A stretch of 64,000 nt of DNA. Source: Lichina pygmaea. Its lineage: Eukaryota > Ascomycota > Lichinomycetes > Lichinales > Lichinaceae. Both the position numbers and the translations under genes were made by a program. Positions 1-64,000 of the stretch are shown piece after piece (the first letter of the stretch is position 1; every line of letters starts with the position of its first letter). The stretch lies in assembly GCA_963422465.1 (NCBI GenBank), contig OY730171.1:2480001-2544000 (forward strand). The letters are read 5' to 3'. The notes beneath the pieces are model-generated. The model did no database searches. It was not told the origin of the DNA and worked only from the letters and a program-made list of their open reading frames with translations.

Positions 1-241
1 GCGATAGCGGAAGAGCTACTTGTCTCCTGAGCTTTCTCAACGTGACCTTGTCCTCGACGGGATCGAGAGTCTGCTTGAGGAACGAGAGGAGCACCGACAC
101 TATGATCGCCGTCTCCAAGGTCTCGCGGAAGAGCACAAAGAAGACTGTGGGCCACGATGTGAGCTGCCCGTTGACGATGCCCGTCAGGAAGAAGGCCGTC
201 CGGAGCTCCAACATACCTGGCACGTGAAAAACATTCACCAT
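1..241 (-). CDS. FTR1: High-affinity iron permease, 5' end only (runs off window)
   Basis: This is the start of the plasma-membrane iron permease that works with the FET3 ferroxidase encoded at 8868. Exon 1 (241-217) reads MVNVFHVP; a 72-nt GT-AG intron (216-145) follows; exon 2 (144 to beyond position 1) continues [11 protein letters not shown]. The first transmembrane helix carries the REXXE-type iron-binding motif, seen here as RETLE, followed by a helix rich in I, V and L ending near SFLKQ. Splicing restores the family-typical [13 protein letters not shown] junction, which supports both the intron and the start. The second REGLE motif and the remaining helices lie outside the window. The promoter has ATCTGATAA at 351-359 and 687-695, as expected for repression by a Urbs1/SreA-type GATA factor when iron is plentiful. 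The identification is firm; only completeness is unknown. Confidence 0.9.
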
Positions 242-350
242 CTTGCCGGGTCGACGCTTATCCGGCTTCGATCTTCTCTTTTGCGCCTGGCTTCAGACAC
301 CGAACGCGACGGGCGGGCAAGAGGCGGGTTCCCTTGTCAGGATTATCAAG

Positions 351-359
351 ATCTGATAA
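351..359 (+). promoter_or_regulatory. Iron-responsive GATA element upstream of FTR1
   Basis: ATCTGATAA is an exact match to the extended ATCWGATAA site bound by fungal iron-regulatory GATA repressors (Urbs1, SRE, SreA). It lies about 110 nt upstream of the FTR1 start codon. Next to it, at 343-352, a TTATCAAGAT run resembles a second, imperfect copy on the other strand. Binding is inferred. Confidence 0.65.
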
Positions 360-686
360 GATGAGGACTGGACGCATCACTCCCCCGCCCTGCGCGCAAG
401 CGACATGCAAAAGCTGCGTCGCCGACATCGGAAACTCTCTGCTTCTGCCTTGCCGCTCTGCGACCTACTCGTACGGCTGGCCCGTCCATGGCGACCGACG
501 TCAGATGCCGATGTGTGGAATCTTTCGATCGCTTGCAGTCTCGTCACCACCATGAGGGTCACCTGCCGTCAGAGCTGAAGCAATGCATTGCTTTGTGGCG
601 TTTGGCCTGGTCGTTGGCCACGGCTCTACCCATACGTCCCCGGCCAAGATACTTGGACGAACCCCCACCCATCTGCAGACTTTTGC

Positions 687-695
687 ATCTGATAA
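687..695 (+). promoter_or_regulatory. Second iron-responsive GATA element, distal FTR1 promoter
   Basis: A second exact ATCTGATAA lies about 450 nt upstream of the FTR1 start. The rest of 242-1048 shows no gene that I can support, so it is most simply read as FTR1 promoter plus the 5' flank of the broken gene at 1049. Confidence 0.5.
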
Positions 696-1048
696 CTTTG
701 ACCTCCGGCCAAGCCGTGCCGCTCCGGCAGAATCTCGGGATCGGGCGAGGGGACCTTGCCTTGAGTCGGGCTGCAAGAATAACCGAGGCGATCTGTGGCG
801 CAGGCGCGCGGAAACATTACGAAAGTGATCAAGGCATCGATTACCTAATCGTACCTACTTACGGAGGTACTTGCCAGCACCACGACGAGGCTGCGAGATG
901 GGCCGAGGAGACGTCTTTTATTTTGGCTGAGACTATCGTGACCGTGACCATCCCGCCATAACATCAGACAGCGCATGAGAAGGAGCGCAAGTCACCAATG
1001 TGAATCCGAAAAGAAGCCGGCGTGCTTGACAACGGTCTGGCACGAGGC

Positions 1049-2005
1049 ATGGATCCTCTCACGATCGTCGCCGGAGCCGTGAGCATAGCGGCCGTGGCAA
1101 TACATAGCGCGAGGAAGTTGCGACATGATCAATGGCTTCGATGATGGCCCAGACAGTCTTTGCGCAATTTCACAAGACGCAGAAGACCTCTCCAAGCCAT
1201 CCGACTTGCTGATGCGCTTGAAAGAGGCCAGCATCTGGCCGTCCACGGTCTTTGATCGAAAGACTGGATGAGCTATTGTGACATGGCCATGGAAAGAACC
1301 GGTCATGTGATCAAGTTGTTTGTAAAAGCATCTCATCGGCGTGGAACAGCCAGTTGAAAGAAAACTCTGTGGATGCTCAAGAAGACAAAAATTAAAGAGA
1401 AAAGGACCAGCTGTACCATAACAAGACGAGCCTCTGTTTACGGCTTCATATCACCACTGCCTCAGTATACTCCTTTCGTCAGTGCTAGACGTTAGAATGC
1501 TGACTAGGGTCATGGCTCCAAGGTGGGGAAAAAGCACTTCAAGATCAGCAATAAGACAGGTGAATCTACTGAGAAGGTCCGAAAGGGTCTCGCAAGCCTT
1601 GAAAGCCAGCATGTTTGTGCATAGAGACGGGAAGATCAAGATTACCAATGCTACAGAGGATGCGCGGCTCCGTTTGCGTACTAGGATGATGATGACAGCA
1701 CGAGCCTGACAACCCCTAGAGAGCTCATGGCCACATGCACAGGTGATGAGCAATTAGTGTTGACCAGGCTGGCCCAGAGTACTGACGTGAACGAGAAATG
1801 CTACAAGGGCTGCATAGCACTACATCTCCGTGCTGACCTTGGTGATGCCCTGATGAAGTTCTGCTTGAAGAAGGACCATCCCCCAATGCCAACAACGAAT
1901 CACACGACATACCCCCATATTCAGCTGTCGTGCCTGAAATCCACAGACGCCTTGAGGCGATCAAGATGCTGCTGCGACTCGGAGCCGTCGGCTACCAAGA
2001 CTACT
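1049..2005 (+). pseudogene. Broken HeLo/PigL_N-like N-terminal domain plus ankyrin-repeat protein
   Basis: The start reads MDPLTIVAGAVSIAAVAIHS, the typical opening of fungal NLR-like and ankyrin proteins with a HeLo-like or PigL_N N-terminal domain. Recognisable family segments then continue in shifting frames: a DMINGFDDGPDSL and SQDAEDLSK stretch near 1125-1190, a LWMLKKTKIKEK segment near 1370-1400, and an ankyrin-like TDVNEKCYKGC and ALHLRADLGDALM segment near 1775-1850, followed by a frame change into PNANNESHD and EIHRRLEAIKMLLRLGA near 1890-1985. No single frame stays open and no GT-AG introns explain the changes, so I call it a decayed gene with several frame breaks. Where the 3' end lay is unclear; 2006-2610 has long open frames but nothing I recognise. 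Family assignment is from motif memory, not a search. Confidence 0.6.
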
Positions 2006-3933
2006 CTGGTGAACGCCACTCACGACTGGCAAGTGGACGAAGCAGGTCGACACCGTGCGTTTCCCGACGGAGCCCATCGGCGACACGCGTGCAGGCGCAG
2101 GTGAAAGACTGCCCGACAAGTCCGATCGGGAGCCGAAACGGATGGAGACACGACGGGGTATCAGAGATGGAGCCAATTCTACTCTGGGCGGCCAGTGGAG
2201 ACGCCCCACCGGGTCTAGCGCACCGAAGCTCGATCTGGAAGAACTCAGGGCATCAGACGATGCCGTCGATACAAACGATCCGGGGAGGAAAGGTGTCCGC
2301 ATCCGCTAAAGCGGCGGGCAGTGATGAGGCTGGAGAAAGTTGCAGCCCGCCAGCCACGTTCTCTACGGAGACATCTGTTTCTAGTCGTAGAGATGACGAC
2401 CGACGACCGTGCATCGACATCTTCGCAGCATATCGACGCGAAAGAACCGAGGATATCACGGGAGCGACGACGACTGACCGCCTCGGTTCGTACGCTGGCC
2501 TACCGTTGCATGGCGGCATATCTTGGCTCGATACAGACTCTTGCGACAGTTGATCACGAGCCAAGGGTTTCGAGCCTGTGCTCACGCTTGAAACAAACGT
2601 TGCCATGAAACAACGTGGTGGTACGCCCTATAAGGCCAGAAGGCCTCCGGATCGACGATACCATGCCATCCCCGTCCGTCATGCAAGCTGCTGGCCGATC
2701 TTTTGTGCCGATCCTTCCCTCCAAGAGTACGAATCAGTGTGAACGAGGCATTCGTCACCATTCACGAGGCAAACAAGTGCTGGACGATTCTAGTGCAATC
2801 CTCGTATCCGATACCATCGCGAATACGAGTACGCACAAGACCTCCCTGCATAAGTCCATCCGGTGCGGAGAACGCTCCGTAGGGCAGCTGACGACGACGG
2901 CCAGGAAGAACGTCTAGAACATGATTTCGATCCTCGGACGAGGGGATCCGGTCTCTAGATATGGAAGCCGCCTACGTACGTATGTAAGTACGGTCCGTAG
3001 AGTCATACGCAATCAGCGCGGCGTGCGTAGTACATAGGACCGGTAAGACCTCGTACCCCTCGTACAGAGACAGCCTCGTGTTCTACCGACGCAGGAACCC
3101 AAAAACCGCCCGAATACGAACTCATCTCGTTCTTGATTCAGCCTGCCCCAGTCAACCGTCGACGGCGCGGACGGGAATGTGGCCTCTACATATACACACG
3201 CGTCGGCCATGCGACATTACGAAGTACTGAGTACCTACGCTCGATTACACTCATCTCGACGCCTCTTGCAACGCCGGACGACGAGCCGTCGGTCGACCAG
3301 CCGTCGGTTCCCCCTGATTCTCGTATTTTTATCGTTCTACCCGTCAGACAGCGCTTTGGACGCTCCTAGGGCTCCTTCCTTTTCTCGAGCGGATCAACAG
3401 CCAAGTCTGTCGGCGCTCGCAGAAGAATCACCTCCTCTTTGCCCACGTTCGAGAATGTCTCTCGGCTACAGATGGACCTGCTCCATGTGCTTTTTGCCTG
3501 GTACCTGCTCCACCTGGTCGCTCCTGATCTGGAACGATTGCTTCTCCCTGTATGGCTCGTGTGAAGGCTGCGTCCTTCATCGGTCGCTTGGCGCCTGCGC
3601 ATGATTGCCCCCTCCCGACAAACATCGTACAGTGCGCAGGTACGTAACGTACCCGTATGCAGAAGGAAAGAACGAACCACGGAGCACAATCCGAGCACAG
3701 GAAAGGAGCACTGGACGGCCGTGCACCGTTGCAACGCCAACTTCTTTAAAACACGATGGGCCTGCCCTTCTCGTACGGCGCTCTGGTTCATTTCCCGATC
3801 ATCCGCCGCTCGTTTTCATCGTCTCGTCGTCGCGTCTGCTGTTCTTGCATCGTCCGCATTCGTTGATCCTTAGCTGGAGCCATCGAGTGTCCTCCTCCTC
3901 CTCTTCCTCCTCAGCTTCATATCAACCGCCGAG
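2006..3933. other. Gene-free interval upstream of the secreted protein
   Basis: No recognisable gene. Open frames here are uninterrupted by chance in GC-rich DNA and lack family motifs. 2960-3060 has several GTACGTAC-like runs, and 3880-3915 is a pyrimidine-rich CTCCTC tract just before the start at 3934, a common promoter or leader feature in filamentous fungi. Confidence 0.4.
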
Positions 3934-5180
3934 ATGTTGACGCAAGTTGCTGTGCTCGCCGCCTTTGCGTCGTCGGCGTACGCCTCGCCTCTCGCTGTCC
4001 GTCAAGAGCCGACCCAGGACTGCGGCGGTGTCCCCTACTACGCGTCCAAGGTAAGCCCTTTCCCTCGGGCCCTGCGAGGATCCTGTGCTCATTCGACGTG
4101 CTACAGTACAACTGCTTCCAAGTGGACGCCTCCGGCGTCCCCGTCGGCACCCTGCCAGCGACCCCGAAGCCATGTGGCGCCGCGGCAGTAGCGTCCGGCG
4201 CCGGGCTAGATCCGCCTTCGCTCGATGCAGCCAATCCGCTGGCTGAGATGCCCGGGGGCGCGCCTGGCGAGCCGCTTTACAGGCTTGGCTCGGCTGGCCT
4301 TCCTCCGAGCGCTGGCCTTGCCGGCACCGGCCAGTTGGACCTGGCCTCACTTGGATATGGCCCCGGCGAAGCTTCGAGCTCCGAGCGGGAGGTGATGATC
4401 TCGGACAAGAAAGGCGAAACCGGAGGTTCCACGGGCCCGTTGGACCCGCCTTCGGTTGAAGGTGCTCCCACCGAAGATCCGCGCTCTTATCCGGCCCGGA
4501 TGACCTCGTACAAGGTCAAACGTGACGTCGGAGGTTTTAAACTGGCACCGATCGTTGAGGGGACGGCCTACTTCCCCTGTGGGATGGACTTCTATTCGGA
4601 CGCCGAGTACTGCTGCGAAGTCGGTCGTCTCATTCAAAGATCGACCGGGGCACCTCCCGCAGAGGTGTCCGAAGAAGGTCCGGTCCCTGAACCCCCAGTC
4701 TCTGATACTCCCAGTGTTGCCGAAGGTGCTCCGTCTCTTCTGGGCGGCACCGACGCATCGACCGGTCCTGACTCGACCGAGGACTCCGTGGCTTCCACCG
4801 GCGACTCTGGACCCCTCAAGGCTCTGGGGTCCGAAGAGCTTGCCTCCACCGGCGGGACGCTCTACGGCGGTCCTGGAGACGATGCTGCATCTTCTGGCTC
4901 TCCTGAGTCCGCTGGCCGCACTCCCGATGGTACCACTGGGGCTATCTCCCCGCCCGCGCCGGAAAAGCCGGTTGCTGGCGGTGATGGCGCTCCCGACAGC
5001 GCCGCGTCTGGCGGCCTTGCCGGACTCACCCCCGAAGAGATAGCCTACCTCGAGGAAATGGTCGCCATGAAGCCTGCCGAGGGATCCGATGACACGGCTA
5101 GCTCCCCGCCTCTTGCTGGTCCTCCGTCGGACTCTGACGCCGGCGTGCCACTCCCTCCCGTGGACAAGCCGGCCCGATGA
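3934..5180 (+). CDS. Secreted Ser/Pro/Gly-rich protein with split CBM52-like module
   Basis: Exon 1 (3934-4050) encodes a signal peptide (MLTQVAVLAAFASSAYASPL) and the start of a cysteine-rich motif, CGGVPYYASK. A 56-nt GT-AG intron (4051-4106) is followed by exon 2 (4107-5180), giving about 396 residues. The motif resumes as YNCF across the intron. A second half, PIVEGTAYFPCG followed by DFYSDAEYCCEVGRL, appears only at 4549-4632, after about 125 residues of low-complexity sequence. Together the halves resemble fungal CBM52-type carbohydrate-binding modules (CxxxPYYxxxYxC, then PCGxxCYSxxxYCC), but with a long insertion and with the first Cys of the second half replaced by Phe. The C-terminal half is acidic, Ser/Gly/Pro-rich and has no GPI-like hydrophobic tail. 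The protein is probably a wall-associated or secreted protein; its ligand is unknown. Confidence 0.65.
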
Positions 5181-5820
5181 TCGTCCTCGTTCTCGTCCTC
5201 GTCCTCCGACTCGACCGATGCTCCACTCCCGACTCGTCGTGAGGCTTTGGAATAATTCAGCGCAGGTAGAGAGGGGGCATGAATCGGTCACGGCGCAGAT
5301 TTCTCTCTTCATCTCAAATGTCACCAAGCACAGATCCACCTTTTCCAAAAGAATACGCTCGTGAAGCATATCAGACGGGCACGGGCATCTAAAGTAGTAT
5401 TTTTTTATCACCGTCATTCGTTCTTTGAACGGTTTCGAAGCATCAAGCAATCGGCGTCTCTACATTGGAATTGATATTCTTTACACTACCAGTGCAGTTC
5501 CACCGCCATTGCTATCCTGCTCTCTGACTGTCCCTCCGCGGCGATCCTTGACTCTTGACGCTCGATACTCGACGTTCGCTCGTCTCTAGATCTGCTGCTC
5601 AAGTACTTCTTATTCATCACATCCCTGTCATTCACTCTCTACCGTACAACTTTCCACGATCATCTAACTGTGCAGTTTGTACTGTCCAGGTAATGTGCCC
5701 CTCCGTACGGAATTATTTCCGCACTTCCGTACCAATGCAATCGCCCTTCATACCATCGATCCACCATTGGCACAACTACTAAGACTAGAGCCTGAACGTC
5801 CGTGGGGAGGAAGCTGTCGA

Positions 5821-5853
5821 TTGAAACCCTCGAGGACTCGAGGCCTATACCGT
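5821..5853 (+). repeat. 33-bp dispersed repeat shared with 51379
   Basis: The run beginning TTGAAACCCTCGAGGACTCG and ending CTATACCGT recurs, with about four differences, at 51379-51410, some 75 nt upstream of the decayed pogo transposase. It may be a scrap of the same transposon family, but no coding remnant is present here. Confidence 0.45.
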
Positions 5854-5885
5854 GACGGGCCTAGCTATGTGACTAAGCTACCCGA

Positions 5886-5906
5886 CCCCCCCCCCCCCCC
5901 CCCCCC
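5886..5906. repeat. Poly(C) tract of 21
   Basis: An uninterrupted run of C. Similar runs of 20-23 C or G occur at 6618, 23069, 44294, 58950 and 62575, always outside coding sequence. Confidence 0.85.
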
Positions 5907-6098
5907 TTCTGTGGTCTAAGGCCGCATCCAAGCGTGATCCACTGTCCATCCATCCACCACCCGTCATCCATCCACGATCCACCGTCCATGCTATATTCAA
6001 CCCCACCCACTTTGAACAGCCACAGCAAAAGACGCGAGACGGACTTGTCTGACTAGACATGCCGCGAGCAGGGGTTTACCATACTGCCCCACGCAGAG

Positions 6099-6144
6099 GT
6101 ACCGTACTGTACGGTACCGTACTGTACGGTACCGTACTGTACAG
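6099..6144. repeat. Three tandem copies of a 15-bp palindromic GTACC unit
   Basis: The unit GGTACCGTACTGTAC is repeated three times with almost no change. Each unit is nearly its own reverse complement, so both strands show the same pattern. Confidence 0.75.
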
Positions 6145-6350
6145 TAGGTTCCAGAGCAGCGCTACGATAGGTTTCCCGGATGGGACTTAGGTTCCCTCGC
6201 ACAAGTACTCGTACAGCAAGTCCCCGAACAGGAGACACTGCACGATAGCTCATACAGACATGTCTACCGTACCCCGTATCATTCGCCGCGAGGTGGTTTG
6301 CCATGAGGGGAGCCTCGGACCAATACTGGAGCTGAAGCTGGAACTAGAGC

Positions 6351-6401
6351 TGGGACTGGGACTGGGACTGGGACTCGGACTGGGACTCGGACTGGGACTG
6401 G
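6351..6401. repeat. Hexanucleotide array (GGGACT)n
   Basis: About eight copies of GGGACT with some CGGACT variants. Open frames across it only encode Leu-Gly repeats and are not considered genes. Confidence 0.8.
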
Positions 6402-6617
6402 ATGTACTTGCTTGGGTTGGTGTGCTCGGGTGGCCATGGTAGAGAGTACTTGGATGGTGTAGCACAGCATGTGATCAAGCTACTGCACGGTGATCATCAC
6501 TGATGATACTATCGCTGATGGTGGTGGTTGACTTTGTACAATCCTTGTTGATCGATGTTTTACAATTCTACAATCACCGGCCCTCCTCCCCCTTCCCTCC
6601 TCTGCCCTCTACCAAAG

Positions 6618-6638
6618 CCCCCCCCCCCCCCCCCCCCC
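6618..6638. repeat. Poly(C) tract of about 21
   Basis: Second long C run in the same gene-free interval, followed by a CTCC-rich stretch. Confidence 0.8.
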
Positions 6639-7527
6639 TCTCCACCTCTTTCTCCACATCTCTCTATCGTAGATCCACCTTCTAGTACCACCACACGACT
6701 CCCCCACCCCCCCGCCCCATCGTCATACTTCCCCCCTTCCCTTCCTGTCATACAAGAAGAATGGGGGGAGGATGGAGGGAGACAGGAAGGGAGAATGGAG
6801 GGAGAGAGGAAGGGAGAGCGGCACGCGGTGACAGGCAATGTGTTTGACGATGACTACAGGGATTATCAAACAGGAAAGTGGGTAGAATGGCGGAAAGGGT
6901 CTTTGACACGGGTTTACCCGCCGGTTCTAGCAAGTTGGTTGCAGGAGGGGAAGGAGGGAAAGGGAGAAAAGGGGGGAAAGGCAGTGGCCTGGTTGCCTCC
7001 TCTGAGTGTGTGTGTGAGAGTGAGAGAGAGAGAGAGAGAGACTGGTAGGATAAATAACTCGAGCTGACTGTGCAGAGGGGTATTATGTACATAGGTCATG
7101 ATGGGAAGAGTATATCGTCACGGGAAGGATATAACCATAGGCTCGTGGGAGAGATATGATCCTGGGAAAGATATGATGGTTGGCTCATGAGAAAGTCATG
7201 ATCCCGGGTGAAAAGTTCATGGCTTGAACACTCCAACTCTTCGTCGTACACACATACTCTGTACATAGAAGGGGGTCTGAAGAGCGTGCCAGCCCCGTCT
7301 GATAACAGACCTTTGTCGATCATGTTATGGACGGTTCTGACGGCAAGTATCACTCTTCGGAGGTGATCCTGTGAGTCGCGGGAGGTTGCTGAGACGGCGT
7401 GGTGATCTGCAACACGTCTAGGCTCATCTTGAGGTCTATGGCCAGTCCCGCAGAGATGAAAGGACCAAACTGCATGGTGGCAAACTTGCGCGGAGGATAC
7501 GCAATGCCGCGTGTCGTCGAAACGATA

Positions 7528-7995
7528 TCATCCTGTCTGCTCGCCAGAGCCTTCCCGCGGAGGTGTGGACGGGAAAGAATCCGGGAGGACCATGCCCACT
7601 CGCCTTGCCGTCGCCCTGACCCGTCCGCGATCTTCGTCCTCGACGTGATCTCCGTCGTGGTTCCTTCCGGCGTCCATGGCGATGCCGGGGTTGTACCGCT
7701 CGAGCAGGCTCAGATACGTTCGCTGAGCGCGCAGGTACACGAGGTATTGTTCCGCCCGTTGCGATCTCTCGTCGAGGTGTGACGTCGCCGAGCTTGTCGT
7801 TGTTGGAGAGGTTGCGCTCGACTGTGCTTCCGACGGCCTGCTCGTCCCCTCGTCCAGAGCCCCCGTGAACGTCCGCCGCAGGTGTCGGTGTAGCGGCGAC
7901 GAGACTGTGACTGGCAGAGGTAGTTCGCGTAGGAAAGATCGGTAGAGAGACCGAGCGTGCGGCTGGCTTGCTCTCGCGGCGTTCGGGATGGACAT
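7528..7995 (-). CDS. FMC1: Mitochondrial F1-ATPase assembly factor, LYR family
   Basis: The 155-residue, intronless frame begins MSIPNAARASQPHARSLYRS; SLYRSFLRELP is the LYR motif of the complex-1 LYR family. Later comes the run AEQYLVYLRAQRTYLSLLER, then YNPGIAMD, and near the end RVRATARRVGMVLP. This order (LYR helix, Ser/Thr-rich linker, AEQY helix with a YNPG turn, TARRVGM tail) is that of fungal FMC1, which helps assemble the F1 sector of ATP synthase in the mitochondrial matrix. The C-terminus beyond VGMVLP is extra and Pro/Ser-rich; an unnoticed 3' intron could alter the last 20 residues. It lies between FTR1 and FET3 on the minus strand; the 870-nt gap to FET3 is a shared divergent promoter. 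Confidence 0.8.
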   Translation of the reverse strand: MSIPNAARASQPHARSLYRSFLRELPLPVTVSSPLHRHLRRTFTGALDEGTSRPSEAQSSATSPTTTSSATSHLDERSQRAEQYLVYLRAQRTYLSLLERYNPGIAMDAGRNHDGDHVEDEDRGRVRATARRVGMVLPDSFPSTPPREGSGEQTG

Positions 7996-8370
7996 TGTTG
8001 ACGTTGGCTCCCGTGGCTACCACCGGTAGAAGTACTGTATGTACGGAGTACCTCTGTACCTTCGTACCTTCGTACCTTCATTGCACCGCCACATCCTGTT
8101 CTAGCCACTTGATGACTAACACCGGCAAAACCTGCCGTAGTCTGCTGTCCGCGGACGATATCCGATCTGATCGAGCACCCTCACCAGCTGCCGGCAGGCC
8201 ATCCTGCATGGAAGCCTTTCTTTCGCCGCACGATGGGTACCGTCACTGTCAGCTTCCAAACAATAGCGGGGTAAGGGTGGCGGATCAGCAGCCTATCAGA
8301 TTTTCCCGACATCGGCGTCCACTCCCACCCGTCTCCTCGGACGCGGGATCACGCCGGCCTGCTGCAGATC

Positions 8371-8397
8371 TTATCTGATTTGATAATCTTATCAGAT
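8371..8397. promoter_or_regulatory. Clustered GATA elements in the FET3/FMC1 intergenic region
   Basis: Within 27 nt there are TTATC (8371-8375), TGATAA (8381-8386) and TTATCAGAT (8389-8397). The last is the reverse complement of ATCTGATAA, the extended iron-responsive site. A further TATCAGAT lies near 8294. Clustered GATA sites are typical of cooperative binding by two-finger iron GATA repressors. Confidence 0.6.
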
Positions 8398-8738
8398 CTA
8401 ACCCTCAACAGTCTGGGTTTAGACTGCTTTGCGCGAACCCCACGTTAGGCCTGCCGTACGGCAACTCGCGACTCCCGCCATACCTTCAAGAATCGAGCAA
8501 GAGGGCCCGGCCTTTTAGCGTCAGGCTCGGTCGATGCGCCGGACAGACCTCCACTTCCCGCCGGCCGAGATGACTCGACGTGGACGCCTCCGCGTCGAAG
8601 GAGGCGGTCGGAGGCAGCCGCCCTGGGCTGGTCCGGTCATCGGCTCACGAACGATGCCATCCGACCCTCGCGCGAACGTGCCCCCTAGCCCCGTTTTCTG
8701 GCTCTACCGTGGACGCATGCGCGATCGGAAGGCCGAGG

Positions 8739-8747
8739 ATCTGATAA
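8739..8747 (+). promoter_or_regulatory. Iron-responsive GATA element upstream of FET3
   Basis: Exact ATCTGATAA about 120 nt upstream of the FET3 start, almost the same spacing as the proximal FTR1 site (about 110 nt). This matched placement supports co-regulation by iron. Confidence 0.65.
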
Positions 8748-8867
8748 GCTCCTTCTCAACCTCTGGGTCGAGAAGTCTCCCTCTCGAAGTCAACATCTCA
8801 TGAGCCTGAGGAGCGAGCGCCAGTCAATCGCCCCTCACCCGAGTGCTTCACAGCCAGCACCGACAGC

Positions 8868-11064
8868 ATGCTATCGCGTCGACGGCCAGGAGGCGTCTGG
8901 GCCGGCGCCGTCGCGCTACTATCGTCAGCGGCCGTTGTCCAGGCAAAGACGGTCGTCTACGACTTCAACGTGACTTGGCTGACAGCCGATCCCACCGGGC
9001 GGTCCGAGAGACCCGTGATTGGCATCAATGGCCAGTGGCCCCTTCCGACCATCGAGTGCAGCGTCGGCGACGCACTGGTCGTCAATGTCCACAACCAACT
9101 GGGCAACCAGAGCACGAGCATACATTTCCATGGCATGTTTCAGAACGGGACCTCCCACATGGACGGAGCCGTTGGGGTGACGCAGTGTCCCATCCCACCA
9201 GGATCGTCGATGAAGTACAATTTCACGGTGAGGTTGAGAGCTGCTGCTCCAGGCCCCGAGGACGACAACGATGCTGCACAGACAAACCCCACCAGAGCAC
9301 TTGGAGCCTGTCGTCTGACGCGTCGATAGGCGAATCAACCCGGGACGTATTGGTATCATTCCCACGTTCGGGGCCAGTACTCGGACGGCCTCCGCGGCGC
9401 TTTCGTCGTCCACGATCCGGATTCTCCCTACAAGGACGACTACGACGCGGAGCTGGTTCTCACGGTGTCGGACTGGTACAACGAGCAGATGACGCCTCTG
9501 ATCGCAAGGTTCTTGCACGTCACCAATCCGACGGGCGCCGAGCCGGTGCCGGACGCCGCCCTCCTCAACGACACCCAGAACCTGAAAGTGGCGGTCGAGC
9601 CTGGAAAGACGTACCTGTTCCGGATCATCAACGTCGGCGCTCTTGCGTCTCAGTACGTGTGGTTCGAAGGCCACACGATGAAGGTCGTCGAGGTGGACGG
9701 CGTCTACACCGACGCCGCCGACGCCGACATGATCTACCTCACGCCAGCGCAAAGATACGGCGTGCTCGTGACCGCCAAGGACAGCGCCGACGCGAACTTT
9801 GCGTTCGTCGGGAGCATGGATCAGGTTCGCACGTCGCGTCTGCCTCGGAGCTCCGGTCTAACGCCGTCGTAGGACATGTTCGACCAAGTTCCGCCGGGCC
9901 TCGACCCCAACGTGACGGGCTGGCTGGCATACGACGAACAGAAGGAGTTTCCAACCGCGGCCTTGATCGACGAGTTTGCGCCGTTTGATGACTTTGCGCT
10001 GGTGCCGGTGGACAAGGAGGAGATCCACGAGCATGTCGACTTTTCGGTGACGCTGGACATGAAGATGGACAACCTCGGGGATGGGATAAACTAGTAGGTC
10101 GGAAGGCCCTGCTCCTGCCGCGCGGAAAATTGACCGTGGATCCAGCGCCTTCTTCAACGACATCACCTACCTGCGACCCAAGGTCCCGACGCTCTACTCG
10201 GCCCTCACGACCGGGTCCAGTGCGGCCGACCCGGCCATCTACGGCGTCAACACGCATCCGTACGTGCTGAAGAAGGGCGACGTCGTCGAGATCATCCTCA
10301 ACAACGACGACCCGGGAAAGCATCCGTTCCATCTCCACGGCCACGACTTCCAGACCGTCGTGCGCTCGGAGGAGGAGGTCGGGGCCTTTGACGCCGCCAA
10401 CATCTCGGCGCCGATGCCGCGAACGCCGATGCGTCGGGACACGCTGCTGGTGCGGCCCAACGGCCACTTTGCGATACGGTTCAGGGCCGACAATCCAGAT
10501 AAGCGACACCCGACCCTGCACCGTCGCAGATCTCGCTGACCGTCCCCCTTGGCTGCACGCGTCTGGCTGTTCCACTGCCACGTCGAGTGGCACATGGTGT
10601 CCGGTCTCGCCATGACGCTCATCGAGGCGCCCGAGGACATGCCACTGACGCACAACATCCCGGACGATCATCTGCGGCTGTGCGAACGGCAGGGGATCGC
10701 GACGGCCGGCAACGCCGTGGGCAACCAAGACGATCTCTTCGACCTGACGGGCGCCAACGTATCGCCGCCGCCTCTCCCTGCAGGGTCAGTTCGAACGGGG
10801 AGCAAGAGCGTCCTTCGGACACGACCGACTAACGGCGCCGTCGTCGTAGATTCACACCCCGCGGCATCGTCGCCCTTACCTTCAGCATCCTCAGCGCGCT
10901 CATCGGCGTCGTCGTCGTTTCCTGGTCAGTCTCGTCACGGTCCCACTTATCTCGGAAGGGAGAGCTGCAGCGCTGACACATGACGCTGCTGCTGCAGGTA
11001 TGGCATGGCCGAGATCAAGACAGCGGGCGGAGCTGGCACGCTCGGTTCAAAAGCTTCAAGCTGA
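8868..11064 (+). CDS. FET3: Multicopper ferroxidase of the FET3 type
   Basis: Oxidises Fe(II) to Fe(III) at the cell surface and hands it to FTR1. Seven exons fit: 8868-9227, 9330-9824, 9873-10093, 10146-10498, 10559-10784, 10850-10924 and 10998-11064, giving 598 residues in perfect phase. A signal peptide ends near AAVVQA. Copper ligands are visible in [27 protein letters not shown] and [12 protein letters not shown]; the type-1 axial position is Leu, as in FET3. Iron-oxidation-type residues are suggested by SDWYNEQ and MDQDMFDQVP. The last two exons encode one transmembrane helix ([21 protein letters not shown]) and a short cytosolic tail, as expected for FET3 rather than a secreted laccase. 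The fourth intron can be joined only as AT-AC (see separate entry); all others are GT-AG. Two iron-type GATA sites lie upstream. Confidence 0.92.
10499..10558 (+). other. Apparent AT-AC intron in FET3
   Basis: Conserved sequence runs to FRADNP before position 10498 and resumes as VWLFHCH after 10559. Removing exactly 10499-10558 (begins ATAAGC, ends CTGCAC) joins a split Gly codon and yields DNPGVWLFHCH, the family consensus. No GT-AG pair restores it. Length is 60 nt, normal for this locus, and a CTGAC branch-point candidate lies at 10536-10540. The donor resembles GTAAGC with G changed to A, not the U12 ATATCC form, so it would be a U2-type AT-AC intron. Confidence 0.65.
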
Positions 11065-13715
11065 TGTACTGGAAAACCTTCCTTCGGATGGCACAGCAGT
11101 AGCCGCAGAGATTCTTTTCACCGAATGCCGTCTTCCGCGAAAAGTTCTCCACTCCATATCCTCCACCGCACGTCCAGTCAACGCAACCGTATCAGCCAGT
11201 CCGTCGCCTCTCATGTGGACATCTCTCAGCGTCAACTCTCCGTCGTTGTTTGATCTTTCTCCTTCGGACAAGTACTGGCATCGCAGCTACGAACCCCCAG
11301 CGGTGCCGTCACGTACGGCAGCACTACTCTTACTCCTACGGCTTCTACCACTGCCCCTACTACCAGCACATCTCTCTCGTTGCTCCCTCTCTCTTGTAGT
11401 CTATGATTGACAAGTCGCCGTCGAGGTGACCACAGCACTGTAGTCTCATATCGCGCACGTGATCAGCGTATTTGACCAGCAACCCCTCCCCCTACTCCTC
11501 CCACTCCCCCAACCCCTTTTCCATGATGTCGTCTCGCCTCGACTCGTCAGGGGGGTAGATGATGCTGCTCTCTGTATTGCAGAGAGTATACGATCATCTT
11601 ACGGTAGCTCTAGCTATGGGGTAGGACTACGAAGGAGATCTTGGTTCGAGATGTACGGGGCGTTATTAGGTAGTTGGAGCGGCTGCAACGGTGGGGTCTC
11701 TACTAAATTACAGCTTGACTTAGTAAGCCAGCGTAGTCAGCAGGGCCCACTGTACCCTGTCGTATGGTATTGTATTGAAGTCCTACGTACGGAAGTACGT
11801 ACTGTACATACTCTTACCCCATCCTAAAGCTAGATTACGGAGTTACACTGGGAGAACTGTACCTCCGTACTTCCGTACTTGTAAAGTGGCAAGGAAACCT
11901 CTGCGTCATGTGACGCTAGGGCAAAACCCTCCTCTGCAGCATCCTCTGTTCTAAGTGCTGAAATCATGACTTGATAGGTACTGTGTCACCCCACCTAACT
12001 GACTGGCATCGACAGTGCTGGGGTTGTGTTGGGCAAGAAGGGGAAGAAGAGACTATGTAACGTACATGTGTACCGGCAGAGCTATCAACTGCCTCATGAG
12101 ATCAAATTCCAGTGGCTAAGCTATAGCGACTGATTGAATCAATGCTTAGTTGAGTCAAGGTGATCATCTGAGCAGGGGGTGGATATACTACTACTTTCTG
12201 GGGGAGCTGTCATATCCCCAGCGAGGTCCTTCTTTTGGCTTAGTCATGCCGTTCAGTACGAGGTACATACGTACGTATGTACATGGGTACGGAAGTACAG
12301 TACGTATTACCAGCATGCGGTCGAGATCCAACTCGAGCGCTTGGCCCTTGATCAAATTCAACATCAATGTGTTTTTGATCCGATGAGGCAACAGTCAATG
12401 CAGATGGCTCTGTTTCCTCGGCGGTCAATCTTAGCGGCGTCTCGCTTGATAAAAGCCTCGTAGCGCCTGTAGAGTGTAACTCCCAGCGCACGTCCGATGC
12501 GACATCGGTGTGCCACAGCGTCGTTCTCCGGTAAGAAATTGGAACTGCGTGGCACCATGGCTCCAAAAGGAGGGCACTGAAAGGTGGATCCAGACAAGCA
12601 ACCGGAAACAAAGCGTGTCATAGCAATCGCCACCCAGAGTGGCGACAGAAACGCAGAGGATCATGCTTCCATCTTCGTGGAAGCGCACAGAGTGCGGTGG
12701 GCCAAGGTGACTCTGTAGAGCTGCAGCGGTGAGTTGGTCTTTGGCTATTGGCGAAGGCGTGTTTGCTGGAAGCTCAGATCCCGATGATCGGAGCTGCAGC
12801 AGGCTTGAGGGCTGCCGCTGTGTCACCAACCCAGAAATCTCGTCGATCAGAGTCGACAAAAACGGAGCCCTACGGTGCCGTACAGACGTACAAAGTATTA
12901 CGAGTACCAACACGAAGAGGCTGCAGGATGTGCGCAGCAGCTCTCACGGTGGTCATGGCAGTGACAAGACCCAGTGGACACTTCGCCGAGGAGACGGTCT
13001 GTTCAAGCCAAGCTCGAGCGCCGGCTATGCAGCAGGTGCTGTGGTCGACTCGACTGTCAGCGGATTGCGGCTTTTGGCGCAGATAGGTACGGAGCTATCG
13101 TGACTGCGAAAGTTTGCACCAGCTGCAACTAGCGAAGGTAGCGTGCGTTCCGCAACAGCAACTTCGTTCAGAATCGCACATACTGTAAATATCTTCATCC
13201 ACCATCATCGTCATCGTCATCGGCGTCGCCGCCGTTCTTGGGTCGTGCTCGATCCTGTCGCCTTCTCCTCGGCTCGCTTGGCCACCCAGCTGATCCGTTC
13301 CTCCTCGACCTCTTCAGACCGCACGCCCTCGTCCGTCTTCGAGATCGGAGAAAAGTTTCCACCCTTCAGCCCACCACGGCCCGGCAGGCCACCGCCCCGC
13401 CGTCCCCCCAAGTCGTGCACGGGCGAGCCCGTCGGCATATCCTCAACGACCTCCCACCGCCATTGGTCTGAGTGCTCGGTCTTCGAAGACCGGCTCTCCC
13501 TCTCCGTTTTGTTCCCACAAATCCCCGAGCGGCCGTTCTCTCCGACTCAGCTGCCGCATAGCGTGTCCTTCGGCCCCCTTCCTCTCCCGGGGGAAGAATC
13601 GGGGCGACTCTGCCAGCTCAGCTTCGAGGCGGATCCGTTCCGGCCTCCGTAACGAGCGTCTGGGAGCTTCTTCGGACAACCTCTCTCTCGACGTCGACGG
13701 CCCCTCGGCCGGGTT
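11065..13715. other. Gene-poor interval between FET3 and ODC
   Basis: Nothing recognisable. 11780-11880 and 12260-12310 are dense in GTAC palindromes and contain three copies of GTACGGAAGTAC or its complement (11787, 11867, 12287). 12400-13100 has long open frames on both strands with no family I recognise; an old broken gene is possible. 13140-13715 is probably the promoter and long leader of ODC, rich in CTCC and CATCGT repeats; fungal ODC leaders often carry upstream reading frames, but I cannot confirm one. Confidence 0.4.
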
Positions 13716-15219
13716 ATGGCCCCATCTGCCATCGACGTTGACGGACCACAAGCAACATTTCAGGCTCACGAGCCGAATGCCAACGCCGCGACCAAGGGCG
13801 CCGGCGGAGCTCCGCACCTTGCGCGCGGCGCCAACGACCGCCTCGCCTCGAAGCTGGTCGGTGAGGCTCTCGGACGACGCGTCGATGGCGTCGACCACGA
13901 CGTCTGCGATCCCGGCGACGAGGATCCCTTCTTCGTCGCCGACGTCGGCGAGGTGTATCGGCAGCACCTGCGCTGGAAGCTGAAGCTGCCGCGGGTCAGG
14001 CCGTTCTACGGTACGGACCCCCGTTGCCCCTCCCAGGCCCCCTCCGAGGAGGCGAGGGGGGGGGTGCAAGAACGGTCTTGGCTGACCCGGCTCCGCAGCG
14101 GTCAAATGCAACCCGGATCCGCAGGTGCTGCGTCTGCTCGCCGAGCTCGGGACCGGCTTCGACTGTGCGTCCAAGCAGGAGATCCAGCAGGCGCTCGACA
14201 CGGGCGTGGACCCGTCCAGGATCCTCTACGCCCAGCCGTGCAAGACCAACTCGTACGTCCGGTACGCGGCGCAGCGAGGGGTCAAGCAGATGACCTTCGA
14301 CAACGCCGAGGAGCTGTACAAGATCGAGCGACACTTCCCCGCCGCCGAGCTCTACCTCCGCATCCAGACGGACGACTCGTCCAGCCTCTGCCGGCTCAGC
14401 CTCAAGTTCGGCGCCTCGCTGCGCGACACCGAGGCGCTGCTGAAGCTGGCGAGGCAGCTCCGTCTCGACGTCGTCGGCGTCAGCTTCCACGTCGGCTCCG
14501 GCGCCACCGATCCCCACGCCTTTGTGAGTGCGATCCGGGACGCCCGTCTCGTCTTCGACCGGGCGCATGAGCTGGGCTACAGCCTGCGCACGCTCGACAT
14601 CGGAGGTGGCTTCGGCCACGACACGTTCGACCTCATGGCCGCCGTCATCGGCCCGACCCTGGACGACTGCTTCCCGCAGCACGTCCAGGTCATCGGCGAG
14701 CCGGGCAGGTACTACGTCTCCCACGCCTTCCGGCTCGCCTGCCACGTCATCGCCCGCCGCACGCTGGAGGATCCGGCCAGCGGCGAGCAGTCGTACATGC
14801 TCTACGTCAACGACGGCGTCTACGGCAACTTCTCCAGCATCATGTTCGATCACCAGCAGCCCGTGCCCCGCATCCTCCGCTGCCGCGGCCGCTTCATGTA
14901 CGGCGTCGCCGTGCCCGAACGAGACGGCGGAGAGCGCACGCCGTACTCGGTCTGGGGTCCGACGTGCGACGGCATCGACTGCATCGCGGCGACCTGCACC
15001 CTGCCGGCCGTGCTCGACGTCGGGGACTGGCTGTACTTTGAGGACATGGGAGGTGAGGTTGCCCCTCTTCGGGCCCGACCGAACGACAGCTGCTCACCGG
15101 GTCTCCGTCCAGCCTACACCATGTGCTCCGCCACGCGCTTCAACGGCTTCACCGACGCCCACGACGTCATCTACGTCTCGAGCGAACCGGGCGCATCGGC
15201 TCTGCTCGGCATGGACTGA
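13716..15219 (+). CDS. SPE1: Ornithine decarboxylase
   Basis: PLP-dependent cytosolic enzyme that converts ornithine to putrescine, the first step of polyamine synthesis. Exons 13716-14010, 14099-15052 and 15113-15219 join in phase to about 451 residues. The PLP lysine lies in PFYAVKCNPD, created by the first splice. Further family marks are DCASKQEIQ, PCKTNSYVRYA, FHVGSGATD, the phosphate-binding DIGGGFGHD, VIGEPGRYYV, and the catalytic Cys in WGPTCDGID. The third exon starts AYTMCSATRFNGF, the family's usual last block. The N-terminal 60 residues are variable, as in other fungi. Fungal ODC is controlled by antizyme and polyamines; an antizyme gene is not in this window. Confidence 0.95.
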
Positions 15220-15497
15220 CCGAGACGGCGTCGGATCGACCGCCACATAATCCTTAATGGCTCGTTCTCTCCATGCCATTTACATATGCCCTCCTATTTC
15301 AGTTGTTCTGCTACCTACTGTTTGACTTGCGACCAAAAAAAAGCGACGCTAGAACGAGGCGGATATCTCCCCTCGAAGGCCGCCTCTTCCTTTTCGGGGG
15401 GCCATCTCTTTCTTTTTCAGAGGCCGCCTCTTTCTTTTTGTGAGGGCAACCTCGTCACGTCCTTTGCATCGATACAATAGCGTCGCGTCATGGAAGA

Positions 15498-15539
<42 letters not shown>

Positions 15540-16102
15540 TAGCGTACGGTATGCTTCGATCCGTCCATCCAACTGCAACTGCCATTTCAAAGACACAAGC
15601 AAAAAGGCAACAAGGGAGGGAGGAAGGAAGCAACCCACCATAGACTCGTTTATCATGACGATGATGATGACAATAGAAAAGAAAAAAAGTCTGTCTTCTG
15701 TCACGATGTGTCTCTCGCCGTCTGTGCTCTTGACCGAAACGGTGACCGGAATAGTGTCTGGAACAGTGTCTGGAACAGTGACCGAAGCACCGACTGAGAT
15801 AGGAACCGAGACGATGACGTGACCAGCTAATTAGTTCTGGGCTACAGCGTATTCCTTCTGCTTGTGGAGTCTGTGGTCTGTTGAGGCTGCTTGACCTGTC
15901 GAGGCTGTTAAGCCTTGTATGCACAGTACCTTGGGGCTTTCGTATCCCAGAGGAAGGAGATGCCGAGATGTCAGCCAGGGACAACAAGAGACATTATCTC
16001 TCCTCTCCTCTCCTCCGTCCGACACCGCCCCACTTCCCCTCCTACCATCAAAAAGACAGTCGAGAAGGAAGGAAGGAAGGAAGGAAACAAGAAAAGAAAA
16101 AA
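15220..16102. other. Convergent 3' interval between ODC and the CorA-like gene
   Basis: No gene. Contains the 3' ends of two convergent genes, a (CAGC)n array at 15498-15539, a GGAACAGTGTCT-type tandem near 15750-15785 and a (GGAA)n tract near 16064-16085. Confidence 0.5.
15498..15539. repeat. Tetranucleotide array (CAGC)n
   Basis: Ten perfect or nearly perfect CAGC units. Open frames over it are repeat artefacts encoding QPAS-type repeats. Confidence 0.85.
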
Positions 16103-18893
16103 TCACCGAGGAATCATCTTGACGCCCTTGGACGCCATTCTCGACGAAAGAGAGCCCGTCGGGTCTCGTCTTCTGCCGAGGTCGAGCATCTCCTCTTGTT
16201 CGGCGTTCTGGCTCGGTCGCCGGCCGTCGTTGGGCTCTGATGGACGAGGCGCCGTGGAACGAAAAGGAGGACGAGATGCTAGAGAAGAACGGGGAGGAGG
16301 AAGAGTTGGAGAAAAAGGAGACAGGGGAGGAGGAAGAGAGGTAGGAAGAGAAGCGGGAGCTTGGGGACGCGCGGAGGAGGAGGAGGAGGACGAGCGGGGT
16401 GAGATTGGCACGGCGGCCACTTTGTCGCTGTCACTACCATGTGCATCCGGCCGGTGCCGTCCCGTCCATGGCACCGAGAGAGCCGCAAACGGTGCTGTGA
16501 GCCAGTTCCAGAGATCACGGCGACGGAAGACGCGGCGGAGCCAGCTCCCGTCGCTGCTGACAGTGCCGTTGTCGGCCGCTTCGGGTGCCCCGGCAGCGAA
16601 CGGAGTCTGCGGACGGAGCGCTTGGTCGTAGTAGAGGTTCTCTGTCGCCGGGGGTTGCACCTGTCGTCGTCGTCGTCGTACGCTGTCGCGAAAGAAGAAC
16701 AGGATGGATGCCAGGAACGACCGTCCCTGCGGATCGAGCACGAGCACGAGCAGATACGTCGGGACACAGATGGTCGGGAAAGCGATGGCGAGCTTTGTCA
16801 CCGAGGCTGATTCGGGGAGGTGCGTCATGCCGAAGATGGACTGCGTGCGAGCCGGCTTAGGTTCAGAGCGGATTACGGGGGTGCGACGGCCAGAGCGCTG
16901 CATTGCTTGTTGCTCACCGTGACGAACATCATGGGGATGAAGATGATGGATATCTACGACGAGATTGGTGAGTAGGCCACCTGCCCACGCATGAAGCACG
17001 CTGGGAATCGCACCAGCGTCAAAAGACGAATGTTCTCGCTCTGCGACCGGGCCAGGCGACTTTCGATCACCTGAGACGCGCTAAACAGCTGTCACCGGTT
17101 CAGCGAGAGCACCCCCAGCCGTCTAGGGCCAAGAGCAAGCCGCTCGACCAGCAACGAGACACTCACGCCGTCGCGGGAAGCGACCAGTTCATCCTCCCTC
17201 TTGCGATTCAGCTCGAGAATGTCCTGCAGCTCGAGCATCTTCTCGTCGATCCGGTTCGCGATCTGCAGGACGCGGGTCTGATACCTGCGATCCGAACCCC
17301 TGTCCGCACCGGAGCCAGAAGGCAGCGGGAGGTGTCGGATCCAAGCGACGCCGCCGTCGATCGTGCGTTTCCGGTAGGTGCGCCACTCGCGCATGATGGA
17401 CTTGATGCTCTCGTTGACGGCGCGCGACGCCTGAAATGCCCAGAAGTACTTCTTGGACAGCGTGAAAGAATCGTCCTCGAACAGCAGTCGGTTCCGCGTC
17501 TGCTCGCTGAAGAGAAAGTCGCTCTGTCGTGGGTCGTCAGGGGGTCTGGAAGAGCACATGCCACGGCAACACCAAACGAGGCATCACCATCGGACTTTTG
17601 CAGACCCGGCATGGCTGCATCGGCAGAACTTACAGGAGGCATGGCGGCCGAGCCAATCTTGTCCGACGCTTCGCCCAAGCCCTCACACGCGTCGTCAATC
17701 TCCATCTCCAAGGCGGACAGAAAGGCCTCGTGGCCGTTCAGGCACCGCTCCTGCAGAGGCCTGATGGACATGTTCGGCGTCGACAGGACGAGCACGAGCC
17801 ACGGCGGAGCGGAGCGCGACGCCCTGACCGGCTCGCAGAAGGTGAGGGCCACGAGGATGCGCTTGCGACAGATCATAAAGTCCGAGTCCTCCTCGAAGAT
17901 CGGCCCTCTCTCGATCCAAGGGAAGGAACGATCGTAACCCCACTTGCGCGACGTCAGCTTGAACGTCTGGATGTGGAAGCGCCAAACGGCCTTTCGGCCG
18001 TCCTCGTAGCTCGACGGGGACATGGCGCCCTAAGATAGGCCGTCAGAAGCGTCTTCCGGTTCTTGCTAGACACCCCAGTGGTGACACGTACCATCGTCTC
18101 GCTGTACAGGAAGCCCAGGAAGATTTGGTCCATGTCGAAGCGCCTCCGCAATGCTATGGCGAGAGACAGGACCACCTGCGGAGACAAGGATCGCACTTTG
18201 CTGCAGGGCTAGTCGATCAACACTTGTTCTTCGCACGAATGCCACACCTAAAGACCTTACATGAGGCGTCCGCTCGATGTCAACTTCCGCGACGGGTCTG
18301 CTTCCGCCTCTGCAGAGACGGGCCGAGTTTTCTACCTTCGATGAGCAAAGAACGGGGGGCCAGTCTTGGCGTGGCGTCCTCACTCTGATGTACTCCCAAA
18401 AGGCCTCGTCGCTCGCGGCGGCCTGCAGACCGCAGCAGACATACCCGCGCTCGTCAAAGTCGCTGATCATGTTCAGACTGTTGAACTTGCGTCCGGTGTT
18501 CCATTCGGTCGGGAAGATGGCGTCTCGGACCACCATCTCCGTCGGCAACATCGAGCGCAACAGCTTGTCGGCCCAGGGCCGGTTCCGGTGCGCCTCCAGG
18601 CGTCTGTGCAGCTCGTCCGCAGGGTACTCCTCGTCCGGAAACTCGGCGCTCCCGGACGGGAGAATCTCTCCTTGAAAGGAAACAAGATTGTCCAGCGGGC
18701 CACTCGCGCTGGAACCTCGTCTCGGCGGGGTCTCGCCATGCCCGTCGACTGCTGCCGAGTCCTTTTCTGCGCTTGTTGCGGACAGCAGTTGGCCGATGGT
18801 CTCCCGCAAGCCTTCCAGCGTCTCTGCGTAGGCCGCGGCGTTGCAGTTCAGGCGCTCGGTCAGCTCCAAGACCGTACCTTGTTCCTCGATCAT
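16103..18893 (-). CDS. CorA-like Mg2+ transporter family protein with GMT motif
   Basis: Seven exons fit in phase (18893-18384, 18175-18092, 18029-17634, 17523-17167, 17088-17014, 16953-16918, 16840-16103), giving 731 residues. The C-terminal part shows the CorA plan: a long helix with QTRVLQIANRIDEK and QVIESRLARSQSENIRLLTL, a first membrane helix ISIIFIPMMFVT, the pore-loop motif as FGMT in place of the canonical GMN, and a second helix VTKLAIAFPTICVPTYLLVL. A Ser/Pro-rich cytosolic tail follows. Fungal relatives with large N-terminal domains are common and of untested ion specificity. The exon 16953-16918 is only 36 nt and encodes most of the first helix. The 208-nt intron at 18176-18383 is longer than the others and may hide a further exon. 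The start at 18893 is the first ATG in frame; an upstream exon is possible. Confidence 0.75.
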
Positions 18894-19439
18894 GACGTTG
18901 GATGCAGCGGTCCGGCGGCGCCGTAGACCTCTATAGGGGCTTCCAATATCGATCCAGTGGGGGTCCGTCACGGACGTGGCTTGGGCTCGATTCCACTGCA
19001 CCAAAGACACATGTCGTCGTCGATTGAGCGCAAGCCAAGTTCAAAGACCGCCGACATCCAGGCCTGCCAAAAAAGTGTCGTAGCCTCAATCGTCGGGTGG
19101 AGCTACACGACCCGCCGCCACAAGGACTGCTAGATGGAGTCCCGTCCATTGCTGCCTCGTGCGCTCGACGCCGAAGCAATGACTTTGCGGCTGAGTTGCA
19201 CCGCGGCTGAAACGCGTGTCGAAGAAGCAATATGCGACCATGGCAGACTAGCGCCCCTCCGGGACTAGCAAGCACGCTTGTGGGACATGCATGACGTTGG
19301 TCGTAGCTTGCCCCTGATCACTCATCACTTTGGCCCATCCCCGCTAGGCAGGCACAGCTCCAAGGTCCGCTGATGATTTAGGATCACATGACATTTCCAC
19401 GGGGAAGATGGTGACAGGCCGAGGCTCCCAGCCAGTTCC
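18894..19439. other. Interval between CorA-like gene and folate gene
   Basis: The 5' flank of the CorA-like gene and the 3' flank of FOL1. No gene is visible; 18894-19010 stays open in frame with the CorA-like gene but has no ATG. Confidence 0.4.
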
Positions 19440-21035
19440 TCATTTCCTGTAGGCACCTGGTCGCCAGATGGCATCGGCCATCTCCACCACATTGGACATT
19501 TCATCGACATCGTGCACCCGAACGATGTCGGCTCCGCCGGCCACAGCGGCGGCCACTGCTGCCGCCGTCCCCCATATCCTCTCCCGCGGCTCTACGACAC
19601 CGGTGACGGCTCCAACGAATCCCTTCCGGCTGGGGCCCACGAGCCACGGCATGTTCTGCAGCCCTGGAAACGACCGCAGTTCAGGTAGGCGCTGGAGGAG
19701 CTCGATGTTTTGATCGACGGTTTTAGAAAAACCGAGGCCAGGATCGAGGACGATTCGCCATCGCCGTATGCCTGCCGCCTCTGCCGCCGTTACACGTTCA
19801 AGTAGCTCCCTGCCGACTCCAGCAACGACGCCGTCGGGATAGTGGGTCTTCTTGGACATGGTTTTTGGCGTACCGCGCATGTGCGAAAGGCATATTGTAC
19901 AGCCCAGCTTTGCAACGGTCGAGAGCATTTGAGGATCCATGGTCCCGCCAGATACATCGTTGATCATGTCCGCACCGGCCTCAATAGCCGCCTGTGCCAC
20001 GTTCGAGCGGTAGGTATCAACGCTGATGCCCAGATGGTAGTTCTTCAACTCGGGTATGGATGCCATGACACGCTTCATCTCTTCCTGTTCGGGAACTTCG
20101 TCCGCGCCGGGCCGAGTCGACTGGCCGCCTATATCGACGATAGATGCCTTTGCCAGCTTGAGCTGCCCAAGTTTGGAATTTAACGTACGTAGATCGCGGT
20201 TATAGTAAACACCACCATCGGAAAACGAATCAGGTGTCACGTTAACGATGCTCATGATTCGAGTCTGTCGGTCGTCAGCCGTGGTATAAAGCGGCGCATG
20301 GTGACGGCTCAGCGGCGAGACAGCCGACGTCGAGTGTGAACACGGATCATATGAGCAAACAGTCCGGAGATGGTCTGCAAAGGACTTGTTTGGGTCGTTC
20401 GGCATGCCCCGGTTGGGGATTAACCTGACACGTCAAGTAACGAACACAGAGGGACGTGGAGGGACATACTCGCATAGGGGTCTCAGCGCAAACTCGCGTT
20501 CAAGCATCAACGGGTGAGGGATGAGCAGATCCGGGGATTTGACCACTTGATCGTCGTGGAGAAGAATATCAAGATCGATCTTTCTGGGTCCCTTGTCGAC
20601 TGTCTTTTGTCGGCCCATGTTACGTTCAACACTCTGCAGTTGGTCTAAGAGATCAAAAGGACCCAGATCCGTTGCGACCTATATATTTGTTTAGCACGCC
20701 AGGCTTGGTTCGGTTCCGGCTGAATCGGACGAGATGCAGACCTCACACACTCCGTTGAGAAAGCGGGGTTGATCCTCGACATGCATAGGAGAGGTATCCC
20801 AGAGGGAGCTTGTCCGAAGCACATTGATGTTCTTGTAGTCTAGCTGTTGCAGTGCCGTCTCAATCATTCGGACTCGATCTCCAACATTGCTCCCAAACGC
20901 AATAAAGGCCCGATGTGTCCCGGCGGCGGAGCTGGAGTAGGCCACTATGTGCCCTGGCCCTGGACGACACCAGCTGGGTCGACATCTTGTGCGCAGAAAC
21001 GAGGGTCGCCCGCATATCAGCAGATGTGATCGCAT
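19440..21035 (-). CDS. FOL1: Bifunctional HPPK-dihydropteroate synthase, probably mitochondrial
   Basis: Catalyses pyrophosphorylation of hydroxymethyl-dihydropterin and its condensation with p-aminobenzoate in folate synthesis; target of sulfonamides. Exons 21035-20742, 20678-20456 and 20374-19440 give 483 residues. The HPPK part has FIAFGSNVGDR, RTSSLWDTSPM and GPRKIDLDILLHDD. The DHPS part has NVTPDSFSDGG, DIGGQSTRPGA, MINDVSGG, LDPGLGFSK, GPSRKGF and the final GTAAAVAAAVAGGADIVRVHDV. The first 35 residues are Arg-, Ser- and Cys-rich without acidic residues (MRSHLLICGRPSFLRTRCRP), suggesting mitochondrial import. No dihydroneopterin aldolase domain precedes HPPK, unlike yeast FOL1. The second intron (20375-20455) has a weak GTCCCT donor and is chosen because it alone keeps phase. 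A TCACGTGA site lies about 105 nt upstream. Confidence 0.88.
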
Positions 21036-21859
21036 AACCTGAGGTGTTCCACGAGTATGCACGCCCATACCACGGCTGTGTACTTCTGTCAGCCGGAGGA
21101 GTGAGAAGACCAGTCCTCGCTCGCTGCTAGAGCCAAGTTCACGTGAGAGAAGAGAATTCTCACTGTATATTGGTGTCAACCAGGGACTCGACAGGGAGTC
21201 GATAGCCTGAGGATTTGCAGGGGTTCAGAGATCAGCCTCCCCCTGAGTGACGGCTAAATTGTTTGTCTGCACATGACGGTGTGCAGAGTTTTCTCCTTGG
21301 TCGTCGCTCCTAGATTTTAGAGAAGAGAGAGATCAATCAAGACACTCATTCCCCGGCCAGGCGCCGGTTCACAACTTCGGTCACAGTGGGCACTTTGGAT
21401 TAACTATCACGTGCTCGGGACAGGTTGACGTCAGCGGCTTGTACCGCTCCGCTTGGACTTAGTAGTCCGGAACATCGTTTCTCCGAGTCACGCGCTCCAC
21501 CGTTCACATGTGGGACGGCTTCGAGCTGACTAAGCGCACTTACTCGGGCCTCGGCACATGACAGGGACGAACGTCAACGGAAACGGCACCGTAGATGGGC
21601 CTCCCACGTGCGCCCTTCGTTACCTTAAAGGAACCGTCACTTCAATTCGAAGCTTCCCATCGCCATCCATTCTACCCTTGGAGTTTCTGATCATCTCACG
21701 CATCTAAAGATCTGAACCATCTCTTGCTCGCTTTAGGGAGTCTGATACTGTTTTGCGAAAGCATCGTCCACAAGATGGCGTCTCCGCGTATGCGCCGCTC
21801 CATCCCTTTGGCTACCTCAAAGCTTACTGACGTGAGGTCTAGAGCAGATTCGGACGACG
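21036..21859. promoter_or_regulatory. Divergent promoter region between FOL1 and the nitronate monooxygenase
   Basis: Both neighbours are transcribed outward. The interval holds TCACGTGA at 21139-21146 and an ATCACGTGC at about 21406, both bHLH (E-box) cores. No coding evidence is seen, although 21036-21179 remains open in frame with FOL1, so a longer FOL1 N-terminus cannot be ruled out. Confidence 0.45.
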
Positions 21860-23027
21860 ATGACCGATCTTCTGAAGATCCAGCATCCGGTACTGCTGGC
21901 AGGCATGAATGTGGCGGCTGGGCCACGACTGGCTGCTGCCGTCACCAACGCCGGTGGTCTGGGTGTCATTGGTGGCGTCGGCTATACTCCGGACATGCTG
22001 CGAGAGCAGATTTCGGAGTTGAAGAGCTTCCTGAAAGACAAATCCGCGCCCTTTGGTGTCGACCTCTTGATTCCGCAGGTGGGCGGAAACGCCAGGAAAA
22101 CAAAGTTCGTGCTTCTTTCCCCCGCGACCACGGCACCCTTAGTTGAGGTCGAAGCTAACTCGCTCCGGCTGGTAGCTACGACTACACCAAGGGCAAGCTC
22201 GATGAGCTCGTCACCATCATCATCGACAGCGGGGCCAAGCTCTTCGTTTCCGCCATCGGTGTCCCTCCCAGACACGTCGTCGACCGCCTCCACAAGGCTG
22301 GCGTGCTATACATGAATATGATTGGGCACCCGAAACACGTTCGGAAGTGTCTCGAACTTGACGTCGACATCATCTGCGCCCAAGGTGGCGAGGGCGGTGG
22401 GCATACCGGCGACGTGCCGACGACCATCCTCATTCCCACGGTCGTCGAGATGTGCAGGGGAAAGAAGAGCTCGTTCACAGGCGAAGATGTGCAGGTGGTG
22501 GCCGCAGGTGGGCTCTTCAACGGCCAGTCCCTCGCTGCCTCCCTCATGCTGGGTGCCAGCGCGGTCTGGATTGGAACTCGCTTTGTTCTCTGCGAGGAGG
22601 CTGGCGCTCCAGACGCACACAAGGACGCCGTCCAGACCGCGGGCTTTGATGACAACGTTCGGACCCTGATCTTTACGGTATGGCAGCGCAGAATGTTCGG
22701 CGACGCTCTTGCCGCTCGCTGACACGCGCGTTACAGGGGCGGCCACTGCGAGTCCGTATGAACTCTTACATCAAGAACTGGGAAGAAAACCGGCAGCAAG
22801 AGATCAAGGATCTGACGAGCAAGGGCGTCATTCCGGTCGAGCACGACATGGAGAATCTCAGCGACGACCTCGACGACGACACGATGGACAACGCTCGTCC
22901 GTTCCTGATGGGCAAGGCTGCGGCGGTGGTCAACGAGAAGAAGTCTGCCAAGGCGATCATCGACGAGATGGTGACGGATGGCGTGAAGTGGCTCAACAGG
23001 GGCCATACCATGGTGGCTAAGCTATAG
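21860..23027 (+). CDS. Nitronate monooxygenase (2-nitropropane dioxygenase family)
   Basis: FMN enzyme that oxidises alkyl nitronates such as propionate 3-nitronate. Exons 21860-22104, 22176-22677 and 22737-23027 give 345 residues. The N-terminus IQHPVLLAGMNVAAGPRLAA carries the flavin-binding start, followed by NAGGLGVIGG. The first splice forms an Asn codon to give KTNYDYTKGKLDEL. The FMN phosphate region is AQGGEGGGHTGD, and the later block AAGGLFNGQSLAASLMLGAS with WIGTRFV is typical of the class. The last exon, rich in Asp and Glu, ends GAAAVVNEKKSAKAIIDEMV-like, matching fungal members. Location is probably cytosolic or peroxisomal; the C-terminus VAKL resembles, but is not, a canonical PTS1 tripeptide (AKL at the end is an accepted weak form). 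It is divergent from FOL1 with no functional link known. Confidence 0.88.
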
Positions 23028-23068
23028 ATGCGAGAGTAGCGCGAGCTGATGTTTTTTTTTTTTTTGGT

Positions 23069-23090
23069 GGGGGGGGGGGGGGGGGGGGGG
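23069..23090. repeat. Poly(G) tract of 22 next to poly(T)
   Basis: A T run (23052-23065) is followed by 22 G, about 40 nt past the stop of the nitronate monooxygenase. The remainder of 23091-23691 shows no gene and forms the promoter of the hexokinase-like gene, with a (CT)n tract ending just before its ATG. Confidence 0.85.
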
Positions 23091-23691
23091 ATAGCCTGAT
23101 CTCAGGAGGTTATAGGTCCACGCTTGGTCTATCTTGTGTGTCTAGCGCGTAGCAGTGGGATGATTCTCGTCCGTGCATAAGAAGAACAGGTGCATATGGA
23201 GCCATGGAAATATAATAGCTACAAAGAGATGGTGTCGGCAATCTGTCCATTGAAGCTGGCATTCCTAGGATGGATAGTCCAATGGATGCTGAGGACATAC
23301 CCGTAGTGCCCTGATTGTACGTGATCAATATCCACGGCCTTTCGGCCGTTTGCAAAAATAGAAGCCTGCCATGACTTCTTGGCGCCGATCTCAGGCACAG
23401 ACCACGTGGGTTCTGTTTGCGCCCGATCGTCCTATCACACGGATGGTCCAGCTGGCAGTCAACATGCGTCAGACCATCTTTCTAGAGACCGCCTTGCGGC
23501 ATTTTGTCTCTAGCGCTCAAGAGTTGCAACGTTCATATTTGGTAACATGAACGGAGATCATCGGCGAGAGTCTGGTCACTCCAGTTTGTGTTCGTTTTTC
23601 ATGAGCTGGCGAGGGGATCTTTCAAACACTGTCCGGAACAAGCTGGGATAGCTCGACCGTCAGGAACCAAGAGCTCTCTCTCTCTCTCTTC

Positions 23692-25443
23692 ATGGCTGCC
23701 TCGTCTACCGCGGAGTGTTTCCTTCAGGATGTCGTGCGAGCGTTCGAGGCATCGTTGGAGACCACGGCGTTGCTGCACATGTCAAGTGGACTGCGTCGCC
23801 AGTACGGAGAGGCTTTTGGCAAGAGAGGCTTCGGCATGACTCCGTCCTATCTGTATAATATGCCCGCCGGCACCGAGCGCGGCACGTACATCTCGATGGA
23901 CATCGGTGGTACCGTCTTGAAGCTTGCGCTCGTCCGACTGAACGGACGCCAGCCGGACGAGGGGAGCGCGAGCACTCTCCTGCGGCTGAAGACCTGGACG
24001 ATGGACAAGGCCGTCAAAGACTCGGGGAGTGTCGGAGTCTACGACTGGGTGGCGTCGAAGCTCAAGGAAACGCTGTTCGGCCAGGAAGACCCGTGGGCCG
24101 ACGCTCACGCCGTCCCTTCCGTTGGTCTTGCTTGGTCGCTTCCGGTCGAGTGCGAGCTTCTTCCCTCCGCGAGACCGGCAGTCGCTCATGGATCGCCAGA
24201 TCCACCTCGATCAAGACGGCCACCATCCTGGTGATGGGCAAGGGGCTCGAGAAGTGCGGCGACCTCGTAGGCTCTGAGGTCGGGGCTCTGGTCACCGGGG
24301 CGTGTCGCAGGAACGTGAGTGGGTACTCGATGCAGAGCATTGTCGTCTCGGTGGCGCACTGAACGCATGGCAGGGCTTTGAAGTCACCGTCCATGCTATC
24401 GTGCACGACCTGACCGGCAATGTCCTCACGGATGCCTATCGAAGCGATGCGCCATGTGTTTCCCTAATCTACGGCACAGGTGTCAATGCAGCGCTGGACT
24501 TTCCGGCACAGTGCGTTGCTCCGGAGAAGTTTCCTCGAGGGACGCAGACGCCAGGGTCTCTACCAGCTTCCGTCATCATGAACACGGAGCTGAGCACGTA
24601 CGGAAAGCACGTCCTTCCCACGACAAGCTGGGACGAGCAACTGAACCGCGCTCATGCGAGGCCGGATATACAGCCACTGGAGTATCTCATCGGGGGAAGG
24701 TATCTAGGAGAGATTGTGCGGCTGATCGTCGCCGACGCTGTGCACAAGACTGGTCTGCTCGGCGGCCATCTACCCTCGTCGCTCTCGCAGCCATACTCGC
24801 TGGACACGGAGCTCGTGGCCGATATAGAACGGTGAATTGCAAACAGCAGAAGCCGTTCGTCTAAATCGTACTGACCAGCCGTTTCCATCCGAGCAGTGAT
24901 CCCACCACAGCCCTCGAAAGGATGCTGGAAGCCGAGCAGTACAAGGCCACCGCGCAAGGGCCCAGGGTCACCGGGGCAGACTCCCTCTTCGTCCAACGTA
25001 TCTGCCAGGCCGTGTCGAACCGCGCCGCGGCGTATCTCGCAACCGCTCTGCACGCGCTCTGGGTTCTTCGTAACGAATGCAGAGCCTCGACGGCGGCGCC
25101 TCTGCCACTAACAGGACCTGCCGTGCCGTTGTCACCCTCTTTACCTCCACCGTCTTCGCCTTATCCTCCTTCTCCTCCTTCGGCACCCCCTGTGCCGCCG
25201 GCTTCTCTAAGGGTAAGCTACCACGGCTCGGTCATCGCCAAGTATCCGGGCCTGAAGGAGCGATGTCAGATGCATCTCGACCAACTCACCTGTCGCACCA
25301 ATGGCGGGGGCGGGAGTAGCGGCGTGGACCGCGGCGGGAGCGGGGCCGGGACCGGAAAAGGCTCTCTTGCACTTCATCCTGCGCTCGACGCCACTGCTCT
25401 CGGCGCTGCTGTCGCGCTGGCTTGTAATCCTCCCAACCTGTAA
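23692..25443 (+). CDS. Atypical hexokinase-family protein (HxkD/XprF- or GlcNAc-kinase-like)
   Basis: Four exons (23692-24149, 24200-24314, 24374-24831, 24897-25443) join in phase to 525 residues. The phosphate-1 motif is SMDIGGTVLKLALVRL. The sugar-binding segment reads GLAWSLPVESTSI in place of the usual FSFPVEQTS; the catalytic-base segment reads AIVHDLTGN in place of NDTVGT, keeping Asp; the phosphate-2 region is YGTGVNAAL; and NTELSTYG replaces NTEWG. MGKGLEK after the sugar-binding block resembles fungal regulatory hexokinases and GlcNAc kinases rather than glucose-phosphorylating enzymes. A Pro-rich insert (about residues 415-440, PPPSSPYPPSPP) precedes VSYHGSVIAKYPGLKERC. I cannot decide between catalytic and regulatory roles. 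No GlcNAc catabolic genes flank it, which weakens the GlcNAc-kinase reading. Confidence 0.75.
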
Positions 25444-25473
25444 GCTCTTGTGACCTGTGGTCATCGCAGCAAT

Positions 25474-25508
<35 letters not shown>

Positions 25509-26816
25509 TAGCAGCAGCTCCTCCTCTTCTACCTCTTTTACGCCATTGTCGTCGTTTTATGACGACGGTATTTCTGCGACTGTATCTCCGCGACGATATC
25601 TCTGTGACGATGTTTCTACGACGACACGTTCAAGCTTCCTTTGTACTGGAAATACTGGCTCGTCACTCTTCTCATCTGCAATCCTCCTGATCCTCCAAAC
25701 TCGGACAGAGCATCTCTCACCATCTATGAAACTCCCCATCTGATCTGATCTACGTTACGTACCGGTAATCTACAAGTATTTCTGATGTGAAACTGTCCCC
25801 ACCCATCTCAAGTCCTTCTCGTCTGCAATATCCCCAGTCTGATCTGATCTGATCTGCAACCCTGCTAGATCAGTACGGTACGTTGGTACGTACTTCTCAC
25901 CATCTTTGATGCTCCCCAATCTAAATCTGATCCGATCGGCAATGGTCCCAATCTTCATCTAATCTAATCTAATCTAATCTGCGATCCTCCCAAGCGGCCC
26001 CCCCCCCCGCTTCTTCCTTCCACCAAATGTCTTCCATGGTACAGCCCATGATGTACCCTCGTGGCAAGAATTGTCCTTCAGTAGGAAACACACCACACAA
26101 GCAGCAGCAGCAGGAAAGACGATCATGCTCAGCAAGAAAACTCGGAAGCCACAACTTGGAAAGCACCCTTGGGCCACGAAACGGTACTTGCGTACTCCCC
26201 CGCATCTCTCGTGCAAATGCGGAGTACCGTGCTCCGTACACCAATGATGTTGAGTGGATGTTGATTGTATGGTGACTGGGTATTGAGCAGACGCTGAGTG
26301 GACAGTGGCTGTATGTTGACTGGCCCTTTGCAGTACAGTACTGTACGTGCCTCTGTAACTCCCATCTCTTCGTGCTCCTCTACGTATGTACGTCAACGCT
26401 CAGCGGCTCAAGCACGCTCAGCAGCTCAAGCGCGCCACACCAGCTAGCAAACTACGTATTACTATCCGCAAGACAGCCAGCAATCATGCAACGGACAATT
26501 GCACGTCAGAATACATGTCGTCCCATGAACAAGACCTAATTGTTGTTCTGTCCGTTCTGTTTCGGTCTGGTTTGTTCTGGTTGTTCATATAAAGGAGAGT
26601 TCCAATCCCCCCTGACACCTATATCGACAAATATTGAAGAGATGTGGTTCTTGTGCTTGGATAAGACAAGCAAAAAAGTGCCATGGGGATTGGGGATGGG
26701 AGACGGGGAGGGGAGGGGGGATGGCAGGAAGAAGCGCAAGGCGGGGAGTGGCCCCTTCTCATTCCTAGTCTTCTTCCCTATTCTGCTCTATCGCAAGACG
26801 CTTGTCGGAATCTTGT
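25444..26816. other. Gene-free interval with simple repeats
   Basis: No gene. Contains (AGC)n at 25474-25504, repeated CTGATCTGAT and TAATCTAATC runs (25740-25982), and a purine-rich GGGGATGGGAGACGGGG stretch near 26690-26715. Two pairs of roughly repeated ATCCTCC and CCATCTTTGA sentences (25640-25740, 25800-25950) suggest local duplication. Confidence 0.45.
25474..25504. repeat. Trinucleotide array (AGC)n
   Basis: About ten AGC units beginning 30 nt after the hexokinase-like stop codon, in the presumed 3' untranslated region. Confidence 0.85.
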
Positions 26817-28079
26817 TCATAGACCAGGATGATGCGGCTGTTGTTGCTGAGAAGGGCCGGGCGGAGGCGGAGGCGTAGGAAGGGGTCCATATGGATCAGG
26901 GCCAAGTTCCCCGAGACCGTTGTTGTCGTTGCTGATGTTGTTGCTGCCGTTGTTGTTGCCGCTGCTGCTATTCTTGTGCATCTGGCTTGCCGATCGTGTC
27001 GGACCAGTGTCGGACAAGAACGACACGACCGACACAGCATCCGTGTCCCTGGCGATTTTGCTACGGGTCGTCGCATTTCTTCGTACGCCCGCGCCTGCTC
27101 CTCCGACACTCGACAGGTCCGAGACATTGTCGTCGTCTTCGAGACGATCATCGAATGGAGACGGATGCGGAAGGCGGTACATGGCGATTTGCGACTCTGG
27201 GTCGGCGAACGGAGAGCGCTCGTGCTCGTTCGATGGCGACGCGCGGCCGGCCGAGAACCGGCCCGAGTCTGGACGAGTCGGGCGCGGCGAACCTCGGGAA
27301 CCCGCCGAGCCACCCGTGGGAGACCCGTTCTTGTACGGCGGTGGCGGCTCCTCGCGGGGTCGGCTGTACGACGGTCCATCAACGGTGATGAGAGGGCCGT
27401 GGCGGATCGCGCTGGTCTTGCTGGAGGCTGAGAAGCGGTTGGCCTTGAGATTTCCGTCGGTGGGCTCCATCGCGCGCGACTGCCGCGACGAGAGGCCCGC
27501 GGGCGGGAGGAACTCGACGGACCCCTGCCGCATCGTCTGGAGACCACGGGCCGTGTGTCGCTTCATCCGTCGTCGCCGGCGCAGGAAGCACACCAGACAG
27601 AGCGAGCAGATGAACGCGACCGACGCGATGGGTATGAAGATTGCCGCGAAGATCGTCCCGCGGGCCATGCCGCTCGACGTAGTCGTGTTCGCTGCCTGCC
27701 CTTCCGTTCCTAGAAAGCCCGATCCAAGCGTGGCTTCAGGTACAGCCGACGAGCTGGTCGCTGCCGCCACCGTCGTCGTCGATTTCGCAGTCGGCGTCCC
27801 GGTAGCAGTGGCCAGGCCGACTGCCGCAGCGGCGTCGTCGATCGTGCTTGTCGGGGTCGCACTGCTACCGGACGCTGTCGAGGTACTGCTTCCGTCGGCG
27901 ACGGCGGAGCTGCTGGGCTCGGTTGACGACGGCTCACCATCCCGGTGGATTCCCCAGACGTGACCATCCCCTGGCGGCGGGTTCTGCCACTGTGGGCTTC
28001 CTGGATCGGGCGGGTTGACCGGACGCGGCTCATTGAGGCGGTTGAGCCAGTCCTGGTATGAGATCGGCTGGTACGTCAT
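26817..28079 (-). CDS. Single-pass membrane protein, Ser/Thr-rich ectodomain and disordered tail
   Basis: The 420-residue uninterrupted frame starts MTYQPISYQDWLNRLNEPRP. Residues about 45-135 are Ser/Thr/Ala-rich and likely O-glycosylated. One membrane helix (TIFAAIFIPIASVAFICSLC) at about 142-166 is followed by a stop-transfer block RRRRRMKRH and a long Pro/Ser/Gly-rich cytosolic tail with DDRLEDDDNVSDLSS, an Asn run and a final proline/glutamine run. The layout resembles fungal WSC- or MID2-like wall sensors, but no WSC cysteine domain is visible. There is no N-terminal signal peptide in this frame, so a 5' exon may be missing from my model; the 28144-28509 region on the same strand is open but could not be joined in phase. 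Function unknown. Confidence 0.6.
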   Translation of the reverse strand: MTYQPISYQDWLNRLNEPRPVNPPDPGSPQWQNPPPGDGHVWGIHRDGEPSSTEPSSSAVADGSSTSTASGSSATPTSTIDDAAAAVGLATATGTPTAKSTTTVAAATSSSAVPEATLGSGFLGTEGQAANTTTSSGMARGTIFAAIFIPIASVAFICSLCLVCFLRRRRRMKRHTARGLQTMRQGSVEFLPPAGLSSRQSRAMEPTDGNLKANRFSASSKTSAIRHGPLITVDGPSYSRPREEPPPPYKNGSPTGGSAGSRGSPRPTRPDSGRFSAGRASPSNEHERSPFADPESQIAMYRLPHPSPFDDRLEDDDNVSDLSSVGGAGAGVRRNATTRSKIARDTDAVSVVSFLSDTGPTRSASQMHKNSSSGNNNGSNNISNDNNGLGELGPDPYGPLPTPPPPPGPSQQQQPHHPGL

Positions 28080-29293
28080 CGTGAGGCTGTCGATTCAACT
28101 CGCATGAGCGGCTGTTGCATCGATTGTCGGGAGCAGCATTCGGTCACGTACGCTGTAGAAGTCGCTGGATGACCTTGGAGCGCCCAGTGACCACCTCTCC
28201 CATCAAATCACCGGCGACGGCGGGGTCCTTTTGCTGCTGAGGAAGCGGCGCCGTCGGCGGAGGACACCTTTCACGAGCGGGCAGTCGGGCGGCGTGGGCA
28301 GAAACGAAGGGCAAGGTGGTCGAGGGCGGAGCGGATCCTTCAAAAGGCCGCACCAACGACCTTCCCTTTGGCAACTGGTCTTTTTTTTTCCGCTCATGCG
28401 CCGTCATGAACCCCTGCACCCCCATGCTGCAACTCCTCCCGCTAATCTTCCACAGACCCCCGGCCGAGGACTCAGAAGCGTGAGAGGGCATGGAGGCACG
28501 GGAGGGCACCGAGATTCGGGCGAAACAAGCGCAGATTGGGCTTTCGCATGTCGCAACAGGGTACGAACACGACAGGGTTCCTGTAAGCCAAGGCTGCCGT
28601 ACGAAAGGTACCGTCGAGGGTCTCGTATTGGACCTCGTATCGACGGCCTTCGTATTCCCGACCAGGCGTTCCTGGGTTGCGTGAGACCGTCACCTGCCCT
28701 TTTGTATCGTGTGCGGGTTATCCAGCGTGGTGACGTCGTCGTGCGAGTGCCCAGTGATGCCCTGACCTCTGTAGCTCTTTAAGTCAAAGCTTTGCGCCGT
28801 CCAGTGAGCAGCGAGAACTTCGAGTCGTGATGGTTTCCAACTGGGACTCCGACTCGGCTCTCGACTACGTACCTCTGCATACGAGCACCTCGACCACTGG
28901 AGTCACGTGCCGAGTCACTTGACCCAGAAGAGCAGCGGCAAGCCCTACGAGTACTCCGTAAGTACTTACGATATGTAGGTACCTCGTATGCTGCGTGCAG
29001 TACGTAAGTACGTATGTATCTTGGTACAGTACAGCTCCCCAAGGACTTACCAGCCAGAGTATCGTATTGAGGCGTTGGTGCTTCTGCATATTCGGTGCTC
29101 GTGTTCCACACAAGCATCACTGCTAGGAAATGCGCAAGGCTCCGCGAGGGGGCTGTATAGAAAGGTAGGATGTAATGTGAATGGTCATCCGAGCAGCAAT
29201 TACCGGAGGTCCTTGCCTCGCGCAGGCTCGGGTGTGTAAAGTGACGACCCTACTCGTCAGCCACTGTTCATCGGGCTGGGAAGATCGAGACTG
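28080..29293. other. Interval between the membrane-protein gene and PEX6
   Basis: Both neighbours are on the minus strand, so this is the promoter of one and the 3' flank of the other. Open frames at 28144-28509 and 28472-28693 show no family. 28950-29030 is rich in GTAC and TACGTA runs. Confidence 0.4.
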
Positions 29294-32200
29294 CTATGAA
29301 GGAGCCTTCGACCCAGTAACCTCCGGCTTGAACGCACGCCGGATTCTATCGTAGTGCTCGAGTTCCTTAGCGCTCACGCTGCCGACGAGATCCCTCTGGG
29401 CCGCGACAAAGTCTTCCTCGGCGACGACGACTGCGGTGTCGTCTTCGGTCGCCATGTGATCGAGGTAGTACGACACGGAGACCGGTTCGTCGTCGGCCCT
29501 GCTTCCGACCTTGGCTTCCAGCGCCGACACCTTCCTCGCGATGGCCTTGAGCATCGCGTCGGAACAGAGCGCGTAGATGTCTGCCCCGGAATACGTGTAG
29601 GGCAACCCTTCAGAGATCCGTTCGAGCGACAGCGCAGGATCGAGATCGAATTTCCTCGTCAGGGCTTGGAGGATCTTCAGCTGCTTTTCGTGCGTGTCGG
29701 AGATGCCGAGGTACAGCATCTTGTCGAACCGACCGGGGCGGAGCAGCGCCGGGTCGAGAAGGTCAGGCCGGTTGGTGGCACCGACGACGAAGACGCCGCC
29801 GGCGGCGCTGGCTTGGCCGTCGCTCATGCCGTCCAGCTCGGCGAGCAGTTGGCTGACGATCCGATCCATCACGCCACCGCTATCGCCCTGGTTGCCTCTC
29901 TTGGGCGCGACCGAGTCCAGCTCGTCAAAGAAGACGACGCAGGGGCGCGCATCTCGGGCTCGCTGGAAGACCCGTCGCACGTTCGCCTCCGACTCGCCCA
30001 CGTACATGTTAAGCAGCTCCGGCCCCTTGACCGAGAAGAAGTTCAAGGAGAATTCTGTGGCAATCGCCTTTGCAAGCAGCGTCTTGCCCGTGCCCGGCGG
30101 CCCGTAGAATAGAATCCCGCTGCGTTTCTTCATGCCCTTGACGAAGAGCTCCGGATGTTCGAGGGGCAATTGAATCGTTTCGACGACGGCCTCTTTCACG
30201 TGCGTGAGCCCGCCAACATCCTCCCAATTGACTGTTGGGATCTTGGGAGTGCCGATCGAGTCCGAAAAGTTCTTTCGAGCTGCATCGACCGCCTCGTCCA
30301 AGTCTGAGCCCGTGACGCAACGGACAGCGTCGCCCCCGGCAAGGTGGAGGTCGTGGAGCGTCATTTGCGCCGCTCGCGGCCGATGGAGGTTCAAGCGGTC
30401 ACACAGACTTGCGACCCTCAGCGCTCTGGCCGCCATGGCACGATCCACAACGTCGACCAGATCCGCAGCGGCTAGAGCAGCTGTCTTCGTCGTGACGGCA
30501 GAGAGGTCGACGTCGTATGCGATCGGTACGTCCTTGTCCTTGATGATGTCTTGCAACAGCTCTCTCCGGCCGCGCTCATCGGGCACCGGGACCTCCAGCT
30601 CGTACGAGAAAATGGCGCGCAGGCCGGGTGGCACATTTTCGACGTCAGTCGTCGTCGCAATGAAGATCCTCGTGCTAGAGACAAAGTCACTGAGAGCTGT
30701 GAGCACCCTATCGGCAGCAAGCGCCTCCACATGCTCTACCAGTATGGCACAGTGTGCCGGGCCGCAGCTCATTGCCCTTTCCAGCCTTGTCGTCAGAAGC
30801 ACCTCATTCTGCACGTTGCCACCACCCGCACTGCTTGTGGACACGATGTCAAGGGCATCGATCACGAACACATGAAGACCAAGCTCGCTGCAGGCACGCC
30901 GAGCGGTCATCGTCTTCCCAACACCTCGCTGTTGCGAGTGGAGTAGAAGGACAAGCGGCTCGAGATGGAGAGTCATCGCCATGGGATTCACAGCCGCGGC
31001 GACAAGCTCCTTGAGCCGTTGCTTGGGCGATACCCTGCCTTCTGGCGGGACAGGCCCCGTGCTGCTCTCCTTCGAAAGGCCGCTCGAAGGATCCACCTGA
31101 TCAGAGCCATCAAGAGACGTGGTAGCGGCTTGGGGCTTTCGTGGAAGACGCCCCTGAAGGTTGCCGGTCTGGACAATCCTTGTGATGGAAGGGTCGACTG
31201 TGACAATACCGCCCCAGACCTCTGTGTAGGTTCCTTCCTGATGGTGTGTGGATTCCATGATCACGCCGCCAATTTCAAACCAAGCAACATTGGCAAACTC
31301 CCGAAAACGGTCGTCGACGTGTCCATTGTCATTCGCCCTAGCCAGTGATGCCTTGAGTAGCTCCAAAACTTCGGGACGTCTATCGGCCGGTAGGCGCGCT
31401 TGGTAGGCAAGCCTGCCTATGCCAGTGTCCACGTGTACACCAATCATGTCGCCGCATTTCACAAGTCTCCTCTTCTTGCTAAAGTATTTCTTCAAGGAAA
31501 GGAGCAGAAGCGGTTGAGATGCCCACTCTCCAGAAAAGGGGGTCGAGAGCTTCAAGAGCGTGACTTCCTTCGCGGAGGGTGGAGACCCAAGGCAGGTGGA
31601 CGGTGATGACAATTTGTGCGGTCCTAAATGGTTGGCATCGTCTGGTGGTCGCGGTCGCAATGGTGTCACGTGCAGGTACCTGGGATAGTTGAGATTGATG
31701 AGCAATATTCCTGGCATGTAAGCGGGCCAAGGTTGAGTTCGCGATGCCCTGGTTGTAGCAGCAAATGCGCCGATCCCTCCTGTGAGCTGGTCCTTAGCGG
31801 AAGGCGGAGCGTAGCCTTCAGGTATGGCATATATGCGAGCGATTCTCCGTCTGGGAATTTCCTGGGAATTCGGACCAACGTCAATACTGCCGGCTGAGTA
31901 CTGATCTGAAGCCAGCGCCAGTGCAGGTTCTAGAGTGACCCAATCGCCGGAGAAGCAGTGTAGTCTGATCAGCGCCCTAGCACCCACATACAGGCGAGCC
32001 TCGGGGTCATCGTCTCTGGCCGGGAGGGGATAGAGAAGGGCATTCGCAATGGGCCGTCGTAGATCTAGCACCTTGAAGATCTCGAACGGCCTGCCACCCT
32101 GTCGTCCGCTTGAGGTTGAGGGAGTGGAGGGACCGGAAGCCGCGGGTAACGGATGTCTCTGCAGGTTCGGCTTCCGAGGTTGACTCACATCCAACACAGG

Positions 32201-33355
32201 CGTCCCACCGAGCCCGGATATCCTGGCGGGGATGGGAGGGAGATCTAATGATATCATATCCTCGTCCGAATCATCCACAGGAGATATGGGATCAGAACTG
32301 TCGTAGCCAGAGCCGGAGTCAGGACCCTGCCTTGAATCTCTGGCCGCGTCGGCGCCATTTATCCCTAAGTTCACCCTGCCCACAGGACCGAGCTCCCTTA
32401 TGGACTTCCCTATTACTGTTGGCCTTGACTTCCCATTCGAGTGTTGAGTGTCTGTGTTCGAGATCGATACTACTCCATGGATTGAGCCTTGTTGCAGCCT
32501 CAAAACAAGAAGCGTTGTGTCGCCAACGACGCCCTGAGTAACCGGATCACATAGCGCCACCTTGGCATAGATCTCTACTTCCACAGCCGTCGAGAAAGGT
32601 AGGGCATATATGTCTCCGCTTCGTAGGACCTTCGGGGGTCGAAGGTATTCCTTGAATCTCTTGCGCAAAGCATCTTTGAAACGAGCCGTATCCATCAGTT
32701 TCATAGCGCTTGAAACATCTGCAACGCTTGCCGGAGCATCTGGCGCATTGTCGGTCTTTGTCTCGGTGTCGCCACCAAGACACACGGTCGACTCATTACC
32801 CCCGGAGTCCAAGAGAGAAGCTCCATTCCTGAGATGGTCAAGTAAAACTCCCCGATCAGGCAAACATTCGAAGTCGACGTAAATGGCATCCAGTACGCAG
32901 GGAATAGTCTCGAGGATGCGGATGGCCATACCGCTGGACGTCTTCCCAGCCTGCGCAAGTCTAGTGATCGGTTGGTCTTGGACCAGGTGCGTCACAGCCG
33001 CGTGGTCGTACGAGCACCAGACAGTGGAGTCCCCATGTGGCATTATTGTACCAAATCCTGCCGAGTGAGCTCTGGCCTCCATGATAACCCACTGGACAGT
33101 GTCCAGCCGGTCAAGATCGAGGTGCGAGGCATATGTGATTGCAACATAACGAGCTGCATGAGACTGGGTGTCTTCGTTTCCGTTCAAGTCTCTTTGCGAG
33201 GAGAACAGCTCTTGATACAGGTCGTCGGACAGTACAACGCAATCGCCTTCAAGGCGGCGATCCAGCAGTAGTTCAGCTGACGCAGCCTCCTTGTTCTGTC
33301 TCCTTCGGTTTCGCTGCACACTCTGTCTTCGGCTGCCCGATTTCAAGCCTGCCAT
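29294..33355 (-). CDS. PEX6: Peroxisomal AAA+ ATPase peroxin-6
   Basis: With PEX1 it forms the hexameric motor that pulls ubiquitinated PEX5 off the peroxisomal membrane. A single exon encodes 1353 residues, close to other filamentous-fungal PEX6 proteins. The N-terminal half is divergent. The first ATPase domain is degenerate but retains a Walker A-like GVGKTMTA. The second is canonical: YGPPGTGKTLLAKAIATEFS, then GPELLNMYVGESEANVRRVF, Walker B VVFFDELDS, and the PEX6-type APKRGNQGDSGGVMDRIVSQ, followed by ATNRPDLLDPALLRPGRFDK. The GNQGDSGGVMDRIVSQLLAELDG block separates it from PEX1. A Ser/Asp-rich insert with SDPISPVDDSDEDM lies near residue 370. It is divergent from HIS7 across 466 nt. 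Confidence 0.95.
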   Translation of the reverse strand: MAGLKSGSRRQSVQRNRRRQNKEAASAELLLDRRLEGDCVVLSDDLYQELFSSQRDLNGNEDTQSHAARYVAITYASHLDLDRLDTVQWVIMEARAHSAGFGTIMPHGDSTVWCSYDHAAVTHLVQDQPITRLAQAGKTSSGMAIRILETIPCVLDAIYVDFECLPDRGVLLDHLRNGASLLDSGGNESTVCLGGDTETKTDNAPDAPASVADVSSAMKLMDTARFKDALRKRFKEYLRPPKVLRSGDIYALPFSTAVEVEIYAKVALCDPVTQGVVGDTTLLVLRLQQGSIHGVVSISNTDTQHSNGKSRPTVIGKSIRELGPVGRVNLGINGADAARDSRQGPDSGSGYDSSDPISPVDDSDEDMISLDLPPIPARISGLGGTPVLDVSQPRKPNLQRHPLPAASGPSTPSTSSGRQGGRPFEIFKVLDLRRPIANALLYPLPARDDDPEARLYVGARALIRLHCFSGDWVTLEPALALASDQYSAGSIDVGPNSQEIPRRRIARIYAIPEGYAPPSAKDQLTGGIGAFAATTRASRTQPWPAYMPGILLINLNYPRYLHVTPLRPRPPDDANHLGPHKLSSPSTCLGSPPSAKEVTLLKLSTPFSGEWASQPLLLLSLKKYFSKKRRLVKCGDMIGVHVDTGIGRLAYQARLPADRRPEVLELLKASLARANDNGHVDDRFREFANVAWFEIGGVIMESTHHQEGTYTEVWGGIVTVDPSITRIVQTGNLQGRLPRKPQAATTSLDGSDQVDPSSGLSKESSTGPVPPEGRVSPKQRLKELVAAAVNPMAMTLHLEPLVLLLHSQQRGVGKTMTARRACSELGLHVFVIDALDIVSTSSAGGGNVQNEVLLTTRLERAMSCGPAHCAILVEHVEALAADRVLTALSDFVSSTRIFIATTTDVENVPPGLRAIFSYELEVPVPDERGRRELLQDIIKDKDVPIAYDVDLSAVTTKTAALAAADLVDVVDRAMAARALRVASLCDRLNLHRPRAAQMTLHDLHLAGGDAVRCVTGSDLDEAVDAARKNFSDSIGTPKIPTVNWEDVGGLTHVKEAVVETIQLPLEHPELFVKGMKKRSGILFYGPPGTGKTLLAKAIATEFSLNFFSVKGPELLNMYVGESEANVRRVFQRARDARPCVVFFDELDSVAPKRGNQGDSGGVMDRIVSQLLAELDGMSDGQASAAGGVFVVGATNRPDLLDPALLRPGRFDKMLYLGISDTHEKQLKILQALTRKFDLDPALSLERISEGLPYTYSGADIYALCSDAMLKAIARKVSALEAKVGSRADDEPVSVSYYLDHMATEDDTAVVVAEEDFVAAQRDLVGSVSAKELEHYDRIRRAFKPEVTGSKAPS

Positions 33356-33821
33356 TTCGGAGATGGGCAGTGTTAGAGCTCAAGTCCTCAGCGGTTCTTT
33401 AATCCGATGGATCTAGCAAAGGCTTCTCGTATGACTCTGCTTAAATCTTTAGCTATGGCAATAGCTCTGCAGGATAGATAACCTTGCCCTGGCAGGCCAA
33501 CATCTCATCTCCTTCATTTGCCTTTGGAACCCAGGGTAGTACTTTCATCCAAGACGCTGATACTTCGCTTTGTCATACATCTGTATGCATGCACGAGGGA
33601 GAGGAGGTTCATCGAAATGTTTGTTGCCACATGGCCGATGATTACTGAAGAGCTGATCCGACTGGAGATTCGTTATCTCCGTACGTAGTACGGAACATGC
33701 CGGTGCCGTACCGGTACGGTAGCGGAGATAATCGACCTCACGGTCACGTGATCCAACTGTGACGATGGCCTTTGAGGGCAGAGCCAAGGAGATGATGTAG
33801 TTGTCAATACTGACTAGATTG
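33356..33821. promoter_or_regulatory. Shared divergent promoter of PEX6 and HIS7
   Basis: Contains GTCACGTGAT at 33743-33752, about 70 nt upstream of the HIS7 ATG, a TGACTC half-site of the Gcn4/CPC1 type near 33432, and a palindromic GTACCGGTAC run near 33708-33717. Function of each site is inferred. Confidence 0.45.
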
Positions 33822-35643
33822 ATGATGGACAGGCCCAAGGCTTACTTGCTTGACTTTGTCGCCGGTAACATACGGTCGCTGGTCAACGGTGTTGAGAAGA
33901 TCGGCTACGAGGTGGTGTGGATCAAGAACCCAGAAGATGTCCAACACGCAGAGGTATGATTATACAGTAGTCGTCACAGATCATGCGGTGTCATCGAAGG
34001 CTGACAGGAACATGTTCAGAATCTCGTTTTGCCCGGAGTCGGACACTTTGGACATTGTATCTCCCAACTAGGCCAAGCTGGATATCTCGAGCCTATCCGC
34101 AAACATATCCGAGATGGGAAGCCATTCATGGGAGTATGCGTGGGCCTGCAGGTTCTCTTCGAAGGATCGGATGAAAATACCAGCGTGCCAGGGCTGGGGA
34201 TCATACCTGGCAAGCTCAAGAGGTTCGATGACGCGAAGAAGAGTGTACCCCACATTGGCTGGAATTCGGCCAATCCTCTCAAACAGAACGAGAAGAGCGG
34301 AAAGAGTGTCTATGGCCTCCGACCACGAAGCAAGTATTACTATGTGCATTCCTTCGCCAAGCCATATCGTGAGGGAGAGCTTGAGCGTGCAGGCTGGCAT
34401 GTTGCGACTGCCCGCTACGGGAACGAGGACTTTGTGGGGGCTCTTGCAAAGGGCAGGATATTCGCAACACAGTTCCACCCGGAGAAGAGTGGAGCTGCCG
34501 GGCTGAGGGTGCTCAAGGCGTTCTTAGAAGGCCGATTTCTGCAAGATTGGACTGATCCTGCACAAGCCACAAAAAGACCCGAAGGCCTGACCAGGAGAAT
34601 CATTGCGTGTCTCGACGTGCGCACGAACGACGAGGGAGATCTGGTTGTCACGAAAGGAGACCAATACGATGTGCGCGAGAAAGGCTCGATCGAGGCCGGC
34701 GGCAAGGTCAGGAACCTTGGAAAGCCGGTCGAGGTGGCCCGGAGGTACTACGGTCAAGGTGCGGACGAGATCACCTTTCTCAACATCACATCCTTCCGGA
34801 AATGCCCGCTGGCAGATGTTCCGATGCTGGAGATACTTCGCAGGACGTCCGAGACAGTCTTTGTGCCTCTCACCATTGGAGGTGGTATCCGCGACACCGT
34901 CGACGCGGATGGCACCATGGTAGCCGCGCTCGACGTGGCACGCATGTACTTCAGCTCCGGGGCCGACAAAATCAGCATCGGATCTGACGCCGTTCTGTCT
35001 GCGGAGGAGTACTACGCAGCCAACAAGCAGCTGACCGCGAAGACGGCCATCGAAACAATCTCCAAAGCGTACGGAAATCAGGCGGTCGTCGTCAGCGTAG
35101 ATCCGCGATGCGTCTACGTTGCCAGTCCCGACGACACGCCACACCACACGATCAAGACCAAGAAGGCCGGACCGAACGGCGAGACGCACTGCTGGTATCA
35201 ATGCACCATCAGAGGCGGTCGTGAGGGTCGTGACCTCGACGTGCATCAGTTGGTTTGTGCGGTCGAGGCCATGGGAGCCGGCGAGATCCTGCTCAACTGC
35301 ATCGACCGCGACGGCACCAAAGCCGGGTTCGACCTCGAACTGATCGATACAGTCAAGCGCACCGTCAAGATTCCCGTCATTGCATCGAGCGGGGCCGGCA
35401 ATCCGGATCATTTCGCAGAAGTGTTCGGGAGCACGTCGACGGACGCGGCCTTGGGCGCTGGCATGGTAAGAAAACCCCAGCGCATCAGAACAGGAAAGCG
35501 TGCCTCGAGCTGACCAACCCTTCCTCTCTTTCTCCATCTTTCTTCTCGTTTAGTTTCATCGAGGAGAGTATACCGTTGAAGACGTCAAGCGATGTCTTCA
35601 TGACGAAGGATTCACCGTGCGCGAATCTGAGCTCGATATATGA
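33822..35643 (+). CDS. HIS7: Imidazole glycerol phosphate synthase, fused amidotransferase-cyclase
   Basis: Bifunctional histidine-pathway enzyme that makes imidazole glycerol phosphate and AICAR. Exons 33822-33953, 34020-35465 and 35554-35643 give 555 residues. The glutaminase half has LPGVGHFG, the nucleophile Cys in [15 protein letters not shown], and the His-Glu pair in QFHPEKSG. The cyclase half begins [10 protein letters not shown], with [22 protein letters not shown]- and [10 protein letters not shown] and [12 protein letters not shown]. The final exon, [15 protein letters not shown], is the usual C-terminus and is reached only by splicing. Two ATGs stand in tandem at 33822 and 33825; I chose the first. 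Confidence 0.95.
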
Positions 35644-37248
35644 CGACGAACAAGAAGAAGCATGGATAGATGGACGCTGGATCGTCCAATCGAGAAACTC
35701 AAAGCTAGGGGGATGGCGGAAGAGTTCCAAGTATTTCACTCAGACGCCATAGCCGGTCCACGCCGGTTTCCCTCGAACAGCGCTAACATACGTAGAGCTA
35801 AAGAAAGGGCTATGAAGTGTGTTTACAGATAGTCAAAGGGCACTCTTTGATATTGAGGCTGTAATTCGTCGACGCGCACTACAACGTTGGCGCCTGCTTG
35901 CAATGATAGTGGGCAATGAATGCTGACTCAGCCACCCTGATCTGACGATATGACTAAGCACTCGCTCACCGTCTCCGTGTCCCGACCACAACCTGACACT
36001 TTTGACTCCTTTTCATCATTCAAACCACACTGGTAGGTGCACATATGTACATTTGTATGTATGTACAGTATGGATCGTAGTACGTCAAAACTCAGCTCAA
36101 GATCAGAAGTGCTCAGACGTGCTATTTCACAACTTCAGAATCAGTCTGGGAAAAACTGCAAAGTAGATATCTTACACAGTACAGTAGATGTTTTGGACTT
36201 ATGATCCATATGATGTACCTATGTACTGTGCCATCTAAAGGTTACGCTTCGTAGCTGTACGTACACTAATTTTTTTATGCAATACCGGTATGTACGTATG
36301 TACATACGTACTGCAGCGGTGATACGTACGTACATATGTACGGAAGTAGACATGTTGTGCTTCTCGTCATTTTATGAAGCTCGCTATAATATATGCTAAG
36401 CTAACAGAAGTTGATGTCCATGTTCAAGTACTCAGTACTCGTAGAGCCAGATTTGGGCCTCGGCTTACTCAGCGACGTGACCTCACTCCTTCCTTGCCGA
36501 CCCCTGGATAGCTACAGTACCGTACGAGGTACAGCTGCCGCTGTCTGATAAGTGACTGTCGACTGCTTATGTGTCGGCGACCGATATTCAAGATGCCAGA
36601 AGGAAGGCGGAGCTCAGTATCTCTTCAATGGAAGTATGGCTAGTTGGCCGTCAACTTACAAGGCGCTTGGTCTTGCTGCAAAGCCGTTCTTGGAGTCGTT
36701 CGTTCACTTCTCGAGTACTGCCCTCCCGGCGTAGATTTCGATCTTGGGTGAGCCGGCCCAGTATCATGTACGTGCTCTATCGTGGCCGCCCCCTCGAAAA
36801 GCTAGGTTCCAAATGCTAATGTTGCCGACTGACGCTTGACTCCGGGATTCTCACGGCACCCCCCTCTCAAGGTCTACATCCCATTCTCGGGCCCCTAGGA
36901 CACCCGCAAGGACACCCGCAAGGACACCAACCCACTGGCATGCTAGACGGCCGGTGTCTGTCTCAAGTGACCAGTTCCTCGGATCCGACAGCGGCCGTGG
37001 AAGGGGAGAAGGTACTAAGGCCACCTTTGTCCGGAAGAAGGCTGCTTCGGTACCGGAGCTGGCGAGCCTAATCGTACCGCGAGAGGAACTAACATTCAGG
37101 GGTTCGAGCAAAGGTGACTGCATCGTACGCTCCGTCCGCATTAAAGGCGGGTGGCCTGTCGAACTGACACCGGCCTTTTCAAACCCACCAGTCCAGAGTG
37201 AGTGGCTTCGACAGACGGCCTTTTGCACCTGTGGTCAATCCTGAAAAC
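35644..37248. other. Gene-free interval between HIS7 and the E2 gene
   Basis: No gene. 36030-36350 is AT-richer and full of TACATATGTACG and GTACGTATGTAC runs, some forming perfect palindromes. 36890-36925 has four near-copies of GGACACCCGCAA. The last 300 nt probably contain the promoter and leader of the E2 gene. Confidence 0.45.
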
Positions 37249-40149
37249 ATGCATTCTCTGGCTTCTCACCTCTTCCAGCGCTTGGGCTCATTGACGCAGA
37301 GAGCAGCAGGTCTCTGGCGCGATATGCACCCGAAAAAGCGGCGTTGCACCGAACCTCCGTCAGCGTCAGCTGGGCAGAGGGGTCCGGGAGCTCAGCAGCC
37401 GACTGGCCTTTCTCATACTGCCGTTGAAGTAATAGATCTAACAGACGACGGTCCCTTGCAAAGCACGGGTGCATCTCGTCATGGATTCTACAACCCAGAG
37501 AATCACTCGGTCACGTTCCCCGCGCCCGGGTTCACCTCGAGCGAAGGATCAAGCGCACAGCTTGCTCAGGATCTATGGGCCCAGGAAGAAGCAAGCTTAC
37601 AGCTTGCTCAGCAGTTGCAGGCTCAGGAAAACCAAGTCTTCATGCAGCACGTCGCCCCTTCGACGAGTCAGTCTCCACACCCAGCAGCAGCCGTGGCCAA
37701 CCAGTCGTTGGCACAACCTATGCAGGCGCATCTCGAGGGGTCATTTACTCCCACGGATGCCTTTGTCGAGTCCGATGAGGCCATCGCAAGAGAACTGCAA
37801 GCGCAGTTCCAAGCCGAGATCAGCCAAGAAACGATGGCGACCGCCGGCCCATCTGGTTGGGCTCTCGAGCAGGCATCTGCGCTGGCCGCCACAGAAGAAG
37901 AGGCACTGCCATCTCAAGCTACGTCATCGGGCCACGGGGACGACGAGCAGGCACTGGGATCCGATGACGACGAGCCTCGTGAAGCAGCGCAAGACTCAAA
38001 CTTGTCGAGCGGTACTGTTTCTGCGCATGGATTTGCGAGGCACATGGCGGGTGTTCGGTGTGGCAGTTGCCGAATCGGATTTTTCCGCGCCGAATCGGAT
38101 GTCGTGAAGACTTTCAGGAGAGTGATGGACGAAGACGGTAAGTACTGCAGTAGCAGCAGCAGCAGCAGCAGCAGCACCGCTGCACGACCGGTGGAATTTT
38201 CCTAAATGCGTGTGCGTTTGTTTGTGTCCGTCGTGACGGCCGCGCTGACCGCTTTGCCAGGCGGACTACGTTCCTGCCTGAATTGCACCTCATGTCGCAC
38301 AACGATCTGCCTTGGATGCCAAGTTCGACCTTTCAAGCAGAAAGTGATGACGGAGGTCACGGTGAAGAAGATCAAGGTGGCCTGGTGCTGCGACCAGGGA
38401 AGGCTCTTCTTGATCTGGCTATTGCTCTCGGGCTTGGACCATCAGCACGCCTGTGAGAGCCGTCGCAACAACTACTTCCGACAGAACTGTGCTCGTCCGA
38501 CGAACCGTCAAGGAGGAGTTGGTTACGGAGATCACTGCAGTCACAAAGCATCGCACCGGCTCTGTTCCAGGGCTGGAGCCGGCATCGGCCTAGGCCCGCG
38601 GAGCAAGGCCGACGAAGCCGCCGCCAGGAACGACCTGCTCATGCACCGAGTGTTCCTGTCCCTCGCCGTGCTCTTGCCTACGCTGGAAGGCGATTCGGAC
38701 TTTGATCTGAACCCGCCGTCGGACGTCATCGCCATGCTCCTCGACAGCGTCGTCCTTGACAAGGCCGCCGAGCTGCTCCGGAACGACTCGCTCGCAGACG
38801 CCACGGCTCGCCTGGCCCTCTACGAGAGCGTGCTCAACTTCGTCCGGCGCGTCGGGAGCCACCCTCTCACGGCAAACGCCGCGGTGCATCTCGAGCGCAG
38901 CCGGAAGCCCGAGGGCGTCGACCTGCTCAAGCTCTCCTTCGGTACTGCTCCCGTGAGCAAGGGCAAGGGCAAGGGCAAGGGCAAGGGCAAGGACGAGGAC
39001 GACAAGATGCAGTCGATCGCCTCGTGTCTGGGTAACCTCAACACCGTGAGCAACATGATGTTGAAGCGAGCCAAGAGCAACGAGGAGGACTTCCGCGGAA
39101 CGGACTCGGAGCAGATGCTACTGCTCTGCCGCCGTATCTCCAGCCTCGCCGGGTTCTTGCTCGCGAACGGCCGTCCTGCTCAGAAGAGCGTCGGCGTCGG
39201 CGGTGGCGACGGCACAAACGAGGTCGCCACCTGGAAGCAATGGCAGGAGGAGAACTGCCTTCTCGAGCTGGAAGACGACCAGATGCTCGCAGTCCACAGC
39301 TACGCGAACCAGGCGACCTTGCCGCAGACACCGGCCGCCGGTCGGATGAAGCGACTCATGGTGGACATGACCCACCTCAAGACGGGCCTTCCCGAGGGCA
39401 TCTTCGTCCGACACGGTTCGTCGCGGCTCGACATCATGAAGGTATTGATCGTCGGCCCTGGCGGGTCACCGTACGAAGGCGGGCTCTTCGAGTTTGATCT
39501 CCTGTGTCCGGCAGACTATCCGAACTCACCTCCGATGATGCACTTTCGTACGACTGGGGGAGGCCGAGCACGGATCAACCCCAACCTCTATCAAGACGGC
39601 AAGGGTAGGTTCGAACGCGCCCTTCCCCCTCCGCCCTCTGACCCGCGCTTCATGGGCGTACAAGGCTTACCCTGGTCGTTCTTTGTTTCTTTCGCAGTGT
39701 GTCTATCGCTCCTCGGGACGTGGGAAGGCGAGTCGTGGCAACCGGGCAAGTCGACCGTCTTACAGGTGCTCCTCTCGATACAAGCCATGATCTTCTGCGA
39801 CGAGCCATGGTGCAACGAGCCCGGTCGTGAAGGCCAGACCGGGTCCGAGGCTTCCAAATCCTACAACACGACGGTCCAGGTGATGACGATGCGCCATGCA
39901 ATCCTCGAATGGTTCCAGTATGGCCACCACACGATCTGGAAAGACGTCGTAGCAGAGTACTTCAAGAACTGCTCGCCCACGATCCGGAACAAGGTCACCG
40001 AATGGCTCAAGCAAAGCCTGACATCGGTACCGGTCGCACCCTACGCCACGACTACCGGCCGAATCACGCCTAAGGAGGAGACCGACATGATGTTGTGGCT
40101 TGACCACTACTGCCGTATGGTCCTAGCCCCGGTCGCTACTACCGCATGA
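37249..40149 (+). CDS. Large ubiquitin-conjugating enzyme with SIM, zinc-binding segment and C-terminal UBC domain
   Basis: Exons 37249-38137, 38261-39604 and 39698-40149 give 894 residues. Near residue 62 is VEVIDLTDDG, a textbook SUMO-interaction motif. Residues about 105-200 contain repeated amphipathic Glu/Gln helices (LAQDLWAQEEASLQLAQQLQ; DEAIARELQAQFQAE) that look like ubiquitin-interacting motifs. CGSCRIGFF before the first intron and CLNCTSCRTTICLGC after it form a cysteine-rich, RING/IBR-like segment. After a mid-region with a Lys-Gly run (SKGKGKGKGKGKD), the UBC fold begins KRLMVDMTHLKTGLP, continues GPGGSPYEGGLFEFDL and INPNLYQDGK, and is completed by splicing to VCLSLLGTWEGESW with the catalytic Cys. 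The fold is of the BIRC6/UBE2O type. The first intron contains a (CAG)n tract. Confidence 0.82.
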
Positions 40150-40935
40150 ATCCACCTTCGATCTCCTCTCGAGGTCCTGCGGTCCTCGGTGCGTCCCCTC
40201 CGCCTTCTGTTTCCTCGCTCTTTTCGTGGTCAGCTCGGCGGTTGACCGAGCGGAGTGTTGCGTCCGGTTACACCATCGCTGATTTCTCGTACGCAGATGG
40301 CGAGCCTCAAAGCCTTCTGAAAGACCGTTGGTCGGGCTTCGGCTGAGGGCTCTATCACCCGATTCTGCAACGGTTTTACCGAGTGGTAAAGTGGTCCAGA
40401 CCGAATTAAGGGCGATCTCTAACCCAGTCTCGCTCCGGTGAAGACCGACCCTTTACGCCCCTCTCGGCAGTCCTTGGACATAGTTCCATGTCTAGCATCT
40501 TGCTCTTCGAATCTAGAGATGCATCTCTTCATTACGAGGTCGACCAACGGCTCGAGATTTCCGATGGCGAAGTTTCCATGGTCTTTGGTCACCTCTCATA
40601 TCGTATACATATCTCCGGCGTGAGCACCGAGCAAAGTGCCTCTTTGGACTTGATTTTGTGGGGCTTGGACATCTTTTCTCCAACTCGTAATTGATTCTTG
40701 ACAACTCGACGTATATAGGCCATTCCGGCTTCGGCAGACCGTCGAAGTCGGTCATATTTGCCGGGAGATATCACATCCAGACGCTCCCACGTCCAAGTTT
40801 CGTGTCACGTGGACCTGGTAGATCGATTGTTGTCACGTGATCACGCTCGGTATCTCCCAAGTGGCGTTATGAGCGACCGCTCTTGATGCCAACATCGTAC
40901 TGCCAACCCTTAAACCTGAAGATCAATCGCTCGAC
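40150..40935. other. Interval between the E2 gene and AIM3
   Basis: No gene. TCACGTGG at 40805 and GTCACGTGAT at 40832-40841 lie about 130 and 95 nt upstream of AIM3 and are likely promoter elements. Confidence 0.45.
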
Positions 40936-42264
40936 ATGAACGGTCTCAAGAACTTGGCCACCAGTGGATGGCATCCGAACAAGTCAGGACAAAAAGAAAG
41001 CTGGCGTGGCGACTTCAAAGGCATCAATCAGATAGTGCGTTTGTCCCCTTTGTCATTTGGAACTTCAGCCAAGCTCTACTCGAGTCGAGGCTTCACTGTG
41101 CTTCGTACTTACGTGCCTGCTCGTGCTTAGGCCGGCTGGGTTGGCAAGACGAAGAGCTCGTCCGCTTCATCGCCCCCAGCACAAGAGCACAGATCTACCC
41201 CGCTGTCGAAACTGCAGGATCCGGATAAGTTCGGACCACCACCCAAGAATGTACGATACTACGGCGGTCAATCGTCGTCGGTCTCCCGCGGTCCCAATGC
41301 GACGCAGCCCGTCCAGTTTGGAGTGGCTAGGCGCGAGCCATCTCCTGAACCGCAGAAGGAGGACCTAGGGGCAGTCGACGAGCCACCGATGGAGCAAGAG
41401 CCCCTTCCAGCGCCGTCTCGAACCCTTACAACCGAGTCGGTCCACGAGGCGGCTCCCAGATTGCCTCCTCGCAGATTCAATACCGATGGCACCGGGCAGG
41501 GTGCAGCTCCGCCCGCGGGCAGCGGAAAGCCGGCACTCCCTCCGAGGCTGCCGCCCCGACCTTCCACCACCACCAATGTCCAGAAGGTCAACCCACCCGA
41601 CAGCGGTTCCGCGCCGGCGAGAGACGGTGCCGACATCACTCGACTTAATCGAGACGCGTTGGATAGCTTAGGCAAGGCCGGCGTGTCGGTTCCCGGATTC
41701 GATATCGGAGCGAGATCAGGTCCACCGGCGGGGGCCTCTGCGTCGCGAGGCGAGCAAACACGTGGCGTCGTGGGTCGAGGGGCAGAATCAAATCAGATCC
41801 AGCAGCTCAGCTCGCGGTTCTCGACGCCGCAACCGGCGTCGTCCGCTCCTGCAGCCGACGACGGGGCTCCCAGCACCGGTACGACCTTCGCTCAAAAACA
41901 GGCGGCGATACGCACGATATCGAACCTTCAAAAGAACCCGGCCTCTGTGTCTCTGGCAGACGCAAAAACTGCCGCGAGCACGGCGAACAACTTCAGGCAG
42001 CGACATGGCGCTCAAGTAGCCCAGGGCCTGACTGCGGCAAACGAGATCAACAACAGGTACGCGGTGAGCGCGAGGCTCGGTTCGCAGATGCCACCACCCT
42101 ATCAGGAGACATGCAACAAGGCGGCGGACTCACCCCGGCCAGCCGGTCAGTCGGGCAAAAAGCCTCCACCGCCTCCACCACCCCCGAAAAGGCGCGAGCT
42201 GGTCGATGCCGTGAATGCAGGCGTCATGCCACCCCCGCTCTCGTTGGCGAACAAGCCCAGGTGA
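40936..42264 (+). CDS. AIM3: Actin-patch regulator AIM3, N-terminal and Pro-rich part
   Basis: AIM3 binds actin-patch proteins and slows barbed-end filament growth. Exon 1 (40936-41034) encodes NLATSGWHPNKSGQKESWRG followed by DFKGINQI; a 96-nt GT-AG intron leads to exon 2 (41131-42264), starting AGWVGK. This WHPxxKxGxKESWRGDFKG-GINQxAGWxGK block is diagnostic. A long disordered stretch follows with repeated polyproline (LPPRLPPRPS, KKPPPPPPPPKRRE) and an Ala/Asn helix region AAIRTISNLQKNPASVSLAD characteristic of fungal AIM3/GMPS-like proteins. The frame stops at 42262 in AGGTGA, where GTGAAC could also be a splice donor. The C-terminal domain continues downstream but is interrupted (next entry); I could not find an intron that joins it in phase. 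Confidence 0.8.
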
Positions 42265-42371
42265 ACCTGGGGCGGCGAAGCCGCGTAAGTTTTTTTCTTC
42301 TTGGTGGACATTTCCAGGCTGCGCAGATGACCACCGCTGCCCTCTGGGAGAATCTGGTGGGGATCTGATCC

Positions 42372-43211
42372 GTGGTGCTTTTCCTCAACGTGACTCGAGA
42401 CTTGGATTTGCATTTGCGGTCACCGTGGTTCGTCAAGCTGCCACGGAGGTTCCTCCGTCAGCCGGCCGAGAGCCTTGGAGACGAGTCCTTCCGCTCGTCA
42501 TTCGAGCAGAAACAAAAGGGATTCCGGATCTCGAACACCATCACGACCGTCATCCTTCGGACCCAGACGAGGTGCGTCGCCCCGTTCCGCGTGGTCTGGG
42601 ACTCGGCGGACCCACGGCGCAGCGTCCGCGCCGAGCAGAAGCACCTACCTCCACCCCCGCCGCCTTCAGCCGCGCAGCTCACGGCAGCTCGAATCCGCTA
42701 CGGGCGACGCATCGTTCGCTGGTGCCTTGAACCGCGATGAACTCGGATGGGCAACGGCGAGTGCTGGACGCTGGCCGCGAACGAGCTGGAGGCAGTGGCC
42801 GAGCGATGCAGGTTACGTGCGGAGCCGCCGGTCCTGCCGAGTCGCGAGACGGTGCACGGAAGTTACATCTTCGTCCACTCGATGCCAAGCACCGCCAAGA
42901 CGGCGGCCAGCCCGCACGCGGCCGGCGTGGTCGAAGAAGACATCTTGGATCTCAGGAACGTCCACTTCCTCAGGGTCTTCACGTCGGGCTCGTCCAAGAT
43001 CGCCTCTGAGCGGATCATGGAGACGGCCAAGCCTACGGCCCTGTTCACGGGGGCGCGCGACAACGTCATGCATGCCCTCTAGCGGAACGTCGACCCTGGC
43101 GGCCAGAGGGTACAGACGGGCAGCTGCCGCTTCGACGAGCTCGTCAGAGACGGCACGAGGATCTTTCGGCCGATGCCCGAGACATGGCTTGCATTTGATA
43201 CAGGGCGGTAG
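42372..43211 (+). pseudogene. AIM3: AIM3/BBC1 C-terminal domain with in-frame stop codons
   Basis: One frame carries the complete cysteine-proteinase-fold C-terminal domain of AIM3/BBC1: DLDLHLRSPWFVKLP, then WDSADPRRSVRAEQKHLPPP, AARIRYGRRIVRW, GNGECWTLAANELE, VHGSYIFVHS, RNVDPGGQRVQTG and LVRDGTRIFRPMPETWL. Two stops interrupt it in that same frame: TGA at 42738-42740, between RIVRWCLEPR and TRMGNGECW, and TAG at 43080-43082, between NVMHAL and RNVDPGG, where relatives have Glu. No GT-AG intron could remove either without deleting conserved residues. A third in-frame TGA at 42366-42368 lies just before the recognisable domain. Everything else is intact with no frame change, so loss looks recent, or the stops are sequencing errors or recoded. 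Only the N-terminal part would otherwise be made. Confidence 0.65.
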
Positions 43212-45206
43212 TAGTAGTGGTCCCTCGCTCGTGTCGCCTATCCCTCGTCTCGCTGTGCTTAGGGGGAGACCTCAAATCCTGGCTGGAAGCTGTCCGACTT
43301 GATTCATCTGCGCTCTCATGCTCGTCCATACCGTTCGTAAGGAGTACAGAGTACGGAGTACGCCGGTCAAGATATCAGGCCTCAGTAACCGCTTTTGTGC
43401 GACGATCTACCACTACAGTGCTCCGTACGTCTAGTCAATTCAATCTTTGGTTCTTCAAATATCTCTTTGACTATGGTTCTTGTAGACTCTTTGGTGGATC
43501 CCTTTGCTTCTTTTGCTTTGGGTAGTACGGGTATTATTGGTGCTATTGCCACACCCTCCTTTGATAGGCACGGACCCCCACCCCCCTCCCCCCCCCCCTC
43601 TCCCCCCTCCCCCGAGCTTTGTAAGTTTTACAAGTAGGGAACAATGGCATGGTGGATTTGTTACTGTAGCACGATACTCCCGGGTTAGGACTGTTAGGGT
43701 CACGCCCCCTGATCTACGCAGCGAACCCCCCCGTACGGAAGTACGTACCGTATTACTCCCTCACGCCCCTTCTGCCCCTCAGTCCTGCTGTACGAGGTTC
43801 GCCAGCAGAAGTCTGCAAGCATACCGGAGCGGCTGCACGGGCTGGTACACGAACTCTCTTGTAACTTTTGTAGTAGTCCACCACGGCGCCGCACATTTAC
43901 AAAACTTTTTCTTTGATGTGATGTTTCGACAGCTCCAGTACTGTACGAGTACGGAAGTAGGCTTGGTTGCAGACTTCTGCCGGCAAGAGAGGGTACGGAG
44001 TACTGTCCGCACCAAGTACGGAAGTACGAGGGTATCTTTTGCGGGTCTGACCTCGCAGCAGGGGGTGGTTTTTTTCTGTAAAGATAAGGAGTCAATTGGT
44101 ATTTACAGAATGAGATGATATATATCAATTTCGTTGGAATTGGTTCTTTGGTGGGATCGGAAAATATTCTTGGCAATCAGCTTTGGCTTTCCACCGCCAG
44201 TCCAGCCCAAAAGCTCTCCGTCGCCAGTCTCCTTGGTACCTTCGTACTGTAAGCATATCCTGGGCACGTGGTCACGGGACGGTCATCTCTGGACCCCCCC
44301 CCCCCCCCCCCCCCCCTGCCCCTTCAATCATTTGGATGTGACGGTTCAAGTGAACACTGAATTCTTGCTGATCTGCCAGTTAATTGCAACGGACTCCTCG
44401 ATGCCCTCTCACAGGAATTGAACGCCTGCACCTAGTGATCGATCGCCTGCAGAAGTACAGTAACTTACAGTGTCGTCGGCGGTGGTGAATTGGTCGAATT
44501 GCACACCCCCTAGGCTTCGAGCCCCTCTATCAAAAGCAATGGGACAAGCCGGCCCCGCGGAACAGGGCGCCAATTTACTTCGGTGCACTACGTTTTCCGA
44601 CTGACATTTCGAGATCACGCCGACGTCGACGCTGCCGTCGATACTGACAGCATACGAGTACTCCTGTGACTCGGTACGGTACTTACGTCTTGGCCTGGTG
44701 AATATCAGCTGTCGCCTTGTCCGGACGAGGACACCACCGTGTGACGGGTAATTACAGGGTTCAGCGTACGGTAAAGGACCGACGTTACTGGCAGTCCGCA
44801 CGCTCCGTATAAGCAAAGGAGGCTCTGCGTTTACTAGTACGTAACGTACTACCAGATGGAGAAGGCGGTCTGGCGCGCGGCACGGCAGTATCGTGATCGA
44901 CATCAACGTCCCCATGCTCCAGGCCAGCGGACCCGCGTCACTAGGTCAACCCCGCCCCATCACCGCTGCCGCTACCCTCGTCGAGCTCCACCGGCGCCGT
45001 ATATCTACCACAGCTCGGCGCACATGTCTCCCTCGCCTTCCGAGCCTGACCGAGCATCGGCCACCCTCACTTTGACCCCAGCTTTTCTTTGTCTCCCGCT
45101 TGTCGTACGCTCCGCCGCTCCTTCGGTGCTCTAGGAGTTTCGGGCCTGTGCCCGATCGAGGGAGCGCTCGACCGACGGTCGGACCGGTCGGTCCAGTCGG
45201 TCCACG
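43212..45206. other. Gene-free interval upstream of the antiporter gene
   Basis: No gene. GTACGGAAGTAC occurs at 43733 and 44016 with partial copies between; C-rich runs lie at 43567-43615 and a poly(C) tract at 44294-44316. 44990-45206 is the likely promoter and leader of the antiporter, with CGGACCGGTCGG-type tandem palindromes at 45178-45200. Confidence 0.45.
44294..44316. repeat. Poly(C) tract of 23
   Basis: Longest of the C or G homopolymers in the window, in gene-free DNA. Confidence 0.85.
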
Positions 45207-48200
45207 ATGGCTTCCTCCGTCACGAGCGCGGCGACGACGGCGACCTCGCTCGCCTCGTCCGACGGCTCGTCGCCCACGTACCGGGCCACGCCTCAGGGAG
45301 GGATTCTCGAAGGGCAGGATCCGTCGGTGTACGACGCCAAGAACCCCATCACCTTGTTCATCGTGCAGGTATGTTTCCCCCCCGCCGTCGTCCCTGAACC
45401 TTCGGCCGACCTGGGCAGAGCTCGAGAGCGTGGGCTAAATTCGTGTCGTCGGCGTCCCCCAGGCGGCCGTCATCATCATCTTCTGCCATCTGCTACATTT
45501 CCCGCTGTCGCGCATCCGACAGCCCAGAGTGATCGCCGAGGTCATGGGCGGCATTCTGCTCGGACCGTCCGTCATGGGACGCATCCCCGGCTTCACCACC
45601 TCCATCTTTCCGGACGAGTCGATGCCGAACCTGAACCTCGTCGCCAACGTCGGCCTCGTGCTCTTCCTGTTCCTCGTCGGGCTCGAGGCCGATCTGCGAC
45701 TGGTCGTGTCGAACTGGCGTATCGCCTTCAGCGTCGGCGCGGCCGGCATGATCGTGCCCTTCGGGCTCGGCTGCGGCATCGCCTACGGTCTCTTCCACCA
45801 GTTCAACTCCGAACCGGGCATCGTCCCCATCGGCTTTGGCGTCTACATGCTGTTCGTCGGCGTCGCCATGGCCATCACCGTGGGTCTTCTCCCTCGAGCC
45901 GGCTGCTCTTTCCTTGCCCCTCCCGCTGACCTTTCCCTCCCCCTCTACCCCCGCCGCAGGCCTTCCCCGTGCTCTGTCGCATCTTGACCGAGCTCAAGCT
46001 CCTGCGCACCTCGGTCGGCACGATCGTGCTCTCCGCCGGCGTCGGCAACGACGTGGTCGGCTGGATCCTTCTCGCCCTCTGCGTCGCCCTCGTCAACGCC
46101 GGCTCCGGCCTGACGGCCCTGTGGGTGTTCCTGACCTGCACCGGCTTCGTCCTCTTGGTCGTCTTCGTCGTCCGCCCCGCCTTCCTGTGGGTCCTGCGCC
46201 GCACCGGCAGCCTCCACAACGGCCCGACCCCCGGCGTCATGACCCTGACCTTGCTCATGGTCTTCATCTCGGCCTGGTTCACCAACATCATCGGCGTGCA
46301 TCCGATCTTCGGCGGCTTCCTGGTCGGCCTCATCTGTCCGCACGACGGCGGCTTCGCCATCAAGCTCACCGAGAAGATCGAGGACCTCGTCACCGTCTTC
46401 TTCCTGCCGCTCTACTTTGCCCTTTCGGGCCTGAACACGAACCTCGGTCTCCTCGACAACGGCATCACCTGGGGGTACGTCATCGGTGTGCTCGCCGTCG
46501 CCTTCTTCGGCAAGATCGTCGGCGGCACCATCGCCGCCAGGCTCTGCAAGCTCGTCTGGCGCGAGAGCCTCACGATCGGCGTCCTCATGAGCTGCAAGGG
46601 TCTCGTCGAGCTGATTGTCCTGGTGAGCCCGAGTCCGCGAGCGCCGCCCGCATCCGGGGAGCCCCTCCTCCTTCTCCTTCTCCGTCTCCTTCTTGCCCTC
46701 GCTAATGCGCTCCGGCGTCAGAACATCGGTCTCCAGGCGCAGATCTTGAGCACGCGCACCTTCACCATCTTCGTCGTCATGGCGGTGGTGACGACCTTCG
46801 CGACCACGCCCATGACGTCCTACCTGTACCCGCCCTGGTACCAGAAGAAGCTCGAGGCCTGGAAGCGCGGCGAGATTGACTGGGACGGCAACCGGCTGAT
46901 CGAGACCGAAGACGGCAGCGACCGGGACGCCGTCAGCATCGAGAAGCTCCAGAACGCCCACGTCCGACGGCTGCTCGTCTACCTCCGGCTCGATAGCCTG
47001 TCCGGCCTGGTGACGTTCGTCGGTCTGCTCGGCGGCAAGAACGCCGCCGGCGCGGTCCACAAGACGCATCCGCTCAGGCCGAGTGCCGCCGCCGCCGCCA
47101 ACAAAGCCGAACCGGCTGTGGCCGAGCAGGACGGGGAGGCCGCCGACGACGCGCCGGCCATCGTCGTCCGCAAGCGGCCCGTCGAGGTCCACGGCCTGCG
47201 CATGGTCGAGCTCACGGAGCGGACGTCTTCGATCATGAAGGTTTCCGAGCTCGACGACGTTCGGGATCCCGTCGTCGACGTCTTCCACACCTTCGCGAAC
47301 CTAAACAACGTCGCCGTGTCCGGCGGCGTCGTCGTCGTCCCGCACGACTCGTACGCCGAGACCCTGACGAGGAGGGCCTCGGAAATGTCGTCCGACCTCC
47401 TGCTGGTGCCGTGGGGCGGGAACGGAGAGATCTCCGAGGCCAGCGACGCCTTGATGCCCCAAGGTCCGGACGACCGCTTCGCCCACGGTTCGTACCACCA
47501 ATTTCTCTCCGCCGTCCTGGGCGACTCGACGTGCAACCTGGCCGTGCTCGTCAACAACGGCTTCGGCGGCGGCCAAGGAAAGCAGGCCGCGAGGCCGTCC
47601 ATGAAGCGAAGCTTCAGCGCCCTGAGCCTGCCGAGCGCGAGGGAGGTGCCGACCGCGCCGGTCGCCGAACGCAGCCACCACATCTTCTTCCCCTTCTTCG
47701 GCGGGCCGGACGACCGTGCCGCCCTGAGGTTCGTCTTGCAGCTGGCCGAGAACGTCAACGTCACGGTCACGATCCTCATGCTCGACCGACATCCCACCAG
47801 CGCACCCACCACCGTCACCGCTCCCGCCGCCGCCGCCGCCGCCGCCGCCGCCTTGACCACCGAACCCAAGACGCAGCCGTCGTCAGAGGGCACGTCGGTC
47901 GCGGAGACCCAACCGGCCGCTGCCGACACGGCCCTCGACGAAGACCGGGCCTTCTTCTGCTCGATCCGAGACTCGCTGCCCCGAGCGCTCGAGGCGCGCG
48001 TCGTCTTCCACACCATATTCACGCGGCAGCCTCTGCGGGACGCCTTTGCCCGGGCCCAGACCGAGGTCGGTCAGGCGTCTCGGAACGCCGGCGACCTCGT
48101 CGTCGTCGGCCGGCGCAGCGGGGCCGAGCCCTCGACCCGCGACGAGCTGACGGCGCTGCTCGCCTCCCTCGGCAGACCGTCGGCAAGCGGCTCCGAGGCG

Positions 48201-48287
48201 ACGCACGCTCTCGGCGACGCGGCCGAGGCCATGATCGTGGGCAAAGTCAAGGCGAGCGTGCTGGTGATCCGGGCCGCCACCGCTTGA
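45207..48287 (+). CDS. KHA1: K+/H+ antiporter of the KHA1 (CPA2) type
   Basis: Exons 45207-45368, 45463-45879, 45960-46622 and 46722-48287 give 935 residues. About twelve membrane helices form the exchanger: IIIFCHLLHFPLSRIRQPRV, GGILLGPSVMGRIPG, LVLFLFLVGLEAD, then the ion-binding helix AGVGNDVVGWILLAL with the Asn-Asp pair, FGGFLVGLICPHDGG, VFFLPLYFALSGL and MSCKGLVELIVLNIGLQAQI across the last splice. A cytosolic tail of about 450 residues follows, with low-complexity Ala and Thr runs (poly-Ala near 47826-47853) and a final universal-stress-like segment DLVVVGRRS. KHA1 acts in Golgi or other internal membranes in potassium and pH homeostasis. Introns 2 and 3 contain no stop in frame, so unspliced reading would insert residues; splicing restores family sequence. 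Confidence 0.9.
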
Positions 48288-49297
48288 GGTAGCCTCCCGC
48301 GGGAGTACGGCGATCTCTCTGCGGCCTACAGTATCTGCGCAGCGGTTGGAGGGTATGTCACTCGGCGACGACGGCGTCACCTGAGAGCTTCTTGGGTCCA
48401 CGTCTCTTGCTACATCATGGTCTGGGGCGGTCGTGTCGACTACGGCTTGGGGCATAGCGGCATGTCATTCTGCTTTCTGCGTTCTTTCTTTTGTTTCACT
48501 CTTTCTACCTTCGTTTCTTCCCTACTCTCTTCTGCTCTCCTCCCTTGACTATGCTCCCTTCCCTCTCCTGCTTTGACAACTTTTACCTCTATTGCTTGGG
48601 GGAGGAGACATTACATCCTTAGCCTACTTGCAGCATTCAAGCATACGACACGAGTTATGAAATCAACAGGACCATCCTCACATCTACCGAGTACGAATCG
48701 GAACCCTCTGGAAGAAAAGACAACAAGCACCAATTCTCCTGCGTGCACGACGGATGAACCCTTCCAACGACTCTCGAGATGCCATCTCGATACTTGGATC
48801 CCCCTCCTTCCCTGCATACCGCACCAACCAACATCTCGACCGAAGAGAGCAGCAGTTCTGCCAAAGATGACGCTCTCGAGTCCCCCGCGCCTCTTGTAAT
48901 CAGTCGTAGGATTTTTGAGCCCAAGAAGTGGGGGCTTAGGTCGAGAGTCGGAGGGCCAAGATACGCGCTTTCAAGATGGGTGGAGATGGTGGGGATTGCT
49001 CCCAGTGGTGTGGTATGGCGTGGTATGGTGTAGTATGAGGAGGTATGAGGAGGTATGAGCAGGTTTGGGGAGCTAGACTCGGTGGTTGATGGGACCGGCG
49101 AGGAGACGTATTCGACAATGACGGACGATCTAACGTCTGCACCATTGTACATCGACACTGTGAGCACTCTAGTGTACCAGATACCCCTGCGTGCCCCGGC
49201 CACGGGGGCCAATGGGAGCAAGTTTCGGACGTACGGAAGGGCGGGGAGGAGGGTGGTACTTGCCCCACCCCCTCCCCCCTGGCGCCGGTAGATGCGA
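48288..49297. other. Gene-free interval left of the MITE
   Basis: No gene. 49010-49075 has GGTATGGTGTA and GAGGAGGTATG tandems. 49223-49260 resembles a degraded copy of the MITE's terminal repeat in the outward right-end orientation, perhaps a relic of an older insertion. Confidence 0.45.
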
Positions 49298-50119
49298 TAC
49301 TGCCTACCCGTGCCACGGGGGGCTACACCCCCTCCTCCCACACCTTCGGTACGTCCGGAACACCTCTCTATCCAGAGAGGTGTCTAACACCGGAATGAAA
49401 GTATCAGCGGTATGAAAGGTTTTTGATCACTACTTGACTGCAACATCTATAACTTCACAACAGAGCGACTAAATTGAAATGTAAGCAGCTCAATTGATTC
49501 TCCTACTTCTCTACTATAATCCCTGAAGATATAGACTTCTCTAGATTTTTGTGGTGCTGTTGAGAAGCTATGGTAGTTGTCACTCACAGAACAGATTCTC
49601 GACAACATCAATTTGAAACAGCTGCAACTCCACAACTAGATAGACAAGTGATAATTTTTATGTGCCTATCTGATTCCCCTACTCTTCTACTATCATCCCT
49701 GATGCTTCAGGCACTTCCAGATTCTACTGGTATTGTTGAGTAACTACTGTAGCTACCATAGCCACGTTAGCTTACTATAGAAACTTGAGTCGTCCGCTTC
49801 GCTTCTCTCAGACATGCGATCTTTTGGTCACTCTTCCTTGTTTTGTAGATATATTACTTTCATGGCTTGTAAAAAGGCCTGCAACCTCAGAAACGATAGT
49901 GTAGAAGTACAGTAGAGGAATCAAATGAGCCAGTTACATTTTCATGTAAGTCATTGTGTTGTGGAATTATAGGCATTGCAGTTGATTCTATCAAGAAAAC
50001 CTTTCATACCGCTGATACTTTCATTCCGGTGTAAGACACCTTTCTGGATAGAGGTGTTCCGGACGTACCGGAGGTGCGGGAGGAGGGGGTGTAGCCCCCC
50101 GTGGCACGGGTACTGCCTA
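49298..50119. mobile_element. Non-autonomous Mutator-like MITE with 9-bp target-site duplication
   Basis: The element spans 49307-50110 (804 bp) between two perfect copies of TACTGCCTA (49298-49306 and 50111-50119). Terminal inverted repeats of about 115 bp (49307-49423 and 49996-50110) start CCCGTGCCACGGGGGG and differ at only about ten places. Each repeat contains an inner hairpin around CACCTCTCTATCCAGAGAG. The interior is AT-richer, encodes nothing, and holds a 69-bp direct repeat (49496-49564 and 49672-49740, roughly 70 per cent alike). Long inverted ends with a 9-bp duplication are the signature of Mutator-like elements; hAT elements give 8 bp. The perfect duplication suggests a fairly recent insertion. 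No transposase is in the window. Confidence 0.85.
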
Positions 50120-50354
50120 ATTATCGTACTTTCCTGATTGTGCGCGACCAAGAAGTGTCTGTACTCGTACTCGTACGTGCGAGTTAGGGCTACCGTACCG
50201 TAGGGCTAGTAGTCACATGATCTGGTACGGTAGCCACACACGCCACATTATCGGTACCGTACCGTAATTTACCCGTACCGTAATTTTACCTCTCCCCGTG
50301 CCCCTCACCCCGCCGTCTCTTTCCCCCTTCCACCAGCCGGATTCTCCACAATCC

Positions 50355-50847
50355 ATCTTCAACGCAGCAAATTCCAAAACATCAGCAACTTTCAAGCACC
50401 TGCAAGACGTCTTCTCCTTCTACTCCTCTCGAAGATGACGGGCTCTACGACGTTTCTGACAAGGCCGTGTCTAGACATTTGGGTTTTCCACCGGCTCAGC
50501 TCTCGAGCCCAGCCTTCCTCGCTCCTGCGGGAGAGAGTCGACAGGCTGTGGCCCTGCCACCACCACCACCACCACCACCACTGTCGCGCTCCGCTCCCGG
50601 TCTGTACTGTACTTCCGGATGCCTGCCCAAATTCCGCCAGCCCCGGCTTGTCGATTCTCGCACGAGCGAGGAAGGCTGCGTCGGAGAGCTGAACCAGTGG
50701 AAGGACGAATTATCAGACATGACGATCTTGGACACAGCCTTGTCGGGAATGTTGTGGAGCTGTTTACCTTCGAGGAAAGCAGAAGGACAATACGCCTTGC
50801 AGGTGCTTGGAATTGCTGTTGTTTTGGAATTTGCTGCATTGAAGATG
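50355..50847. repeat. Large imperfect inverted repeat (two arms of about 190 bp)
   Basis: The left arm (50355-50546) matches the reverse complement of the right arm (about 50650-50847) at roughly three quarters of positions, with long identical stretches such as GCAGCAAATTCCAAAAC and CAGCCTTCCTCGCTC. The roughly 100-nt spacer carries a (CAC)n run at 50558-50582. Each arm, read inward, encodes similar peptides (STGSALEPSLPRSC versus STGSALRRSLPRSC), so it may be an inverted duplication of an exon-like piece of unknown origin. Confidence 0.7.
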
Positions 50848-51483
50848 AGAATTCAACCTGCCAGACAAAAGGGTCCCTAAGCTGTGCATGCTGGGCGCTG
50901 TCTAGGTCAGCCGAAAACCTCGCTCCATCCTACCTCGCCCCATCTGTGTAGCCTACTCCACTACCACTTCTTCGCGCTTCTCCCATGTTCCTTGTCACAT
51001 CTTTGAGGGCTGATCACCAGTAGCACTAGTACTAGTATCAGCACTCGTCCAGTTAGCAACCTGCAGTCAACACCACCACACCACCACAACTACCAAAATT
51101 GTGTCGATGTACAAAAGACAAGTGGTTCTAGTCCTACACGTCTGAGATAAGGAGATGTCAGCAAAGATAAGTGTCTAGTAAGTGAAGTTCCTCCAAGAAT
51201 AGAGAAGGTCGAATCTATCTAATTATAGTACTCGGAGAGCAGTATGCCACGTACAAGGCATGTTGGGGCAAGAGCTTCAAGCTCTGATCCAGACCTCGAA
51301 GACGAAGAGTGACCCAAGTACACATGTAGCACAACTACAATGGCATCGGCCTATTGAGAAAGGGAGAAGTCTGCTCTATTGAAACCCTCAAGGGCTCGGG
51401 GCTATACCGTATTCTATCACGTGACAGTCGATATCAGTTAGTGAGCGATTTTTCAAGTTTTCAACCCTCTACTTCAAATCGCC
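50848..51483. other. Interval between the inverted repeat and the pogo remnant
   Basis: No gene. Holds the second copy of the 33-bp repeat at 51379-51410 and TCACGTGA at 51417-51424; the last 100 nt are probably the 5' end of the pogo element. Confidence 0.4.
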
Positions 51484-52160
51484 ATGGAGAAGACATATGA
51501 TGACTGAATAAGTGATGCTCCTGTGGAGCTTAATCTAGAAGACCGAGTCAACTATTCTGCCACTGCTTTGAGGTATAATGTCAGCCGCCATGCACTTTCT
51601 CGACAGCACCAAGGAAAAAGCACCTCTCACAAGGTGGTCAATGCGACAGTCTGGCAAGCGCTTTCCGAGACTCAAGAAGCAAAGCTAGTGGAGTGAATTA
51701 GTGCCCATAGTGTTCAGGGATAGCCAATGACCCCCCAGGTTGTCCGGGACCTAGCAGAGCGTATTGCTGGAAGGCCGCTAGAAGAGTGCTGGACTCAACA
51801 TCTCGTACAACGCCCATTCCGATGAGCTTGAGAGTATCTTCCTCAAGCCAATAGACAAGCAACGCAAATAGGCTGAGCCTGTGGTCCATATCAAAGCTTT
51901 CTATCAGCTGGTAACATCATCTATAGTCTAATTTGTGAATAATATGCTAACTTTTATCTAGCTGTCGGATACTGTTGAGAAATACCAGATCACAGCAGAA
52001 AACATCTACAATGTTGATGAGAAAGACTTCATGGTTGGTCAAGGACATGCCTCCCGACGAATTATCAACAAGAAAGCCCACAAAGCTGGCAAAATTCTCG
52101 GTGCCAATCAAGATGGGAGCCGGGAGTTCGTGACTTTTCTGGCGTGTATCTGAGTGACTG
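51484..52160 (+). mobile_element. Decayed pogo/Fot1-type DNA transposase fragment
   Basis: Plain DNA transposon remnant. The frame reads RVNYSATALRYNVSRHALSR (psq-type helix-turn-helix), LSETQEAKLVE then PMTPQVVRDLAERIAGRPL (CENP-B-type DNA-binding region), and, after a well-formed intron (51911-51961, with a TGCTAAC branch site), LSDTVEKYQITAENIYNVDE (start of the DDE domain, first Asp) and KDFMVGQG, then GSREFVTFLACI. Several in-frame stops occur, including TGA at the expected Trp of LVxWI, a G-to-A change of the kind left by repeat-induced point mutation. The rest of the DDE domain is missing beyond about 52160, so this is a 5' fragment of roughly 200 codons. Ends of the element were not found. 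Confidence 0.8.
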
Positions 52161-54311
52161 GATCATGTATCCCACCAACACTGACCTACTGTAAGTAGAG
52201 TGAAATCACTTTACATATCTTTCGAAGTTTGATGTCATCAGTTTTGCCTATGTGTAAATACAAGGCTGATCTATGCACATGATAGAAGCTCTTACATGTG
52301 CGCGCTGGGGCTTTAGTTCAAGTGGGGTGTCATGTGGCGTGGCAACTACACTCTCCCTCCCCTACAAACTCTCCCGCCAACCAAATCCCACCAACCATCA
52401 CGCAGAATCAAAACCTCGTACAGTGGATGATAGCTGACACTCCGACAAAACTCCGACCGAAAAAATTTGCTGACTATAGCGAGCCTTCAGAGAATCGATG
52501 ATCTATCGCGCCTATCCACCAATACCTCGACCAAGAGTAGATCTTGACTTGTGCAAGACTCAGATTACTGAGCTGTATCAGAAGAGTCAATTTTCTAACA
52601 ATCTAGCTACGCACATGTGTTGCCCAGAATCATAGTGTAACAGTCACCTCTTGTACAGGTAAACAACAACTTCTAGAGTGGACTTTCCTACTTCTTTGTT
52701 ATCTTCTCCTAATTCTTGAGATTCTCTGATAGCGAGTATCAAGCTGCATGATCCTTTCACTTACAACTTCCACAGGTGTTTGAGAACTAGTCTTGAGCTG
52801 TACAACACTCGGCAAAAATCCTCTGTGCTTTGGCGTACTGTTGACAGGGAAGGATGTTGAGACTACCCTGTGACTGGATAAGCAGGCCTTTGACAATCCA
52901 GAGGTCTTAGTGGAAGTCAGGCAGTGAAGCTCTTGGGGTGGAGAAGAGGATTGTGGCCAGGCAGAGCCATGAGGTTTGGGTGTTCACTATAAGCCAGGAA
53001 TCGACAGAGCTACAAGCAACTTGTTGACTGTTTTCTTTACAATAGATATGTTCGTTTCTACTTACCTGCTCACCTGCACACTGTACTTGTCCCTTGATAA
53101 TGGCAAGACCGTTGGTCATCTCTCATCGCTGCTGAAGCTAGTCCATCACGGCAATGTGGTGCAAAATTCTTTTGGTCGTGGTTTTGTCGGAGTGTCAGCT
53201 ATCGTCAGCTGTACCTTGAAAATTCAACAAACTCCAAGAAAACAACCTTCTTCCAGCACCGCTTCCTCTTCAGAGTCATCTTCTTCCTGCTTCTCTTCTG
53301 ACTCCGAGTCGTCTTCTACCACATCACTGTCTTTTGTGTTGTCTTTTGTGTAGTCTTCCGTGTTGACATCCTCGGATTCTTCTGACTTGTCTTCTTCCAA
53401 GCAGATTGTTGTCCTGAAGTCTCCTGAGCTGGCCTCTGAAGTCACCACCAAGCCCGTCAGGCGCGACACTATTCCGTAAAAGCCTGTCTTCCTGTCAGAG
53501 GGCAAGTAAGAACAGCACAGTATCCTAGATTCTAATAATGCAGTGCATGCGGGCCCTCTGTACACTCCTGTATTCGCGTCAGCATTGTTGTCCCCATCTT
53601 TATTGCCATCCTGTTCACCATCCCAGTCTTGAGTCCCCACTCCACGGTGGAGTGATGAGCTGCCAGAGGATTGTCAAGCTCATGTGTAGTCTGTCTGAGC
53701 CTTCTCTAGGCATTCCATCATATTTTCAAGAGATATGCATTGTCAAAGGATCTGTCGAAGGCTGATACAATTCAAATCAAAAGGTCTGTGATTCCAAGCT
53801 CATGACTGTTGAGCGGCCAGGCGACTGGTCAGCGTACGGCGTCAGCGTCGTACGGAAGAGGCTCCCAGCGCGTAAGACTCTCTTGATTCTCTGTGTCGTG
53901 ATCTAGCAGTCGAATATACAGGAATATTCTCCTCTCTCACGTGACCTCGGCTCTGGCAGCGAGCGAGGACTGGTCTCTCCCACCCCCCCAGGTCAACATG
54001 TATATATGTCACGACTCTTCGGCGTCTGGAGCCATCGATCACCAGCCAACAACCACCAATAGTGGCAGGGAGACTGTATCTAGACCACTCCTACCTACCC
54101 TGACACCTGTTGGAAGTGCGTAGGAGGTATCCCATATAGACTGTCTATATAGGTAAGGAGAATTTTCGTCAAAATATGATCGCCAATCCCGCAACTCATT
54201 CTCGACATCCAGCGCTTTCTGGCCGTACGTGGAGCGATATCCAGACTTTTGGTACAAGACTGACACCGGCCTGCCGCTGGGACGACCGGTACGGTAACGT
54301 ATGATGACGAA
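52161..54311. other. AT-richer interval without recognisable genes
   Basis: Probably a graveyard of old inserts. 52300-53130 has broken open frames on both strands with no family I can name. 53224-53640 on the minus strand encodes an acidic Glu/Asp/Ser run (EEDDSEEEAVLEEG) and lacks a start of note. TCACGTGA at 53937 may belong to the BMT2 promoter. Confidence 0.35.
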
Positions 54312-55208
54312 ATGCCAGCGACGATGGTATCTAGAAATAGGAACAAGCCTGGATCAAGTCGTTCCTCCAAACTGCTATCGACAGGCCGACCGCCCTCCTT
54401 TGGACAAGCTCCTTCTCGCCTTGGCTCGAAGACATCTCGCCGGCTGATCAGCATCCACCACCGGCTAAGCAAGGAGAAGGCGAAAGCGCTGCAGGATGGC
54501 GACGCGGCTGCGGCCGAGGTGATAGGTAGCCAGATCGAAGCAGAAGGAGGTCTACAGGCATATCAACAGGCCAGCAGAAGCGGCCAATCACTCGAGCGAG
54601 GCGGTGACTCGTCGAGGATCCTGTGCGAATGGCTGTCGCCACTCAAGGATAAGCCGCTCGGAGGCCCTCAAGCGGCTGCCAGACCGCGGATGCTCGAGAT
54701 CGGCGCTCTCAGCACTGAGAATGCGTGTTCGCGCTCGGGGCTCTTTGACATGACCCGCATCGACCTACACGCCACGGACGTCGGCGTGCGGCGACAGGAC
54801 TTTATGGCGATGCCGCTGCCGATGTCGGAGGCGGAGCGGTTTCACGTGATATCGCTGTCGCTAGTCCTGAACTACGTGCCGGACGCGGTCGGCCGAGGTG
54901 AGATGCTGCTGCGGACGACCAAGTTCCTGCTGCAGAGCACAGAAGGGCCGGCGCGTCTCTTGCCCTCGCTCTTCCTCGTGCTGCCCGCGCCGTGCGTCAC
55001 CAACTCGCGCTACCTCACCGAAGCGCGACTCGTCGACATCATGCAGAGCCTGGGCTACGCCCTCACCGCGAAGAAGCAGTCTTCGAAGCTGCTCTACTAC
55101 CTCTGGCGCTTCTGCGCCGCCGACGTCCGCGACGCGCGTGCCTTCGCCAAGGTGGAGCTGTATCCGGGCAAGAGGAGGAACAACTTTGCCATCGTCAGAG
55201 CTCGATGA
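54312..55208 (+). CDS. BMT2: 25S rRNA adenine-N1 methyltransferase
   Basis: SAM-dependent nucleolar enzyme that methylates one adenine of 25S rRNA. The single exon encodes 298 residues. The early basic region ends TSRRLISIHHRLSKEKAKAL. Next come YQQASRSGQSLERGGDSSRI, LCEWLSP, the Rossmann-type MLEIGALSTENACS, DMTRIDLHATDVGVRRQDF and PMSEAERFHVISLSLVLNYV (catalytic face), and SLFLVLPAPCVTNSRYLTEA near the end, finishing GKRRNNFAIV. The order GQxxxRGGDSS, then IGALSxxN, RIDL and VISLSLVLNYVPD, is that of BMT2. Chosen ATG at 54312 gives a normal length. Confidence 0.9.
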   Translation: MPATMVSRNRNKPGSSRSSKLLSTGRPPSFGQAPSRLGSKTSRRLISIHHRLSKEKAKALQDGDAAAAEVIGSQIEAEGGLQAYQQASRSGQSLERGGDSSRILCEWLSPLKDKPLGGPQAAARPRMLEIGALSTENACSRSGLFDMTRIDLHATDVGVRRQDFMAMPLPMSEAERFHVISLSLVLNYVPDAVGRGEMLLRTTKFLLQSTEGPARLLPSLFLVLPAPCVTNSRYLTEARLVDIMQSLGYALTAKKQSSKLLYYLWRFCAADVRDARAFAKVELYPGKRRNNFAIVRAR

Positions 55209-55861
55209 GGCCCCGTCGAGCCGGTCGCTGCTCTGATACTTTTATCTACACAAGGAAGAATCTCACAACGGCTGGAAGTGTCTAGCCCTCGTGCCTACTT
55301 TCCACCCCGTCGTTCGGGGTGTTGACGGCCAAGGTCTGCTTGTTTGCTCTTCTTTCTAATTGCAGCGTGCCCCTCGTACGGTACGTTACGTACCGGTACC
55401 GTAGGTCGTACGAGGAAGATGGATGCTCGGCATTGGGAAGTCGCCCTCTGGCCTCTGCCGGAGTTGCCTCCACTAGAAGAGATCAATATAGCATGACTTC
55501 ACGATACGCTTATGTAAGCTAGCACCTGTTACTGAACGGAGGTACGAAGTACTTCCGCAGACCTACCCACTTACCACAAACAGACTAGCTCCACGTATAC
55601 CGGTAGCTCGACCCCACGTGGGCCCCACGGATGCGGACATCATGAGCATTTTTCAAGTACTCAAAACTGCGTGCTTGCGATCGGGCGTGAATCTTGCCCG
55701 CTTTGCTACATGAGGCTTTTCTTTAGATTTAGGGTGGAACCCTTGATGTCTGTGCTACGATGTCAGGAGCTGTCGGCAACCATGCGCTTAGTCAGTGGCA
55801 TGACTAGGCACCGCGAGAGCCTACCGCTCACTTCTCAAAGTTGATCTCACTGCAGCAGCCC
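55209..55861. other. Interval between BMT2 and NPT1
   Basis: No gene. 55378-55402 is a dense GTACCGGTACC palindrome cluster; CCCCACGTGGGCC lies at 55608-55620. Confidence 0.4.
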
Positions 55862-57822
55862 ATGACAATGGCGATTTCGACGGAGAGGGACGGCGCCGTC
55901 GACGCGGACGCCGTAGCACACGATGACCTCCCGGAGGGCATCACATCGCTGCTGGATACTGATCTCTACAAGCTGACCATGCAATGTGCGGTGCTGAAAT
56001 ACTTCCCCGACGTCGGTATGTTCTCGTCTGTAAGACCGCATCTTCCGAGCTTCAGTCCTTCGTCGAGGAATGGTCGCTGATTTCTACTGCTGCAGATGTC
56101 ACGTACAGCTTCACAAACCGCACCAAGCACATGAAGCTGACGAGACGGGCTTTTCGCTGGCTCGATGCCCAAGTCGCCAGTGTGTTGCCATCCTGTCAGC
56201 GCACAGGAAGAGGGATTGCTTAGAGCGTGTTTTTTGCAGGGCTTGGAAGCATCTCCGTCACGCCCCAGGAGATTCAGTTCTTGGAGAGCGTTTGCCCGTT
56301 CTTGACCCAGCCTTACCTCACCTTCCTAAGGGCGTTCAGATTGCAGCCAGCGAAACATGTCCGTGTCGTGTTTCAGGCGGCGAACACACCGGATCATGAG
56401 GATGACGATGACGATAGCCGTGGGGATATCAATTTTGACATTCGAGGACGCTGGGTCGACACCATCCTTTACGAGATTGTTCTTCTCGCCTTGACCAGCG
56501 AGGCGTATTTTCGATTCTGTGATCGCGACTGGACGCACGAGGGTCAGGAAGGTTCGTCTCCATTGCATTCCGGTCGGTCGTCGTTATCAGCCGTCGAGGC
56601 TGACTTTCACCTTGTCGATGGTTTCGTAGACAAGGCGGAGCGCAAAGGCGTGGCGCTACTGCAACATGGCTGTCGTTTTTCGGAGTTTGGGACCCGGAGA
56701 AGACGCGACTACCATACCCAAGACTTGGTGCTTCGTGGCCTCGTACGAGCTGCCAAAAAAGGCGCCGAGGGCGGCCAGACGGGCAGGCTCTTGGGAACGA
56801 GCAACGTTCACTTCGCCATGAAGTACGGACTCAAGCCTGTTGGTACCGTAGCCCACGAATGGACCATGGGCATCGCCGCGATTACAGACAACTACGAGGA
56901 CGCGAACGAGACGGCTCTGAGATACTGGATCTGCACCTTTGGTACTGGGGTGAGTCGGGAGAGACTGGAAGGATTTTGAGGGCCAATAAGCGTTCATTGA
57001 CTGACCATTCGGCACTTGTCTGGAGCACAGGTTCTCAGCATAGCCCTGACCGATACTTTCGGCACCCCGGCCTTCCTTAGAGCGTTCCAGAAAGAGGTTC
57101 CAGAATACACTTCTGCGGAGCCCGGAATGGGAGCGACATTGGCGTCGACTGCAGCGTTGGAGAAGCTTTCTAGCACGACGGCGAGACTGAGCGAGACGCA
57201 AGCTCCTTGTCAGGCTCCGGTTGAAGCTGTAAGCCCACACCAAAAAGATGGCCACGAGCAATCCAATGGGGTGGTGCGAGACGGTGAAAGCAAACAAAAG
57301 AGGAGAACTTATGCCGAAACCTTCACCGGAGTGCGACAGGACTCGGGTAGTCCGGCCGAGTTCATCGAGATGATGCGCCGCTTTTACTCGTCGCAGGGAA
57401 TTCCGACGACGGAAAAGGTCATCATCTTCTCCGACTCCCTCAACATCGACCTGTGTCTCGAGTACAAGGACGAAGCGGGGAAGCACGGCTTCAAGCCGAG
57501 CTTTGGCATCGGCACCTTCTTGACAAACGACTTTGACCGGCAGTCCTCGTCGTCACCGAGAGGCGAGTCGGGAAACGGGGAGAAGCCGGTCAAGTCCAAG
57601 CCGATGAACATCGTCATCAAACTCTCGTCGGCGCAGGGTCGACCGGCCGTCAAGATCAGCGACAACATTGGCAAGAACACGGGCGACGAGGCCACTGTGA
57701 GGGAAGTCAAGCGCCGACTGGGCTACGTCGAGCACGACTGGGTCGTCGAGGCTGACGGCGAGGACGGTGGCGACCGAAAAAGGCGGAGGCATCTGGGCGA
57801 CGAGAGCACCCGGTTGGGATAG
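55862..57822 (+). CDS. NPT1: Nicotinate phosphoribosyltransferase
   Basis: Salvages nicotinate to nicotinate mononucleotide in NAD+ synthesis. Exons 55862-56015, 56096-56179, 56240-56949 and 57031-57822 give 579 residues. Key blocks: SLLDTDLYKLTMQCAVLKYF, VTYSFTNRTKHMKL, SEAYFRF, HGCRFSEFGTRRRRDYHTQD, the phosphoribosyl-binding GTSNVHFAMKYGLKPVGTVA followed by HEW, ALTDTFGTPAFL, VRQDSGSPAEFI, IIFSDSLNID and FGIGTFLTNDF. An acidic insert (DHEDDDDDSRGD) and a Ser/Gln-rich insert at about residue 380 make it longer than yeast NPT1. The first in-frame ATG is at 55862; a second is six bases on. The tail beyond RLGYVEHDW is basic and may bind nucleic acid or serve as a nuclear signal (KRRRH). Confidence 0.93.
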
Positions 57823-58360
57823 TCGTGGGAACCGCGGTCGTTTCGCTCACTCCGAGCAGGCATCCAGCGCCGGTCAGCGGCACAGGAATCACTCGCGATC
57901 ATGGCTTCAAGCTCCGTTCGCTGCGATACACGCCTCGCCATGGGAGGGCACTCTTCAGGCGTCTCGATGGCGCGCTTTCTGAGCTGCTCTTTTCTTTCGA
58001 GGCCACGTCTGGTCCATATCATCTAGACGCGCCGACAACATCCCTTGGGTAGTTTGGAGCTATCATAGACGCACGCTCAGGCTACGATACCGGTAGAATA
58101 CACTACTTGCAGACTACACCACTTGCAGACCACACGACCGGCAAACCAATTACTAACGGTATTGCTACTACTACTCCGTGCAGTACTGGCAAGCTACCAC
58201 AGCACCTGCAGCCTCTACCACTTGCTGAATCACTACACTCCTTGCAGACTACTACGCTATTTGACAGACTCGGCTCCTGCCAAAGTACTGCAGCCGTTGC
58301 AGGCTCTACTTGTAGCAAGCTACCACACCTGTCGACAGACTCCATCACTTGCTGATTTTG

Positions 58361-58513
58361 CACTACACTAAACTATGCTACGCTACACTACACTGCACTA
58401 CACTAAACTACGCTACACTGGACTGCAGTGCCGTGCACTACCCTGCACTACATTACACTACACTACACTGGAATGCAGTACACCGCACTACACTACATTA
58501 CACTACACTACAG
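58361..58513. repeat. Pentanucleotide array (CTACA)n with variants
   Basis: About thirty imperfect CACTA or CTACA units, with scattered CTGCA and CTAAA variants. Confidence 0.8.
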
Positions 58514-58667
58514 GATATACACACAGTCTACACATTGTGTCCCAGCAAACCACAACCAACTACACAACTCACCGACTCAAAAGAGAATAGTTCTCACTAA
58601 CAGAAGTTTCATCATCTATCCAAGATCATCATGCAAGATGTGCACAGTACTTGTACATCTGTACTTT

Positions 58668-58668
<1 letters not shown>

Positions 58669-58712
<44 letters not shown>
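58669..58712. repeat. Dinucleotide array (GA)n
   Basis: About twenty-one uninterrupted GA units. Confidence 0.85.
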
Positions 58713-58714
<2 letters not shown>

Positions 58715-58949
58715 ATGTAATGTAAGAAAGATCATCCGCAATCAGGTGCCTGCTCCAAAAAGTGCAGTAGCTAAATTACTTTGTATGTACAATGAAGACT
58801 GTCTGTCGGGGGGTAGTGGAAGAGGGAAGGACTTGTTGACAGTGGGAGTGGGCTTGAGTTGATTGTTTGGCTAGACACAAGACTTGGAGTAGAATAGTCA
58901 ACTTGATGGGTTGAAGAATATATGTATGTATGTAGAGAGAAATAAGAGA

Positions 58950-58969
58950 GGGGGGGGGGGGGGGGGGGG
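58950..58969. repeat. Poly(G) tract of 20
   Basis: Follows a GAGAGA stretch; same class as the tracts at 5886, 6618, 23069, 44294 and 62575. Confidence 0.85.
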
Positions 58970-59084
58970 AGGGAGAAATCATGGGAACTGTGCGACGGTT
59001 TGTGGTTCTTCTGCTGCTGACTAGTGTATATACTTGGATGGAGAAATGAAGATGTGCTGGACACAAGAGGATATGGTTGCATGG

Positions 59085-59295
59085 ATGTATGGATGCATGG
59101 ACACAGGCAAATGGATGTATGGACATGTGGAGATGGGGACACATGGATGAATGGATGAATGGATGAATGGACCAATGGATGAATGGATACACGGACACAT
59201 GGACACATGGACAAATGAATACACAAACACATGGACACCTGGACGAATGGACGAATGGATACACGGATACATGGACATATCGACACTTGGACATA
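59085..59295. repeat. Minisatellite of ATGGAC and GGATGAAT units
   Basis: Degenerate head-to-tail units of 8-16 bp built from ATGGACAC, ATGGATGA and ACGGACAC, ending about 65 nt before the transporter's stop codon on the opposite strand. Confidence 0.75.
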
Positions 59296-59360
59296 CACAC
59301 GGCCAAACCGATGGCTCGCCAAAGGCCGACAGCCGGCCAACCGACCGCTGCCGCATCGAG

Positions 59361-61755
59361 TCACCAGGGCAAGAAGACCCAGACGGTGCCGACCACGGCC
59401 AGCACGGACGAGACCGCGATGAGGGCGTAGTCGAGGACGCGCTCGCGGAGGGAGATGTCGCGGCCGAAGATGCGGAGGTGGAAGAGCAGCGGCAGGATGA
59501 CGCAGATGGTGAAGCACATGGCCGAGCCGAGCAGGGCCATGACCCGGTCGAAGAAGGGGAAGAGGATGGCCATGGCGACGAAGCTCACCATCGTCAGCAC
59601 CCTGATCGCCACCCTCAGCAGCCCGCGCGACATGCCGGAGAAGCCGATGAGCGACGGGTTGTCCGACACGGCCCGGGCATCGAGCCCGGTGAGGACTTCG
59701 ATCGTGCTGATGATCGGCTGAGCGCTGTGTGCGGCGGAGAGCGAAAAAAAAAAAAAAGAGGAGCAGGTCAGTCAGGTGGGGTATCCAATCAGTCGCGAAA
59801 CGGGTAATGGGGATACAGAGTCCGAGCCATGCAGGGATCACGATGGATGTTCGGGAAAGAAGGAAAAATCCACCCACTTCAAGGGGATCTTGGTCAGCGG
59901 GATGATGGCGACGAAGACGATGATGCAGACCGAGAGCGCGCGCGGATACGCGCTCGACGCCAGGATGTTGGACGTCATCTCGTCGCCCACGTCGTTGCCA
60001 AACATGAGAACGCCGGCGACGGCCATGGCGAGGTCGAGCAGAAGCTACACCAGCCATTCGTCAGTCGGGACGTCCTTCCGGGCGGGAGCGTTGAGCAGGA
60101 CTTCAGGTCCGTCCGGCCGGCCTACCGTGAAGATGTACGTGACGCGCAACCCCTTGCGAAACTTCGTCGGATGCCGCATGTCTCGGTAGATGTTCGGAAA
60201 GACGCTGTGTCCGCCCCACGACGCTACGCCGGATCGTCAGAGCGGAACGGTCGAGGGAAGATGTGGCGGGGCGCTTACACATGAGGAGGCCAAAGGCGAT
60301 GGGCAGCATCGACCAGCGCTGTGGCAGCAGATAGGTCTGAGCCGGTTCCCGCAGAGATCCCGGTCGATGTGGCTTGATGAGCCCGTCGACGAAGACGATG
60401 GCGACGACTAGACGATCGCGAATCGGTCAGCGTCTGTCCCCGTCGTTGCCCTCCCACCAGAGTCCGTCCCGGCGCGGGGGCGGGGCTTACTGCCGAAGCA
60501 ACTGACGATGCCCAACACGCTGGAGAAGCTCAAGACCCTCAGAGGCAAAAAGGCAAGCGGCAACAGGAGCAGGCAGCAGACGATCTTCCAATCGACGTGG
60601 TCCCAGCCCGGGATGAGCACGACGAGACTGTCGGCGAAGAGGACGACGAGCGCGACGTTGGCGGCCAGGAGCTCGAGCCCGAAGAGGATGCTGGTCATCA
60701 CCCGCGCGCGCGGCCCGAAAGAGACGTAGGCGAGGTCGGCGAAGGTGATCAGCGTGTCGTCGACGTCGAGGCATCTCGCCAGGATCCTGGCCGTGTAGGC
60801 CGTCACGGCGGCGGAGAGCAGCAGGAAGCCGATCCCGATGAGCCAGCCGGCGTGGCGGACGGCGAGCGGCAGGCTCAGCAGGCCGACGCCGACGAGCACG
60901 TTGACCGAGTTGAAGATGGTCTGAGGCAGGGTCGACTGTCCGACCACGACGTTGACGAAGCGGCCGTCTTCGCGCTCGACACGCCGGACCAGAAGAGGCT
61001 CTCGTTCCTTGTTCGAGTCCTCGCCGTCACGGTCCAGATGCTCGCGCCACAGCCGACCGGCGTAGGCGACGGAGTGGTCGGTCATGCGCGACGTCACCGA
61101 GCCGAGGCTCGTTCCGTACGAGGAGGCCAGGTGGGGGGCGGCGCCCAACAGCTCGTCTCGCGCGCCGGGGGACCGTCTGGAGCCCCTCGTCGCCGGGCCC
61201 GACCGGTCGCCGCCGTGCCCGTCACGGGTCTGGTTCGGCGACGAGCGGCCATCGCCGGCCTCGGACGCCTCCTCGGCCGCGCGGTCCGGACGCAGCAAGG
61301 GCTTGGACGCCTCTCCACGCTCGAGGTCGGAGCTCCCGGAGGCCGCGTCGACGTCGTCCGCGAGCAGAACCGGTTTCGCCAGCGGCGTCACCTCGTAGAA
61401 CCCGGCCGCTCGCTGCCACGAACGGGCAAAGTTCTCGATGCTGTTGACGCCACCGGCGCGCCGTAGGGTGTCGAGGCCAACGGAGAGCGACGATCTATCC
61501 GGGCAGTGCCGGGGTCAGGTCGAGCCTTTGCTCGGGTTCGATCGCCGGAGCAGCAGCAGCTCACCGTCGCTGTCTGACTACCCTCCCTCCCCATTCCGAG
61601 CCTTGGCGCGGGCTCGCCCTCCAGACATTCTCGTCGCCAGGGTCCGTGTCACCTTGGCGGGTGGCCGCGCCACCCGCAGCGATGTCTCGTGCCGTCGATG
61701 TGCCGTCATCGTGTTCGTCCCAGCCTGAGGGCTGTCTCGACCCGTGGCTCGACAT
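59361..61755 (-). CDS. Vacuolar amino-acid transporter, AVT1-like (AAAP family)
   Basis: Six exons (61755-61565, 61494-60491, 60407-60279, 60223-60126, 60044-59874, 59717-59361) join in phase to 649 residues. The cytosolic N-terminus of about 260 residues includes [20 protein letters not shown] and VTP, diagnostic of fungal AVT1-like proteins. Transmembrane helices begin [20 protein letters not shown] with [14 protein letters not shown], the usual first and second helices of the family, followed by [40 protein letters not shown] and [10 protein letters not shown]. The last exons give [20 protein letters not shown] and four further helices. Splicing at a GTGGAT donor restores KWPI. It likely moves neutral amino acids into the vacuole using the proton gradient; substrate is not shown by sequence. 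The intron 59718-59873 contains an A13 run. Confidence 0.88.
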
Positions 61756-64000
61756 GGAGGATCCGTATCGTGATTCTCCCGGTCGGTGAACGAAGGCTGG
61801 CTTAGGCGGATGGCAGCTGCAGATGAGCGATAGGAACGGGCTCGTGCCTTCACCTATACGGTAGTCTATCTACGAGCCGACGACACACCACGGCGCCGCG
61901 GCTTCCTTTCACGGAGAAGCGGTCTTGGACGGCTAGCGTCGGCAAAGCATGACAACGATCGCTATCAGGCGTGGCTATCCATTCGAACGTGGCCGTTGGT
62001 GGCAGTGGCTCATCCGAACTCTGTCAAGCCAGCTAGCTACGGTCGCAACATCGGAGCACAGGTAAGCTGAACTCTGAGCCGGTGACATCGTCGAATTTAT
62101 TGTGTTATGCCTGTCCTGGCCATCTAACCGAGTCGGCTTGCTGTGCGATGAGGTTGACCTGCATGGAGGCTGGATTAGTAAGAATCTTATTGGGGTACGT
62201 ACACGTACGAGTACATACGTACATCTGTTAGTAATCAACTCAAAGCGATGATCATACGTTACGTAAGCAGGTGTCGAGTACGTTACGTAATTCCACTGGG
62301 GTACGATACTCTACTGTACCGACTTACGGTCAATAGACCCTATCGTCCTACCCTCGTACTTCCGTACTTATAAAACATTCATCTAGAGCTACTACCACGT
62401 CAGTCGAACAGCACCACGATGGCGATACGACCTTTGCCAGACTATATTTGGTCTCCAAGTGGGCGAACAGGAGGAGGTATTGTTCTATTCTCATTCCCAC
62501 AATCCCTCTCCCCCCCCCCCCTTCGTCCCGCCCTGCCCCCTCCCTCTCCCTCTCCCTTCCCACCTTCATCGACTCCCCCCCCCCCCCCCCCCCCCACCAC
62601 AATCTCTCAAACGTCCGGCTGCCCGCTTCTTCTAAGATAGCCGAGCGGTGAAGTCGTCAGCTCCCGCCTCGGTACCGTAGAAGCGTGCCTGCCCCACCCA
62701 GTGTCTGCCCGCGCCCGCGCCCGCTCGAGTCCCCGCCACCTCCCTGCAGGAGCTCAAACTGCCAATGAAACGTTCCCTCGATATCAACGATGAACGATGA
62801 CGCGGTGCACGTACGGTGACTTGGAGCGTACGGTACGTGACACCTTGCTGTGCTTACGAACCGGCACGACTGCCTGGTAGGTCTGCCAGCGGGCTAGGCG
62901 TTTGTCTGGGGATGGCGCACCTTGACCGCCCGTCGTCGTCCTATACGTCCCGCTGCCAGTCAAGTCCTCGACAAGATAGCTTTATGACGGTCGTGAGATG
63001 GGCGATGCGATGAGCGTTCACTCGGCGAGTAGGTAGTCAGGGCCAATAGGTGGCCGGCCATTCTATTCTCGGCATGGAGTAAACTCGATAGGTTGTGACG
63101 GTGCCCTCGAAAGTTCTAGAGCTTACCTCTGGGATGGTGGTGGTGTTGGCTGTAGATTTCCTGGAGCCTCATCGCGTCTGAGGGTATATTGGCTGGGCTA
63201 TTGCTAGGGGTCCTGACCTCCGCACCGAGGCTGATGACGGCGCGAGGAGGGTCAGGGATGAGATTGAAGTGTACGGTACGGGATCGCAGCTACTGCTCTG
63301 CCAGGCCATCGAAGTGATTCCATCGGACCCGCTGGAAGAGCACGATGTTGAAGGCCCCGGTGTCGAGGCAGGTCCGGCCTCGCGACGCGACGCTACTGTA
63401 GCAGGACGGAGACACCTGCCCTTCCGGACGCCGAGACGCTCCGCGACGAAGGAGAGGAAGAAGGAAGGAGGAAGAAAGTTTGCTGCTCGTCCAGAGCTCG
63501 GATACGAACCGCGTAGGGGGCCCTCCCTCGCGCCGCCATCCCCCCGTCGGCTGGCTCGACCGAGGTCTACCACGCCAGAACGGGACAGTCCACTTGGATG
63601 ATGTGCTTGTTCATTCAAGGCCAAAGATCGTCGAACGTCGTAGGCCACACTTGGTAGACCGCCTGTTCTCGATCCGTTCGTCCTGGACATCGCTCGGCGG
63701 AAGCGTCACCGCTTCGAGCCGCAGGTCGCAGCCGGTGGAGGCGTCGTCGGCCAGAACTGCGGAGCAAAGCTTGTCCAGAGTCGGACGGTGACGGCCGAGG
63801 TCCGTGACTGTGGAGATGGTGCAACCTCGAGCCTGTGTCGAGACGGGACTTTGATATTATCAACTAAAAACGCGCCGTGCCGTACTGTCGGCGCAAAGAC
63901 TGTTATAGAAACTCCGTCGCAAACCTGAGATGATGAGTTCCTCGACTGCCACGAACGCGCTTGATGCATGCATGCAACCCAATCCGACCCAACCCAGCCC
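61756..64000. other. Right-edge interval without recognisable genes
   Basis: No gene I can support. GTACTTCCGTAC at 62356, GTAC runs at 62190-62310, C-rich tracts at 62500-62530 and 62575-62595. On the minus strand, 63135-63400 has a coding-like frame (DTGAFNIVLFQRVRWNHFDG; PDPPRAVISLGAEVRTPSNS) with one stop and a consensus GTAAGC donor at about 63125, which may be part of an unrecognised or broken gene. Confidence 0.35.
62575..62595. repeat. Poly(C) tract of 21
   Basis: In a CTCCC-rich stretch; same class as the other long C or G runs. Confidence 0.85.

Follow-up and report, generated by a model that had tools for sequence, protein, structure and literature searches.

A predicted AT-AC intron of the major spliceosomal class in a FET3-type ferroxidase gene of Lichina pygmaea

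A FET3-type gene and its neighbours

The window analysed here, a stretch of 64,000 nucleotides from Lichina pygmaea, corresponds to C3:2480001-2544000, where C3 is a contig of 5.3 Mb in a genome of 32.5 Mb and 8 contigs. It contains a gene whose product is predicted to be a multicopper ferroxidase of the Fet3 type (Table 1). Joining the seven exons gives an intact product of 598 residues, and there are no frame errors elsewhere in the gene. In phmmer, the joined protein matches 1zpu, the Fet3 of Saccharomyces, with an E-value of 5.6e-168 (residues 30-552 aligned) and without a gap at the junction between exons 4 and 5. All three cupredoxin domains (Pfam PF07732, PF00394, and PF07731) are present in the joined protein, and Cu-oxidase_2 scores 157 bits in this form compared to 92 and 32 bits for the separate halves. 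The HxH and HCHxxxH motifs are copper ligands; the joined protein has both an HxH-type motif and the sequence HCHVEWH, aligned to those of Fet3. Near the C-terminus lies a hydrophobic stretch that, judged by eye, is a membrane anchor. A search of NCBIfam returned seven multicopper-oxidase and related families, every one below its curated cut-off, and no relative was found in the viral contigs scanned. The original prediction had described the gene outside the unusual fourth intron as a six-exon rest with GT-AG introns that keep phase. The other five introns are indeed GT-AG and in phase, but the gene has seven exons.

A genome-wide search for FTR1 iron permease genes gave a single one, which is covered by two separate matches at C3:2479353-2480145 and lies 8.7 kb from FET3. 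The two genes point away from each other, and the three predicted introns of FTR1 are all GT-AG. A second multicopper oxidase gene, L001, is located at C3:5036053-5039445 on the same contig. Short GTAC-rich, palindrome-like stretches (GTACGGAAGTAC and others) were noticed by eye on both sides of FET3, at 8030-8080 and 11770-12310.

Table 1 Features of the FET3 locus and related genes. Positions are those of the window unless marked C3.
Feature	Position	Strand	Basis or remark
FET3-type multicopper ferroxidase gene	8868-11064	+	phmmer, three Pfam Cu-oxidase domains, gene finder
FET3 exons (n = 7)	8868-9227, 9330-9824, 9873-10093, 10146-10498, 10559-10784, 10850-10924, 10998-11064	+	gene finder agrees
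Intron 1, GT-AG	9228-9329	+	sequence and gene finder
Intron 2, GT-AG	9825-9872	+	sequence and gene finder
Intron 3, GT-AG	10094-10145	+	sequence and gene finder
Predicted intron 4, AT-AC, 60 nt, phase 1	10499-10558	+	best Fet3 match among open excisions; gene finder
Intron 4 5' splice site ATAAGC, preceded by exon ...CAG	10499-10504	+	sequence
Branch-site candidate CTGAC, A at 10539	10536-10540	+	sequence
Intron 4 3' splice site CAC	10556-10558	+	first AC after the branch motif, no AG between
Intron 5, GT-AG	10785-10849	+	sequence and gene finder
Intron 6, GT-AG	10925-10997	+	sequence and gene finder
FTR1 iron permease (L009)	C3:2478853-2480214; window 1-214	-	gene-finder model, runs off the window start
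Second multicopper oxidase, laccase-like (L001)	C3:5036053-5039445		lacks an intron where FET3 has intron 4

Boundaries of intron 4

Intron 4 reads ATAAGC...CTGCAC, with the ATAAGC start and CAC end given in the original prediction. Its removal joins GAC AAT CCA G|GC GTC TGG, which encodes DNPGVW, and because its 60 nt are a multiple of three, the flanking exons lie in one frame. Within the retained intron there is an in-frame TGA at 10537-10539, and this same TGA sits in the CTGAC branch candidate. In the paralogue L001, the DNA reads DNPGIWIFHCH without interruption at the corresponding position.

To place the boundaries we scored excisions with a first base at 10460-10540, a last base at 10500-10599, and a length of at least 21 nt, applying no splice-site rule. 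An excision was counted as open if the first 70 codons then contained no stop, and the 3,643 open excisions were scored by alignment to the Fet3 segment alone. The excision 10499-10558 ranks first with a score of 207, compared to 200 for the next two, which upholds the original claim that the family sequence DNPGVWLFHCH is restored only by removing these bases. Among the best 12 of the 3,643 it also comes out on top against a laccase, with 138. Without any excision, and with the stop masked, the match to Fet3 scores 170. An intron with GT-AG or GC-AG ends at the same place was considered and rejected: there are nine such open excisions, and the best scores 100, since the copper-ligand motif is deleted. 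AC ends are found at 10540 and 10558 and AG ends at 10529 and 10587, and the interval from the in-frame TGA to the Val codon at 10561, which has to follow the junction, contains no AG. A normal Fet3 therefore cannot be read through a GT-AG or GC-AG intron. The protein match sets both ends of intron 4 independently of splice rules.

A purpose-written gene finder gives the same structure. Its codon statistics were learned on C3:2280001-2544000 (264 kb), whereas its splice profile was fixed and set from general knowledge of fungal introns, with a single equal penalty for any combination of first and last intron base other than G...G. It is blind to GC-AG introns, because T at +2 and A at the last-but-one position are required. 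At penalties of 4, 6, 8, and 10 bits it takes 10499-10558 and the same seven exons. With 10 bits it predicts 139 introns in 141 gene models over the 264 kb, consisting of 137 GT-AG introns, FET3 intron 4 as the sole AT-AC intron, and one TT-AA. With 8 bits there are 12 introns with odd ends, namely FET3 intron 4, another AT-AC on the minus strand, and ten others; by eye, several of these other calls look like transposon relics, and none is taken as real. With 4 bits, the 211 introns include 12 AT-AC, 14 AT-AT, and 12 TT-AA. AT-AC is thus no commoner than other odd pairs at this penalty, and nothing indicates that AT-AC introns are generally favoured in the region. A run allowing GT-AG only, in which the splice profile drifted toward odd donors, ended FET3 at the TGA, at 10539. 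As a separate observation, three of the odd introns called at 8 bits, one at C3:2365317-2365373 on the plus strand and two on the minus strand, share a 57-nt stretch, ATAGGGAAAAG...ACTTAT, which may belong to a repeated element derived from a transposon.

Splice signals and the spliceosome

Apart from base 1, the donor region of intron 4, ATAAGCGA, is GTAAG-like. With base +1 left out, the donor outscores 98% of a reference set of 119 predicted GT-AG introns, a figure that is relative to the fixed splice profile because the 119 introns are themselves predictions under it. The donor agrees with CAGGTAAGT at 7 of 9 positions, compared to a mean of 5.0 in the same 119 introns. The branch, CGCTGACC, scores equal to those of introns 1 and 6. 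Its CTGAC had originally been placed 20 nt from the intron end, and, counted back from the end, the branch A is indeed base 20; this distance is 12-22 nt for the other five FET3 introns. Pairing with U1, computed with the 5' end of the genome's own candidate U1 (ATACTTACCTT), amounts to -2.3 kcal/mol for the intron 4 donor, the weakest of the six in the gene (the others range from -3.6 to -8.8), and the A at +1 breaks the helix. In 527,400 positions on both strands of the 264 kb, ATAAG is combined with CTRAC and an AC end at a length of exactly 60 nt in two cases, one of them intron 4. The looser combination of ATnnG, CTRAC, and an AC end at 60 nt occurs 19 times in these positions.

U12-type introns have the donor ATATCCTT and, near the 3' end, the branch TCCTTAAC. 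The donor of intron 4 (ATAAGC, in ATAAGCGA) differs from the former, in line with the original statement that it is not U12-like, and the branch (CTGAC, in CGCTGACC) differs from the latter. Since neither resembles the U12 motifs, the major spliceosome is the likely agent of splicing. In the genome, U2 is matched at three places and U6 at one. U1 is matched once (L031, C1:3477748-3477893, E-value 1.6e-13), with 60.7 bits, under the Rfam cut-off of 69.5. U11, U12, U4atac, and U6atac have no match in the genome; the same families were silent in 14 control genomes, none of which carries such genes, so that this result does not by itself establish their absence. Scanned with Rfam at gathering scores, the region 8500-11500 gave no match. 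According to one survey, minor introns are wholly absent from Dikarya (PMC10639083), and a review describes ascomycetes without minor spliceosome components (PMC8199999). The host fungus probably has the major spliceosome alone. A U12-type intron removed by a minor spliceosome would account for the AT-AC ends, but given the donor, the branch, the unmatched minor snRNAs, and the survey of Dikarya, we regard this as scarcely credible.

Taken together with the protein match, these signals suggest that 10499-10558 is very probably a spliceosomal intron of the major (U2) class, in which A and C replace the terminal G and G. This was the reading originally proposed; its coordinates, donor, branch, and frame arguments hold, and it is the best one available, while remaining a prediction. 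Removal of the intron would proceed as follows. U1 and U6 would recognise the donor through positions +2 to +5 (TAAG) together with the exon CAG, U2 would pair with the CTGAC branch, and the first AC downstream of the branch would serve as the acceptor, with the terminal A/C pair filling the role of G/G in the second step. The intron may have originated from an ordinary GT-AG intron altered at both ends. If it were retained, the product would gain extra residues and stop at 10537, ahead of the HCHVEWH copper ligands and the membrane anchor. As first noted, the intron adjoins the copper-ligand motif: the first His of HCHVEWH stands five residues past the glycine at the junction. Nothing suggests that this position is relevant to splicing.

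Several other explanations have to be weighed. An ordinary GT-AG intron could have been misread in the assembly, or mutated in one strain, at both ends. Each end is only one base off the GT or AG rule, and AT-AC introns are rare in annotations: in a set of 2,302,340 annotated pairs, their mean share of the fungal splice-site pairs is 0.019% (PMC7072748). However, this explanation needs two separate changes 59 nt apart in a gene that otherwise has no frame error. The odd bases are, moreover, exactly the A/C pair, and AT-AC is reported as the most efficient pair after GT-AG in yeast (PMC6726248, citing Parker and Siliciano 1993). Shifting the excision by one base does not help, as the neighbouring excisions 10498-10557 and 10500-10559 also lack GT-AG ends and match the protein worse. 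We therefore consider a misread or mutated intron unlikely.

The in-frame TGA of the retained form and the weak computed U1 pairing would also fit a decaying gene, in which the ability to remove intron 4 has been lost and the protein ends at 10537. Against this, the other exons, the five GT-AG introns, the three copper domains, and the C-terminal hydrophobic segment are all intact. No spare FET3 was seen among the at least two genes given by the Cu-oxidase_2 search, FET3 itself and one laccase-like gene. The single FTR1 gene found, which lies nearby, looks intact as well, and the good condition of both partners speaks against decay, which we judge very improbable. Less probable again is read-through of the TGA in an mRNA that keeps the 60 bases, which would lengthen the protein by 20 residues. 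The length is divisible by three, both flanks lie in one frame, and the stop-masked unspliced reading matches Fet3 better than any GT-AG or GC-AG excision, but the joined form scores higher still. Neither Fet3 nor any of the four laccases aligned has anything corresponding to the inserted residues, which would fall between DNP and the Val beside the copper ligands, and the stretch bears intron signals. Removal of an AT-AC intron by the major spliceosome thus remains our preferred reading, as judged from the protein and the splice signals.

Relation to known AT-AC introns

Wu and Krainer (1997) reportedly described AT-AC introns of the U2 type, known as type II. FET3 intron 4 resembles these in its AT...AC ends, its donor, which is GTAAG-like past base 1, and its ordinary branch; it differs in being a short fungal intron in a ferroxidase gene, with splicing that is predicted. 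The Fet3 protein of 1zpu belongs to the same protein family as the product of this gene and serves as a protein yardstick, but it is uninformative on the intron. Some U2 introns use AT-AC (PMC6726248), and FET3 intron 4 shares its ends with examples from two other filamentous ascomycetes. In Trichoderma longibrachiatum, AT-AC is found at 69 of 14,305 junctions (PMC4324775). In Fusarium graminearum, where 842 genes were examined for faulty gene models or alternative splicing, introns other than GT-AG and GC-AG account for 0.31% of 2,604, AT-AC included; seven genes with non-canonical sites were checked by Sanger sequencing, the AT-AC one not necessarily among them (PMC3577648). The Fusarium and Trichoderma introns rest on RNA-seq, whereas FET3 intron 4 is predicted from sequence. 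A further likeness is to the AT-AC protointron of yeast SUT635 and to mutated yeast introns, where the major spliceosome joins AT-AC ends in a genome without a minor spliceosome (PMC6726248). The yeast cases involve a non-coding transcript or a mutated intron, whereas FET3 is a conserved coding gene that depends on the junction. Our search of the open-access literature found no paper on an AT-AC intron in FET3, and the literature search found none that describes AT-AC introns with ATAAG as U2-dependent. FET3 intron 4 is a further example of the AT-AC introns already known in filamentous fungi.

A more far-reaching idea is that the AT-AC ends make removal of intron 4 slow or conditional, so that FET3, and hence iron uptake, is tuned by splicing, with the intron kept for this purpose and conserved as AT-AC in relatives. 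If this were true, the retained form, which stops before the last copper ligands, would be degraded; we consider the idea very improbable. For annotation, gene finders limited to GT-AG and GC-AG introns would truncate FET3. A natural AT-AC intron in a gene whose protein fixes both of its ends would also provide a clean test of the joint reading of the first and last intron bases.
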